From: a virus
IMG/VR virus record: IMGVR_UViG_3300020445_001188
Coordinates: 1 to 56,977 of that record
Strand: one strand, 5' to 3'
DNA: 56,977 nucleotides
The position numbers and the translations under genes were made by a program. Under the pieces are notes generated by a model that did no database searches, had not been told where the DNA came from, and saw only the letters and a program-made list of their open reading frames with translations. Positions 1-56,977 of the stretch are shown here, piece after piece (the stretch's first letter is position 1; each line of letters opens with the position of its first letter).

Positions 1-255
1 AGACAACTAACTTCACAACAATGGGATGAACTAATTGAACAGTATGTTCAGTTACAAGTTGATAGTATGGACTACAAATCTTTAGAGCAATTTGTTAAAC
101 AAACTCTAACACAAGATCTAAGAGAAATTGAGTATAGAGAAGATTTATGTGATGAAATTAAATATACATTTGATGAGGAAACATTGAATGAGTTAGTTGA
201 TAACGTAACTAATGAAACTGTACTTGACATTAACAACAATGGAGGTAAGTATTAA
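1..255 (+). CDS. Small acidic protein, 5'-truncated
   Basis: The reading frame is open from base 1, so the gene starts upstream of the window. An internal ATG at 67 lies in the same frame and is probably not the real start. The visible 84 residues are acidic and mostly helical, with a core reading VDSMDYKSLEQFV and then runs of Leu, Glu and Asp. From memory this resembles small uncharacterised proteins common in T4-like cyanophages, but I know no function. Its stop codon overlaps the ATG of the next gene, so the two are probably translationally coupled. No membrane segment or metal motif is visible. Confidence 0.7.
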   Translation, partial: RQLTSQQWDELIEQYVQLQVDSMDYKSLEQFVKQTLTQDLREIEYREDLCDEIKYTFDEETLNELVDNVTNETVLDINNNGGKY

Positions 256-464
256 TGAGAGAAGATTTAATGCCAGATGGATTTAATGGTGAAATTAACT
301 ACAATGATGATGGAACCATTAATCTCAATGGTAACCTACTTCCAGAGGATTTAAGAGTAGTATCAGAGATAATATTTGATACTATAGCAAATTGTGGTCT
401 ATTTGATGACCACGATAAATTTTCATTTCAAATAAACATTAAGGAGGAAATTGACAATGATTGA
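255..464 (+). CDS. Small acidic hypothetical protein (69 aa)
   Basis: The ATG overlaps the preceding stop (TAATG), which indicates coupled translation. The protein is strongly acidic, rich in Asp, Asn and Glu, with a short beta-like first half (GEINYNDDGTINLNGN) and a hydrophobic helix later. I do not recognise a family. It lies in a run of very small overlapping genes typical of the accessory regions of large marine phages. Its end overlaps the start of a putative membrane peptide at 457. Confidence 0.6.
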   Translation: MREDLMPDGFNGEINYNDDGTINLNGNLLPEDLRVVSEIIFDTIANCGLFDDHDKFSFQINIKEEIDND

Positions 465-561
465 ATTATTTGTTATTGTTGGAGGTGCATACGCTCTTTA
501 TGTGTGTGGTGTTGCTATTGCAACAAATTTAGATTATTACGAGGTTAACAAACGTGATTAG
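457..561 (+). CDS. Putative 34-aa membrane peptide
   Basis: This short frame starts at an ATG overlapping the end of the previous gene and preceded by AAGGAGG at 441-447, a strong Shine-Dalgarno sequence. The product has one hydrophobic stretch from about residue 3 to 24 (Ile, Leu, Phe, Val, Gly, Ala) and a short polar, basic C-terminus, so it is likely a single-pass inner-membrane peptide. Function is unknown. The ribosome binding site and overlap with both neighbours are the main support. Confidence 0.55.
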   Translation: MIELFVIVGGAYALYVCGVAIATNLDYYEVNKRD

Positions 562-700
562 ATTCATTTTTGGATGTGTGTGCATCTTTATGGGTGTTAA
601 CATTCTAATCAATGTTATGAATAGCACAATGGTTGACAGTTGGGAAGAGAGGAACAGGACACTTCAAGAACTGACACAACCAAACCCCATTCAACCCTAA
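554..700 (+). CDS. Putative 48-aa membrane protein, GTG start
   Basis: A GTG at 554 overlaps the end of the 457-561 frame in another phase. It gives a 48-aa product with a hydrophobic N-terminal segment (residues 2-22, including FIFGCVCIFMGVNILI) and a polar tail rich in Glu, Arg, Gln and Pro. The layout is that of a small single-span membrane protein. The non-ATG start and short length leave doubt. It is the last gene before the structured RNA candidate. Confidence 0.45.
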   Translation: MIRFIFGCVCIFMGVNILINVMNSTMVDSWEERNRTLQELTQPNPIQP

Positions 701-718
701 AATCAAGTATATTATAAA

Positions 719-829
719 TGTGGGGGATGGTTCGATTCCATCACTAACGTGGATACGAAGATCTAGGTCTAAAGATTCGTGAACTGCTTCTAAGAAGAGA
801 AAGCACGAAATTACTAGGTCATTCCCACA
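719..829 (+). ncRNA. Structured RNA candidate with a tRNA-type T-arm
   Basis: This gene-free stretch closes with a 6-bp stem (TGTGGG 719-724 with CCCACA 824-829). Just inside is a perfect tRNA T-arm: GATGG 726-730, loop TTCGATT, CCATC 738-742. A third helix can form from TAACGTG (745-751) with CACG (804-807) plus TTA (811-813), bulging AAA. It encloses hairpins at 755-780 and 786-804. A GG at 817-818 is placed like the D-loop GG. The order of arms is that of a circularly permuted tRNA-like domain. No CCA, anticodon or tag frame is visible, so it is not a standard tRNA or tmRNA. Confidence 0.45.
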
Positions 830-850
830 ATCAATTTTACAGGATTTTAA

Positions 851-1090
851 ATGAATTTATTTGATGCAGTTCCAACAGTTGTAAGAGACAATTTTCAAGG
901 ATACGACAAGGGTGAATCAATTTCAGTTAAAGAGATCACCAATGCAGTATTTCAAGTAATTGATCTATGTGACAACTTTGACAAGGACACCATCAAAATG
1001 ACAACATTTAGACAAATCCGTCTAATGGTCTCAAATGGTGTTGATATGTTACTCAATGACCCGATTCAATTTAACGAGGTAATGTTCTAA
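851..1090 (+). CDS. Hypothetical protein (79 aa)
   Basis: A small acidic protein with two predicted helical halves. It starts just after the structured RNA candidate, preceded by an AGGA at 840-843. The stop overlaps the ATG of the nuclease-like gene (TAATG), so the pair is probably co-translated. I do not recognise the family and see no catalytic or binding motif. Coupling suggests it may work with the downstream nuclease-like protein, but that is inference only. Confidence 0.6.
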   Translation: MNLFDAVPTVVRDNFQGYDKGESISVKEITNAVFQVIDLCDNFDKDTIKMTTFRQIRLMVSNGVDMLLNDPIQFNEVMF

Positions 1091-1608
1091 TGAATGTTGT
1101 TATTGACAAGATGCAATCACCCGAAGCAAAGTATCAACAACTGTTCGAAGCAATGTATCAACTTTGTGACGAAAATAACTGGGGAGATCCTTTCAGTTAT
1201 GCACGAAGCAGAGAGATACATTTAGCGAGCATACTTGGGCACCGAGTTAGTGATACTTTATCAGGTGCAGATGCCTATGATGAGAATAACTTACCAGTTG
1301 AATATAAGTCAACTATTGGTAAGAAACTCACAGCAACTTATAATGGCATAAGTGTACAAAACTCGTGGGAGGAGCAAGTTAACTATCTTAGAGAAGATAA
1401 GATAGGTAAGTATCACAAACACTTCTTTGCTAGGTATCATTTAGGCAAGGTAGTTGAAGTTTGGGTTATGAATGCTGATGACGTATTACGCATACTAATT
1501 GATAACCTAGAGAGACAATTTAAGACAGTTGGTAATAAGAAAGACCCCAGACTTGGGTACACTATTAGTAACAAACTCATCCAAACTTACGGAACTAAAG
1601 TATTATGA
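1090..1608 (+). CDS. PD-(D/E)XK nuclease-like protein (172 aa)
   Basis: The N-terminal third is helical with a conserved-looking Glu42. It is followed by a segment typical of restriction-endonuclease-like folds: GAD at residues 59-61, a short acidic turn (DENNLP), then VEYK at 70-73. This D61...E71-x-K73 spacing is the PD-(D/E)XK active-site signature. Beta strands follow (residues 80-90 and 120-127) and the C-terminus is basic. A Mg-dependent DNA endonuclease acting on host or competing phage DNA is the natural reading, but the specific family is unknown to me. The gene overlaps both neighbours (TAATG, ATGA). Length suits a small single-domain nuclease. Confidence 0.55.
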   Translation: MNVVIDKMQSPEAKYQQLFEAMYQLCDENNWGDPFSYARSREIHLASILGHRVSDTLSGADAYDENNLPVEYKSTIGKKLTATYNGISVQNSWEEQVNYLREDKIGKYHKHFFARYHLGKVVEVWVMNADDVLRILIDNLERQFKTVGNKKDPRLGYTISNKLIQTYGTKVL

Positions 1609-1814
1609 GCATTGAACAATTAAACCCAGAGAGAGAACAATCCATTGATCTTATTGCTGAAACTTATTACAATCGTATGAAAGTACACGTTGATAATAAT
1701 AACCCACGCAATGCAGAAGCACTATGTTTAGAATACTTAGTGGACGGAATTGACCCCGAAGATGGTAACTATTCCTGGATGTTTTTACAACATTTAGATA
1801 GTTTGTTTGAGTGA
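1605..1814 (+). CDS. Small acidic hypothetical protein (69 aa)
   Basis: Starts with ATGA overlapping the stop of the nuclease-like gene. The product is acidic and mostly helical, with motifs such as AETYYNRMKVHVD and LCLEYLVDGIDPEDG. I do not recognise it. Translational coupling to a putative nuclease makes an accessory or inhibitor role possible, but nothing in the sequence demonstrates it. Confidence 0.6.
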   Translation: MSIEQLNPEREQSIDLIAETYYNRMKVHVDNNNPRNAEALCLEYLVDGIDPEDGNYSWMFLQHLDSLFE

Positions 1815-1872
1815 TTACAGTCCTTAAGTATGACTTTAAACTGCTTAATCTGTTCCCTTAATTAACAATCAA

Positions 1873-1986
1873 ATGGCAGAATCCATCCTTGAAAACAACT
1901 CTTACCTAGTTGAATTATTTGATGAATGTGTTAATGGTAATGACATATTAGCATTACTAGATGAACTCTACCCTAGTGTGGACTAA
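1873..1986 (+). CDS. Tiny acidic hypothetical protein (37 aa)
   Basis: An ATG at 1873 opens a 37-residue acidic frame (ESILENNSYLVELFDECVNG...) that looks like one amphipathic helix pair. It is the last frame before a clear intrinsic terminator at 2025. Its composition matches the neighbouring small acidic genes. There is no strong ribosome binding site, so it could be spurious. Confidence 0.4.
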   Translation: MAESILENNSYLVELFDECVNGNDILALLDELYPSVD

Positions 1987-2024
1987 TTTACATTTAGTCT
2001 ATGACAATTAAATAAGTGGCACAG

Positions 2025-2048
2025 AACCCCTGTTATCAGGGGTTTTTT
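2025..2048 (+). terminator. Intrinsic terminator
   Basis: AACCCCTG (2025-2032), loop TTAT, CAGGGGTT (2037-2044), then four further T. The 8-bp GC-rich stem and T run end the operon of small genes that precedes it. Confidence 0.85.
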
Positions 2049-2052
2049 CCTT

Positions 2053-2058
2053 TATAAT
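2053..2058 (+). promoter_or_regulatory. Candidate -10 element (TATAAT)
   Basis: A perfect TATAAT lies five bases after the terminator and 30 bases before the ATG at 2089. The -35 position overlaps the terminator stem and is not a good TTGACA match. It may be a weak or activator-dependent sigma-70 type promoter for the 107-aa gene. Confidence 0.45.
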
Positions 2059-2088
2059 AGGTACATACCAAACAAAGGCATTTAACTT

Positions 2089-2412
2089 ATGAGAAAGATT
2101 GAAGCAGCAATGAACAGAGCAATCAGAAGCAGATCAAACTGGAGTTCAGGCAACACCAGAGTTGAAATCACACCTGATAATGACGCTCTTGTTTATCTTC
2201 ATTCTAACCTTATTGGTAAGGTATCTCAGCATTTTGTTAAACTATTTGACGGCGGATGGCAGTCCAACACTACGAAATCCCGTTTAAATGCTATTTTGGA
2301 TGAATTTCATTATGGTAGCGGAGTATTTCAAAGAGACTGGACTTGGTACGTTAATTTACAAATAGGAGGACATATTCCTTTCTATTCAGGTATAGAACTA
2401 AACCACAATTAA
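2089..2412 (+). CDS. Conserved phage-type hypothetical protein (107 aa)
   Basis: The N-terminal 25 residues are basic and helical (MRKIEAAMNRAIRSRSNW). They are followed by a beta-rich region with NTRVEIT, YLHSNLIGK and then GGWQSNTTKSRLNAIL. I recall similar short proteins in many phages and plasmids, always uncharacterised. The basic start and compact mixed alpha/beta layout would fit nucleic-acid binding, but no defined motif is seen. It stands alone between a terminator with -10 element upstream and a promoter/terminator pair downstream, so it may be separately transcribed. Confidence 0.65.
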   Translation: MRKIEAAMNRAIRSRSNWSSGNTRVEITPDNDALVYLHSNLIGKVSQHFVKLFDGGWQSNTTKSRLNAILDEFHYGSGVFQRDWTWYVNLQIGGHIPFYSGIELNHN

Positions 2413-2421
2413 ATTGCCAAA

Positions 2422-2538
2422 ATGTCACAAACTAACTACAAAATGACCGAAGAAACTTACAAACAACTTTGCAATCCTACCCCAATTATTAAGTATTACT
2501 TCTTAATAAATGATCGGGTTAAGTATAACAAACGTTGA
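2422..2538 (+). CDS. Tiny hypothetical protein (38 aa)
   Basis: A 38-residue frame begins nine bases after the preceding stop and ends within the -35 element of the next promoter. The product is polar at the start and ends in a basic tail (INDRVKYNKR). No family is recognised. Spacing and the terminator that follows suggest a real second cistron, but the evidence is thin. Confidence 0.4.
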   Translation: MSQTNYKMTEETYKQLCNPTPIIKYYFLINDRVKYNKR

Positions 2539-2564
2539 CAAGGTATCAAACTATGATATATAAT
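2535..2564 (+). promoter_or_regulatory. Sigma-70-type promoter
   Basis: Perfect TTGACA at 2535-2540 and perfect TATAAT at 2559-2564 with an 18-base spacer. Expected initiation is around 2570-2572, inside the loop of the hairpin at 2565-2585, 35 bases before the ATG at 2606. This is the pattern of a phage early promoter recognised by host RNA polymerase. Confidence 0.8.
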
Positions 2565-2591
2565 GAGGGGAGTAAATAACCCCTCTTTTTT
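2565..2591 (+). terminator. Intrinsic terminator overlapping the promoter start site
   Basis: GAGGGG (2565-2570), nine-base loop, CCCCTC (2580-2585), then six T. It abuts the -10 box. Transcripts from upstream can form the stem and end. Transcripts starting at the overlapping promoter lack the left arm and should read through. Confidence 0.8.
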
Positions 2592-2605
2592 ATTACAAAC
2601 TCGTT

Positions 2606-3262
2606 ATGGACAATAGTAACATTTTATCGGACGATCTTTCATCCATAAGTGATAAGAATGAATGCACAGTTTATGGTATGTTTATGACACCAGTAGGGGT
2701 AAAATCTCTCACTAATCATCAACAACATAAACAGACTATATTAGATTATATCAGCAAATTGTCGCCTGAAGATGTCACAAACAGTTCCAGGAAAGATATA
2801 AACAATGGGGTGCTACAATTAGGTCAATTAGGTTTACTTAACCTAGAACAGTTCTTAACACTTAAGGAGGACATAATTGAAGCAGTTGTTGATATAAACT
2901 CTAAATCACTATGTTATGATCTAGGAGACAATCCTAATATAATTGATGATACTTTAGAGTTGACAAATAAGGGTGGAATGTATGCACCACACGAACAAAG
3001 TAATTGCCTTTATAGTGCAACTTATTTTGTAAATTGGGATATTAATTTACATTCACCATTACAATTTAAACGCAATGTAACATCAACTCATTACCCAGTT
3101 ATTCAATACAATCAAACACAAATTACCCCTTTCAATATGTTAGATGGAACAGTACCAATTACAGAGGGTTGTTTATGTTTATATCCGTCAAATATGGTGC
3201 GAGGGTATCAACAAAACAACGAAGGTAACCGTATTAGTTTAACATTTAACATTGGACTTTGA
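2606..3262 (+). CDS. 2OG-Fe(II) oxygenase-like protein, probably altered active site
   Basis: The C-terminal half resembles the phage/marine 2OG-Fe(II) oxygenase family seen as TIGR02466-like: an H-rich strand before YSATYFVN (residues 129-143), then SPLQF, a loop, EGCLCLYPSNMV (188-198) and a final NRISLTFN strand (208-215). In active members the pattern is H-x-(D/H)...H...R. Here it reads H129-E-Q131, and the distal His position holds R199, while the 2OG-binding Arg is present as R209. It may therefore have lost catalysis or bind metal differently. Residues 1-110 are helical and unfamiliar. It is driven by its own strong promoter. Confidence 0.6.
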   Translation: MDNSNILSDDLSSISDKNECTVYGMFMTPVGVKSLTNHQQHKQTILDYISKLSPEDVTNSSRKDINNGVLQLGQLGLLNLEQFLTLKEDIIEAVVDINSKSLCYDLGDNPNIIDDTLELTNKGGMYAPHEQSNCLYSATYFVNWDINLHSPLQFKRNVTSTHYPVIQYNQTQITPFNMLDGTVPITEGCLCLYPSNMVRGYQQNNEGNRISLTFNIGL

Positions 3263-3285
3263 CCCCTTAATTATCATTTAACGCT

Positions 3286-3615
3286 ATGAATCCCTTTAAA
3301 AAAATTGATAACGATACCTATCAAGATGATGCTGGTATTTTATACAAACCTATCCCTAATTACGAGGACTATTTTGTATCTAACGAAGGACAGATATATT
3401 CAACTAAGTGGGGAAAATGGAAGAAATTAAAGATACATTTAAACGAAAATGGATATAGACGTGTTACTTTAAGACAAAATGGTAAGACAGTTGTAAGAAG
3501 ATGTGCACGATTATGTGCTCTTGCTTATCATCCAGGCGGAACAGATTACCAGAACGTTATTCACATTGACAAAAACAAATTAAACGATCAAAGTAATAAC
3601 CTAAAATGGGTATAG
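3286..3615 (+). CDS. NUMOD4/HNH homing-type endonuclease (109 aa)
   Basis: Residues 22-50 match the NUMOD4 DNA-binding motif (IPNYEDYFVSNEGQIYS...KKLK). Residues 54-80 follow the usual GYRRVTL...ARLCALAY strand-helix. The end carries the HNH_3-type finger: VIHID (91-95), N100, and NNLKW (104-108). This is a compact free-standing homing endonuclease of the phage type that nicks or cuts DNA at a target and promotes its own spread. The protein stops one residue after the final motif, near the minimum length for the family. It starts 23 bases after the oxygenase-like gene. Confidence 0.85.
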   Translation: MNPFKKIDNDTYQDDAGILYKPIPNYEDYFVSNEGQIYSTKWGKWKKLKIHLNENGYRRVTLRQNGKTVVRRCARLCALAYHPGGTDYQNVIHIDKNKLNDQSNNLKWV

Positions 3616-3889
3616 TTTGTATTAGTTTTCCACACAATTTCCACAACTAAGTAATATTTTGTGGATTAAATAAATGGTTAAATAAACATACTTTAGTGTT
3701 TTATATTGATGCTCTTAAATGTTATAAACCCCACGAGGAATAGCGGTGTTAGGAGTATATATAAGAACGGAACAGTTGTCAACACATAGGGGACACACAT
3801 ATTTGTGACACAAATGCTTGACATTTTTCCACAATTCGTTTATACTAACTGTATGAACACTAATTAACACAAACTCGCTCTAATTTCCA
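3616..3889 (+). other. Gene-free AT-rich region with DnaA-box-like sites
   Basis: I find no gene here. TTTTCCACA, the DnaA-box form I recall for cyanobacteria, occurs exactly at 3626-3634 and 3825-3833. One-mismatch forms lie at 3637-3645 (ATTTCCACA) and, on the other strand, 3660-3668 (TAATCCACA). A 7-bp inverted repeat TCCACAA/TTGTGGA spans 3640-3665. The right end contains the promoter at 3818. Confidence 0.4.
3818..3846 (+). promoter_or_regulatory. Sigma-70-type promoter
   Basis: Perfect TTGACA at 3818-3823, 17-base spacer, TATACT at 3841-3846. It lies 43 bases before the ATG at 3890 and probably drives the three small genes that follow. A DnaA-box-like TTTTCCACA lies within its spacer. 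Confidence 0.75.
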
Positions 3890-4048
3890 ATGGGAAGGAC
3901 TTACAAACGTAACGACACGTATGTATCAAATAGACCAAAAAGTTTGAGAGAAAAGAGAAACAAATCAAGGCGTAATAAGGCACTTGATTATAAACAATCC
4001 AACTCACAATCATTCCAGGAAACTAACACAAATGGACAAACAAATTAA
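3890..4048 (+). CDS. Small highly basic protein (52 aa)
   Basis: The frame starts just downstream of a strong promoter. About a third of the first 35 residues are Lys or Arg (SLREKRNKSRRNK), followed by a polar Gln/Asn/Thr-rich tail. The composition suggests nucleic-acid or ribosome binding. It resembles small basic proteins I recall from marine T4-like phages, function unknown. It overlaps the next gene by 17 bases in another frame. Confidence 0.6.
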   Translation: MGRTYKRNDTYVSNRPKSLREKRNKSRRNKALDYKQSNSQSFQETNTNGQTN

Positions 4049-4175
4049 ACCCACTAATAGTAAAGAATGGGTGGAATATATGCTTGATAATAGTGATAAT
4101 CAAGACGCTAATCTGGTCGAGGTTAGTGATAGTTCATTTGGAGATTTGGATCTTGACTATACACATTCCCAGTAA
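4032..4175 (+). CDS. Small acidic hypothetical protein (47 aa)
   Basis: I chose the ATG at 4032 rather than an upstream in-frame ATG at 3984, because the longer form would lie inside the basic gene for 65 bases. The product is acidic (NSKEWVEYMLDNSDNQDANLVE...) and ends 23 bases into the next frame. It may be an independent peptide, or the N-terminal part of a protein completed by a +1 shift into the frame of the 4153-4368 entry. Confidence 0.45.
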   Translation: MDKQIKPTNSKEWVEYMLDNSDNQDANLVEVSDSSFGDLDLDYTHSQ

Positions 4176-4368
4176 ATATGCGATCTATTTGGATCTATTA
4201 GATGAGGGTAATTTGCCACCTGATGAACAAATAGACCTGGCACAGTTCTTAATAGATTGTGGACTAAATGAGCAGTTGCTTCAGTATCAACAACTATGCG
4301 ATTATTTCATTGCGGAAGGGTTATGTTATGACGTGCAATATGAGGAGGAAAGTATTAACAACTCGTAG
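4153..4368 (+). CDS. Cyanophage-type small protein (DUF7417-like), no ATG start
   Basis: The frame encodes IYLDLLDEGNLPPDEQ, DLAQFLIDCGL, and later YQQLCDYFIAEGLCYD. This reads like a small helical family widespread in T4-like cyanophages (I believe DUF7417), where a LIDxGL segment is followed by LQ...Y...LI..G. The region of similarity starts near 4177, but there is no ATG close upstream in frame. The only nearby candidates are TTG at 4153 (used here) or 4189. The ATG at 4084 in this frame would give an implausible hydrophobic leader read inside the previous gene. Either a TTG start or a frameshift from the 4032 gene is needed. Confidence 0.5.
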   Translation: MTIHIPSKYAIYLDLLDEGNLPPDEQIDLAQFLIDCGLNEQLLQYQQLCDYFIAEGLCYDVQYEEESINNS

Positions 4369-4371
4369 CCC

Positions 4372-4517
4372 CACTATGTAACACAAACTAGCACGTAATC
4401 GTGGAGACTAAGTGATACTAACTAGTGCACGCACTAAGTAACACAAATTAATCACGATTGCACTCACTAATTAACATTTTGCTTATATTAATTTTTGCAC
4501 TAAGTGTAACCTACAAA
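4372..4517 (+). repeat. Short direct repeats CACTAAgTAACACAAA in gene-free DNA
   Basis: Related copies begin at 4372 (CACTATGTAACACAAACTA), 4432 (CACTAAGTAACACAAATTA), 4465 (CACTAATTAACATTTT) and 4498 (CACTAAGTGTAACCTACAAA). Another copy lies at 3858 (CACTAATTAACACAAACTC). An inverted pair AATCGTG 4397-4403 / CACGATT 4453-4459 lies between them. The layout is iteron-like or operator-like. The rest of 4369-4591 holds AT-rich sequence and no gene. Confidence 0.55.
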
Positions 4518-4591
4518 AGTATAGGATGGCATATATTATCGAAATCGCAATAAATGGTACCTAGATATATAAAAAATTTCCCAGTATAAAA

Positions 4592-5008
4592 ATGACCAAA
4601 AAGGTTCGCAAGAAATTAGAAGACCAGTACTACCACTACCTTGGCAGAGAATGGTCTAAGACTAAGGGTGGAGGTTGCTTCACCCTTCTTTATGATATGG
4701 GTAAGGACATTGGTTACCATACCTGCAAAGAAGACTACAGTTTCACCGCCAAAGAGTTCCTCAAAGACCTGTGGGAGGCAGAAGGGTGGTCTGTACTGAA
4801 AACATCAGAGATGGGAGAAGTCTTTGATATAGACGATCTGCAGAAGTTTGATATATTGGTGATGAGATTGGATAAACGTCTCAATCACTGTGCTGTATAC
4901 CTAGGAGAAGGTTACTTATTACATCATCTAGCATTTGATGTCTCAAAGATAGAGTCAGTTCAATCCTATATACCGAAGACACTCTACGTGATAAGAAAAG
5001 ATGCATAG
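4592..5008 (+). CDS. NlpC/P60-type cysteine peptidase (138 aa)
   Basis: The order of motifs fits NlpC/P60 hydrolases of the lambda tail protein K type: a helix, then GGGCFTLLYDM with Cys29 as nucleophile, a middle region, then LNHCAVYLGEGYLLHHL with His99 as base and His111/112 as the third polar residue. Such phage enzymes cleave peptide cross-links in peptidoglycan, usually as part of the tail tip during DNA entry. Residues 20-28 are Gly/Lys rich just before the Cys. The gene precedes the baseplate cluster, so a tail-associated wall hydrolase is likely. It could instead act in lysis. It overlaps the next gene by eight bases. Confidence 0.75.
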   Translation: MTKKVRKKLEDQYYHYLGREWSKTKGGGCFTLLYDMGKDIGYHTCKEDYSFTAKEFLKDLWEAEGWSVLKTSEMGEVFDIDDLQKFDILVMRLDKRLNHCAVYLGEGYLLHHLAFDVSKIESVQSYIPKTLYVIRKDA

Positions 5009-5165
5009 ATTTACCACTAAGATCTTGGAGGATGACCATACAGGGGATCTGTACGTCATTCTACCAGACGCAATATTCGCAGAAGCTGACTTAATGGCAG
5101 GTGATGAGGTAGAATATAGTGTAGATAACGAAACCATTTTATTGGAGAAAACCAACAATGAGTGA
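5001..5165 (+). CDS. AbrB/MazE-like small protein (54 aa)
   Basis: The 54 residues read as an AbrB-type swapped-hairpin unit: an N-terminal strand (HRFTTKIL), GDLYVILPDAIF, then GDEVEYSVDNETILLEK. This is close in order and length to the DNA-binding half of AbrB/MazE proteins, which bind DNA as dimers. I recall similar short proteins in marine phages. A transcriptional regulator or DNA-architectural role is possible, though there are few basic residues. Purine-rich GATAAGAAAAG precedes the ATG. It overlaps both neighbours. Confidence 0.55.
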   Translation: MHRFTTKILEDDHTGDLYVILPDAIFAEADLMAGDEVEYSVDNETILLEKTNNE

Positions 5166-5334
5166 CTTTACTTCACAAGAGGAAAAATTGTGTTATGATG
5201 CTGTTAGGTATTATCAAATGAACCACATTGGTCCTTTCAAACACGCAGCATACGAGACTTGCAACAGCATTCTCAAAAAACTCGAACACACACAACCCTA
5301 TTATAATGAGCAAGCAGTCGGAACCGCAGACTGA
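5158..5334 (+). CDS. Small hypothetical protein (58 aa)
   Basis: A 58-residue helical protein starting at an ATG that overlaps the end of the AbrB-like gene. It carries YDAVRYYQMNHIGPFKHAAYETCNSILKKLE. I recognise no family. It overlaps the following gene by 29 bases, consistent with a tightly packed operon. Confidence 0.55.
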   Translation: MSDFTSQEEKLCYDAVRYYQMNHIGPFKHAAYETCNSILKKLEHTQPYYNEQAVGTAD

Positions 5335-5503
5335 ATGGACTGCTACGTTCACTAAGGAAGAACGTCAGTTAATATGCAACTCTGGCAAATGGTGTTTGTT
5401 ATACAAGGCTGAGGTCTGTGGTGGCAAACCCCTTGAAAATGTACAGAGGATATGGAGAAGTATAAGAACAAAGTTGGAATCTGGTGATGATTTCTTAGAG
5501 TAG
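5306..5503 (+). CDS. Small hypothetical protein (65 aa)
   Basis: The start was set at ATG 5306 (MSKQSEPQTEW) instead of the upstream in-frame ATG at 5228, because the longer form would overlap the preceding gene by 107 bases and its extra N-terminus looks like out-of-frame translation. The 65-aa product is helical with a Cys pair (C24 and C33 region) and a basic patch NVQRIWRSIRTKLES. Function unknown. Confidence 0.55.
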   Translation: MSKQSEPQTEWTATFTKEERQLICNSGKWCLLYKAEVCGGKPLENVQRIWRSIRTKLESGDDFLE

Positions 5504-5545
5504 TAAACCCCTTAAAACCCCTCCTCCGCCGAGCGACGCAACATT

Positions 5546-6061
5546 ATGGAGATTAATGATAGATTCTTAGATCCGTATGAATATGGACAACTAAGAACGG
5601 CTATAGAAGCAGATACCTTCCCTTGGTACTATGGGAGGAAGACCAATCATATTGCCCAGATGTTTGATCCTGACTTAATTAAGAAGGAGAAGTATAACTG
5701 GCATATGTTTAACCTAATGTACTCTAATGGGGTTCCTATGACCCCTGAGTACGACCTTATACTAGGATTAATAAACAAGATTAAACCGAGGGCAATTATA
5801 CGAGTGAAGGCGAATATGACCCCAGTTGCGGATACTGTCCGTGAGTTTGAAATGCATAACGACATAAACGATGATAAAAAAGGGGAATCAAAGACCTCAA
5901 TCTACTATATAAATGATAACGATGGTTTTTCCTTATTTGAAGATGGTTCGAAAATTGAATCAGTAGGGAACAGGTTAGTAACATTTCCTGAATCTATGAT
6001 GCATTGCGGAACGACTTCAACTGACGAAAGACGTATTGTAATAAATTTAAACTACTTTTAA
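5546..6061 (+). CDS. 2OG-Fe(II) oxygenase family protein (171 aa)
   Basis: A complete set of 2-oxoglutarate/iron ligands is visible: H104-x-D106 in FEMHND, distal H153 in ESMMHCGT, and the 2OG-binding R163 in RRIVINLNY. The jelly-roll strands SIYYIND and GFSLFEDG lie between them at the expected spacing. The length matches compact phage members of the family. Enzymes of this type hydroxylate a protein, nucleic acid or small molecule. Oxygenases are common in marine T4-like phages, and their targets are mostly unknown. It sits next to an HNH gene and upstream of the baseplate cluster. Confidence 0.85.
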   Translation: MEINDRFLDPYEYGQLRTAIEADTFPWYYGRKTNHIAQMFDPDLIKKEKYNWHMFNLMYSNGVPMTPEYDLILGLINKIKPRAIIRVKANMTPVADTVREFEMHNDINDDKKGESKTSIYYINDNDGFSLFEDGSKIESVGNRLVTFPESMMHCGTTSTDERRIVINLNYF

Positions 6062-6067
6062 ATAAAA

Positions 6068-6595
6068 ATGAAACTTGACTTTTGCGTTTTCTGTGGTAGC
6101 ACTGATATTCATCATCACCACGTTATACCCAAAGGGGATAAAGCGGCTAAAGAATTTGGAGTGAGTGAAGAATTCATAAACTCTGAAACCAATCTTATAA
6201 CTGTATGCACTGTGCATCACGATATGATACACGGTCTACGTAAAACTGCTAATCCTAAACACTTTAGACAATTAGTAAAAGATGGTCAAGAAAGAGCTAG
6301 GAAAGAGGGTAGATTACCTGGTGCACCTAGACTTGCTGATGAGAAACGTGATATGATCTATAAGATGTACGATGAAGGTAAGAAATGGGTAGAGATTAAA
6401 GATGAGTTGAAAGTTGGTTTTAACAGTATATCCAAATGCTTGCGAGCTAGAGGAACGAAGCTTAATCGTATTAAGCGTGACTTCAATGAAAAGTATTGGG
6501 ACGGTAAAGCAGACCTATGGTTTAAGGAAGAACAAGAAAGACTGAAGAAACCACGTATCAAGCGTGATTTCTCAGATTTAGCATTATTAGGTTAA
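6068..6595 (+). CDS. HNH endonuclease with helix-turn-helix (175 aa)
   Basis: The N-terminus is a zinc-supported HNH domain: C6-x-x-C9, four consecutive His (15-18) before VIPKGD, N42 in SETNLITVC, C47, then H50/H51 and H55. Residues 81-130 form a resolvase/HTH_7-like helix-turn-helix (GRLPGAPRL, then EGKKWVEIKDELKVG, NSISKCLRARG). The C-terminus is basic with a repeated RIKRDF motif (134-139 and 163-168). This is the architecture of free-standing phage homing endonucleases, with a recognition domain attached to an HNH nickase. It follows the oxygenase gene by six bases. Confidence 0.85.
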   Translation: MKLDFCVFCGSTDIHHHHVIPKGDKAAKEFGVSEEFINSETNLITVCTVHHDMIHGLRKTANPKHFRQLVKDGQERARKEGRLPGAPRLADEKRDMIYKMYDEGKKWVEIKDELKVGFNSISKCLRARGTKLNRIKRDFNEKYWDGKADLWFKEEQERLKKPRIKRDFSDLALLG

Positions 6596-6597
6596 TT

Positions 6598-6861
6598 ATG
6601 GAAATCCCTGAATTTGAATCATATGAAGCAGAATTGGAATGGAGGTTTGAAAGGATTGCTGAATCCATCAAGACTCTTGCCAAACAAGCTCAGTCTCACG
6701 AAGCGTTCTTAAAGCGTGGAGCAGAGATGATACAGTATAAGATACCAGGAACAGATAAGTATTCTAATCTAAAAGAAGTGTTTGACGATCTATATGCCCG
6801 ACTAAATAAGTTGGAGGTACATTACCTAAATGCCAGCTTACCTGATAGAGACAGGACGTAG
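6598..6861 (+). CDS. Coiled-coil hypothetical protein (87 aa)
   Basis: The first 50 residues form a strongly charged helix (ESYEAELEWRFERIAESIKTLAKQ). A short turn (IPGTDKYSNLKEV) and a second helix follow. No known family is recognised. Its 3' end overlaps the start of the 1253-aa structural gene by 32 bases, so it is likely co-expressed with the tail genes and may be a small tail-assembly or chaperone-like component. That role is inference from position only. Confidence 0.6.
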   Translation: MEIPEFESYEAELEWRFERIAESIKTLAKQAQSHEAFLKRGAEMIQYKIPGTDKYSNLKEVFDDLYARLNKLEVHYLNASLPDRDRT

Positions 6862-9800
6862 TTATCAGAATCCCGTAGATTCACACGAATACTCCCGTTC
6901 ATATACAACTGAAGATCATCAAGCATTCGCCCAGTTCGGTCCTGGTGGGTATCAGATTAAGGTGGAAGGAAGTGGTCCTGGATCATATGAATTTGGAAAA
7001 GATGAAGTTTATTATATCGGAACACAGGTTGAGACTTGCGTTGCTAACTGTGATGCGGAAAGAAGACCTTTATGGAGATGGTTCTCTTGTAGGAGAGTAG
7101 ATCATACTTGGCATTACTTAAAAGAACTACCTGATAGCGTTCCTTTTAATCCTAGACGTTATAATGCAGAACCTAGGAATAAGAGGGAGGTCTTTTATCT
7201 TTCAGAGAAGAGTCTGACTGGTAATCAAGAGTTATTCTTATTATATGACGCTGCAAACTTTAATAGTTATTTCTCTACAGTTAGTGGTGCTAGTACAGTA
7301 GCAGCATCATTTGATTCAAGTGGTAATCTAGTTTGTACAGGATCAGGTACCGCTACGATTACATTTAACTTTAGTTGGAACGATAATCCTAGTACTGCTG
7401 GTACTGCATTAGGAACATATGCAATTCCTAGTCTGAATATATCATTTACTCAAAGTGGAAGGACTGGTACTGCAGTTCCACAGACTGCTACGATTACAGG
7501 TGGTCAAACATACAACTGTACCATTACTAATGGTAACTCAGCAGGGTTTACCTTACAAGATAGTAATACTAAGATATGCTTTAAGGATGGAGACGGTAGT
7601 GATTGCAATGCTTCACTTACTACAAGTATACTTAATGACCCAGGTAACTCAGTTGCTAGTCTAGGACATATCTGGTCTTCATCTGCTGCAGCAGTCTCTG
7701 CAGGTGTAACACATCCTGGTGAGTCACTAATACCTCTGTATCATTATAAGAGGTTAGATATCATCGATGATTTCTATACTACAGACCCAGCCAATGAGTA
7801 CAACCTAGAGATGGACATTCCTGGTGTACCTAACTGTAAGTTACCATTAGATCAGGCATACAAGTATCAAGGTATATTGGGGTATGTGTTCTCTAGAAAT
7901 GCACCACGTAAGAAGAAGCAGGTTGTTGAATCAGGTAAACCTATCAATACTGGAGAGGTTTCTAGGTCAACTTGGTACGAATGGGATGAAGATGGAGGCT
8001 ATGGAGAGGAAGATTATAACGAACAATCACCCCCTGCAAGCACTTTAGGTTGGGGAAACCCCGATAATGCCGAATTAATCGATGAAAAAGGCAATTTTGA
8101 GTGGTATTATGGCAAAAATGGTGCTGTAAAGGCAGCTTTACCCCGATTTTTGGGTTTTCACGACGCTTTTGAGGGTCAATTCGTGTATTATTTGTATGAT
8201 ACCGTATTTCCCTTCTCTGGACCCATATATGGCATCAATTTGATCACTACTGATGCACCTTGTAATCCGTCTACTGCTGACTGTCCACACGACCCGCATA
8301 CAACTTACCACTCTTATTACTATCAGATGCGTCAAGATGCGTGGGTGACCCAAAAAACACATATTGCAGTCGATGCACCAGCTGGAAGTGGTCTTCAAGA
8401 GTCATTTTGGGCTGTAGGAACCGATGATTTGATGATATTCTTCCGATATACGAACGAAGATGGGTTCTATACGGTTGGAGAACAGATAAATGGTTGGTTG
8501 ATCCAAAGTGTAAGGTATTTTGGTGATGAATTAAGATGTGGTTATATGAGATTACAACCTATAGCAGGTCAAAATGGCAATGCTTTCCAATATCAACAGA
8601 CATTTAACTCTGATAATGGAGCAATTGCTTCAATTTTAGCTGGATATGGTATAAAAGACAAAGCGTGTTTCTTTGGAGTATATGAATTTCCAAAGAAATT
8701 GTCGTATTATAAGGTAGAAATTGATAATGAAGCAAAGATACCCAAAAGAGATTTTGATGAAGCTATACTAGAAGCAACAGTTAATGATGCAGGACAAATA
8801 GGATCTATTGAAATCATCAATGGTGGTAGAGATTATACTAACCCACAGGTGGTTATTTCTATTCCTGACCTTGCAAGACAAGAAGGATACTCTGATACTG
8901 CGTCTCATATACCAGAAACCTTCGAAGATAACGTATCTGGAGAGATTGCAATCAGTTATCAGACTAATGATGACTTTAAAGAGGCAGGTTATGATGCTAC
9001 AAACGTTGCAGGTAACGTAAAAAATCAACAATATATCACTGAAGCTGGATATACTGGTAATATTAAGCAAGCAGAAGCGACTGTTACTATAGATGCATTA
9101 GGTTGTGTCAAGACAGTAACCATTGCTGACCCAGGTGCTGGTTATCAACCTGGTGAAGAAGTACAGATCTCTGTAGTACAACGTGATAAAAAGACTCGTA
9201 GTGACTCATATGTTGCTGAAAGTGCTGTGGGACTTGAAGAAGAATTGGATAGATCACTAAAATCTGATACTGAAGGTGAAAATATACCAGATAAAGCAGC
9301 ATTAGATGCTTGGGGTGAAGGTTTAGGATACGCAAAAGAGTCATTTAAACAATTTAACACACCTATTCAGTCTGAATATGTCTCTGGGTACATTAAAGCT
9401 ACTGATTATGACCCTGATGAAAAGACAAAATTCTGTGATCAGGTACCTGTTGCGTGTTTAAACCCAGGTGTAGGTAAAGGATGGACAAATTTAAGCACAT
9501 ATCTTGATCCAAAAGCATATCAGAGTCAAATTTTGAACGCTGATGCAACTTGGGGACAGAATGATGCGTTTATTTCGGATTCTGTATCGAATTCTGTTGA
9601 CAATGCTGATTATGTTGAGAGTAAAATGGCTGCTGGAATGCCTGGAATGTTTGGTGGAGACTGTTTAGAGACATTTCAGACCAAATTTTATCAAGTTAGG
9701 CGTTTCTTTGACATACCTTGTCCATATGTTGCATTCAATCAGTACGGTGAAAGCACAACTTATGGGTATCTACCTTACAAATATTGCGGAAGTAAGGAAG

Positions 9801-10591
9801 AATTCGCTCAAGTACGTGTATCAATGTGGTGTGAAGGTGATGTTTCCCAAAAAGGTGAGGTAATTAACCAGAGATTCTTAGATTGGTTGGAGTCTTTACC
9901 CAAGCCTTCTTACACAAAACCACGCCCAGCTGGTCCAAATGATAAATCTCACTCCTGTACACGTGGTTCTTCGGTAAAAGGACGGTGTTTTAGTTCAGGT
10001 GGTGGTAATTATACGTTCGTTCCTAGTGCTGGTGATGAAACTACATTCGATTTCTATGGAACAGAGCTCGAGAAACTCGCTACTTGGGTTGGTCCTGACA
10101 ACTATACGGCGTATGGAAGTGGTTCTATAAGCATCTATGATACTATGAATGGTCAAACATACAATCATACGTACAATACTATCCAGTTAGATAGCTGTAC
10201 CAACAACAAATTCCCAGATCTTTGTTGGCATAACTTTGTTGCTGATGGTGTTTTGGACGTATATAGTGGATATGATGCTAATGGTAATGGTTTGGCAAGT
10301 GATGATATCTGTACAGGGCAACCTTTCTCTAACCCCTCTACGTGGGTACAGAGCAGCAACCTTAATGAATATGGTCAATGTGCTGCACTACAGAACGTTG
10401 TGCACTCTACAGTAGCATTTGATACAGGTAAAACTACAGAAGACAATCCATACATAGAAATAGGACCGTGGAATGGCAAGATGCACTGGGCAAACTACTT
10501 ACCTGGAGCAACAAACCTATTAGAAGATTCAATTAAGAGATGGGGTAACCCATATTTCGATGAATGTGATTTAACTAACCAAGATCAATAA
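6830..10591 (+). CDS. Large virion structural protein with DUF5648-like and GxGY repeats (1253 aa)
   Basis: Several segments resemble DUF5648 beta repeats (pattern PLYRY...DHFYTTDP...GYVF): residues 79-140 (RPLWRWF, then VFYLSE), 293-357 (IPLYHYKR, DDFYTTDP, YQGILGYVF) and probably 445-570. A Thr/Ser-rich insert lies at about 145-280. Residues 655-680 and 750-780 are GxGY beta repeats (IEIINGGRDYTNPQ, VTIADPGAGYQPGE) like those of the giant downstream protein. The C-terminal 400 residues are Cys-containing and unfamiliar. Position just before a PAAR-like gene, gp25 and gp6 suggests a baseplate hub or spike-associated protein, possibly carbohydrate binding. I see no gp5-type lysozyme domain in it. 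Confidence 0.65.
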   Translation: MPAYLIETGRSYQNPVDSHEYSRSYTTEDHQAFAQFGPGGYQIKVEGSGPGSYEFGKDEVYYIGTQVETCVANCDAERRPLWRWFSCRRVDHTWHYLKELPDSVPFNPRRYNAEPRNKREVFYLSEKSLTGNQELFLLYDAANFNSYFSTVSGASTVAASFDSSGNLVCTGSGTATITFNFSWNDNPSTAGTALGTYAIPSLNISFTQSGRTGTAVPQTATITGGQTYNCTITNGNSAGFTLQDSNTKICFKDGDGSDCNASLTTSILNDPGNSVASLGHIWSSSAAAVSAGVTHPGESLIPLYHYKRLDIIDDFYTTDPANEYNLEMDIPGVPNCKLPLDQAYKYQGILGYVFSRNAPRKKKQVVESGKPINTGEVSRSTWYEWDEDGGYGEEDYNEQSPPASTLGWGNPDNAELIDEKGNFEWYYGKNGAVKAALPRFLGFHDAFEGQFVYYLYDTVFPFSGPIYGINLITTDAPCNPSTADCPHDPHTTYHSYYYQMRQDAWVTQKTHIAVDAPAGSGLQESFWAVGTDDLMIFFRYTNEDGFYTVGEQINGWLIQSVRYFGDELRCGYMRLQPIAGQNGNAFQYQQTFNSDNGAIASILAGYGIKDKACFFGVYEFPKKLSYYKVEIDNEAKIPKRDFDEAILEATVNDAGQIGSIEIINGGRDYTNPQVVISIPDLARQEGYSDTASHIPETFEDNVSGEIAISYQTNDDFKEAGYDATNVAGNVKNQQYITEAGYTGNIKQAEATVTIDALGCVKTVTIADPGAGYQPGEEVQISVVQRDKKTRSDSYVAESAVGLEEELDRSLKSDTEGENIPDKAALDAWGEGLGYAKESFKQFNTPIQSEYVSGYIKATDYDPDEKTKFCDQVPVACLNPGVGKGWTNLSTYLDPKAYQSQILNADATWGQNDAFISDSVSNSVDNADYVESKMAAGMPGMFGGDCLETFQTKFYQVRRFFDIPCPYVAFNQYGESTTYGYLPYKYCGSKEEFAQVRVSMWCEGDVSQKGEVINQRFLDWLESLPKPSYTKPRPAGPNDKSHSCTRGSSVKGRCFSSGGGNYTFVPSAGDETTFDFYGTELEKLATWVGPDNYTAYGSGSISIYDTMNGQTYNHTYNTIQLDSCTNNKFPDLCWHNFVADGVLDVYSGYDANGNGLASDDICTGQPFSNPSTWVQSSNLNEYGQCAALQNVVHSTVAFDTGKTTEDNPYIEIGPWNGKMHWANYLPGATNLLEDSIKRWGNPYFDECDLTNQDQ

Positions 10592-11124
10592 TGGCATTAG
10601 GACTCTTACGACCAGTTGCACACCATAATGGACTACCCTGTTCAGGGCACGGTGTGCCTATTCCTTCAACAATACACAGTACACAGACTTGTGGTACACC
10701 ACCGATTCAGCTGCCTATTGTTGTTAAGGAGAAGACTTGTATGTGGCCTCCAATGCCACTAGTCCCACTTACTGCCATAAACCCAATGAGGGCAACGGTT
10801 CTCGTCAATGGTTTACCAATTATGATCTTTGGTGATCAATTTATACCACATTTATCACCAACAACCAATATTATCAATTATCTTTGTCCTTGTGGTAAAG
10901 CAACTTGTGTTATTCCAACTCCAACCGTTTGCAGTCTCATTACAACAGAGGATATGCTAGGTAAAGGACATTGGAGACTCCTTTATGCTACTACAAAGTC
11001 AGTTTTAGCATTTAAGATCCCAATAGGACGTATTATGGATCCCCTTGGGTATGGAAAACCAGGTAAAAGTTGGCCTTGTTCATCAGTGGTTGCATTTGGT
11101 AGTCCAAATGTGTTAGCATCATAG
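10591..11124 (+). CDS. PAAR-like spike tip protein (177 aa)
   Basis: Residues 5-95 have the PAAR-like pattern: VAHHNGLPCSGHGVP at the start, repeated Pro-rich strands, then RATVLVNGLPIMIFGDQFIPH, the VNGxP...GD signature. PAAR proteins form the sharp cone at the end of the central spike (T4 gp5.4 and type VI tips) and hold a metal with His and Cys. Candidate ligands here are H20, C34, H87 and C99/C101. The extra C-terminal 80 residues are Cys and Gly rich and could fold as another tip element. The gene overlaps the 1253-aa gene stop (TAATG) and precedes gp25, as expected for a spike component. Confidence 0.65.
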   Translation: MALGLLRPVAHHNGLPCSGHGVPIPSTIHSTQTCGTPPIQLPIVVKEKTCMWPPMPLVPLTAINPMRATVLVNGLPIMIFGDQFIPHLSPTTNIINYLCPCGKATCVIPTPTVCSLITTEDMLGKGHWRLLYATTKSVLAFKIPIGRIMDPLGYGKPGKSWPCSSVVAFGSPNVLAS

Positions 11125-11140
11125 AAACAGCAAACGCATT

Positions 11141-11293
11141 ATGGCAGTAAAAACCAAATCAGGTGCTTGGGGTTCTTCTACCTTTGTTGAAGCAACACCT
11201 AAAAAGACCCGTCAAGGGATGGGTAAGCACACTAAATTGAGTGCAACTTCAAGAAACAAAGCAAGGAAGAAGTACCGAGGACAAGGAAAGTGA
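11141..11293 (+). CDS. Small basic conserved protein (50 aa)
   Basis: A short Lys/Arg-rich protein with Trp10, a KKTRQGMGKHTKLSATSRN core and a KKYRGQGK end. I recall similar small basic proteins next to gp25 in marine T4-like phages. Their function is not known to me. The composition suggests DNA or RNA contact, or a basic internal virion peptide. It lies between the PAAR-like gene and gp25 with short gaps. Confidence 0.65.
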   Translation: MAVKTKSGAWGSSTFVEATPKKTRQGMGKHTKLSATSRNKARKKYRGQGK

Positions 11294-11300
11294 CTAAATA
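11293..11300 (+). promoter_or_regulatory. Possible degenerate T4-type late promoter
   Basis: ACTAAATA matches TATAAATA at 6 of 8 positions and lies 27 bases before the gp25 ATG, a distance similar to the better matches at 41294 and 44872. Weak on its own. Confidence 0.3.
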
Positions 11301-11327
11301 GAAATACGAATACAATAATACCGCCTA

Positions 11328-11735
11328 ATGGCGTATAGGTTTAAAGCAGAAAGGAACTTGTCGAGGCAGTTCCGTGACCTCAGTATAGGGATGAAAAACA
11401 ACCCCAATACTGAGGATTTTTCTGTGGTTAAAAATGAGAACGCTATTAAGCAATCCATCAAAAACCTGATCCTGACTGGGTTTGGAGAGAGACCTTTCCA
11501 ACCAACTAAAGGATCACGGTTACGTCAGATGCTCTTTGAAAATTTCGATGTCTTTATGGCTGAGGAATTAAAAGAAGAAATATTTAACGTATGTTCACGA
11601 TTTGAACCACGTGTTGTTATTAATGAAGTTAGATTAGAGGTAGCTGATACCAATGATCTCGAAGTTGAGGTTGATTACACTATTATCGGTGAAACTCTTA
11701 CCCAAACTGTAGACTTCTTGTTGGAGAAAACATAA
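11328..11735 (+). CDS. 25: Baseplate wedge subunit gp25
   Basis: Clear member of the gp25/GPW family: an N-terminal segment RFKAERNLSRQFRDL, then NENAIKQSIKNLILTGFGERPFQP, the diagnostic (L/I)LT...GERPFxP motif, and KGSRLRQMLFENFD. The rest forms the expected alpha/beta core, ending VDFLLEKT. Its 135 residues match T4 gp25 closely in length. gp25 forms part of the wedge core with gp6 and gp53 and links to the sheath start, as in all contractile systems. The stop overlaps the gp6 ATG (TAATGG), so translation is coupled. Confidence 0.95.
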   Translation: MAYRFKAERNLSRQFRDLSIGMKNNPNTEDFSVVKNENAIKQSIKNLILTGFGERPFQPTKGSRLRQMLFENFDVFMAEELKEEIFNVCSRFEPRVVINEVRLEVADTNDLEVEVDYTIIGETLTQTVDFLLEKT

Positions 11736-13819
11736 TGGCAGCAATACCATCAAATTTAACGTCTTTAGACTTTACGGAGATACGTGAATCCATTAGATCG
11801 TACCTGAGAACTAGAGATGAGTTCACAGATTATGATTTTGACGGATCTGCAGCATCATATTTACTTGACGTTTTATCATATAACACATACTACGCTTCTT
11901 TCAACGCTAATATGGCGATGAATGAGGCATTTCTAGAGTCTGCAACTATTAGAGATAATGTTGTAAAGATTGCAAAGCAATTAAATTATACACCTAGATC
12001 TATTAAAGCACCAAAAGCTTGTGTACGATTTGCTATACAAACAGAACCTGTTGGATCTGGTACATCCTATCCTAGTACAGTATCTTTACAAGCTGGTGAT
12101 GTTTTTGTATCTTCTGTAAGTGGACAAGGATTTACATTTACTTTACCATCAGCTTTACAAGCATCAGTTGATCAAACTAGTGGTATTGCTGTTTTTACTA
12201 AGGTGGTTATCAATCAAGGTAACACTATAGAGTATCAGTACACTGTTGACGATGTTAAGAAGAGATCTTACTTAATTCCTGCTGATCAGGTAGATACAGA
12301 CCTTTTATCGGTCTCTATTTCACCCAATGCACAGTCTGAAGAGATTGATACATATAATTTGGTACAAAATATTGTTGATGTTGATGGTACTACTCGTGGA
12401 TACTTCCTTGAGGAGACTGATGATCAACGTTATAGCGTAGTTTTTGGTGATGGAGTTATCTGTCGTCAGTTAATTGCGGGTGAAGTCATTAAATTAAAGT
12501 ATGTACGTACTGAAGGAACAAAAGCTAACGGATGTAAGCAATTTAGTTTCATTGGTCGTGTGATAGACTCAGAAGGTCGCTTTGTATCTTCGTCTAATAT
12601 CTCTCTGGTGACCATAGACGGTGCTCAGGATGGTGAAGACGTAGAAACTACCTTAAGTATAAAATTCAACGCTCCTAGAGCGTTTAATAGTCAAAACAGA
12701 GCAGTAACTGAATCTGACTATGAATTTATTACTAAAAAAGTATACCCACAGGCAAAATCCGTTACTGCTTATGGTGGTGAACGTTTAAGTCCACCAGTTT
12801 ACGGAAAAGTCTACATATCCATTCGTACGAAATCAGGTGCCTTACTTAATACAACAACCAAGAAGAGAATCAAGAACAATCTGCTTAAATACTCGATTGC
12901 AGCAATCGAACCTGTTATTGTCGATCCAATTACCCTATACATTAGACCAAAAACTTGGGCGTTCTTTGACGGTAATAAAACTACACTCTCAAATAATGAA
13001 GTTGCGTCTAAAGTTTTGGGAGCTGTCGATCAATACAATAGTCAAGCAGAATCTACTAGATTCAATGGTCGCATTGACCTCAGTGCTTACCAATCGATGA
13101 TAGATTCCTCTGATCCTTCGATCAGTGGAAATATCACTCATATGTCATTAGGTATGAACATTGAGGGATTCAATTTTGGTCAAACATTTACACAGTGTAT
13201 TGACTTTAATAATGAAATAGCAAATCCAAATGACCTTTCAGGTGGAAATAAAGGTTCAACTGGTGCTGGAGATGGTACTTGTGTACCAAAATACTCCTCA
13301 GTGAAGACAGGTACCTTCTATTCCACAGGTTATACGGAAGGACTGTTAAATATACAGGGTGGTGTTAATGCTAACCAGATATCATCAACAAGTTTACTTA
13401 CAAATGATACTACAGCATTATTACCCGTAAATATAAGAGATGACGGTTACGGAACTCTAATTATGGTAACTAAAGTTGATGAAACTGAAGTTACTCTTAA
13501 AAAGAATGTAGGAACCGTTGATTATAAGAGTGGACAGGTCTGTGTTGGACCTGTTGACATTGCTAGTACTCCTGATGGTACTAACAGGGTTCCTGTTACA
13601 GTTATCCCTGCTTCTGGCAATATTAACGTCGGTACAGGTTTAGATCCTACGATCTTTAACCCAACTGTACAAACCATCGACTACACAATTGATGGAACTA
13701 ACGTTCCAACCTTCGATCCGTTCGATTTCAACGCTATTAACTTCGATGGAAGCTCAATAAATATCATTGATTACCCAACCACCGTCTTTGAGATTCCAGA
13801 ATTTAATTCTTGTTTCTAA
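11735..13819 (+). CDS. 6: Baseplate wedge subunit gp6 (baseplate J-like)
   Basis: The N-terminus carries the gp6 signature LDFTEIRESIRSYLR, then DYDFDGSAASYLLDVLSYNTYYASFNANMA, followed by the RDNVVKIAKQLNYTPRS helix. The middle is beta rich with GDGVICRQL, and the RAVTESDYEFITKKVYPQ segment typical of baseplate J proteins lies near residue 330. The protein is 694 aa (T4 gp6 is 660 aa). gp6 dimers form the iris ring of the baseplate with gp7. The Gly/Thr-rich C-terminal 200 residues appear variable. It is followed 27 bases later by the giant gene in the gp7 position. Confidence 0.93.
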   Translation: MAAIPSNLTSLDFTEIRESIRSYLRTRDEFTDYDFDGSAASYLLDVLSYNTYYASFNANMAMNEAFLESATIRDNVVKIAKQLNYTPRSIKAPKACVRFAIQTEPVGSGTSYPSTVSLQAGDVFVSSVSGQGFTFTLPSALQASVDQTSGIAVFTKVVINQGNTIEYQYTVDDVKKRSYLIPADQVDTDLLSVSISPNAQSEEIDTYNLVQNIVDVDGTTRGYFLEETDDQRYSVVFGDGVICRQLIAGEVIKLKYVRTEGTKANGCKQFSFIGRVIDSEGRFVSSSNISLVTIDGAQDGEDVETTLSIKFNAPRAFNSQNRAVTESDYEFITKKVYPQAKSVTAYGGERLSPPVYGKVYISIRTKSGALLNTTTKKRIKNNLLKYSIAAIEPVIVDPITLYIRPKTWAFFDGNKTTLSNNEVASKVLGAVDQYNSQAESTRFNGRIDLSAYQSMIDSSDPSISGNITHMSLGMNIEGFNFGQTFTQCIDFNNEIANPNDLSGGNKGSTGAGDGTCVPKYSSVKTGTFYSTGYTEGLLNIQGGVNANQISSTSLLTNDTTALLPVNIRDDGYGTLIMVTKVDETEVTLKKNVGTVDYKSGQVCVGPVDIASTPDGTNRVPVTVIPASGNINVGTGLDPTIFNPTVQTIDYTIDGTNVPTFDPFDFNAINFDGSSINIIDYPTTVFEIPEFNSCF

Positions 13820-13846
13820 GACAATAAAATAGCAGAATAACAGCAG

Positions 13847-16800
13847 ATGAAGGCTATTACCGTCTCAAATAGGGTGCAGGACCAGATACCTGCATTCATA
13901 CGAGAAGATAACGAACAATTTGTCAATCTTCTTTCAGAATACTATAGATCTCAAGAGAAATCAGGTCGTCCGTATGACATACTGAATAATATCTTAAGAT
14001 ACACTGATATAGGTTCTGGAGAGTTTGATCCTAATTTCCTATCTTCACAATCTGCTGTGTTGGAGAAGGTTGATCCTACTCAAAAGGATATTGTTGCTGA
14101 GAACGTTAATTATTTCTTAGAGAAAGATGGTACGGTACAAATTGATAATGAGGTAATTTATTACGAGTCTGTTACTCATTCTCCTGACATTGTATTCACT
14201 CCTGGTGTTAATAAGGCAGAATTTGATCGTAAAATACAAGAATTTGAACCAATATCTTCACAATTTGATAATAGTCAGACTTTATTTAATCTTAGACTTT
14301 TAGGTAAGCCAGTTTCACCACAAACTGCTGATCATCTCTTAGTTGTTGTAAATAACGAATTTTTATTCCCAAATATCGACTATTTTATCGAAGGTGATAA
14401 GATACGTCTTCAGAACCCTCCTGCTCCCCCTACAGGAGAACTTACAGGTGCTATTAATACTATTCGGTACCTTATTGGTTACACAAGCATCCCAGTACGT
14501 TCTATAGACACTATTACTGTTAGTGGTGATTCTAAAGAATTTAATTTAACGAACAATAATAACAAATATACTCCATTATCAACTGTTTCAACTATAGTTG
14601 TTGTAGACAGAGTAGAAAAGCGTCCTTATGAAGATTTTACTATCTTCGAAGATAAGTTAATATTCAAGAATGATGTTGCAGAGAATTCAGTCATAAATCT
14701 CAGATCTATTGAGATGATAGCACCTGAGTTCGGTGCTGGTGCTACTGCTATTGCAGATATTGAACAAGGTGTTGTAGATAAGGTTATTGTTAAGAATGGT
14801 GGTAGTGGATATAGACTAAGTTTTGCTCCAAAGATCAGTATTGCGTCTACTAAAGGTCCAGGATTCGGTGCTACTGCTGAAGCATTAGTAAATGGTATTA
14901 AAGATACTAGATTACTCTTTTCAGGACAAGGTTACTCTGCTAACAACCCTCCTATCGTTGTAGTTGACCCTCCAGTGGATCCTGAAGGCAAGACTGCTCA
15001 AATTAGGGCAATTGTTGATGATTCTATTGAAGGGGTCTCACAACTCATTGTAGACAGTTCTGGAAGTGGTTACGATAAGATTCCATCTATCAGTTTTGTT
15101 AATCCTGGTGGTGCAACCATTACTCAACCAACACTTCACACAGGATCCATCCAAGATGGGTCTATCACTGTTGTAGATAGTGGTTCAGGGTATACAACAC
15201 CTCCATTAGTGTATTTGGATGAACCAACTGGTGATAATGCTATAAGAGCAAACGTTGTTGCAACTATTGATCAATATGGACGTGTTAATGGAATTACTAT
15301 TGTATCAGGTGGACAAGGATATGTAACAACACCTAGGGCAAAGATTATCGATCCTGTAGGTGCTCAAATACTTGATGTTTCAGTTACTGGTGGTAGAGTT
15401 ACTAATATTGAACTATTAACTGGTGGTGCAGGTTATACTGATGCTCCATCTGTGTATATTGTTGATAATAGGAAGGATATTGCTGGTGCACCAGCTGGTG
15501 GTACTGGAGCAACTGCTGTTGCAACCATATTCAACGGAGAGATTACTGATATCAATATAACCAGTTTTGGAAGTGGATACTCAGATGAAGAACCACCTAA
15601 AGTCTTTATTGCTGCTCCACCTGCTCCAGAAGCGTCTTGTGACGTTGGATTTGGTGAGATTACTGGATTTACCATCCATAATGGTGGATCTGGATATCAA
15701 CCATCTGCTTTTGTTAATTGTAAGCGTGGTGTTTCATCTGTAAGTTCATTTGATCAGAAAGGTAATCAAGTTTACTCTAAAGAAGCGGATACTGTTCAGT
15801 CTTCTCACGAGGTTGGGTCTACAATACATAACCTCGATACACTATTTGCTAAGGAATTATACAGAAGGTACGTAAATCAATATCTTCCTAATGCGGAAAT
15901 TGACTATGAAAAGGTAAATGCTCCGCAAATTATCAAGACTATTAGTGATTTCTACGCATCTAAAGGTACGAAGATCTCTACACAGTACCTCTTTAAGATG
16001 CTATTCTCTGAAAATGTGGATGTATCTTATCCAAAAGATGAGGTTATTAAGCCATCTGCTGCATCTTGGAACGTAGATACAGTACTTCGTGCGGAACTTA
16101 TGAGTGGAGATCCAGCTGATCTTCTAGATTCACAGTTAATTCAGTATGTAGATCAGGTAGATATCAATGTTAAAGGTGCATCTGCACTGATTGAGAACGT
16201 TATTTCCATCAATACTGGTGTAGGAACCATATATGAACTTGCTATATCCGAGGAAACACTACAAGGTACATTCACTATACCTTACAAAACAACTCTTGTA
16301 GAATCACTTGACACTACAGAATCGATCATTACTGTTGACTCTACGATTGGTTGGCCAGAAAGAAACGGTACAATCCTTATTGATGACAATGAGGAGGTAC
16401 AGTACAAGGAGAAGACTCTTAACCAGTTCATCGAATGTACACGTTCTGAGAACGGTGTTGTGGAGGATTGGGACGCAGGTACCACAATTTACTCAGAAAT
16501 TTTTGTATATGTGAATCGTGGTCTTCCAAATGAGATAAAAATGCGTGTTTTGGGTATTGCAGATGCAAAATCCACCGTATTGACAGATACTGGTTCATAC
16601 TACCTACCTGGTGACAAATTAAACGTTGCATCTCTTGGATCTACTTCTGTGGATCAACGTATCACTTCTTGGTTATATAACGTCAAGAAACTGATTAATG
16701 TTGATGGTGTTGTACCTGGTGGTCTTAATAATCAGACTGCAACCGTAACTTGCTCTAATAAGCACGGTCTTCTTGTTGGTGACACTGTTACTATCTACGG

Positions 16801-19800
16801 TGCAAACCCAACTGTGTTCAACGGTACGTTCCTAGTAACATCACGTATTAGTGATTTTATCTTTGAGTATAACATTCCTGCACCTGCAGATGCTTCACCT
16901 CAAGGTAATATCCTCTTATCTGTTGACTTGAACAAAGGTAAGTCTCCAGAAGAGGGAATTAGTATTGCAATTAGAGATTTTACTACAAACGTACAGAATA
17001 CATTCTTCAACAATACGTATGCTTACATAGCATCTTCTGGTATTCCTAACTATGAAGTTGGTCCTTTTGTAGGATCTGCACTACTTCCAGGTAACCAGCG
17101 TAAACTGATCCGTATTCCTAGAGTTATCAATACGATCTCTAAACGGGAAGATACTGACTTTGGTCCTATTGGTGCGTGGGTTAATGGTGTATCTGCGTGG
17201 TCATATAAGTCAGAAACCAAGATTAAGTATGGTGGTGTAATTGGAATTAATATTACTAATGTTGGACAGGGATATGATGCAGCGAATCCTCCTATTATTG
17301 AAATTAGTGGAGGAAATGGTACAGGTGCTACTGCTAGTGTTGTTGTTAACGGACAATTAAGTGAAATTGATGTTTCTGCGGGGGGTACTGGTTACAATTC
17401 TAGTCCTCTTGTTTCTATCGTGGGTGGTGGTGGATTCGGTGCAACTGCTACTGCTGTTATTACTAATGGTGTAGTTTCTAAGATTCTGGTTGAAAACCCA
17501 GGTCAAGGATACACTTCTCAACCTGATGTCTCTATTTCAGGTGGAAACGGTGCAGGTGCTACCGCAACTGCACGTGTAAGAGGTCCAATTCAATCTGTAA
17601 GTGTAGATAATGCAGGTTCATCTTATACTGAATCTCCTACTATTAAGTTAAACTCTGGTGAAGGTGCTGTTGCACAAGCAATCATTATTAACGGTCGTAT
17701 AGTTTCTATTGCTATCATTGCTGCAGGTAAGGGATATACCACTGCTCCTGAGATTGTAATCAATGGTGATGGTTATGGTGCTGTTGCAAAAGCAAGTATT
17801 GGTACTGTTGGAGAGGATAGAGGTAAGGTTATTGGTGTTTCTGTTATTAACAGAGGTATTGGATATACTACTGGTCTAACAACTGTAAGGTTAGAAGCAG
17901 TTGGTGAAATGGCAGAGTTTACCGCTAATGTATTTGAGTGGACAAGAAACCTACAAGATGAGTTAGGTCAATCTTTCGATACAGCACGTGGTTACGTATT
18001 TGCAGGATATAACACTCAATATGGTGGTGAATACGCACATTTATCAGATCCTAAGCAGTTGCGTTATGTTTTGGGTGATAATGTCTTTAAGAACCAAGCA
18101 ACACAACAATTACAAGAATTATCTACAGGATGGCAACACTCACCAATCCTCGGATGGGCATTTGATGGTAACCCCATTTATGGTCCTTATGGTTACATAG
18201 ATGCTACTGACCAGTCTTCTGGTATACGTCGTATTAGATCTTCTTACCGTATCAAGCCAATTCTAATATATGACCTAGCAACCAACCCTAATCCAGTTCG
18301 TTCAGATGGTCCTTTACTAAGTGACTATCCTGCAGGTTCATTTATCGAAGATTTTGAGTATACTTTCCAATATGGTGATCTAGACCAGTATAATGGTCGT
18401 TTCTGTAAGACACCTCAATTCCCTGAAGGTGTATACGCATACTTTATCTCAATTGACGCATCTGATGCAGGTAATCCAGTATTCCCATATATTGCTGGTC
18501 CTCAGTTATATTCTAAGGCAGATGAGTGGAACTACAGTCAGGATGCTGTACAGACAAATATTCCTGATGATGTTGTTCGTTTCCGTGATCCTTACGAAGA
18601 TGTTGATATTGATATTGAACGTCAACCAAACCAAGACACTGATATCCTTGTAACTGAACTTGGTGAGGAACTTATCTTTGAAATTGAAGATACTAATAGA
18701 GACGGTGTAATCAATAACCTTGAAGATACTACACCAATCAATATCGCTGAAGAACCCGTATTACAATTATTTGATTACTACCCTAGAGTCTCTACAAGAT
18801 CTGAGGTGGACATTGATATTGAGACTACTACCAAGTTTGAGGATGCTCAGGTTGATGGATTTGTTGTTGAGAACCCAGGTATCTCTTATAAGGTTGGTGA
18901 CAAACTATATTTTGATAATACAGACACACAAGGATTTGGTGCATCTGCTAAGGTCAATTCAGTTAAAGGTCTTGATATAGCAGGTTATTCGTCTTATATG
19001 ACTAATGACGTACCTTACGGACAAATTACAACTGCTACTGAACACGAATTACGTGCTAACGATGAAATTATCGTTAAGAGCACACCTGTTCTTGATGATA
19101 CTAATAAAACTCTTAAAGTTAAGGTTATTGCTGGTGTAGAGCAATTAAACATTACACAGGAAGGTATTGGTTATTCTTCTGAACTTCCTCCAACATATGA
19201 ACTAATTTCTACAATTGGACAAGATTTCAAGTTAACTTTAGAAAGAACTGAAGCGGGTGCTGTTAAGAAAGCAAATATAATCAACTCTGGTTCTGGATAT
19301 GACTCAACAAATCCACCTAAGATTCGTGTATCACATCCACAGAGATATAAGAAGGCAAATTACTTCTTATCATTCTTGAATGAAGCAACTGGTACTGTTT
19401 CTATAAATGACGTTCAAGTTGCTGATGATCGTACTATCTACGTTGCTGCTGAAAGAAATCTTGCTGATGGTGATACTTGTGGTATTCTTGCTAAGTTTAA
19501 TAGTGATGGTCGTTTACTTTGGCAGAGAACCCTAGTACCTACAGTACCTTCTGGTCCAAAATCACTAAGATGGAAGTCTTTATATGTTGAGAATAGTAAT
19601 CCTCATAATATCTACGTAATTGGTGAGACAGTTACTAACATCACAAATATTACTTACAACCCAGATATTGTTGTTGCTAAGTATACTTCAGGATTTGATA
19701 ATGCAAATAACCCTGATGGTATTCTTCAGTGGCAACGTGATATTGCTGGTATCTCTGGTGCTACAAGAAGAGATTATGCAACTACTATTTCATTAGATCA

Positions 19801-22800
19801 AGACGGTAGAACTATGATCGGTGGTTATACCGATGCTAACTCCTTGCAACCAGATGATATGTGGGTTGCATTATTAGATCTTGATGGATCTATGATGGAG
19901 AAACGTAAGATTGCTTCTACTGATGTTAGTGAGCATTTACATCAGATAAAGTGGAAATCTAAAGATACTTTCCTATTCTGTGGTGTATCTGAACCTGATA
20001 ATACATCTGACATCATAATTGGTGAAACTTATTATGATACTGCAACTATTGAGGTTGTATGGTCTAAAAAGATCACTAATGCCAGTTATAAGTTTAAGAA
20101 CCCAACATTCACCATTGATGAATATGGTGCTGTATATGTAACTGCTACAGCAGAAGATACTAATGGTAAGGATTATGGTGTTTTATACACCAAGTTTGAT
20201 GATGGTGACTTTACAGCAGCTGAGCAAAGTAGAATATTTGTTCCTACTGGAACCTATAATGCTGTTCATAATGGTGGTGTAGAGTTTGATATCTTTGGTA
20301 ATGTTGATGTATCTTGTTCTGTAGAAAGAGCATTTAATCAAGTTGAATCCACTACTCTTAAGATTGGTTGGAATACAGGTACAGTAATTACTGCTTCAAC
20401 TGCAACTGAGACTGATGGTATTGGATTTAAAGCAATTGCTGTATCTAACGACAGTTCTGGTGACACAATTGTTGTTGGTAATAAGGTAGAAGCAGATCAG
20501 TTAGCGATATTTAACTGGAATACTGCTGATAACCTTGCTGATGACACATATAATGATACTCTTGCTACTGGAACTAACAAACAGTGGTATGCAACTGGTA
20601 ATGCTGTAATTGATGATACTAAGAAGTATGATGGTGCTTCTTCAGTAAAACTAGATGCATCTAATGCTATGACGATGCTCTATGGATCAGATGTTGCTAC
20701 AAGCTATACTGTAGAAGCATTTTGGGCACTTTCAACTGCTCAGTATACTGCTGCTAACACAAAACCAGAATTCTTCACTGTAACTGATGCTATAGGTAAT
20801 ACAGTTAAAGCTGGTCTTGATGCAGATCAGACAAGTCCCAACTATGGTAAGACTTGGATTGATATAACTGGTACTACAACATTCTCCACTGCTGCAAACT
20901 ACCTAGCAATCTTTAATAACGAGGAGTTTATTCACGTTGCTTTAGTTAAAGATCGTGTAGGTGTTGGTGATTACAAGTATCGTGTATATGTTAATGGTAT
21001 TGAAACACAGGTACTTACAAGTACAACAGTTGATATTAACCTTAAAGATGTAACAATTGGATCTAATTCAACTCCTAACGCAACAAATAACTGGATTGGA
21101 TGGATTGATAACCTAGTTGTCTCACCTACTGCTAAGTATGATGATACATTTACTTCTGCTTTAGTTACTGGTACTAATAGTATTGCACAAGGATTCATTT
21201 ATAAGGTTGATAAAGACAAGACAGCATTAGGATCCTTTAATCTTAATGATGTTGAGACAGGACATACTCTCAATATCGCCTCTGAGAGCAATTATACGTT
21301 TAATACCCAGAACGTAGCAATGAATCCTTGGGTTCTTGGTCCTGCAGGTATTCAGATTCTTGATTATGGTGATGTTATTTCTACACATCAACCTGGTGTA
21401 TTCACCGTAACATCAACAGATCAGAATTTTGGTAATAGAACTGCTACTATTCCGACTCCTGGTGGTAAGAAACTGCTTCTTACAACGACTGTTGTACCAA
21501 AATTCTACTTTAGAGATGCAAAATATCAGTTAATTGACCTTGTTAAGACAATTAACTTCAATCAGGACGCTACTTTCACTAAAGGAGCAATATTACAACA
21601 GTATTCTGTAATTGGTGGTAACGATGTTGTCTCTGGATATGGAACAATTGTTGAAGTTGGAACCAATTCTTGCAAGATTGGTAAGATTGCAGGTAATTTT
21701 GACACTTCAAAACTATTAAAATCAACTGCTAATGATGTAAATGACCTTGAATGGAACTTTACAGAGCAAAAAACCGATCCAATTTGGGCAACTAACTTTG
21801 TATATGCTACAGAAGACATAGTTTATAACGATAAGAAGCTATATCAGTGTACCTCTCCTGGTACATCTGGTACTATTGCACCTACTCATACAACTGGTAT
21901 TGTATCTGATGGTGCTGTTTCTTGGGCATATTTGTCTGCATCTGGCATATATGAGGTAGATTTAGCAAATACTTCATATAGTGGTTCTACTTTAGGTGCA
22001 TTTGCTTCTTGGAAAGAATTCTCAGCTGAGGATTACACTATCAAGATCGAAGAAATATATCAAGACTCTTCATTCATTAAAGGAGATACCATTGATGCCG
22101 ATGCTGTTAATCTTCAGTTTGCTGTTGATGCTACTGGTAAGATTGCAACATTCACTGGTTTGACTGGTGTTAAGAAGATATCCTTGATTGCACAACTTAA
22201 TAAGGACGTAATTCCTAGTGGTTCATTAGTAAATACTGACCTTGTTTACTGTTCTGCTTCTAGTAGACACAATTTTGTAGAAGATGAGATCATATTTACA
22301 GAGAACTTTGCTACAAATGACTATAATGGTTCGTTCTTCGTAGAAGAGGTCTTTAACTCAAGAGACTTCTCATTCCGTATGAGAGGTACTGCTGTACAGG
22401 ATCCAACCTTTGCTGGTAGTGGAAATTCAGTATCTAACGTTAATATCTACGCAAAACATCCTAAATTCCTCTTTGTTAGAGGTCATCAGTACATATTTGA
22501 CCTTGATGATGAATCTAACCTTGGATACTTCCTATCATTCTCTAGAGATAACCAGTATAAACTGGAATATCCATTCATTAACATTATTAGAGAGGGTACA
22601 CCTGGATTTACTGATGATGATTCACCAACTCCGTTGGTTAAATTCGTCATTAATGAGGATGTTACTAATATTTCATATTACTTTGACCCATCTAGAACAG
22701 GTGCAGATTCACCAGTTGGAGAAGGATCCTTCATTGACGTTATTAAATCTCCTTATGATGGCACATTCAGAGTTACTTCTGTAACCGATGCTGGTAAAAA

Positions 22801-25800
22801 ATTCGCCTTTAGACTATTAAATGAACCTGAAAAGACAAATGCTCCTGTTGGTAATAATGAATTTGGCAATGCTCGTTCTTCTTACTCAACAACCTCAGTT
22901 AAGGCAATTGGTCCAATATCTGATATCAAACTTGTAAATGCAGGTGGATTCTATCAGAGACTACCAATTGTTACTGATATTGCTTCTAACAGAGAAATTG
23001 AGAAGGTTAGAATCACAAATGGTGGTACTGAGTACGTAAATGGTGTTTACTATAACGTTCCTATTGATGGAGACGGTGAAGGTGCTATGTGCAACATCAC
23101 TGTTCAAGATGACGGTGACTTTGAAGGTGTTATAACTGATGTTGTCCTTACATCTGCAGGTAAAGGTTATAAGACTGCTTCTATTGATGTAGATGCTATA
23201 CCAGGTATCCTAGGACCTTTACTTGCAGGTTCTGGTGCAGTACTAGATGTTGTCATTCCTGATGAAGGATCAGGTGCATCTGTATTCTTACAAGGTAAAT
23301 CAATCGGTAAGATCAAGAAACTTAAGAATAATGAGTTTGGTTTCGGTTATTCACACGATTATACACTGAGACCTGAAATAACTTTCCCTGTGAACCTTCA
23401 GCTGTTTAATACCGCTTTACTCGCACAGATCAAGATAACTGACCCAGGTTCTGGATATACTTCAACTCCCGCTGTTGTAATTGAAGGTGGTGGTGGTTCT
23501 GGTGCTAAAGCAGAGGCGATTGTTAAGAACAATCGTCTATCTGAGGTTATTATTAAGGATCCAGGCTCAGGATACAGTTCTGAACCATCAGTTACCCTTA
23601 AATCAGAATTTAACTACGTTGTTAACGTTGACTTAGGTTATTTACAGTTCAACTTCCCACACGGCATCACAACTGGTGCTGAAGTCTCTTTACGTGCAGA
23701 GGATCTCGGATCTACTGTAGGTATCCTACCAAAACCAAGTTCTGCTGGTTTAACTAGCTTGGTTGAGACTCAGATCTACTATGCTATCGCTGGTGAGGCA
23801 AATTCACTTGAATCTGACCAATTACGTATATCACTTACTAAATTAGATGCTGAATCTGGTTCTTATATCACATTCTTGACTCAAGGTGAAGGTAGACAAG
23901 TATTACTCACCGAGGTATTTGGTGGTAAAGCAACTGCTATCGTTGAAACTTCTAGGTTCTTAGAAGGTGAAAAGGTCTATCAGGGTACATCATTAGCACT
24001 ATCATCTGCAATTGGTTACGTTTCTACTAACGAAGGTTGGCAGATTGGACCTAGAATCCTTAAACTTGAGAACTATGACGGTGTTTGGACAAAGGGTGAA
24101 CGTGTAACTGGTGAGGTTTCTCGTGCATCTGGTTTGATTGATAACCTATCAATCGCTACTGGTACACTGAATATTGCATCTCTAACCAATACACCTGGTC
24201 AATTTATCGATGACGTTGGTAAACCATCTGAAATTGTTCAGAAAATACAAGACTCTTACTTCTATCAGAACTTCTCTTACGTTATTAAGTCTCAAACACC
24301 TATTAACCAGTGGAGAAAGCCTGTACTAGAAACAAACCACCCTGTTGGATTTAACCTGTTCGGTGAACTAGCAATTACTGGTGGTAAGGATATTTCTGGA
24401 AGAAAGGTTGTATCTGACCTCATTAAAGAGGTTAATATCAACTCCTTCACTAATATCAACCAAATTACATCTTTTGCTAACGCACAACCCATATATACCC
24501 AGTTCAATAACACTGAGGTACTGTTCAGACAGAAGAGATTAACTAACTCAGAGGAAATTCTAACCTCTATTGTTAAGAAGATTGATAATATTTCTGATGA
24601 CTTTAATGGGATTAAAACCCAGTTCCCTCTCAATGTTGAGGGTAGTTCCATCACAGCAACTGAAGATCAGATGTTTATTCTGCTCAATGGTGTTGCACAG
24701 TCTCCTGGTACTGCATTCTCTACTTCTGGTCCTTCTGTAGTCTTTACTGAAGCACCTAAAGCACCTTCTAGGATTAAGTTCCGTGAGCTGGTTTATGCAC
24801 AGAAGTTGATCACTAGAATGACATTTAGTCAACTTGGTGGTATCTTCCCACTCTTAGGTAACACTGTTAGGGGTTTAGTTTCTGAAACTACTGCTACGGT
24901 TATAGATTCTGGTGTTGATTACATTGATGTTATTGATATCACTGGTGGTACCTTCCAAATCAATGAAAATATCCTTGGATCATCTACTGGGTTTAATTCC
25001 GTCCTATCTGATGTAAGTGGTCTTACTTCTAAGACTATCTTTGAACAAAGTGAAAGGATTACTAATTTACAAGGTAAGTTCGCTATTATTGAGGAAAACA
25101 ACTTAACAGATGGTGTTATCACTACTGAACTAGTTGTTTCACGTACATCTGGTACTGCTGAGTTTGAAACTGGAGAATTTAATCTTAAGTTCAATGATAT
25201 CATCTATTCTACACGTTCTAAGATATGTGCAACTATTACTAGCATTGCTCCTTATCAGGATGATATATCCAACCAGATTATTGATCAGGTAGACCTATCA
25301 CCTAGTTCTTCTTTCTTTGGTCTTGTATTCCAGAGGGTTCCTTCAATTACATTCCCGAATATTATTCTTGATAATATTTCTGAGACAGTTATTAACCCTG
25401 TTGAACTATATGATCCTGAGACTGCAAACAACCAAGACTTCCTAGATTTTGAAAGAGTTCGTAACCAAGAGATTCGTTATGATAACTTAACTGGTACTGA
25501 TTTTGCTGCTGGTAGTAACCTTCGTCTTAAGAAGTTATACTTTGGTAACTCTTCTCTAAGAAGGCAACACGATAACAGACGTGGTGATGCTTCTAACACT
25601 TTAAGACGTAATGCAGACTTTATTGCTGAAGAAGCCGTAGGGATAATGTTGGCTTTCTACCCCTCTTTCCAAATCAATACAGGTAGAAATCAAGATTGTA
25701 TTGATGATATTGTAGATGCCATTAATATGATGGCTTGGCAGTTAGAGTTTGACGGTAACTCTGAAGTTTGGGATATTGCTAATACTTACGTACAAGGAAA

Positions 25801-28800
25801 CGTTGTATATCACGTTGATGGTGCTGTTGCTCAAACAGTCTATGCAATGAACAAAGCAAGAGATCTTGCTATTCAGTGTGTCAGGATGGAGAATATTAAT
25901 ACGACACATACTACTAAGCAGCAGTGGAGAGACCTTACAATTACTGGTGAGTATACTGCAACTGATAATAGTCACGCTGATGCTAGAACTTTATTACTTG
26001 CTAACAAGTGGTACATTGCTCACGAAGCATTATATTATGCCAAGCAACAGAATCCTGGTTATACAGTAACTGGTGGAGATGTTCATTGCTTAAGTGATAT
26101 TGTTGACTTTGTTGAAGCATTATCATATAACACTGCTCTTGGTGGTAATGATCATATCTACGAATCAACCTATAGAACATTACAGTACGGTACTGTAACT
26201 GGTGACATCGATACGATGGTTCACGCTTATACCAAAGTGAAGACTATGGCACTTGACGTTATGAAGAACGTTGTAGTTGCTAAACAAGATAGTTCACACG
26301 GTTGGACACAGTTTACTGATAGTGGAATCACTGTTGATACTGGATCACCTGTATGTAATGCAGTTGGTTCAACAATAACCACCCTGATGGATTTAGTGAT
26401 TAATGCCCTAGGTACTACTGCTTCTCCTGGAACTCATACAGCATTTGCTGCTGGAACTACTAAGACAATTCCAACTGGTGCTGTACTGGCTAATCCATCT
26501 ACAACTGCTTGTGTAAGCATAACATCTACTCTTACAAACTTCTTTGCTATTATTACTGATTCTATTCAGGATCCTACTGGAGCAACACCTGCTACCTATC
26601 AGTGGTCTATTAGTAATCTAACAAGAGTTGAACCTGCATATTCATTTAATGACGCTGAGACACTTAAGTCTGTCAAGATGGCTTATAAAGATAAGTCTTC
26701 TGGTGGATTCTTCGTCTTCGGTGAAACTGTTAAAGGTATAACATCTGGTTCAACTGCTGAGATTATTGGTTCTAATGCTGGTAACAAGTGGATCTATACT
26801 AAGGATCCTAGTGCACCATTCCAAGCTGGAGAATACATTACTAATAGTCTCTTAACTAATACTGGTGTCACAGTTGATAATTTAGATTATGCTGTTGGTA
26901 CTGGGTCATTAGAATTTAATGGTAGTGCATACCTTACACATCCTGCAACTGAGAAACTTGCATTTGGTAATGGTGGAATCCCTGATGGTAACTTCACTAT
27001 AGAATTGTGGGTTAAGGTAACTGCTGTTAATACTAACCAGATGATTCTTGACTTCCGTACTTCAACTTCGGATACAGGTTCAGCATATTTGATGATTGTT
27101 AACAACAGTGTTCGTTGGAACGTTGGTAATGTTGATAGGATAACTTCTACTGGACTAATAGCAAATACTTGGACACATATCGCTGTTGTACGTAATAGTG
27201 GTGTTACTAGTCTATTCGTTGGTGGTACTAAGGTAACTACAACATATACTGATAATACTAACTACGGTAATTTACCAATCAAGATTGGTGCTAACGCTTC
27301 TAATGCTCAGGGATTGACAGGTAATATGGAGAACCTAATGATTAAATTAGGTATCACAGCAATAGATTATACTGGTGACTTTACTCCTAGTTCAACTTAT
27401 GATGATACAGATATCAATCTTAAGTTTGGATTTGATGGTGAAGCACCTATTCCTGTTATTAAAGGTGAGATATATGCTAAGTATGAGCAATCAATTGTTT
27501 CTACCTGTACTGCTGATGGTGTAGAACTATGGCGTGATGAGATTATGACTGAGGGGGTTGATCTTGCTCGTGATGAGTATAGAGAATGTGCAGATATGAT
27601 TGATAAGAACAAGTACTGGATTGCTGAGGAAGCAGTTGGTAGGATGAAGGCTCAGTATCCTGACTTTGTGATACCTGGTGATACTGGTACATCTTCAGAA
27701 GGTACTAGACTTTGCTTGAGAGATACTTACGAGTATATCATTCCTGCTATTGTTGCTGACCTTAAATATGGTGGTAACTATAATACCATCGTTGCAGGTA
27801 GAGGATATCTTGCTAACCAGGCTGGTCAATTAGCACACGTTAATGGAGAACTACTTCAGTCGATCTATGCTTGGAGAGAAGTTGGTAAACTCTGTAATGA
27901 TGTTATTACTGCTAATGCTGATGACTTAACTGGTGAGCATACAACACGTATTCGTATTCCTAACTACTTCTCATCTCCTGCGGCTGCTGGTATACAGACC
28001 TTTATCACTGATATAGTAGATAATTTACTATTAGTCCTTGGTCCTACAGGTAATAGATTTAGAGACGGTGCTGATTTACTATACTTCAACCGTAAGTGTA
28101 TCGCTGATGAAGTAGCTTTCTGGTTAGAAGAACAGTATAACGTAACTATTAACTTCGTTCAAGAAGATAAGTTTGACATTCCTGGTGGTACTCCAGGTCG
28201 TGAAAAGTGTGTTCGTGACCTTAGAGATCACATCATACCTGCTATTGCTGGTGACCTATTAACTGGCGGTAACTCTAATGTACAAGGCATAATCGATCAA
28301 TACTTAGATACTCAGAAGAAGATCATTGAAGTTGAGAAAGAATTGCTACCAATGCTTGATGCAATTGGTTATTCTAAGATGTTGATGGAGAAAGCATTGC
28401 AAAATGCTCTTGTCTCACGTTCTGAGAACCTTGCTAATATTGCAGGAATGAATGCTCAGACTATTGATGACTTATTCCAGTTCCAGTATACAGATATTGC
28501 TGCATATCGTAAGGATCAAGCAACTGAACCAACATTCACACACGACAATCAGATCTATGCAGGTTCTCAGCGTCAATTAGATGCTGCTGATATGCTTGAA
28601 ACTAACAAGCGTGCTATTGCTGGTGAAGCAGTTGCTCTTATGCTTAAGTGTTCTGCATTCAAGCACAAAAACTTCAGTGTTAAAGGTGGTAAGAACCATT
28701 GTGAAGATGATATCGTTGATGTAATTCAAGGTGTTATTCACGACCTTAGATTTAGTTCTAACTCTGCTGTATATGATGCTTCTATGTTATATCTCAATAC

Positions 28801-31800
28801 TGAGAATGGATTGAAGCACGTTACTGACGAGACAGAAGAAACTCTCTTTGCTATGAAGATGGCTAGAGATATGTCAGCACTCGCCATCCAGAACAAGTTA
28901 GGGTTTAATCCCTTCCCTGATGAAGCATCTAATCCTCCACGGAACAATTATGATTTTAATGCCGCAGGAGATGGAGCAGCTGGTAACAAGTTCTATGATG
29001 CTGGTAATGAAATAGAGAAAAATATAAGATTCATTGCTTCTACTGCTGTTGGTCGTGCTGTTTCTCAGTATCCAACATTAGGTTTCGGTGGATATGGTTA
29101 TCAGAGTTGTGTTGATGACGTTGTTGACATCTTAGAAGCAACTGTATTCAACCTTAAGCACGGTGGTAACAACAAACTATGGTATGCAACTGAGTTCTAT
29201 ATTACTGATGCTAATGCTATTCAGCATATTAATTCTCAGTCTACTGAAGTTAAGTACGTCTTTGAACAGGCACGTGACATTGCTATTCAGGTAATGAGAC
29301 AGCAATTGGTAACCACTAACGGTTATACAGAAGGTGATCCAGTATATGATCAGACAATTACTATCGATCAACAGACTGCTTCTGGTCAACATACTCCAAC
29401 AGCAGCAACTTATGATCCTGCAACTGGTCTTTTAGTCTTAACCTTAGCTGCATCACACGGTGTAACTACCAACGATACACTTAGAATTAACACAAATTCA
29501 CTTGTTTTCACTTGTGATCAAGACGATCATCAAACTCAACACTCTTATCCAAGAACATCCGACCCTGCTGCCATCTCATTACTACCAGTTACTAATGTAA
29601 GTGGTAATGATGTCACAGTTAATGTTGGTATAACTCAGAGAGTTAACTTTGATGCTAAGGATTCTACCTATGATCCAGAGACAGGTTTATTAACTCTTGA
29701 TATTGGATCACATAGTCTAAGGACTGGTCAAACACTTAAGATTCTTGAGGGTGAGTTAAATTATCGTTGTGCTCAGGATAATTATAGATCTATTCATAAG
29801 TATCCTCGTTCTACTGATCCAGTAGTCGATAAAGCAATTGATATTGAAGCTATCGGAACTACATTCCATACTGCTACTTGGGCTAACTTTAACCCTGTTA
29901 CTGGATTCCTGAATGTTACAGTTCCTAGTCACGGATTCAAAAATGGTGACAAGATTAGACTTGTTAATGACTCTATGACATTCAGTTGTGATATGGATGA
30001 GCATTATAGCAAGAAGACATATCCAAGACTTTCTGACCCTGCTAGTGGACGTTTCTTACCCATTTCAAGTGTAACTAAGAACACCTTTGAGATGAATATT
30101 GGTAAGACACCACTTAAGACATTTACTCCATCTCAAGCAAACTATGACCCAACTACAGGTGGTTTAGAACTTGTACTTGGTGTGCACGGTTTAACAACTG
30201 GTACTCATATTAAGTTAGCACCTAACTCCTTAACATTTACTTGTAAGGAAGACGATGATGCTACTAACCACACATATCCAAGAATTACAACTGTTAATGC
30301 AACTCCAACTGATGCTTCATATAATCCTGTAAATGGTCACTTAACTGTTACTGTTGCTAACCACGGATTCAATGTTGGTGAGATGGTTCAAGTTGAGAAG
30401 GATGGATTAGTAATGACTTGTTCTATGGATGGACACGCTTCTGAGCACTCTTATCCTAGACAAGATGATCCTGCTAACAACTCTTGGATGAAGATTGAAG
30501 CAGTTTCTACAAATACATTCACCTTTAATGTAGGTATATCTCCTGCTGTAAGTTTCACACCAAAAGATGTGGTTTACACCCCTTCTACTGGTGATATGGT
30601 TCTAACCATTGGTGATCACAGCCTTACTGCTGGAACTGCACTTAAGATTGCTGAAGGTGGCATAACCTTCACTTGTGCACAAGATAGTCATCAAACTCTT
30701 CACCCATATCCAAGAGATACAACCTATACAGTATCTAACATTAATAACGGTGCTTATGATCCTGCTACAGGAATAATCACTATTACAACTGCTGCTAACC
30801 ACGGTCTCCAGGATGGAGATAAGATTAAGTTTGCTGATGGTGCTATTACATTTACTTGTTCTATGGACGGTAATGGTTCTAACCACCCATATCCACGTTC
30901 AACTGACCCTGTATCTGGTAAGTGGTTGGAGATTGATGTAACTGGTAACACAACATTTACTTGTAACGTAGGTAAGACACCTTCTGTTGGTTATGATCCT
31001 TCACTTGTAACTTACGATCCTGCAACAGGATTGATGGTTATGACCATTGGTACTCACGACTTAACCGTTGGTACATCTGTAAGAATAGCTCAAAATTCAC
31101 TGAAATTCAAGTGTGGATTTGACAACTACGCTACAGATCATACATACCCTCGTGCTTCAGGTCAAGGTGGTGCTACTCAAGATGACCCATTCTATGATAC
31201 TGCTTGTAACATCACTGCTGTTACTGATACTACAATTACAGTTCAGGTTCTAAGCACTGTTCCTTCAACTAACACAACTCCACATACTTGGGTTGCTCCT
31301 ACTAAGTTAACCCCAACATCAGCAGCATATAACCCATCAACAGGTGTTATGACTCTTAGTGTTACTAACCACGGTGTTGTTAATGGTGAATATATCAAGA
31401 TTGATGATGGTGCAGTAACCTTTACTTGTGGTCAAGATAGTGATCAAACCAATCACGCTTATCCTCGTGCTTCTGACCCTGTATCTAATAAGTTTGTACC
31501 TATTACATACATCGATGCTAATACCTTTAGTATTCAAGTTCTAGAGAATATACCTTCAACCAATACTACAACTCACAACTTTGTAAGTGCTGTTGCTAAT
31601 AGTATTTCAAGAGCAGTATTTAGAGCTGGTGGTATTTACACACACGCTTATGTTTCCTCTACTGCTGGTTCTCTAACTGCTAAGAAAGACCAAGCATTTG
31701 ATTCTTCAGTCGAAATCAAGTACGAAGGTACTCCTTTGACTGCTGCATCTGGTACTACTTACAGTGGAGCTACTGGTATTATTAATATCACAACATCTGC

Positions 31801-34800
31801 TGCTCACGGATTAGTTGTTGGTGATTATGTCAAGTTAAGAGATGGTGCAGTAACATTTAATTGTGCTGAAGATGGTGGTGCTACTAACCACGCATATCCA
31901 AGAGCAACTGACCCAATTAGTGATAAGTGGATTCAAGTTCAGTCTGTTGGTAGTTCAACTACATTTACTGTTCAAGTATTGGATACTATTCCATCTACTA
32001 ATACAACTAACCACACATTCGTTAGTGGATTGAGTAATGGAATTATTAAGAAGGATGATACAATCACTGTTAATGTTGGTATTTCTTCTAACACAACTGC
32101 TCATATCTTCAAGAGTGCAGAACCTGCTTGTATAACAACTGGTGGTAACTACACTCACCTATTCAAGTCTGCTGTTGTTAACTGCATTACTAAGTCTTCT
32201 GATCCTGTATATGGTAATCCTTTGACTATTACTGGTACAACTGCAACTTCTATAACAGTTAACGTTCTTCCAGTACTTCCATCTACTAATGAAACACAGC
32301 ATACATTTGTATCTGCAACTAACAATTGTGTAACAACAGGTGGTAATTACAGTCACAAGTTTATATCTGCTTCTGATGAAGGTATTGAATTAGAGTCTGG
32401 TTCTGTTACTGTCAATGTTGGTAAATCTCCTGCTATATTCTATAGCGTTGGTGATGCCATTTATGATGGTGAGACTGGTGATATGCAACTGAAAGTTGGT
32501 GCTCATAACTTAATGGAAGGAACAACCATTAAGATTCACGATGAGTCATTGAAGTTCACTTGTGATATGGACAGTCACGCTTCAGAGCACGTGTATCCAC
32601 GTATGACTGATCCTGCTAGAAACACTGCTTTACAGATGAAGGAAGCAGGTTCTACATCTCATACTATTACTGGTGCATCTTATACTCCTACAAGTGGTAT
32701 TTTATCTTGTACTATTGCTAACCACGGATTCAGAGCTGCACGTACAGCATCTCCAACTTTCGCCAAGTTTGATCCAACAACAGGTGATATGGAGATCTAT
32801 AGTGCAAATCATAATATTGTAGTTGGTGATAGCATTAAACTTGCTGAAGGTGCTATTACATTCAGATGTGCAAGAGATCAATACAGTTCTAATCACTCAT
32901 ATCCAAGAACAACTGACCCTGCTTATGATCAATGGTTGATTGTTAGCAAGGCAAATAGAAATAGATTTACTGTTAATGTTGGAACTGGTGAAACTAATGG
33001 TGCTGTATCTGATACATCAGAGCATAGATTCCAGGCATCTAATCCAAATACAATTACTGTTGCACCTGATCTAGTTAAGTTTGATCTTAATTCAATTACA
33101 TTCAATTGTACTAAGGATAGCAACGCTACTAACCACACATATCCAAGAGCAGATGATCCAGAAGCAGGACATTGGATAGAAGTTATTTCTACTCCTGATG
33201 CTAATACATTCACCTGTAATGTTGGTATTTCTGCTGGTGGTAACTTCGCTCACACTTATGTTGGTGCTACTACTGGTGGATTGAAGAAACAGACTGGATG
33301 GGTTACCGTTAACGTTGGTGCTACTCCTACAACTGGACATACAGTTTCTAGTGCTACATTCAACGCAATTACAGGTTCAATGGTACTTGGAATAGGTAAC
33401 CATTACTTTAACAGACACGACAATATTAGAATCGCTCCTAATTCATTATCATTTACTTGTGGATTAGATAGCAACCAGTCAATTCATACGTATCCAAGAG
33501 GTGCGATGATTGAGTCAACTCCTACTGGTGCTGCTTATGATCCTCTAACTGGATTGATGACATTGACTCAGAACAATCACGGATTCTCTAATGGAGACTT
33601 CGTTAAGTTCAAGGAGAATGCATTTACGTTCACTTGTTCAATGGATAACAATGGTTCTAGCCACACATATCCTAGAACAACTGATCCTACTTTCGATCGG
33701 TGGATTCCTGTTGAGAATGTTCAAGCTAATACATTCCAAGTTAATGTTGGAACAACACCATCTGTAGGATTTGAACCATACTCTGTAAGTTACAATCCAA
33801 CTTCAGGTGTTATGGAGATGGAGATTGGTCATCACGAATTTACTGTTGGACAGAGTATTCGTATTGCTGCTAACTCATTAACATTCACTTGTGCTCAGGA
33901 TAGTAACCAGACTAATCATACTTACCCACGTTTAGGAGATCCAACCTATCAGAATGCTGTACCTATTACTGCTGTAACTGATACTAAAATTTCTGTACAA
34001 GTTCTTGCTTCACAACCCTCTACAAATACTACAGTTCACCAGTTTATTCAACAGGTAGGTAAGACACCTACTGCGATTAACTACAATCCTGTCTCAGGTG
34101 TAATGACAGTGACTATAACTGGTCACGGTTATAACGATGGTGATATGGTTAAGTTTGCTGAAGAGTCACTCACATTTACTTGTGATAAGGATAGTCACGC
34201 TACTAACCACACATATCCACGTAAGACAGACCCATTCTGGGATAAGTGGATGCCAATTAGTACCGTAACTGCTGACACATTCAACGTTAAGATACTTGAT
34301 GTTACACCTTCTACTAACATCTCTGCTCACACATTTATAAGTGCTGTTGCTAACTGTGTTACTAGATCTGCTATAAGAGGTGGTGGTATTTACACACACG
34401 CAAATACTGGTATTGCTTCTAATGGAATGATCCATAAGAGGGATCCATTCTATCAGCGTGGTCTTAACATTGATACTATTGGTTATACCTCTCATACAGT
34501 AACTGGTGCTCTATACAACCCCAACACTGGTGTGATGAGACTCACCATACCGAATCACGGGTTTACTACCTCTGTTACTAAGACTGCAACTGGTGCTGTT
34601 TACGATGTAACAAGCAGTATGTTGAAGATAACAAGTGGTGGTCACGGATTTGTTGAAGGTGACAGAGTTAGAATTGCTGATAATTCATTGACATTCACTT
34701 GTGCTCAAGATAGTAATGCTACAAACCATTCTTATCCAAGACCAAGTGATCCTGCATCTCAACGTTTCTTAGTTGTTACTAACGCAAGTACCAATACATT

Positions 34801-37800
34801 TGAAGTTAACGTTGGTAATTTCTTCGGTAGAGGTCCAATTTCTAACCAGACTGCTCATACATTTGTATCTGCAACTACTGGTGGACTTGAACTTTCAAGA
34901 GATAAGATCAAGATGGCTGAAAATTCCATCACATTCACTTGTGCTAAGGATGATAATACAACAAATCATTCATATCCTAGAGCGAATGATCCTTCATATG
35001 ATGAGTATCTACCAATTTCTGACGTAACTACAGATGAATTTGATGTTTATGTAGGACACGCTAACCTTGATAAGACTGTTCATCAGTTCGTATCTGCTAC
35101 AACTAGTGGAGTTACACGTCCAGATGGAACAATTACAGTCAACGTTGGTATTTCTTCTAACACTACAACTCATAACTTCGTAAGTAGTACTACAACTTGG
35201 ACACCAACTGGTGCTGCATACAACCCAACAACGGGTGTTATGACTCTTACTATTAATGGTCATAACTTCCATAACGGTGAGTACATCAAGATTGCTGATA
35301 GTGCATTGGTATTCCGTTGCGATCAAGATGGTCAAGCGTCAGATCACGCATATCCACGTGCTACTGACCCTGCATCTGGAAGAATGCTTAAGATTTCTAA
35401 TGTAACTACTAATACATTTGATGTTAAGATCCTAGATGTAACACCTTCTACCAACACTACAACACACGTATTCCAGTCTGCTGTTGCTAATTCAATCAGC
35501 AAACCTCAAATCATCGGTGGTGGAACCTACGATCATAAGTATGTAAGTTCTACTGGAATGGCAGTACGTAGTGGTGGTCTTTATGCTCATAAATTTGAAG
35601 GTCCTACTAGGACAACTGTAACTAACGCTTCTTACAACCCAACAACAGGTGTTATGCAGTTAACAGTACCTGATCACGGTTGGGAAAATGGTGATGGTAT
35701 TATCCTTGATAGAGAGTCTTTAGTCTTTACTTGTACACAAGACAGTAATAATACTGAGCACCCATATCCAAGAGCAACTGACCCATTTGCTGATAGGGTT
35801 ATGACTATTAGCAATGTTGCTACAGATACATTTGATGTACAGGTATTAAACTCTGCTCCATCAACTAACACCACAACTCACACATTTGTAAGTGCTACTA
35901 CTAAAGGAATAAGAAGAGCAGCAGTACATACTGGTGGTGCTTATGCTCACACATTTATATCTGCTGGATCTAACTCTATAACCACTTACACAGGTAGTGG
36001 TGCTGCACGTTGTTCTAACCAAGCATCTTCTATCACTACATTGATGGGTATTCCTATCAATCTATTTGGTTCTGGTGCAGGTAACCCTGATGCATACATT
36101 GCTGGTATTGCAAGAACTCTACCAGGCGAATGGCCGTTAACGGGTGAACGTGCTGCAATTCGTGATACAACAATAACTTATGATATGGCTGGTAGTGGTC
36201 AGTGTAATGCAACAGCATCTTCTGTTACTCAATTATTTGATTATCCAATTAACGTTATTAAGACTGCGGCTGCAGGAAGTGGTAATTACTTTACCAACCA
36301 ATCTGTCACTAGGAACGCTCCAGCAACAAATAATGCATTGCAGTCTGGTGGTGGTATTTGTTACAACGTGACATCTGCTGCTCGTGTTCTAGGTGAATTG
36401 ATTGAGTCTACATTAGGTCGTGCTCCTGAGATGTATCGTCAGGCAGCGAGACTTCTGATGTTTAATGATCAGTATGTTGATCGTGAAGCATATTTCAAAA
36501 CAAAGTCAAATTATACAGGATATACAGGTGATGAGTCCTTCGGTGCAGATATCCGTAAGGCATTCATATATGATTTAATTACTGATGGTAACATCAAGAC
36601 TCTTGAATTAGTTAATAGCTGGTTTGATTCCGAGGGTAACTTCGTAGCGTTCCAGAATATATTCAGAACATATATCATCTTCCACGCTGAAGCTGCTAAA
36701 GAGTTTATTGTTAATACAATCGAACAGGATTGTGTTAATCCTGGTGCTTATAACCAAGAGGTGCCATATGAGAATATAGAATATCGTCCTACAGCAACTG
36801 CTGTACATAAGATTAATCAACTATATCATTTAATTGATATTGCATTAAATCGTTCTACTCTACCCACATTATTCCTTAAGCATAGTATAGACGTTGGTAC
36901 AGATGTTAATCCTGATGGTTCTATTGATGCACCATTAGGACATATATTCGAACCATACGATCGTGTTACTTACACAGTTCTAGGTGCTGCTATTAATGAA
37001 TTAGATAGGACAATTTATTATATCCACCCTGATACTACTGAAAATCTAATATGGATTTCAGAGTATATTGATGGAGACAAGATTGAATCACTAACTCCAG
37101 GTACTCAAGGGCAAGTTCATAGTTTCTCTGTAAATGATGAGACAGGTATTGTACGTACAACATCAACATTTGGTGAGCGTAATGTACCGACACCTATTGC
37201 TGGTGGTATACAACCTGCTGATATATTCTTTGGTGCTACCTCTGGAGCATATGCTGAAGTAATCAGAGTTCAGGATAACCACGCTGAAGTTCTTTATAAT
37301 ACAACATACTTACCAATAACTGTTACTAGTGATCCAGAGGTCTTTGTACAAGGTGAGGAAGTTGTTAAGACTGGTGCTACCGCTAACAAGGGAACCATTC
37401 TCGCAACAGATAATGCAACTTATATGAAGGTTATTATCACAGGTGGTACTTTATCTCCTGCTGATCTTATCGAAGGCACTACATCTGGTGCTACTGCAAC
37501 TGTTGGTGCTTCTACGCACAAACTAATGTTGGTTAACTTTAGAATGGGTGAGTTCATTGCTACTGATATCTTGTTCTCCAAGGAAGATTCTGGTAGAGCA
37601 AATGCACTTATCGTACGAAATAATGATGGTGCTCTACTTGATAACCAGTCAGGTCGTGTAACATTTGATATTGAGACTGTTACTGGTAACTTCAATGCTA
37701 ATGACGTTATCTACGGTTCTGTCACAGATCAGATTATTGAGGTTGAAGCATTCAACGTCCTACCTGGATTTGGTGAATACTTACACTCAACAGAGATCAC

Positions 37801-39565
37801 TAGGTTCCAATATGCAGATATTATTACTGACTTTGGTGTAGATGATACATTCAAGGTTGGTGATGTTATACAACTTCAGAACGCAGGTCAGAGTGTTGGA
37901 CACACATTCGTTGTTACTGAGCACGATACTACTAACAAGTATGTTTACCTCGCAAATGAGGTCGGTAGATTTAGTGCTATTGGTGATGATCTAACTGTAA
38001 TCGGTGGTGATGTTGCTTATCAACTTGCTAAGATCCCTCCTGGATCTAACTTCCCAAGTGTATACACATCTGCAATTGTTGCTGTTGTAATTACTCCAAC
38101 AACTGCTTACGGTAGAATCGAGAAGATTGAACAGGTTGGTTTACGTGCGATCATTCACTTAGGTGATACTGCTGGAGATTTTGTTAAGAATGCACAAATC
38201 ATTGGTGACTACGGATTTAGAGGTGCTTGCTCCGTTGCTAAGACACTACGTGGTCGCGTAAGAAGATACTTTAGAGGATTTGATGGTGAGACTACAAACT
38301 TCAAGTTAACCAAAGACAACGGTACTGCTTACTTCCCAGATCCCGCAGGTCATATGATGATCTTCGTGAACGGAATCCTACAGCCTCCAGGCGGTTCATT
38401 AGCGTTCACTGCATTCTCTGATAACATTCAGTTCACTGAAGCACCTGCAATTAACTCAACATTCCACGGTGTTTACGTAGGTAAGTTGAGACAGTTAGAT
38501 GACATCTCATTCGACTTCGACTCCTTGAGGAATTCCTTCAACTTGAAGTTGGGTGGAGTATTCTACTCACTAACATTGACTGAAGGTGTACAGTCCAACA
38601 CGATTAGACCTGAGAACAACATCGTTTGTCAGTTAAATGGTGTTATTCAGGAACCAGGTATCGGTTTTGAATTGGTTGGTTCACGTATAATCTTCTCTGA
38701 AGTCCCTCGTGCGGGTTCAACATTCGTTGCATTCTCCTACATTGGTTCTGATGTTGACGTTATCGCTGCTACAGTCGTACCACCTATCGAAACTGGTGAC
38801 AAACTAGCAATTGAAGGTGAAGAATTTGAAAGAACTGTTGCTCTAATTGAGTCTTCTAACTCACTAATTACCTTCGAATACACTGGATCTGTTCGTGGAC
38901 GTAACGCACAAGCACTTGCAAACATTGAAAGAGGTCGTATTACTGAAGCAATCCTCACCAACTCTGGTGATGGTTTCACTGCACGTCCAAACGTTGATGT
39001 AATTTCCTCCTCTGGTTTCGGTGGTAAGATCAAGGCACTAGTTGGTCTCGCACGTATTGACGTTAAGAACGCTGGTCAAGGTTATGTACAACCATCTGTG
39101 GGAGTTAATACTACTGTCGCAGACGACTTCTTAGGACCTACAGGCGCAGGAGTTAATGGTGGAATTGACATTTACCACCCTGAGTACGTACCTCCTGGCG
39201 AATCAACTCCTGTTGGTGAAGCATTCATCACTATCGAGTCACAGCCTGTTAACACAACCGTTAACCAAGGTCAGACTGCTTCCTTCACTGTAATAGCATC
39301 CACTACACCTGCTGGTGGAGTGATTAACTATCAGTGGCAGAAGAAGGATTACGGAACTAACTCTTGGATAAATATTGATGGTGCTACATCACCTACTTAC
39401 ACTACACCTGCTACTAGCCAGGGTGACGGTGGAGATGAATTTAGAGTCGGACTAACATCTACGGGTGCAACTCCAACACTCTCTCAATCTGCCATACTGA
39501 CTATCAACATCGGTTCTACCACCGTTGATAACTTCACCCCAGATCAAATATTCGATGATAACTAA
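13847..39565 (+). CDS. Giant modular baseplate/tail protein in the gp7 position (8572 aa)
   Basis: One uninterrupted 25.7-kb frame. Residues 1-70 (QIPAFIREDNEQFVNLLSEYY) and about 700-720 (DFYASKGTKISTQYLFKMLF) match a recurrent cyanophage virion family. Other modules by residue: GxGY beta repeats 298-628, 1129-1345, 1790-1830, 3018-3258 and near 8360; YHYH-type C-terminal domain 1367-1545 (ILGWAFDGNPIYGPYGY); propeller-like region 1848-2178; LamG-like domains 2255-2448 and 4348-4525; helical repeats 3920-5118 with one more at 7528; 21 FTC...YPR repeats 5182-7382; VNGxxQxPG modules 3600, 8150 and 8270; Ig-like domain 8457-8557. T4 gp7 has 1032 aa. Host-surface binding from the baseplate is the likely role, by inference. 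Confidence 0.85.
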   Translation: MKAITVSNRVQDQIPAFIREDNEQFVNLLSEYYRSQEKSGRPYDILNNILRYTDIGSGEFDPNFLSSQSAVLEKVDPTQKDIVAENVNYFLEKDGTVQIDNEVIYYESVTHSPDIVFTPGVNKAEFDRKIQEFEPISSQFDNSQTLFNLRLLGKPVSPQTADHLLVVVNNEFLFPNIDYFIEGDKIRLQNPPAPPTGELTGAINTIRYLIGYTSIPVRSIDTITVSGDSKEFNLTNNNNKYTPLSTVSTIVVVDRVEKRPYEDFTIFEDKLIFKNDVAENSVINLRSIEMIAPEFGAGATAIADIEQGVVDKVIVKNGGSGYRLSFAPKISIASTKGPGFGATAEALVNGIKDTRLLFSGQGYSANNPPIVVVDPPVDPEGKTAQIRAIVDDSIEGVSQLIVDSSGSGYDKIPSISFVNPGGATITQPTLHTGSIQDGSITVVDSGSGYTTPPLVYLDEPTGDNAIRANVVATIDQYGRVNGITIVSGGQGYVTTPRAKIIDPVGAQILDVSVTGGRVTNIELLTGGAGYTDAPSVYIVDNRKDIAGAPAGGTGATAVATIFNGEITDINITSFGSGYSDEEPPKVFIAAPPAPEASCDVGFGEITGFTIHNGGSGYQPSAFVNCKRGVSSVSSFDQKGNQVYSKEADTVQSSHEVGSTIHNLDTLFAKELYRRYVNQYLPNAEIDYEKVNAPQIIKTISDFYASKGTKISTQYLFKMLFSENVDVSYPKDEVIKPSAASWNVDTVLRAELMSGDPADLLDSQLIQYVDQVDINVKGASALIENVISINTGVGTIYELAISEETLQGTFTIPYKTTLVESLDTTESIITVDSTIGWPERNGTILIDDNEEVQYKEKTLNQFIECTRSENGVVEDWDAGTTIYSEIFVYVNRGLPNEIKMRVLGIADAKSTVLTDTGSYYLPGDKLNVASLGSTSVDQRITSWLYNVKKLINVDGVVPGGLNNQTATVTCSNKHGLLVGDTVTIYGANPTVFNGTFLVTSRISDFIFEYNIPAPADASPQGNILLSVDLNKGKSPEEGISIAIRDFTTNVQNTFFNNTYAYIASSGIPNYEVGPFVGSALLPGNQRKLIRIPRVINTISKREDTDFGPIGAWVNGVSAWSYKSETKIKYGGVIGINITNVGQGYDAANPPIIEISGGNGTGATASVVVNGQLSEIDVSAGGTGYNSSPLVSIVGGGGFGATATAVITNGVVSKILVENPGQGYTSQPDVSISGGNGAGATATARVRGPIQSVSVDNAGSSYTESPTIKLNSGEGAVAQAIIINGRIVSIAIIAAGKGYTTAPEIVINGDGYGAVAKASIGTVGEDRGKVIGVSVINRGIGYTTGLTTVRLEAVGEMAEFTANVFEWTRNLQDELGQSFDTARGYVFAGYNTQYGGEYAHLSDPKQLRYVLGDNVFKNQATQQLQELSTGWQHSPILGWAFDGNPIYGPYGYIDATDQSSGIRRIRSSYRIKPILIYDLATNPNPVRSDGPLLSDYPAGSFIEDFEYTFQYGDLDQYNGRFCKTPQFPEGVYAYFISIDASDAGNPVFPYIAGPQLYSKADEWNYSQDAVQTNIPDDVVRFRDPYEDVDIDIERQPNQDTDILVTELGEELIFEIEDTNRDGVINNLEDTTPINIAEEPVLQLFDYYPRVSTRSEVDIDIETTTKFEDAQVDGFVVENPGISYKVGDKLYFDNTDTQGFGASAKVNSVKGLDIAGYSSYMTNDVPYGQITTATEHELRANDEIIVKSTPVLDDTNKTLKVKVIAGVEQLNITQEGIGYSSELPPTYELISTIGQDFKLTLERTEAGAVKKANIINSGSGYDSTNPPKIRVSHPQRYKKANYFLSFLNEATGTVSINDVQVADDRTIYVAAERNLADGDTCGILAKFNSDGRLLWQRTLVPTVPSGPKSLRWKSLYVENSNPHNIYVIGETVTNITNITYNPDIVVAKYTSGFDNANNPDGILQWQRDIAGISGATRRDYATTISLDQDGRTMIGGYTDANSLQPDDMWVALLDLDGSMMEKRKIASTDVSEHLHQIKWKSKDTFLFCGVSEPDNTSDIIIGETYYDTATIEVVWSKKITNASYKFKNPTFTIDEYGAVYVTATAEDTNGKDYGVLYTKFDDGDFTAAEQSRIFVPTGTYNAVHNGGVEFDIFGNVDVSCSVERAFNQVESTTLKIGWNTGTVITASTATETDGIGFKAIAVSNDSSGDTIVVGNKVEADQLAIFNWNTADNLADDTYNDTLATGTNKQWYATGNAVIDDTKKYDGASSVKLDASNAMTMLYGSDVATSYTVEAFWALSTAQYTAANTKPEFFTVTDAIGNTVKAGLDADQTSPNYGKTWIDITGTTTFSTAANYLAIFNNEEFIHVALVKDRVGVGDYKYRVYVNGIETQVLTSTTVDINLKDVTIGSNSTPNATNNWIGWIDNLVVSPTAKYDDTFTSALVTGTNSIAQGFIYKVDKDKTALGSFNLNDVETGHTLNIASESNYTFNTQNVAMNPWVLGPAGIQILDYGDVISTHQPGVFTVTSTDQNFGNRTATIPTPGGKKLLLTTTVVPKFYFRDAKYQLIDLVKTINFNQDATFTKGAILQQYSVIGGNDVVSGYGTIVEVGTNSCKIGKIAGNFDTSKLLKSTANDVNDLEWNFTEQKTDPIWATNFVYATEDIVYNDKKLYQCTSPGTSGTIAPTHTTGIVSDGAVSWAYLSASGIYEVDLANTSYSGSTLGAFASWKEFSAEDYTIKIEEIYQDSSFIKGDTIDADAVNLQFAVDATGKIATFTGLTGVKKISLIAQLNKDVIPSGSLVNTDLVYCSASSRHNFVEDEIIFTENFATNDYNGSFFVEEVFNSRDFSFRMRGTAVQDPTFAGSGNSVSNVNIYAKHPKFLFVRGHQYIFDLDDESNLGYFLSFSRDNQYKLEYPFINIIREGTPGFTDDDSPTPLVKFVINEDVTNISYYFDPSRTGADSPVGEGSFIDVIKSPYDGTFRVTSVTDAGKKFAFRLLNEPEKTNAPVGNNEFGNARSSYSTTSVKAIGPISDIKLVNAGGFYQRLPIVTDIASNREIEKVRITNGGTEYVNGVYYNVPIDGDGEGAMCNITVQDDGDFEGVITDVVLTSAGKGYKTASIDVDAIPGILGPLLAGSGAVLDVVIPDEGSGASVFLQGKSIGKIKKLKNNEFGFGYSHDYTLRPEITFPVNLQLFNTALLAQIKITDPGSGYTSTPAVVIEGGGGSGAKAEAIVKNNRLSEVIIKDPGSGYSSEPSVTLKSEFNYVVNVDLGYLQFNFPHGITTGAEVSLRAEDLGSTVGILPKPSSAGLTSLVETQIYYAIAGEANSLESDQLRISLTKLDAESGSYITFLTQGEGRQVLLTEVFGGKATAIVETSRFLEGEKVYQGTSLALSSAIGYVSTNEGWQIGPRILKLENYDGVWTKGERVTGEVSRASGLIDNLSIATGTLNIASLTNTPGQFIDDVGKPSEIVQKIQDSYFYQNFSYVIKSQTPINQWRKPVLETNHPVGFNLFGELAITGGKDISGRKVVSDLIKEVNINSFTNINQITSFANAQPIYTQFNNTEVLFRQKRLTNSEEILTSIVKKIDNISDDFNGIKTQFPLNVEGSSITATEDQMFILLNGVAQSPGTAFSTSGPSVVFTEAPKAPSRIKFRELVYAQKLITRMTFSQLGGIFPLLGNTVRGLVSETTATVIDSGVDYIDVIDITGGTFQINENILGSSTGFNSVLSDVSGLTSKTIFEQSERITNLQGKFAIIEENNLTDGVITTELVVSRTSGTAEFETGEFNLKFNDIIYSTRSKICATITSIAPYQDDISNQIIDQVDLSPSSSFFGLVFQRVPSITFPNIILDNISETVINPVELYDPETANNQDFLDFERVRNQEIRYDNLTGTDFAAGSNLRLKKLYFGNSSLRRQHDNRRGDASNTLRRNADFIAEEAVGIMLAFYPSFQINTGRNQDCIDDIVDAINMMAWQLEFDGNSEVWDIANTYVQGNVVYHVDGAVAQTVYAMNKARDLAIQCVRMENINTTHTTKQQWRDLTITGEYTATDNSHADARTLLLANKWYIAHEALYYAKQQNPGYTVTGGDVHCLSDIVDFVEALSYNTALGGNDHIYESTYRTLQYGTVTGDIDTMVHAYTKVKTMALDVMKNVVVAKQDSSHGWTQFTDSGITVDTGSPVCNAVGSTITTLMDLVINALGTTASPGTHTAFAAGTTKTIPTGAVLANPSTTACVSITSTLTNFFAIITDSIQDPTGATPATYQWSISNLTRVEPAYSFNDAETLKSVKMAYKDKSSGGFFVFGETVKGITSGSTAEIIGSNAGNKWIYTKDPSAPFQAGEYITNSLLTNTGVTVDNLDYAVGTGSLEFNGSAYLTHPATEKLAFGNGGIPDGNFTIELWVKVTAVNTNQMILDFRTSTSDTGSAYLMIVNNSVRWNVGNVDRITSTGLIANTWTHIAVVRNSGVTSLFVGGTKVTTTYTDNTNYGNLPIKIGANASNAQGLTGNMENLMIKLGITAIDYTGDFTPSSTYDDTDINLKFGFDGEAPIPVIKGEIYAKYEQSIVSTCTADGVELWRDEIMTEGVDLARDEYRECADMIDKNKYWIAEEAVGRMKAQYPDFVIPGDTGTSSEGTRLCLRDTYEYIIPAIVADLKYGGNYNTIVAGRGYLANQAGQLAHVNGELLQSIYAWREVGKLCNDVITANADDLTGEHTTRIRIPNYFSSPAAAGIQTFITDIVDNLLLVLGPTGNRFRDGADLLYFNRKCIADEVAFWLEEQYNVTINFVQEDKFDIPGGTPGREKCVRDLRDHIIPAIAGDLLTGGNSNVQGIIDQYLDTQKKIIEVEKELLPMLDAIGYSKMLMEKALQNALVSRSENLANIAGMNAQTIDDLFQFQYTDIAAYRKDQATEPTFTHDNQIYAGSQRQLDAADMLETNKRAIAGEAVALMLKCSAFKHKNFSVKGGKNHCEDDIVDVIQGVIHDLRFSSNSAVYDASMLYLNTENGLKHVTDETEETLFAMKMARDMSALAIQNKLGFNPFPDEASNPPRNNYDFNAAGDGAAGNKFYDAGNEIEKNIRFIASTAVGRAVSQYPTLGFGGYGYQSCVDDVVDILEATVFNLKHGGNNKLWYATEFYITDANAIQHINSQSTEVKYVFEQARDIAIQVMRQQLVTTNGYTEGDPVYDQTITIDQQTASGQHTPTAATYDPATGLLVLTLAASHGVTTNDTLRINTNSLVFTCDQDDHQTQHSYPRTSDPAAISLLPVTNVSGNDVTVNVGITQRVNFDAKDSTYDPETGLLTLDIGSHSLRTGQTLKILEGELNYRCAQDNYRSIHKYPRSTDPVVDKAIDIEAIGTTFHTATWANFNPVTGFLNVTVPSHGFKNGDKIRLVNDSMTFSCDMDEHYSKKTYPRLSDPASGRFLPISSVTKNTFEMNIGKTPLKTFTPSQANYDPTTGGLELVLGVHGLTTGTHIKLAPNSLTFTCKEDDDATNHTYPRITTVNATPTDASYNPVNGHLTVTVANHGFNVGEMVQVEKDGLVMTCSMDGHASEHSYPRQDDPANNSWMKIEAVSTNTFTFNVGISPAVSFTPKDVVYTPSTGDMVLTIGDHSLTAGTALKIAEGGITFTCAQDSHQTLHPYPRDTTYTVSNINNGAYDPATGIITITTAANHGLQDGDKIKFADGAITFTCSMDGNGSNHPYPRSTDPVSGKWLEIDVTGNTTFTCNVGKTPSVGYDPSLVTYDPATGLMVMTIGTHDLTVGTSVRIAQNSLKFKCGFDNYATDHTYPRASGQGGATQDDPFYDTACNITAVTDTTITVQVLSTVPSTNTTPHTWVAPTKLTPTSAAYNPSTGVMTLSVTNHGVVNGEYIKIDDGAVTFTCGQDSDQTNHAYPRASDPVSNKFVPITYIDANTFSIQVLENIPSTNTTTHNFVSAVANSISRAVFRAGGIYTHAYVSSTAGSLTAKKDQAFDSSVEIKYEGTPLTAASGTTYSGATGIINITTSAAHGLVVGDYVKLRDGAVTFNCAEDGGATNHAYPRATDPISDKWIQVQSVGSSTTFTVQVLDTIPSTNTTNHTFVSGLSNGIIKKDDTITVNVGISSNTTAHIFKSAEPACITTGGNYTHLFKSAVVNCITKSSDPVYGNPLTITGTTATSITVNVLPVLPSTNETQHTFVSATNNCVTTGGNYSHKFISASDEGIELESGSVTVNVGKSPAIFYSVGDAIYDGETGDMQLKVGAHNLMEGTTIKIHDESLKFTCDMDSHASEHVYPRMTDPARNTALQMKEAGSTSHTITGASYTPTSGILSCTIANHGFRAARTASPTFAKFDPTTGDMEIYSANHNIVVGDSIKLAEGAITFRCARDQYSSNHSYPRTTDPAYDQWLIVSKANRNRFTVNVGTGETNGAVSDTSEHRFQASNPNTITVAPDLVKFDLNSITFNCTKDSNATNHTYPRADDPEAGHWIEVISTPDANTFTCNVGISAGGNFAHTYVGATTGGLKKQTGWVTVNVGATPTTGHTVSSATFNAITGSMVLGIGNHYFNRHDNIRIAPNSLSFTCGLDSNQSIHTYPRGAMIESTPTGAAYDPLTGLMTLTQNNHGFSNGDFVKFKENAFTFTCSMDNNGSSHTYPRTTDPTFDRWIPVENVQANTFQVNVGTTPSVGFEPYSVSYNPTSGVMEMEIGHHEFTVGQSIRIAANSLTFTCAQDSNQTNHTYPRLGDPTYQNAVPITAVTDTKISVQVLASQPSTNTTVHQFIQQVGKTPTAINYNPVSGVMTVTITGHGYNDGDMVKFAEESLTFTCDKDSHATNHTYPRKTDPFWDKWMPISTVTADTFNVKILDVTPSTNISAHTFISAVANCVTRSAIRGGGIYTHANTGIASNGMIHKRDPFYQRGLNIDTIGYTSHTVTGALYNPNTGVMRLTIPNHGFTTSVTKTATGAVYDVTSSMLKITSGGHGFVEGDRVRIADNSLTFTCAQDSNATNHSYPRPSDPASQRFLVVTNASTNTFEVNVGNFFGRGPISNQTAHTFVSATTGGLELSRDKIKMAENSITFTCAKDDNTTNHSYPRANDPSYDEYLPISDVTTDEFDVYVGHANLDKTVHQFVSATTSGVTRPDGTITVNVGISSNTTTHNFVSSTTTWTPTGAAYNPTTGVMTLTINGHNFHNGEYIKIADSALVFRCDQDGQASDHAYPRATDPASGRMLKISNVTTNTFDVKILDVTPSTNTTTHVFQSAVANSISKPQIIGGGTYDHKYVSSTGMAVRSGGLYAHKFEGPTRTTVTNASYNPTTGVMQLTVPDHGWENGDGIILDRESLVFTCTQDSNNTEHPYPRATDPFADRVMTISNVATDTFDVQVLNSAPSTNTTTHTFVSATTKGIRRAAVHTGGAYAHTFISAGSNSITTYTGSGAARCSNQASSITTLMGIPINLFGSGAGNPDAYIAGIARTLPGEWPLTGERAAIRDTTITYDMAGSGQCNATASSVTQLFDYPINVIKTAAAGSGNYFTNQSVTRNAPATNNALQSGGGICYNVTSAARVLGELIESTLGRAPEMYRQAARLLMFNDQYVDREAYFKTKSNYTGYTGDESFGADIRKAFIYDLITDGNIKTLELVNSWFDSEGNFVAFQNIFRTYIIFHAEAAKEFIVNTIEQDCVNPGAYNQEVPYENIEYRPTATAVHKINQLYHLIDIALNRSTLPTLFLKHSIDVGTDVNPDGSIDAPLGHIFEPYDRVTYTVLGAAINELDRTIYYIHPDTTENLIWISEYIDGDKIESLTPGTQGQVHSFSVNDETGIVRTTSTFGERNVPTPIAGGIQPADIFFGATSGAYAEVIRVQDNHAEVLYNTTYLPITVTSDPEVFVQGEEVVKTGATANKGTILATDNATYMKVIITGGTLSPADLIEGTTSGATATVGASTHKLMLVNFRMGEFIATDILFSKEDSGRANALIVRNNDGALLDNQSGRVTFDIETVTGNFNANDVIYGSVTDQIIEVEAFNVLPGFGEYLHSTEITRFQYADIITDFGVDDTFKVGDVIQLQNAGQSVGHTFVVTEHDTTNKYVYLANEVGRFSAIGDDLTVIGGDVAYQLAKIPPGSNFPSVYTSAIVAVVITPTTAYGRIEKIEQVGLRAIIHLGDTAGDFVKNAQIIGDYGFRGACSVAKTLRGRVRRYFRGFDGETTNFKLTKDNGTAYFPDPAGHMMIFVNGILQPPGGSLAFTAFSDNIQFTEAPAINSTFHGVYVGKLRQLDDISFDFDSLRNSFNLKLGGVFYSLTLTEGVQSNTIRPENNIVCQLNGVIQEPGIGFELVGSRIIFSEVPRAGSTFVAFSYIGSDVDVIAATVVPPIETGDKLAIEGEEFERTVALIESSNSLITFEYTGSVRGRNAQALANIERGRITEAILTNSGDGFTARPNVDVISSSGFGGKIKALVGLARIDVKNAGQGYVQPSVGVNTTVADDFLGPTGAGVNGGIDIYHPEYVPPGESTPVGEAFITIESQPVNTTVNQGQTASFTVIASTTPAGGVINYQWQKKDYGTNSWINIDGATSPTYTTPATSQGDGGDEFRVGLTSTGATPTLSQSAILTINIGSTTVDNFTPDQIFDDN
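14738..15730 (+). repeat. GxGY beta-repeat block A in the giant protein (8 copies)
   Basis: Eight successive units of about 40 residues end in a strand-turn such as VKNGGSGYRLSFAPKISI, VDSGSGYTTPPLVYL or LLTGGAGYTDAPSVYI. Each pairs a beta strand, a GxGY turn, a Pro and a second strand, which suggests an elongated beta-solenoid-like rod. Confidence 0.8.
17226..17890 (+). repeat. GxGY beta-repeat block B in the giant protein (6 copies)
   Basis: Six units, for example INITNVGQGYDAANPP, DVSAGGTGYNSSPLV and LVENPGQGYTSQPDV, separated by GGxGxGATA linkers of the type G-(G/N)-G-x-G-A-x-A. The block immediately precedes the YHYH-type domain. Confidence 0.8.
25606..29200 (+). repeat. Helical N..IA-EAV repeat family, copies 1-6 of 7
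   Basis: Six units of about 65-70 residues start near 25606, 25986, 27592, 28072, 28590 and 29000. Each has a helix like ADFIAEEAVGIM, a Cys before DIVD-like acids (QDCIDDIVD, VHCLSDIVD, EKCVRDLRD, NHCEDDIVD, QSCVDDVVD), then a GGN or similar turn and a Tyr-rich helix. A LamG-like domain lies between copies 2 and 3. A seventh, more diverged copy is at about 36430-36620, beyond the YPR array. Confidence 0.75.
29390..35990 (+). repeat. Array of 21 FTC...H-x-YPR domains in the giant protein
   Basis: The 21 copies of a unit of roughly 55-130 residues share Y-(D/N)-P-x-(T/S)-G, a strand pair, HGf/HNl, G-D or G-x-x-(I/V)K(I/L), then (F/Y)xC-x-x-D, H-x-YPR and mostly DP, usually ending VNVG or PSTNTTxHxFVSA. 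The first YPR is near 29545 and the last near 35764. Some units are clipped or fused (around 32720 and 34565). A 20-base stretch is identical at 31628-31647 and 34382-34401, which shows recent DNA-level exchange. Confidence 0.85.
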
Positions 39566-41298
39566 TGGCAGCTAACGGTAGTTACAATCCAAGTAATGAC
39601 ATTCTCACAGTAACGGGTGATGGGTTACCTCATCCCGTTACTAGTGGGACATTTCCTAATGCAAACAACCCTAATGAAATAGCGACTTACACTTTCAGTC
39701 ACGCTTTTACATATAGGGGTGGAGATAATACACAAACAAGTCAAAGTTATCCATTAGGTATTGTTGGTATAGCAGCAAATGGTGTTGCACTCTTCAATCC
39801 TTCTGCTGGAGATCTTGGTAGTCCTCCTGTAGGGTTCCATTGGGTAGCGACTGCTAACTTTGGGATGGTTAATTTCGGTGAAGATAGTTGTGGAGGTCAT
39901 CCTAATGAGAATGATCAATACCATTATCACGATGGTGAGTTTATAAGTTGCTGGAAATCCAATCAGGTGATGGGTGCTTATAATGATTACTATGGTTTAA
40001 GTCAGTACGTTGGCGACAATATGCGTCACCCTGACGGTCACTCAAAGATTTTAGGTTTATCATTTGATGGGTATCCTGTATATGGTCCATACGGATACAA
40101 TTTACCTCAAGATAATACATCTCCAGCTGTAATAATGGAGACAGGGTATCAAATGAATGCATCAATTGCTGTAAATAGACCTGCATATGGTACTACAACA
40201 GCAAATCCACCCAAGGGTGCGTTGATGGAGGACTATGAGTACAACGTTGACAAACCTGGGAGGCATTTAGATGTTTATAATGGTCGCTATTGTCATACTC
40301 CTGAGTATCCAAACGGTACTTTTGCTTACTTTGTAACAATTTGGAACGATGAAACGGAGAGTAAGACATACAATGTCACCACATCAAATGGTAAGTTCTT
40401 CATTGATGGTGTGGAAACACCTAATTTAGAATTAATTAAGGGAAGCACATATAGATTTACTCAACACGATACAACTAATTTAACACATCCATTTAGATTC
40501 TCCGCTGATTCTGATGGAATTCATAGTGGAGGAACTGAATACACCACTGGAGTTACAACTAATAACGTTCCTGGTAATGCTGGTGCTTGGACAGAGATAA
40601 CTGTTGCATCTGATGCACCATCAACACTCTATTATTATTGCACTGCTCACTCAGGAATGGGTGCTTCTAGTGTAATTACTGTTAGACCCAATCGTTATTT
40701 AACTCCTAAGTTCCCATTTATATTTGGTCTTTCTTCAAAAGAAACACTAAATATACCAGCGAATCAAGGTATTGGTCAGGCACAAGATCCTGGTGGTGGA
40801 GATGGTGGTGGAGATCCACCTGCTGCACCAAGTATTCTTATTACTAACCAGCCAACTAATGCCACGATTGCTAATGGTGGTACTCAAACTTTTAGTTTGA
40901 TTGCTGTAATTGAGCCTGAAGATGGTACTAAAGCATATCAATGGCAGGTTTCTACTGATGGAGGCTTTGCCTGGGCGAATATTACTGGTGCTAACTCAGC
41001 ATCATATTCATTAATAGCATTGGCTTATATGACTGGTTATCGATACAGATGTATCGTTACTGGTCCTATTGGTGCACCTGTGCAAGCACAGAACTCACCT
41101 TTAGCATCCAATCTTGTTATCCTAACTGTCACTGGTGGTACTGGTGGAACAGATACTTCAAACGTTCTTAAATGGGATAGTATTGTTGGTAGATTTGATA
41201 TGACGGCAGTCCCATTTGATAGGGACAACCAGAATCCAGACTTTACTAGAAATAATGTACGTTTTGACCTAACTAATTATGAATTCGACCTTACATAA
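39565..41298 (+). CDS. YHYH, cupredoxin-like and Ig-like virion protein (577 aa)
   Basis: Three domains are visible. A YHYH domain: CGGHPNENDQYHYHDGEF at about 109-126, HSKILGLSFDGYPVYGPYGY at 159-178, then DVYNGRYCHTPEYPNGTFAYF. A cupredoxin-like beta domain at about 268-375, with HPFRFS and a YYYCTAHSGMGA end holding Cys and His in the copper-site order. After a Gly/Asp linker near 411-424 comes an Ig-like domain at 425-525 (SLIAVIEPEDGTKAYQWQVSTDGG). The C-terminal 44 residues repeat RFD/FDLT motifs. Its ATG overlaps the giant gene stop. It is probably a fibre or baseplate surface protein. Metal binding is possible but unproven. Confidence 0.75.
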   Translation: MAANGSYNPSNDILTVTGDGLPHPVTSGTFPNANNPNEIATYTFSHAFTYRGGDNTQTSQSYPLGIVGIAANGVALFNPSAGDLGSPPVGFHWVATANFGMVNFGEDSCGGHPNENDQYHYHDGEFISCWKSNQVMGAYNDYYGLSQYVGDNMRHPDGHSKILGLSFDGYPVYGPYGYNLPQDNTSPAVIMETGYQMNASIAVNRPAYGTTTANPPKGALMEDYEYNVDKPGRHLDVYNGRYCHTPEYPNGTFAYFVTIWNDETESKTYNVTTSNGKFFIDGVETPNLELIKGSTYRFTQHDTTNLTHPFRFSADSDGIHSGGTEYTTGVTTNNVPGNAGAWTEITVASDAPSTLYYYCTAHSGMGASSVITVRPNRYLTPKFPFIFGLSSKETLNIPANQGIGQAQDPGGGDGGGDPPAAPSILITNQPTNATIANGGTQTFSLIAVIEPEDGTKAYQWQVSTDGGFAWANITGANSASYSLIALAYMTGYRYRCIVTGPIGAPVQAQNSPLASNLVILTVTGGTGGTDTSNVLKWDSIVGRFDMTAVPFDRDNQNPDFTRNNVRFDLTNYEFDLT

Positions 41299-41301
41299 AT
41301 A
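41294..41301 (+). promoter_or_regulatory. T4-type late promoter (7 of 8)
   Basis: CATAAATA differs from TATAAATA at the first base. It overlaps the stop of the YHYH gene and lies 24 bases before the ATG at 41326, the same arrangement as the perfect site at 44872. Confidence 0.5.
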
Positions 41302-41325
41302 AAACTGTAGAATAACCCCCCTACT

Positions 41326-42987
41326 ATGGCTAAGCAGAACCTCAATATTGGCGTAAGTGCCAATGACGGAACAGGTGATACCTTACGAGATGGTGCTATT
41401 AAACTCAACAACGTTGTAGATGAGTTATATGCGGCTCTTGGAGATAACACTAACCTTCAAATAACAGTTAATTCACCCTCAACGAACCAAGTTCTTAAAT
41501 GGAATGGTAGTACGTTTACGGAGGGACAACTTGCAGCATCGAATCTTACTGACGTGGACGTTAGCGGGGTTACTAACGGACAGGTTCTTAAGTGGAATAC
41601 TGCAAATGCTCGCTGGCAGCCAGGCGACGATCTACAAGGTGGTGGTGGCGGTGGTTCAACTATCAACAATCTATCCAATAATGGATCAGGTAACGTTGTT
41701 ATAGATACTCATCTTCTACCTAATACTGATAACGCATTTGATTTGGGTTCTTCTACATTGCGTTTCAGGGATGCTTACTTGGTCAACGCTTCTCTTTGGC
41801 TAGGTGATACTGCACTCTCTACTGATCCTGTGACACAGGAGATGCAACGTAAGAAGCAGCAACCTCATACAGTTAATAGTATTGACACTGGTGCTACTCG
41901 TACCGTTGCTTCTAAATTAGCATCTGAAGATTCTACACAAGAAGAGAAGTTCAGACTTCGTTTCAATGCTATGAAGGCTGGTACCAAACTAGAGATTGAA
42001 GACTCAACTGGTGCCAAAGCAGAAGTTGATTTTACTTCATTCACTGCTGAAGCAGGTGCAGCACGTGGTTACATTCAAGTAGCTGCTACTGGTGCTAACC
42101 AATCTCAAGAATTGTCTGTAACAAATCCAGTTAAGATCACTTCTAAGAATAGACTGTTAAGTGAGGATGAGACTGGTAAGGTTGATATTGGAGCACAAGA
42201 TTTAGACTTTGGTAGTGGTAACAAACTATTCTTTGATGGTTCGGGTGTCCTAGAAGTTACAGGTTCAGAATTACGTTTTGGTGCTTCTGGTTCTAAGAAG
42301 CAATTGAAGTTTGATGGTAATGATAACCTAGTTCTCGATCAAGATACTGAGATTCAGTTTGGTACTACTCACAAATTAGCAATGGACTCAACTGGTAACC
42401 TAACGGTTCCTGATGGAGAAATTAGATTTGGTAGTTCTACCAGAAAATTGAAAATTGACTCTAGTGGTAACCTTGAACTCCCTGCTGATGGTGAGATCAA
42501 GATCGGTACTAAGAGAATGAAGATCGGTACTAACGGTACCTTTGATATTGCTAACGATGGTACTAACTTCACTGAAGTTGGTGGTGGATTCCAGACTCAG
42601 ATCGGTAATGCTCCTGCTGGTGCATCTATTATCAAGGGTCACGATAATGCAACCATCTATAAGCCATCTCCAACATTGCTCTATAGGTTCACTTCATCAG
42701 GATCGTCTGCATATACAGTGAACGGACCTGGATTAGGAACTAACGTATCTAATGCAGCATTAGTATTCCATAGAGGATTCACATACGATTTACACAATCA
42801 AGCAGGTGGATCACATCCATTAAGATTACAGTCTACTTCTGGACTATCTGGTACAGAGTATACAACTGGTGTTTCTGGATCTAACACAGGTATGCAAATT
42901 ATAACCGTTCCACTTGATGCACCAAATACCTTATATTATCAGTGCACAGCGCACTCCGCTATGAACGGCACAATCACCGTAAAATGA
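41326..42987 (+). CDS. Fibre-like virion protein with C-terminal cupredoxin-like domain (553 aa)
   Basis: The N-terminus (NIGVSANDGTGDTLRDGAIKLNNVVDELY) is the attachment-type start seen on many marine phage fibre proteins. Two QVLKWN repeats (about 51 and 87) and a six-Gly linker near 106 follow. Residues 300-430 form short beta repeats (GSELRFGASGSKK, GEIRFGSSTRKLKID, GEIKIGTKRMKIG) that look like a trimeric beta-helix shaft. Residues 440-553 form a cupredoxin-like domain ending LYYQCTAHSAMNGT, matching that of the neighbouring YHYH protein. Likely a tail or baseplate fibre. The order attachment, shaft, tip is inferred. Confidence 0.7.
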   Translation: MAKQNLNIGVSANDGTGDTLRDGAIKLNNVVDELYAALGDNTNLQITVNSPSTNQVLKWNGSTFTEGQLAASNLTDVDVSGVTNGQVLKWNTANARWQPGDDLQGGGGGGSTINNLSNNGSGNVVIDTHLLPNTDNAFDLGSSTLRFRDAYLVNASLWLGDTALSTDPVTQEMQRKKQQPHTVNSIDTGATRTVASKLASEDSTQEEKFRLRFNAMKAGTKLEIEDSTGAKAEVDFTSFTAEAGAARGYIQVAATGANQSQELSVTNPVKITSKNRLLSEDETGKVDIGAQDLDFGSGNKLFFDGSGVLEVTGSELRFGASGSKKQLKFDGNDNLVLDQDTEIQFGTTHKLAMDSTGNLTVPDGEIRFGSSTRKLKIDSSGNLELPADGEIKIGTKRMKIGTNGTFDIANDGTNFTEVGGGFQTQIGNAPAGASIIKGHDNATIYKPSPTLLYRFTSSGSSAYTVNGPGLGTNVSNAALVFHRGFTYDLHNQAGGSHPLRLQSTSGLSGTEYTTGVSGSNTGMQIITVPLDAPNTLYYQCTAHSAMNGTITVK

Positions 42988-42990
42988 TAA

Positions 42991-44865
42991 ATGACCAGAA
43001 CAGTCCCAGGATCAGGAGCGCAAATTGAACCACTCTTTAACTCTATTTTTGGTGTTCGAGACGTTTATGTGGTGGACGGTGGTGCTGGCTATAACAGCTC
43101 TGATCCACCTGAATTAAAGATAACCAATTGCGGTACTCCAATTCGTGACGCTGTTCTAGAACCTATAATAGAACACGGTCAGATTGCTGCTGTCAAGGTT
43201 CTTGATCCTGGTGAAGGATATGATCCTTTTAGAATTGATATAACTACAGCAGGAAATGGTATAGGTGCTAAGGCAAAAGCAATATTATGGGAAGAAGATC
43301 AATTAGATTCTCAAGGTAATATCGTTGCACCTGCTGGTGCGATACAATATATTCAAGTATTATCTAACGGAGACGAGTACTTCTCTGATGAAACTACTGC
43401 TGAGATAAAGGGTGGTGGTGGATCTGGTGCTGAACTACGTCCTGTAACAGGTTTGGTAACTGGTTTGTCATTAGAACAAGCTGGTTCTAATTATGAGATA
43501 GGTGATGTTAATATTATTATCGCTGGTGGTGGAGGTCAAGGTGCCACTGGTGTTACTGAGGTTGATGAATTTGGTATCGTTAAATCTATTGACGTATCTA
43601 ATCAAGGTGAGTTCTATGAAACTCCACCTATTATTCTATTAAATGGTGGTGGTGGATCTGGTGGTAAAGCACAGGCAACAGTTGATCTGGGTGCTATTAC
43701 TAGTATAGACATCACTAATCCTGGTGGTGGTTACTCTTCAGATCCTCAAGTTCTATTCACTAGAAACACTGACCTTACAAAAGAGTCTAGAAATAGACAG
43801 TCATTCAACTCAACACTCTATGATATAACAGGTCTTCTTAAAGATCTTGATGAGAATGATCAGACTGTATATGTACAGACAACTGCTCCTTATCCAGGCT
43901 CAGGTAAAATCCTAGTCGGTAGGGAGGTTATTCGTTATACAGGAAAGACACTCACATCCTTTACTGGTTGTGACCGTGCCCTTAACTTTAGATATGATCA
44001 GAAAGTAGTATTGGATGGTCTTGCAGATCAAGGTGGTATCTCAGGATACAACTTTAATGTAGGAGATAGAGTTACTAGAACTACTGAAAGCTCTAGCAAT
44101 AAGATTGCTCGTGTTTATGACTGGATTGCAGAAACTCGTTCATTGTATCTTGTATTCGAAGTTGATGAATTAGCATTCATTGATGGTGGTTCTTCTCAAG
44201 TTAAGTCACAGGTGATTGACTTTACTGGTGGTGTTTCATCCGCATCTGCTACTGGTGTTGCTCCACATAACATTGTTGATTCAGTTGGAAACAACATTGT
44301 AACTTTAACAGTACCACTTAATGAGATTCCAGATAAAGCATTCGAAGATATTCTTGAACTGGATGGTGCTGGAGATGGTATACCTGACATCATAAACACA
44401 GGTACAGATTTTGAAGGTGAGATAAATCTAGATGGTGGTATAGCAGTATCACTTTATGGTATTGAAGAAACCCTTGGTGGTACTAACACGACTCTGTTTG
44501 CAGTTGGTGACCAAATGACTGATGGTTCATCTCCTCCATTATCACCCACAGTATCCGTTGCTGGATCACTTGGTGATGGAGATCTACATTATGCAAAAGT
44601 TAAATTTATCTTCCGTAGTCTAGATCCAGGTGCTGCTCAGTATTATAACGTTGATGAAACCGTAACAGGTTCTATCACAGGTATAACTGGAACAGTTGAA
44701 GCTTGGGACTCAGCAACTAAGACATTGACTGTTAAGTCAATTGTAGAAAATAATGGCAATTCCTTATGGAATTCAAATGAATTAATCACTGGTGCAGGGA
44801 CTGGTGCTATAGGAACTACTCTAAGAATTGAGTATCCTTCAGCAGTTAGAAACGAGCCTGATTAA
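42991..44865 (+). CDS. GxGY-repeat virion structural protein (624 aa)
   Basis: Starts four bases after the fibre-like gene stop. Residues 20-260 hold about five GxGY-type repeats (VDGGAGYNSSDPP, LDPGEGYDPFR, LSNGDEYFSDE, TNPGGGYSSDPQV) with GGGGSGA linkers. Residues 270-350 match a module also in the giant protein at about 814-872: a strand, a (Y)PGSG-x-IL-(I/V)G turn, E-(V/E)-x-(R/Q)Y and a Cys-Arg pair (GCDRA). The rest is beta rich. It looks like a shorter relative of the giant protein that kept the same building blocks. Likely baseplate or fibre connector; no enzyme motif. Confidence 0.65.
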   Translation: MTRTVPGSGAQIEPLFNSIFGVRDVYVVDGGAGYNSSDPPELKITNCGTPIRDAVLEPIIEHGQIAAVKVLDPGEGYDPFRIDITTAGNGIGAKAKAILWEEDQLDSQGNIVAPAGAIQYIQVLSNGDEYFSDETTAEIKGGGGSGAELRPVTGLVTGLSLEQAGSNYEIGDVNIIIAGGGGQGATGVTEVDEFGIVKSIDVSNQGEFYETPPIILLNGGGGSGGKAQATVDLGAITSIDITNPGGGYSSDPQVLFTRNTDLTKESRNRQSFNSTLYDITGLLKDLDENDQTVYVQTTAPYPGSGKILVGREVIRYTGKTLTSFTGCDRALNFRYDQKVVLDGLADQGGISGYNFNVGDRVTRTTESSSNKIARVYDWIAETRSLYLVFEVDELAFIDGGSSQVKSQVIDFTGGVSSASATGVAPHNIVDSVGNNIVTLTVPLNEIPDKAFEDILELDGAGDGIPDIINTGTDFEGEINLDGGIAVSLYGIEETLGGTNTTLFAVGDQMTDGSSPPLSPTVSVAGSLGDGDLHYAKVKFIFRSLDPGAAQYYNVDETVTGSITGITGTVEAWDSATKTLTVKSIVENNGNSLWNSNELITGAGTGAIGTTLRIEYPSAVRNEPD

Positions 44866-44871
44866 ACCCAG

Positions 44872-44879
44872 TATAAATA
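44872..44879 (+). promoter_or_regulatory. T4-type late promoter
   Basis: Exact TATAAATA, the T4 late promoter consensus recognised with the phage sigma factor gp55, 22 bases before the gp8 ATG. Its exact match, short leader and the virion gene that follows support it. Confidence 0.7.
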
Positions 44880-44900
44880 AGAGGAAGGCACAAGCAGCCA

Positions 44901-46436
44901 ATGGCATTACTTACCGATCAATTTAGGATTTTTACCGCAGAAAAATTCATCAAATCGCTTGAAGGTCCCGATAAGAACCAGAGCGATATAGCTGCTGGTG
45001 CGAATCGTGATCGTCTGTATGTTTTTATAGGCAGACCTCAAGAATGGGATAATGAGAATAACCCACCTACTCCTGTAGATTCTTTTCAGGAGTTTTCTGA
45101 TAGTTATGATGATATGATCTCGATGAAGCGTGTTCTAGCGAATGACGCTGTTCAGGTTATACGTCGTATCGACTGGATACCCCCAGAACAAACTACTGGT
45201 GGTTTGGGTTATGTGTACGATATGTATCGTCACGATTATTCATCCAGTAAGACTGCTTCTTCTGGTGCTACTAAACTTTATGACGCAGATTTCTATGTTG
45301 TTAACTCTTCATATCAAGCGTATAAGTGTATTTACAATGGTACCTCACCTTCCGACCCTAACGGAAAGCCTTCAACAGTTGAACCTACTGGAACTAGTAC
45401 TTCTATTATTACTACCGCCGATGGTTATCGCTGGAAGTATATGTTTACTATTCCCGTCGGTCAGGTACTGAAATTCTTCTCAGGCGATTATATGCCTGTG
45501 TTACAAGATACTGCTGTACAATCTGATGCCGTTGGCGGTGAGATTGACACAGTGGTTATACAATCATCTGGTTCTGGTTACAACAATGGTACATACGAAA
45601 ATATCCCGATCAAGGGAGATGGCACGGGCGGTAGGATCAGTGTCGTTGTGGACGGCGGTCGCATTGTTAGTGCTACTGTAACCTCTGGTGGTTCTAGTTA
45701 TTCTTTTGGTAAGGTTATTATTGATGAGATTAACGGTATTGGTGCTGGTACTGGTAGCGGCGGTGCTATCGATGTCATCATCGCTCCAAAGGGAGGACAC
45801 GGATCAGACCCAGCCATCGAACTGGGTGGTTTTCGTGTAATGATTAACACGAAGTTTACCTATGATGAAGGATCAGGTGACTTCCCAACTGACAACGATT
45901 ACCGTCGTATTGGATTGACTCTTAATCCAAGTAAGTACGGTACAGAAGAATTGGCAGACGCAATTACCTTGTCTGCTACAAACGCTGTGATTTTCTCTCC
46001 AGATTTCACAGGTTCATTTAACACTGATGAAATTATTACTCAAACTCGTACTATTGGTGGTCAGCAAGTGACTGCTAGAGGACGAGTTGTTTCTTGGAAT
46101 ACTACAACTAAGGTTCTGAAATATTATCAGAACAGAGTTGATGGTATCTTCCCTGAAATCTCTGGTAATAAGACTGTCTTTGATGGAGGTAATACTGTTG
46201 TTGGATCTGGATCTGGTACCTCTGCCGACCCAGACATTAACTTCCCAATTATTCCTGGTGAAGCAACACGTGTTATTAACAACACTGAATATGATCTTGG
46301 TATGTCATTTACATCTGGTTACGCCAAACCAGAAGTGAAAAAGGACTCAGGTAAAGTCATCTACATAGACAATAGGAGAGCAATCTCCCGTGCTGGCGAC
46401 CAAATTGAGGACATTAAGATCGTAGTAGAGTTCTAA
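44901..46436 (+). CDS. 8: Baseplate wedge subunit gp8, with inserted repeat domain
   Basis: The N-terminus follows the T4 gp8 pattern: FRIFTAEKFIKSLEGPDKNQ, RLYVFIGRPQEWDNENNPPTPVDS, then VLANDAVQVIRRIDW. Later come DGYRWKYMFTIP and the diagnostic C-terminal end GKVIYIDNRRAISRAGDQIEDIKIVVEF (T4: GEMIYMENRPPI...DQTEEINI). At 511 aa it is longer than T4 gp8 (334 aa). The extra length includes two GxGY-type repeats at about 210-290 (IQSSGSGYNNG, VTSGGSSYSFG). gp8 dimers bind gp7 in the outer wedge. It has its own late promoter and sits four bases before the next gene. Confidence 0.88.
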   Translation: MALLTDQFRIFTAEKFIKSLEGPDKNQSDIAAGANRDRLYVFIGRPQEWDNENNPPTPVDSFQEFSDSYDDMISMKRVLANDAVQVIRRIDWIPPEQTTGGLGYVYDMYRHDYSSSKTASSGATKLYDADFYVVNSSYQAYKCIYNGTSPSDPNGKPSTVEPTGTSTSIITTADGYRWKYMFTIPVGQVLKFFSGDYMPVLQDTAVQSDAVGGEIDTVVIQSSGSGYNNGTYENIPIKGDGTGGRISVVVDGGRIVSATVTSGGSSYSFGKVIIDEINGIGAGTGSGGAIDVIIAPKGGHGSDPAIELGGFRVMINTKFTYDEGSGDFPTDNDYRRIGLTLNPSKYGTEELADAITLSATNAVIFSPDFTGSFNTDEIITQTRTIGGQQVTARGRVVSWNTTTKVLKYYQNRVDGIFPEISGNKTVFDGGNTVVGSGSGTSADPDINFPIIPGEATRVINNTEYDLGMSFTSGYAKPEVKKDSGKVIYIDNRRAISRAGDQIEDIKIVVEF

Positions 46437-46440
46437 AACA

Positions 46441-49400
46441 ATGCCACAGAATACCAATCTGAATATATCGCCATATTTCGACGATTTCGATAAGGCGAAT
46501 AACTTTTATAGAGTACTGTTCCGTCCTGGATATCCTATCCAAGCGAGAGAACTTACTACTATGCAATCCCTGATGCAGAATCAGGTTGAATCGTTTGGTT
46601 CGCATATGTTTAAGGATGGCTCTATGGTCATCCCAGGTCAAATAGGTTATGACCTAGATGCTAAAGCAGTTATACTTCAAGGATCATTCTTAGGTGCAGA
46701 CGTTGAGCAATATAGAGAACAGTTAGATGGAAAGATTATCAGTGGTTTGACTACTGGTGTTAAGGCAAAAATTCTTTTCTCCATCCCTGCTAATACTTCT
46801 GAGCGTGGTTATATTACATTATATGTAAAGTATTTGACTTCTGGTGGTGCAGATTCTTCTACAGGAAGCTTTGTAGATAATGAGCAGTTAATATGTGAGT
46901 CTGAAATCACTTATGGTAGTTCTTTGATTGAGATCGGAACTCCATTCTCACAGTTACTTCCTACTAATTCTACTGCTGTAGGTTCAACTGCATCTATTAC
47001 TAACGGTGTTTATTTCATTCGTGGTTATTTTGTTGATGTTGTTGATCAAACAATCATACTTGATCAGTATACAAACTCACCATCTTATAGGGTTGGTCTA
47101 GAAATCTTCGAGTCTATTGTAACTCCAGAAGATGACCCTGGTTTAAATGACAATGCAACTGGTACTTCTAACTACTCTGCTCCAGGTGGACACAGATTTA
47201 GAATTAGAACTAGTCTTGTTAAGAAAGTTATTGACGATGATACAGATAAGAACTTCATAGAACTATTAAGAATCAATAATTCTCAGATTGAAACATTTGT
47301 AGAGAGAACTGCATATAATGAGATGGCAAGGGAACTTGCCCGTAGGACATTTGATGAGTCTGGTGACTATACCGTAAGAGACTTTGACGTGCGTGTCAGA
47401 GAGCACAGGAACGACGGTATCAATGGTGGGGTGTATTTGCCTGGTAAGACATCTCCTGGCGGTGTAATGTCTTCTACTGCCCACTTCTCAGTTGAAGTAG
47501 GTCCAGGTAAAGCGTATGTAAGAGGATATGAATCAGAAACTCTTATTCCCACCTATGTTGACCTAGAGAAATCAAGGACAACTGTTGCATTACAGAACTC
47601 TATTATCCCATTTGAACTCGGCAACTTTATGCTGATGAATAATGTGAAGGGTTCACCTATTGTTAATGGTAACAGTATCACAGAGAACTATCAAGTTGTT
47701 GAGTTTCGTGATATCAAACCAAACTATAACCTAACCGCTTCAGGTAATATCATTGGTTATGGACGTGTTGCATCATTTGAGTATCATAATGGTACTACTG
47801 TTAATGCTCAGGCAACCGTATTTAAAGCATATGTGTTTGACTTACAGCCACTAACACTGATGAAGTTGAGTAATGCTGTAACTCTTGCACAGGGACACGT
47901 TATTAGAGGACGTAGTTCCAAAGCAAAAGCATTTGTAGAAGCCGATTACAACGGTGTAGATCTAATTAAGGTATACCAAGTCTATGGTACTTTCCGAGAC
48001 GGTGAAGTTATTGAGCGTGATGGTGTAGAAATTGGTACTCTTAGTGATTACTATAAGTACGAAATCACTGATGCTAAGGGTATAACTGGTAAAGACCCTG
48101 ATACAAACGCTATCATCTTTGCTGGAGACTTCTTATTAGATCAAGAAACAGTTATTGCTGGTACTAACTTTAACGTTAGTTCTAGTGGTGCTACTGGTAC
48201 CCTAACTGGTACACAGTCAAACTTCACATTGGATATAAGACCAGGTGATGTTTTAACCGTTAATGGTTCTGATGAGCAGCAAATTGATCTCATCAGTATT
48301 GTTTCTACTAATATTGATAATCAGATTACTAGTGCTACATCTGCTGCATATAGTGGTAACGCTATTGCTGCTGCTAACTATGGTTTCATAGTTCGTCGTA
48401 GACCTCAAATCTATGATAATGAGACTGCTGACCTTATGATTGAGATGCCTAAAGCATCTATAAAGTCAATTGCTGACGAATCAGCAATCGTTGCACGTGC
48501 CTTTGATGATATAACTGTTACTGGTGCTAATGACTTTACAATCTCTCTACCTGCTGATGAACAGTTCCTTGCATATGATAAGGATCATTATCAGTTAGTA
48601 TCACTTGCTCCTACAGCAGGAACAGTGATTGATATGGAGAGCTCTCATACATTTAATACAACTGGTACACCTAGAACATCTTTGACTGTAACAGGTCTTA
48701 CTGGTGTTACATCTGCAAGATTGATTACATCAGTTTCTAAGAACCAAGCAGAGAAGAAGTTAAAGAATGCTACTGAGATGGAAGTTATGAAGGTTGAGCG
48801 TACTGCTAACTCTTCTGACAACATCAAATATGGTTTAACATACGGTTCACTTTATGGAACACGTATTGAGGACGAAGAAGTTTCTTTGGGATCTACTGAT
48901 GTCTATCGGGTTCACGCTGTCTACGAATCTAATGATGATAATGCTGCTATTATTCCTCATCTAACGATGCAGGATGCCACCATCTTCCAGAAAGGTACTG
49001 TGATAGAAGGTGCAACATCTAAGGCAAAGGCAAGAGTTGTAAACTTTAACTCTGTTTCATATGTCTGCCACTTTGTTTACGAGAACGATAATTTCTTTGC
49101 TCTAGGTGAAACTATTACTGGTTTCGATGCTGCTGGAAATGTTCTTATGGGTCTAGTTAATGATGCTGATGGATCTATTAACAATGGTTCACGTAACATT
49201 ACTGACAACTTCTACCTTGATCCTAACCAGTTAGGTCACTATTATGATATTGGTAAACTAATAAGATACAGTTCTGCTAGTGCACCTCTTCGTAAGTTAA
49301 TGATTGTGTTCAACAGATTCACCCACGAAGCAACGGGTGACTACTTTGCTGCACAGTCCTATGTTGGTATCGATTATTCCAACATCCCAAGTATTCAATT

Positions 49401-52400
49401 TAATGGTGAAACTAGAGAACTCAGAGATGTTCTTGACTTTAGACCTGCTGTAACTCCTGTATTGTCAGGTTCAGGTACTGTTGGATCACCATACTATGTT
49501 AACTGTGCATCACTTGACTTTAAAGATAGAGGATTCTCCTCTGGTGGTGTATCAAATAACGCTACTATTATTGACATTCCTAAGCCAGAGTCTGACTTCC
49601 GTTGTGACTATGACTATTATGTCAGCAGAATTGACAAACTATTCTTAACTGATCAGCAACAATTCAAGATCGTTAGGGGTGTTCCAGGTGAGTCTGATGA
49701 CATACCTGCAAATATTGATAATGCAATGTTACTTGCTACTCTGTATCACGAACCTTATGGTTACGGTCCAGAAGGAGTACACATTGTTAGAGAAAACAAC
49801 CGTCGTTTCACGATGCGTGACATCGGTCTAATTGAAAGACGTGTTGATAATCTTGAGTACTACACTGCATTGAACCTACTTGAATTAGAAACTGCATCTC
49901 TATCTGTTAAAGATAGTGATGGATTCGATAAGTTTAAGAATGGTTTCCTTGTAGATGACTTCAGTTCGTTCGATTCAGCAGAAACACTTCACGAAGATTT
50001 TGCTTGTGCTGTATCTTTTGCAGAAGGTAAGTTACGTGCTTCTCACTATACCACTAACGTAGCACTACAATACAGTGCTAGTGGATCTAGTGCAGTTCAA
50101 ATTCATAATGTTGGTACTTTGACTCTTCCATATGAAGAGAAAGCATTTATTATCCAACCATATGCATCACGTGTAGAGAATGTAAACCCATTCAACGTGT
50201 TTGCTTACATTGGTAGATTAGATTTATTCCCATCATCTGATGACTGGGTAGATACACGTCGTGCTCCAGACAAAGTTGTAAACTTAGAAGGTGACTTCAC
50301 TGCACAGGTTCAAAGATTTGGTGGAGACACTAACACAGGTTTCGTTCCAACTCAATGGAACTCTTGGAGAACTAACTGGGCTTCTAACTCCAGTAGAACA
50401 GATACCAGAACAATGCGTAGAGGTTCTTGGCCATATATTAGAAGGATCACTACAACCACAACTAGTACTACTAGATCACAGACAAGATCTGGTATTAGAA
50501 CTATCATTACTCCACGTGTTGACCGTCAGTCATTAGGAGATAAGACGATTGAAAGAACAGTAGTTCCATTCATTCGTTCAAGAAACGTTGCATTTAAGAT
50601 TCAGCGTCTTAAGCCTAATACAAGATTCTATTCTTTCATTGATAACGTAGATGTAAACTTCTATACTACACCAAGATTGATTGAGGTTATTAAGAACCCA
50701 GTCGATGATACTCGTACTAATAACACACCATTTGTTACTGGTGAAACTGTTATTGGACAGACATCTGGATGTAGACTTAAGATAGTTACACCTGAGACAG
50801 GATTTGATGATGGACTATCACCTTATGATCAGAGTGAACTACCAACATCTTATGCATCTACTACACCATTACTCAACATTGATACTCAAACAATGTCTGA
50901 GACAGTTGCTGGTTCTTTCTATGGTAACCCATTAGAGACTGAGATCCTTGTAGGACAAACCTCTGGTGCACGTGCTGTTGTTAAGACGAAGCGTTTGATT
51001 GCAAACACTAATGGTGATATGGAAGGCATTATGTGGATACCTAATCCAGGTGTTTCCACTAACCCAAGATTTGCAACTGGTACTCGTGTCGTTCGTTTAA
51101 CAACTTCTGATACTGACTCTAGGATTCCTGGACAGGTTGACTCTGCTGCATCTGCTAATTATGTTGCATCTGGAGTTATCGAGACCAAGCAACAGACCAT
51201 CCTTGCAGTTAGAAATGCAGATATTGTAAGAGATACAGTTGTATCAGACAGAGTTGTTAACGACCAGTCTACTGCAACCAGAGACACAGGTTGGTATGAC
51301 CCACTAGCACAGTCATTCTTAGTAGAATCTAAGGGAGGAGCGTTTTTAACAGGTGCAGAATTATTCTTTAATACAAAAGATCAGAGAATTCCAGTCTCGG
51401 TACAAGTTAGGGAGATGGCTAATGGTTATCCTACCACTAAAGTTCTTGCTTTCAGTGACGTTACTCTCCTTCCTAGTCAGATAAACTTATCTGAAAATGG
51501 AACTGTAGCAACTAAGTTCACGTTCAACTCACCAATATATGTGACTGAGAACAGAGAATATTGTTTAGTTGTTCTTTCTGACTCTAACGAATTCAAACTT
51601 TGGATCTCACGAATGGGTGAGGATGACGTTACTAACGATAGAACGATATCTGAACAGCCTTATGCTGGTGTACTATTCAAGTCACAGAACGCTTCTACGT
51701 GGACTGCTGACCAGTACGAAGATCTTAAGTTTAACCTTTATAAAGCAGAGTTTGCTGAGAATACAAGTGGTACTGCTGTATTCAATAACTCAGAACTAGC
51801 GATTGGTAACGGTGGTATCGCCGAACTACGAAGCAACCCAATTAAGACTTTAAAACCCCAAATCAAAATTATTCTTTCAGACCATACAGCAAACTATACT
51901 ATTGGTGCTGAAGTCACACAGACAGATACATCACCTGTTCCTTCTGCTATTATCAGGCAGGTTGTACAAGGTGTACAAGGTTCATCTAACTCTTATCTAA
52001 TTGTTGATGATGTAAATGGAACCTTCAGAGAAGGTGTACAGTCTGGTGCTAACTGGATTTATAGATTAGTATCTTCAAGATCACTTGGTGATCTAACACT
52101 AACTGGTGTTACAGGAACATTCAATGTTGATGACACCTTAACAAATGGTACTGGTGCAACTGCTATGGTTACTGGATGGGTATCTGGTACTGGTGTTGTT
52201 TCAGTTAAGTCTGTAACAGGAACCTTTGCTGTTGGTGATGCTATCACTCAGGATACTGATGGATCTACAACTGGTTCTGGTACTATCGCATCTGGTGGTG
52301 TATCTATAACTGGTGATGATATTAATGATTATCCTGCTGCTCCTATCTCATACTATAACCAAGCAACTGAGATTACAGTGATGCACGCAAACCATTGTAT

Positions 52401-53652
52401 GCACGATAAGGGTAACAACGTTAAACTTGATGGTGTAATTTCTGAAGTTGCTCCTACTATCATCGACTCTGCTTACCATACTAATGGTTTGACAGCATCT
52501 GATGGTGTTTCTGGTACATTCTCATTACACATTAATGATGCATCTGCATTCCATACAACAATAAATGGTGCGGCTGTAGGAACTAGCAACCCAGGTTATC
52601 TGGTAATTCGTGATCCTGAAGTAGGACAAAAACACTACGAGATCATTGAATATAGTGCTATATCTGCTGATGGTAAGATCATTACATTACCTTCAGGTTC
52701 ACGTGGTAAAGCAGGAACAAGTGCTTTAATACACAGTTCATTAAGTATTGTTGAATGTTATAACCTTGATGGCATTCCTCTTGTAGAAATTAATAAGTTA
52801 CATACTGCTATCGGTTCACCTACATTAGATTCTTATAAGGTTGCAGTTACATCTGTATCTACCAATGGTATTACTAATGGTGGTTCTGAGATTACTGCAA
52901 CACAGAACGTTCAGTTCGAACAGTTCTATCCTCAGTTACAGATGAATGTCTTCCCAGAGACAGATGTTATTCCTCGTTTGAATGCGGTTAGTGCAACATC
53001 TATCACTGATGGTAATAATATTGATGAAGCATCATTCATTAATGATGGTGTATATCTTGACTGTATTGCTAATGAAGACAACTATCTAACATTCCCTAAA
53101 CTTGTATGTTCTAAAGTTAATGAGGATGCTAAGTTAAGTGGTTCCAAGTCACTTACTATGCAACTATTATTGAGTACAGCGAATAAGAATATTACTCCTG
53201 TTGTTGACACAGATCGTTGTTCACTCATTACAACATCAAATAGAATTAATAACCTTACTTCTACTGCTTCTAATGCAGAGAAGAATAGTGGTGATCTAAA
53301 TGATGCTGTTTACATTACTAAAGTCGTCAATCTTCTACAACCTGCTAATACATTGAAGGTTATGTTTGAAGCTTGGAGACATCCTGATACTGAAATTTAC
53401 GTTATGTATCGTATACAACCCGTTGGTACATCTCTCGCATTCAGTGAGATAGGATATACATACTTCAATGGGAACGGTATAGAAGATAAGTTGGTACAGA
53501 AGACTGAAGCTTATCTGCTAAGAGATTTGGAATATACTTATAGTGGTTCTGAATTTAACGTAGCACAGATTAAGGTTATAATGACTTCTAAGAACCAATC
53601 TTATGTTCCTGAGATTAAGAACCTTCGAGTAATGGCATTAAGTGACCTCTAA
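46441..53652 (+). CDS. Large DUF4815-like virion structural protein (2403 aa)
   Basis: The N-terminus (PYFDDFDKANNFYRVLFRPGYPIQARELT, then QNQVESFGSHMFKDGSMVIPG) matches a family I recall as DUF4815 in marine T4-like phages. About residues 470-500 and 850-890 share a module (GHVIRGRSSKAKA, GTVIEGATSKAKA). Residues 1370-1410 (NVAFKIQRLKPNTRFYSFIDNVDV) and 1615-1770 (WYDPLAQSF, PVSVQVREMANGYP, SNEFKLWIS) are further conserved-looking structural segments. The C-terminal 600 residues are beta rich with GTFxVGD repeats. The position after gp8 is that of gp9/gp10 in T4, so an outer baseplate or fibre-network role is likely. Confidence 0.75.
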   Translation: MPQNTNLNISPYFDDFDKANNFYRVLFRPGYPIQARELTTMQSLMQNQVESFGSHMFKDGSMVIPGQIGYDLDAKAVILQGSFLGADVEQYREQLDGKIISGLTTGVKAKILFSIPANTSERGYITLYVKYLTSGGADSSTGSFVDNEQLICESEITYGSSLIEIGTPFSQLLPTNSTAVGSTASITNGVYFIRGYFVDVVDQTIILDQYTNSPSYRVGLEIFESIVTPEDDPGLNDNATGTSNYSAPGGHRFRIRTSLVKKVIDDDTDKNFIELLRINNSQIETFVERTAYNEMARELARRTFDESGDYTVRDFDVRVREHRNDGINGGVYLPGKTSPGGVMSSTAHFSVEVGPGKAYVRGYESETLIPTYVDLEKSRTTVALQNSIIPFELGNFMLMNNVKGSPIVNGNSITENYQVVEFRDIKPNYNLTASGNIIGYGRVASFEYHNGTTVNAQATVFKAYVFDLQPLTLMKLSNAVTLAQGHVIRGRSSKAKAFVEADYNGVDLIKVYQVYGTFRDGEVIERDGVEIGTLSDYYKYEITDAKGITGKDPDTNAIIFAGDFLLDQETVIAGTNFNVSSSGATGTLTGTQSNFTLDIRPGDVLTVNGSDEQQIDLISIVSTNIDNQITSATSAAYSGNAIAAANYGFIVRRRPQIYDNETADLMIEMPKASIKSIADESAIVARAFDDITVTGANDFTISLPADEQFLAYDKDHYQLVSLAPTAGTVIDMESSHTFNTTGTPRTSLTVTGLTGVTSARLITSVSKNQAEKKLKNATEMEVMKVERTANSSDNIKYGLTYGSLYGTRIEDEEVSLGSTDVYRVHAVYESNDDNAAIIPHLTMQDATIFQKGTVIEGATSKAKARVVNFNSVSYVCHFVYENDNFFALGETITGFDAAGNVLMGLVNDADGSINNGSRNITDNFYLDPNQLGHYYDIGKLIRYSSASAPLRKLMIVFNRFTHEATGDYFAAQSYVGIDYSNIPSIQFNGETRELRDVLDFRPAVTPVLSGSGTVGSPYYVNCASLDFKDRGFSSGGVSNNATIIDIPKPESDFRCDYDYYVSRIDKLFLTDQQQFKIVRGVPGESDDIPANIDNAMLLATLYHEPYGYGPEGVHIVRENNRRFTMRDIGLIERRVDNLEYYTALNLLELETASLSVKDSDGFDKFKNGFLVDDFSSFDSAETLHEDFACAVSFAEGKLRASHYTTNVALQYSASGSSAVQIHNVGTLTLPYEEKAFIIQPYASRVENVNPFNVFAYIGRLDLFPSSDDWVDTRRAPDKVVNLEGDFTAQVQRFGGDTNTGFVPTQWNSWRTNWASNSSRTDTRTMRRGSWPYIRRITTTTTSTTRSQTRSGIRTIITPRVDRQSLGDKTIERTVVPFIRSRNVAFKIQRLKPNTRFYSFIDNVDVNFYTTPRLIEVIKNPVDDTRTNNTPFVTGETVIGQTSGCRLKIVTPETGFDDGLSPYDQSELPTSYASTTPLLNIDTQTMSETVAGSFYGNPLETEILVGQTSGARAVVKTKRLIANTNGDMEGIMWIPNPGVSTNPRFATGTRVVRLTTSDTDSRIPGQVDSAASANYVASGVIETKQQTILAVRNADIVRDTVVSDRVVNDQSTATRDTGWYDPLAQSFLVESKGGAFLTGAELFFNTKDQRIPVSVQVREMANGYPTTKVLAFSDVTLLPSQINLSENGTVATKFTFNSPIYVTENREYCLVVLSDSNEFKLWISRMGEDDVTNDRTISEQPYAGVLFKSQNASTWTADQYEDLKFNLYKAEFAENTSGTAVFNNSELAIGNGGIAELRSNPIKTLKPQIKIILSDHTANYTIGAEVTQTDTSPVPSAIIRQVVQGVQGSSNSYLIVDDVNGTFREGVQSGANWIYRLVSSRSLGDLTLTGVTGTFNVDDTLTNGTGATAMVTGWVSGTGVVSVKSVTGTFAVGDAITQDTDGSTTGSGTIASGGVSITGDDINDYPAAPISYYNQATEITVMHANHCMHDKGNNVKLDGVISEVAPTIIDSAYHTNGLTASDGVSGTFSLHINDASAFHTTINGAAVGTSNPGYLVIRDPEVGQKHYEIIEYSAISADGKIITLPSGSRGKAGTSALIHSSLSIVECYNLDGIPLVEINKLHTAIGSPTLDSYKVAVTSVSTNGITNGGSEITATQNVQFEQFYPQLQMNVFPETDVIPRLNAVSATSITDGNNIDEASFINDGVYLDCIANEDNYLTFPKLVCSKVNEDAKLSGSKSLTMQLLLSTANKNITPVVDTDRCSLITTSNRINNLTSTASNAEKNSGDLNDAVYITKVVNLLQPANTLKVMFEAWRHPDTEIYVMYRIQPVGTSLAFSEIGYTYFNGNGIEDKLVQKTEAYLLRDLEYTYSGSEFNVAQIKVIMTSKNQSYVPEIKNLRVMALSDL

Positions 53653-53869
53653 TAGATACTTACACGTGAAGGGTAAACCCGAACTGGTACGGGATACCCG
53701 TTCTGGTGCGGTACTAAATACAAAGGAAACACCCCCTGGTACTGCTTCTAAAGCACGTAAAAAACGGGATGGCAAGATCGACTCTATGCAAGAAGAGCTC
53801 GATGTGCTAAAATCTGAGATATCAGAGATTAAGTCCTTACTCATTAAAAACTTGGAGACAAAATTATGA
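53642..53869 (+). CDS. Small coiled-coil protein, GTG start (75 aa)
   Basis: The start is GTG at 53642, overlapping the end of the 2403-aa gene by 11 bases. Residues 1-40 are basic and extended (YLHVKGKPELVRDTRSGAVLNTKE, then ASKARKKRDGK). Residues 45-75 form a coiled coil (SMQEELDVLKSEISEIKSLLIKNLE). Short proteins with this VKG-x-x-x-LVRD start recur in marine T4-like phages near baseplate genes, function unknown. It overlaps the next gene by four bases (ATGA). Confidence 0.65.
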   Translation: MTSNRYLHVKGKPELVRDTRSGAVLNTKETPPGTASKARKKRDGKIDSMQEELDVLKSEISEIKSLLIKNLETKL

Positions 53870-54078
53870 CTGCTGACCAACCTGAAACCGTCGATCAAGA
53901 AAAACTCTTGGGCGATTTTAAGACTCGATTAGCGAGTATGGTTGAAGAGAACCAAAAAATGGCTCAAAAGATTCGATCTAATGAACAACAGGCACTAAAA
54001 CTGCAAGGAGCGATCGAGACTTTAGAGTATATCCTCAAACCTGGAGAGGAAGTTAACGAGGTCACCACAGAAGAATAA
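53866..54078 (+). CDS. Small coiled-coil protein (70 aa)
   Basis: Starts with ATGA on the preceding stop. Almost the whole protein is one acidic coiled coil (LLGDFKTRLASMVEENQKMAQKIRSNEQQALKLQGAIETLEYIL) followed by an acidic tail. It is reminiscent of small chaperone-like or accessory helical proteins of tail regions, but no family is identified. It is the last gene before a strong terminator, so it ends the baseplate transcript. Confidence 0.65.
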   Translation: MTADQPETVDQEKLLGDFKTRLASMVEENQKMAQKIRSNEQQALKLQGAIETLEYILKPGEEVNEVTTEE

Positions 54079-54082
54079 ACGA

Positions 54083-54108
54083 AGGGGACTCGCAAGAGTC
54101 CCTTTTTT
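54083..54108 (+). terminator. Intrinsic terminator
   Basis: GGGACTC (54085-54091), loop GCAA, GAGTCCC (54096-54102), then six T. The tetraloop GNRA form and T run make it a strong terminator directly after the 70-aa gene. Confidence 0.9.
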
Positions 54109-54113
54109 ACGGT

Positions 54114-54121
54114 TATAAATA
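54114..54121 (+). promoter_or_regulatory. T4-type late promoter
   Basis: Exact TATAAATA placed five bases after the terminator and 42 bases before the tail fibre ATG. The terminator plus promoter pair resets transcription for the fibre gene. Confidence 0.7.
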
Positions 54122-54163
54122 TCTTGAGAGGCATATTGTCCGTGCAGATTAGAGACCTAACCA

Positions 54164-56977
54164 ATGGCAAATAGAATACAATTACGACGTGATGGTGCCC
54201 AACAGTGGGCGAACATCAACCCCATTCTCGCACAAGGTGAGTTGGGAATTGAGATCGATACGTCGCGTATCAAAATTGGTGATGGAGTTACACCGTGGAA
54301 CTCACTAAAGTATGAACGACCACTAGAAACAGAATCAAACGCTGCTAATACACTTGTTAAAAGGGATGCTGACGGTAACTTCCAAGCTGGTGCTGTCACT
54401 GCAACTCTAATTGGTAATGCCTCAACATCAACACGTCTTGCTAACGCACGTCAGATCCAACTCTCTGGACAAGTAACTGGATCAGGTTCTTTTGATGGTT
54501 CTCAGAACTTAGAACTTACTACTGACCTCTCTCTAATCACAACTCTTCCACATTATGATCCCAACAACCCTAATGCTGATGCACTCTATACTAGGGTTCG
54601 TGTTAACAGTCAGGGGCGTGTTATTGGTGCTGAGCTTGCTTCTACTCTTGCTAATTATGGTATTACTGATGCTCAACCTCTTGACGACGAGTTATCAGCA
54701 ATTGCTGGCTTAACATCACTTGGTCTTCTTACACGTACCTCTGTTGGTAACGTGATGACCAGAACATTAACTGGTGGTGCTGGACGTTTAATATTTACAG
54801 TACCTGATGGTAGTTCACAGAACCCATTTATTGACCTTGCTGACACAGCAGTTGTTGTTGGTTCATATAACGTTGAATCATTAACATCTGTTAATTCTGC
54901 TGGTGGTAACTCAGAACCATATGGTACAGAAACTGTTAACGCTGTTAAGTTTAGTGTTGATAGATATGGTCGTGTTACCTTAGCAGAGAACGTACCTATT
55001 GCCACAGCAACACAGGGTTCTAAGTACGATACTTATAATGCTGGTACAACCTATAGCCGTTATGCCATATTAGAAGCAAATTCTAAGGTATATCAGGCAA
55101 TCCAAGATATTGCTGCTGGTGGTGGAGAACCTGCTCATACCACTGGAGATGTAAGTGGATGGAGATTCCTTAATAACGTTGGTGTAGAACAGAAAGGTCT
55201 TGCATCATTTGCACAAGAAGATTTTGACGTTGATGCTAATGGTCACGTAACTATTGCTCTTGCTGGTGTTGATAATACACAGCTACAAAATAATAAACTT
55301 ACATTCACTGACGGTAATACCGTTCAGGATTTTGAATTAGATAATGAACTTACTACTGCCACTGGTAACACTGGATTTGATTACCTTAACTATGTCAAGG
55401 TTAATGACACCTCTGGTGGTCTTCTTTTCAGTGCTAATAACACCGATAATACTGGTGCTGGTGGGGTTGACATTAATGTTGACACTAATATTAGTGGCGC
55501 GTCTATTAAATTAGATAGACCTGGCAGTAGTCCATTGCAGACTATTGAAAGGACTGCTGGATCTCTTAAGATCCATCATAATGTAAACTCTGCTACTGAT
55601 AGGACTCTGGATATTATCTCAGAGAACGCAGGTTCAGGTACTGCAAAGATTAACATCACAGCAGACGAAGATATTACAATCTCTGCTACTAATGTATCTA
55701 ATAGAGTTCTTGTAGAAGGATATCAGTTCCAAGATAATGTTTTAAGTAGCACTAATGCTACTATGGTATTAGATCCAGGTGATGATGATACTGCATCTGG
55801 AACACTTCAAGTTCGTGGTAACCTTCAAGTTGATGGTACTACAACAACAGTTAATAGTACTGTAGTTACAATTGACGATCCTATATTTGTACTTGGTGGA
55901 GACACAGCTCCAGGTTCAGACGATAATAAAGATCGTGGTGTAGAGTTCTCTTATTATGATTCACAAGCGAGGGTAGGTTTCTATGGATACGACGAAGATT
56001 ACGCAGACGCTAACATATGGTCTGGCACTGGCGGGTTTAGGTTCCTCCTCAACGCCACTAACACCTCTGAAGTTTTCACTGGCACTGACGCTCCTCTCAT
56101 TGCTGGTAACCTCAGACTCACAACAAACACAGGATCAACCTCAACCACGACGGGGACGTTGGTGGTAACTGGTGGTTTAGGTCTTTCTCAAAATGCTCAC
56201 GTAGGTGGTACAGTTACCATCGCTGGACAGACAGAAGTTAATAATAATGTAATTGTAAAGGCAGATAATAAAGAGTTTGCAGTACAGAATGCTGCTGGAG
56301 TAGATAAGTTTACTGTTGATACAGACAATGGTAACACTGTTATAGAGGGAACTCTTGATGTACAACTTGAATCAACTGTAACTGATAATCTATACGTTCA
56401 AGCTGATGCTAAAGAATTTGCAGTTAAGAATAATGCTGGTGCTACTCAGTTCGTTGTCGATTCCGATAATGGTAATACAATTACTGAGGGGACACTTAAC
56501 GTTAAGCAAGGGGTGGACTTTGACACTACACTCAACGTTGATGGTAAGACAGACCTTAACGCAAACGTTGAAATAGATGGTGTCACAACATCACATAATG
56601 ACATTATCATTGATACAACTGGTAAGACACTTAAGTTAAACAATGGATCTGCTGATAGATTTGTTGTACAAAGTACATCTGGTAACACAGATATTGAAGG
56701 TACTCTAAATGTAGCAAGTCTTATTCACTTTGAATCTACAGACACACCTACAATTACCACTGATGGTAGTAACAACTATATCATTGGTTCTACCGACTAC
56801 GGTGCTTTACGAGTAGACGGTGGTGGTTATGTTGCTGGAGATATTCTCTTTGCTAATGACCTGTATGTTAACGGTACTATCAATGAGAAAGACTTAGGTT
56901 CTACTGAAACATTCAACACACAGAACTACTTAAGAGTAAGATATAAATTCAGAACTGGTGTTACATCAGCTAAGACA
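54164..56977 (+). CDS. Tail fibre-like protein, 3'-truncated (938 aa visible)
   Basis: The frame is open from ATG 54164 to the window end, with no stop in the 938 codons. The N-terminus (MANRIQLRRDGAQQWAN, LAQGELGIEIDTSRIKIGDG) is the conserved start of many phage fibre and tropism-determinant proteins. Residues 70-110 hold an NAxTAT-like segment and LSGQVTGSGSFDGS. Around 555-640 is a conserved fibre segment (LQVRGNLQVDGTTTTVNSTVVTIDDPIFVLGG). From about 690 there are repeated beta units (KEFAVQNAAGVDKFTVDTDNGNTVIEG, KEFAVKNNAGATQFVVDSDNGNT) typical of trimeric shafts. It is probably the main receptor fibre, with its tip beyond the window. Confidence 0.85.
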   Translation, partial: MANRIQLRRDGAQQWANINPILAQGELGIEIDTSRIKIGDGVTPWNSLKYERPLETESNAANTLVKRDADGNFQAGAVTATLIGNASTSTRLANARQIQLSGQVTGSGSFDGSQNLELTTDLSLITTLPHYDPNNPNADALYTRVRVNSQGRVIGAELASTLANYGITDAQPLDDELSAIAGLTSLGLLTRTSVGNVMTRTLTGGAGRLIFTVPDGSSQNPFIDLADTAVVVGSYNVESLTSVNSAGGNSEPYGTETVNAVKFSVDRYGRVTLAENVPIATATQGSKYDTYNAGTTYSRYAILEANSKVYQAIQDIAAGGGEPAHTTGDVSGWRFLNNVGVEQKGLASFAQEDFDVDANGHVTIALAGVDNTQLQNNKLTFTDGNTVQDFELDNELTTATGNTGFDYLNYVKVNDTSGGLLFSANNTDNTGAGGVDINVDTNISGASIKLDRPGSSPLQTIERTAGSLKIHHNVNSATDRTLDIISENAGSGTAKINITADEDITISATNVSNRVLVEGYQFQDNVLSSTNATMVLDPGDDDTASGTLQVRGNLQVDGTTTTVNSTVVTIDDPIFVLGGDTAPGSDDNKDRGVEFSYYDSQARVGFYGYDEDYADANIWSGTGGFRFLLNATNTSEVFTGTDAPLIAGNLRLTTNTGSTSTTTGTLVVTGGLGLSQNAHVGGTVTIAGQTEVNNNVIVKADNKEFAVQNAAGVDKFTVDTDNGNTVIEGTLDVQLESTVTDNLYVQADAKEFAVKNNAGATQFVVDSDNGNTITEGTLNVKQGVDFDTTLNVDGKTDLNANVEIDGVTTSHNDIIIDTTGKTLKLNNGSADRFVVQSTSGNTDIEGTLNVASLIHFESTDTPTITTDGSNNYIIGSTDYGALRVDGGGYVAGDILFANDLYVNGTINEKDLGSTETFNTQNYLRVRYKFRTGVTSAKT

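Follow-up and report, generated by a model that had tools for sequence, protein, structure and literature searches.

The 56,977-nt window, comprising positions 1 to 56,977 of the IMG/VR record IMGVR_UViG_3300020445_001188 on one strand, carries a conserved structured RNA of about 110 bases at positions 719–829 (+), a new RNA family that by its sequence context would lead a message in some cyanobacteria-infecting ocean viruses. The existence of this RNA, its fold, its conservation, its genomic position and its absence from the known families tested were established by computation. The record is a fragment of a T4-like marine cyanophage, as indicated by a 2403-residue protein with ~49% identity to Kyanoviridae isolate proteins over its first 1000 residues as well as by the presence of a Kyano_Gp96 gene. 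The element and its surroundings contain the following features, where L003, L006 and L081 denote the homologous contigs that together with the window provide four distinct sequences:

671–678 (+): CTGACACA element common to four promoter regions, at a similar distance upstream of the RNA in the window, L006, L003 and L081; putative function
708–713 (+): −10-like hexamer TATATT; in all four sequences, TATATT or TATTAT precedes P1 by 5–6 nt
719–829 (+): structured RNA; covariation in four distinct sequences and covariance-model match to L081
719–725 (+): 5' strand of the closing stem P1, 7 bp with 823–829; G-C to A-U compensatory change in L081
726–742 (+): T-arm with a 5-bp stem and the loop TTCGATT at 731–737; A-U to G-C compensatory change, invariant loop
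748–757 (+): mini-hairpin CGU-GGAU-ACG with a D-loop-like GG; RNAalifold prediction
760–766 (+): 5' strand of helix P3, 7 bp with 814–820; two compensatory pairs in L081
776–809 (+): base of P4 (776–778/807–809) and variable tip; second pair U-A, C-G or G-C
814–820 (+): 3' strand of P3; same basis as 760–766
823–829 (+): 3' strand of P1; same basis as 719–725
841–844 (+): Shine-Dalgarno sequence AGGA; 11–12 nt past P1 in all four sequences
851–1090 (+): first ORF behind the RNA, 79 residues, no known family; an Api92-like gene in its place in L081

The fold proceeds from P1 to the T-arm, the GG mini-hairpin and a long arm consisting of P3, P4 and the variable tip. The perfect T-arm that the original prediction had placed directly inside a closing stem is indeed found there (726–742 within 719–725/823–829). 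Its sequence, GATGG-TTCGATT-CCATC, displays the 5-bp stem, the G53–C61 pair and the TTCRANY loop of a tRNA-type T-arm, and a perfect arm of this type occurs once in the window, compared to 10 of 300 dinucleotide shuffles of 57 kb (mean 0.033). P1 and the T-stem together amount to exactly 12 bp capped by the T-loop. The proposed acceptor-like helix enclosing hairpins corresponds to the 7-bp helix P3 (760–766/814–820) further in, with nested hairpins inside. A D-loop-like GG is also present, although not after this helix as had been proposed, its best candidate being the mini-hairpin 748–757 between the T-arm and P3. The three pairs of this mini-hairpin are invariant, with one pair more in L081, and without covariation it is the weaker part of the fold.

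Folding z-scores for the element were about −2.5 to −2.9, and RNAalifold, with no structure supplied, recovered the same fold. When the window sequence was folded on its own, an alternative hairpin at 731–759 (UUCG..CGAA) won by 0.5 kcal/mol. We rejected it, as one of its pairs is broken in L081; there, the optimal fold contains the T-arm and the hairpin is worse by 2.7 kcal/mol. The T-arm is thus real, because the rival hairpin is not kept in L081, and the broken pair together with its energetic cost renders a conserved two-state switch via 731–759 unlikely.

The element was found in six further IMG/VR contigs, yielding, with the window, seven contigs and four distinct sequences. In five of the further contigs it lies upstream of the same 79-residue gene as in the window. 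The seventh contig, L081, contains a diverged copy that was found with a degenerate pattern and scored 95 bits with the covariance model, in a neighbourhood of the same kind with Kyano_Gp96 and gp25-like baseplate wedge genes. All 25 tested pairs form in all four distinct sequences and five pairs, distributed over P1, the T-stem, P3 and P4, show compensatory changes, compared to 0–1 when the partners were slid; with four distinct sequences this set is small, so that exact statistics are not to be pressed, and the mini-hairpin pairs do not vary. The window and L006 differ at 4 of 111 bases, corresponding to two compensated pairs. Between L081 and the window 91% of the 5' 58 nt are kept, compared to identities of 45% and 52% for two nearby proteins, showing that the RNA is better conserved than the neighbouring genes. 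The length of the element changes by +13 and −4 nt among the homologues, which disfavours a reading frame within it. Together, these data show that the RNA structure is under selection. Homologues keeping the T-arm with the other helices broken, against which the prediction was to be checked, were not observed; the other helices are kept, with covariation. The tip of P4 is exchanged in L003 and shortened in L081. In L003 (937–1060) and L005 (4616–4739) an unrelated stretch, 13 nt longer and with two predicted hairpins, occupies its place with the remainder of the RNA unchanged, so that the tip resembles an exchangeable module.

The covariance model gave no true match in 18 cyanophage records of the phage collection, BLAST with both variants against all phage records of the collection did not find the element itself, nor was it found in other viral records related by their neighbouring genes. 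A descriptor search of the locus set, using the T-arm with an adjoining 7-bp closing stem, returned this family and three true-tRNA neighbourhoods only. A covariance-model match in S-PM2 (E 0.047) lies within a tail-fibre gene with P3 broken and was attributed to chance, and weak matches in MN695335, L125, L076 and L082 were set aside likewise. Based on the covariance model or inspection by eye, the 11 pattern matches in genome contigs and those in the viral loci L079, L080 and L082–L094 lie in coding sequence, correspond to true tRNAs or are unrelated stretches.

The arms of a tRNA follow the order acceptor, D, anticodon, T. With P1 taken as the acceptor, the element reads acceptor, T, D-like, long arm and does not form the cloverleaf of a tRNA. 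Its T-stem extends P1 along the 5' strand, while the T-stem of a tRNA is continuous with the acceptor on the 3' strand, and since the gap between P3 and P1 comprises only 2 nt, a D-arm cannot come after the long arm. The circularly permuted tRNA or tmRNA order that had been proposed for this RNA is therefore not supported: a rotation starting with T needs T, acceptor, D, anticodon, whereas here the T-arm is followed by the GG mini-hairpin and the long arm, an order that no rotation of the tRNA order yields. Instead, the T-arm occupies a transposed position, which amounts to a non-circular rearrangement relative to tRNA, and a tRNA-like elbow could be assembled in another order. The readings as a riboswitch-like T-loop RNA and as a tRNA mimic, both named in the original prediction, are live. 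As it had also stated, CCA, anticodon and tag are absent from the element. ARAGORN and Rfam detected no tRNA or tmRNA in the window, and no Rfam 15 family reached the gathering score there, with one unrelated chance match at E values up to 10.

Several known systems share part of these properties. The yjdF riboswitch (PMC9142559) resembles the cyanophage RNA in that a structured leader precedes the Shine-Dalgarno sequence of the mRNA and adopts a tRNA-like fold with counterparts of the T-loop and the D-loop. However, the arms of yjdF fit a tRNA cloverleaf drawn in the usual order, whereas the cyanophage RNA has the T-arm first, and the off state of yjdF pairs to the Shine-Dalgarno sequence, whereas no conserved pairing of this kind and no Rfam match to yjdF were found for the element in the window. 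A sequestration of the Shine-Dalgarno sequence by 696–704 appeared in one fold of the window only and is broken in the homologues. The bacterial Y RNA YrlA (PMC8394870, PMC11472068) likewise has paired 5' and 3' ends, an internal tRNA-like domain with a T-loop and a length of ~110 nt. YrlA corresponds to a circularly permuted tRNA, in contrast to the non-circular element of TYMV (PMC11472068), and partners with Ro60/Rsr, whereas the cyanophage RNA does not follow the permuted order and gave no match to the YrlA covariance model (RF02553); no Ro60/Rsr (TROVE) gene was found in the 11 records searched, all of them fragments. tmRNA, including the permuted two-piece tmRNA of cyanobacteria, shares the canonical T-arm beside another helix, but the cyanophage RNA lacks an acceptor strand after the T-arm, CCA and a tag frame, and the ARAGORN and Rfam searches were negative. 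The TYMV-type tRNA-like structures (PMC4810234, PMC11472068) are viral RNAs with a T-arm in a non-circular arrangement as well. These, however, occupy the 3' ends of the genomes of RNA viruses and use an acceptor pseudoknot, whereas the cyanophage RNA would open the mRNA of a DNA phage at its 5' end and is predicted to fold without such a pseudoknot.

The RNA is situated between a promoter, assigned by sequence only, and a Shine-Dalgarno sequence, and no terminator was found between the RNA and the ORF, a layout that makes a 5' leader the simplest reading. Ahead of the −10-like hexamer, ACTGACACA is present in all four sequences, and in P-SSM2 a similar CTGGCACA together with TATAAT-like stretches precedes small genes. 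A sigma-70 consensus scan did not report the hexamer at 708–713, as a good −35 is lacking. A T4-late promoter TATAAAT at 713–719 was rejected, since L003 and L006 read AATAAAT. From this position, the T4-late start distance would put the start inside P1. The late motif used for this comparison was taken from PMC3037559.

We assign a probability of just under one half to the reading that this compact tRNA-like RNA opens an early-type mRNA at its 5' end in one group of T4-like marine cyanophages and acts in cis, where the label early-type is suggested by the host-like −10 box and the small-gene neighbourhood. Transcription would start at ~719–720, the T-loop would dock with the GG mini-hairpin to yield a tRNA-elbow-like core, and the folded leader would act in cis on the genes behind it, probably by enhancing translation via contact with the ribosome or with a host factor that binds tRNA and probably also by shielding the 5' end from decay. 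We infer modification by TruB/TrmA in addition, and control by a ligand or a protein, as in a switch, is possible. tRNA-like leaders and grafted tRNAs raised translation 2- to 6.3-fold in vitro, and according to the work on yjdF even authentic tRNAs upstream of a Shine-Dalgarno sequence can do so (PMC9142559). The covariation, the consensus fold recovered with no structure supplied, the T-arm optimum of L081, the lack of a terminator, the conservation above that of neighbouring genes and the fixed spacing of promoter, RNA and Shine-Dalgarno sequence in all four sequences argue for the leader, whereas its occurrence in only seven contigs, with no isolate among those searched, and the failure to find a conserved pairing to the Shine-Dalgarno sequence argue against it. 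The exchange of the downstream gene, encoding the 79-residue protein in the window and an Api92-like protein in L081, disfavours a gene-specific switch and keeps a trans-acting role alive. The more far-reaching proposal of a new phage RNA class, with the elbow in non-circular order at the 5' end of early messages, recruiting ribosomes or host tRNA-handling proteins and pseudouridylated in tRNA-like manner, appears rather doubtful.

The different downstream gene in L081 makes a processed, trans-acting tRNA mimic the main rival of the leader. The RNA, cut from the transcript or ending by an unseen route, would then bind a host tRNA-handling factor such as TruB, TrmA, EF-Tu, RNase P or an anticodon nuclease, serving as substrate, decoy or guard. 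Retention of the element despite the exchange of the downstream gene would fit this role, as would the T-arm being canonical at every loop position and the modification of YrlA, another free tRNA mimic, by TruB (PMC8394870). On the other hand, the lack of a terminator after the element, the Shine-Dalgarno spacing held at 11–12 nt and the lack of CCA or a mature 3' end signal are at odds with a free RNA, and we consider it somewhat unlikely.

RNase P could also cut a longer transcript at 718/719 and thereby define where the downstream mRNA begins, since the 7+5-bp stack of exactly 12 bp with its T-loop resembles the acceptor–T half of a tRNA and tRNA mimics are known RNase P recruiters (PMC4810234). 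Such a processing signal seems quite improbable, given that the inserted domain lies on the opposite strand compared to tRNA, the 3' RCCA is absent and the promoter read from the sequence already puts a start there. A chance or vestigial tRNA fragment devoid of function is conceivable insofar as a T-arm of such quality is expected 0.03 times per window by chance and such hot-spots in cyanophages commonly have tRNA genes nearby (PMC3037559). This highly improbable reading is already contradicted by the covariation, with compensatory changes in P1, the T-stem, P3 and P4, as well as by a conservation above that of the neighbouring genes.

For phages of abundant photosynthetic bacteria, the element represents an additional RNA family that is supported by covariation and unmatched in Rfam 15. 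Should an elbow be formed by the T-loop and the GG loop, the RNA would represent a tRNA-like fold with its arms rearranged in a non-circular manner, and it would offer a direct test of whether phages equip early messages with tRNA-like leaders for the benefit of their own translation.

The T-arm may have originated from a tRNA. In S-PM2 (NC_006820; L122 44–522) genes for tRNA-Met, tRNA-Asn and tRNA-Leu lie just upstream of a 2OG-Fe(II) oxygenase gene, and in the window a gene of this type follows ~1.8 kb downstream of the T-arm RNA. A promoter-like layout, consisting of TGRCACA, often a C-rich/G-rich hairpin, and then a TATAAT-like box, recurs in cyanophage intergenic gaps, with instances at 671–719 and 2017–2070 of the window and at 1418–1465 of L077; as such, it matched no published motif in this analysis. 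Further downstream, after a baseplate wedge gene, positions 13847–39565 (+) form a single frame of 8572 residues of the virion structural or fibre type, with phrog_701 (profile of 6136 residues) as its best match, which far exceeds the 3779-residue 'short tail fiber' frame that neighbours the 2OG-Fe(II) oxygenase gene of S-PM2.
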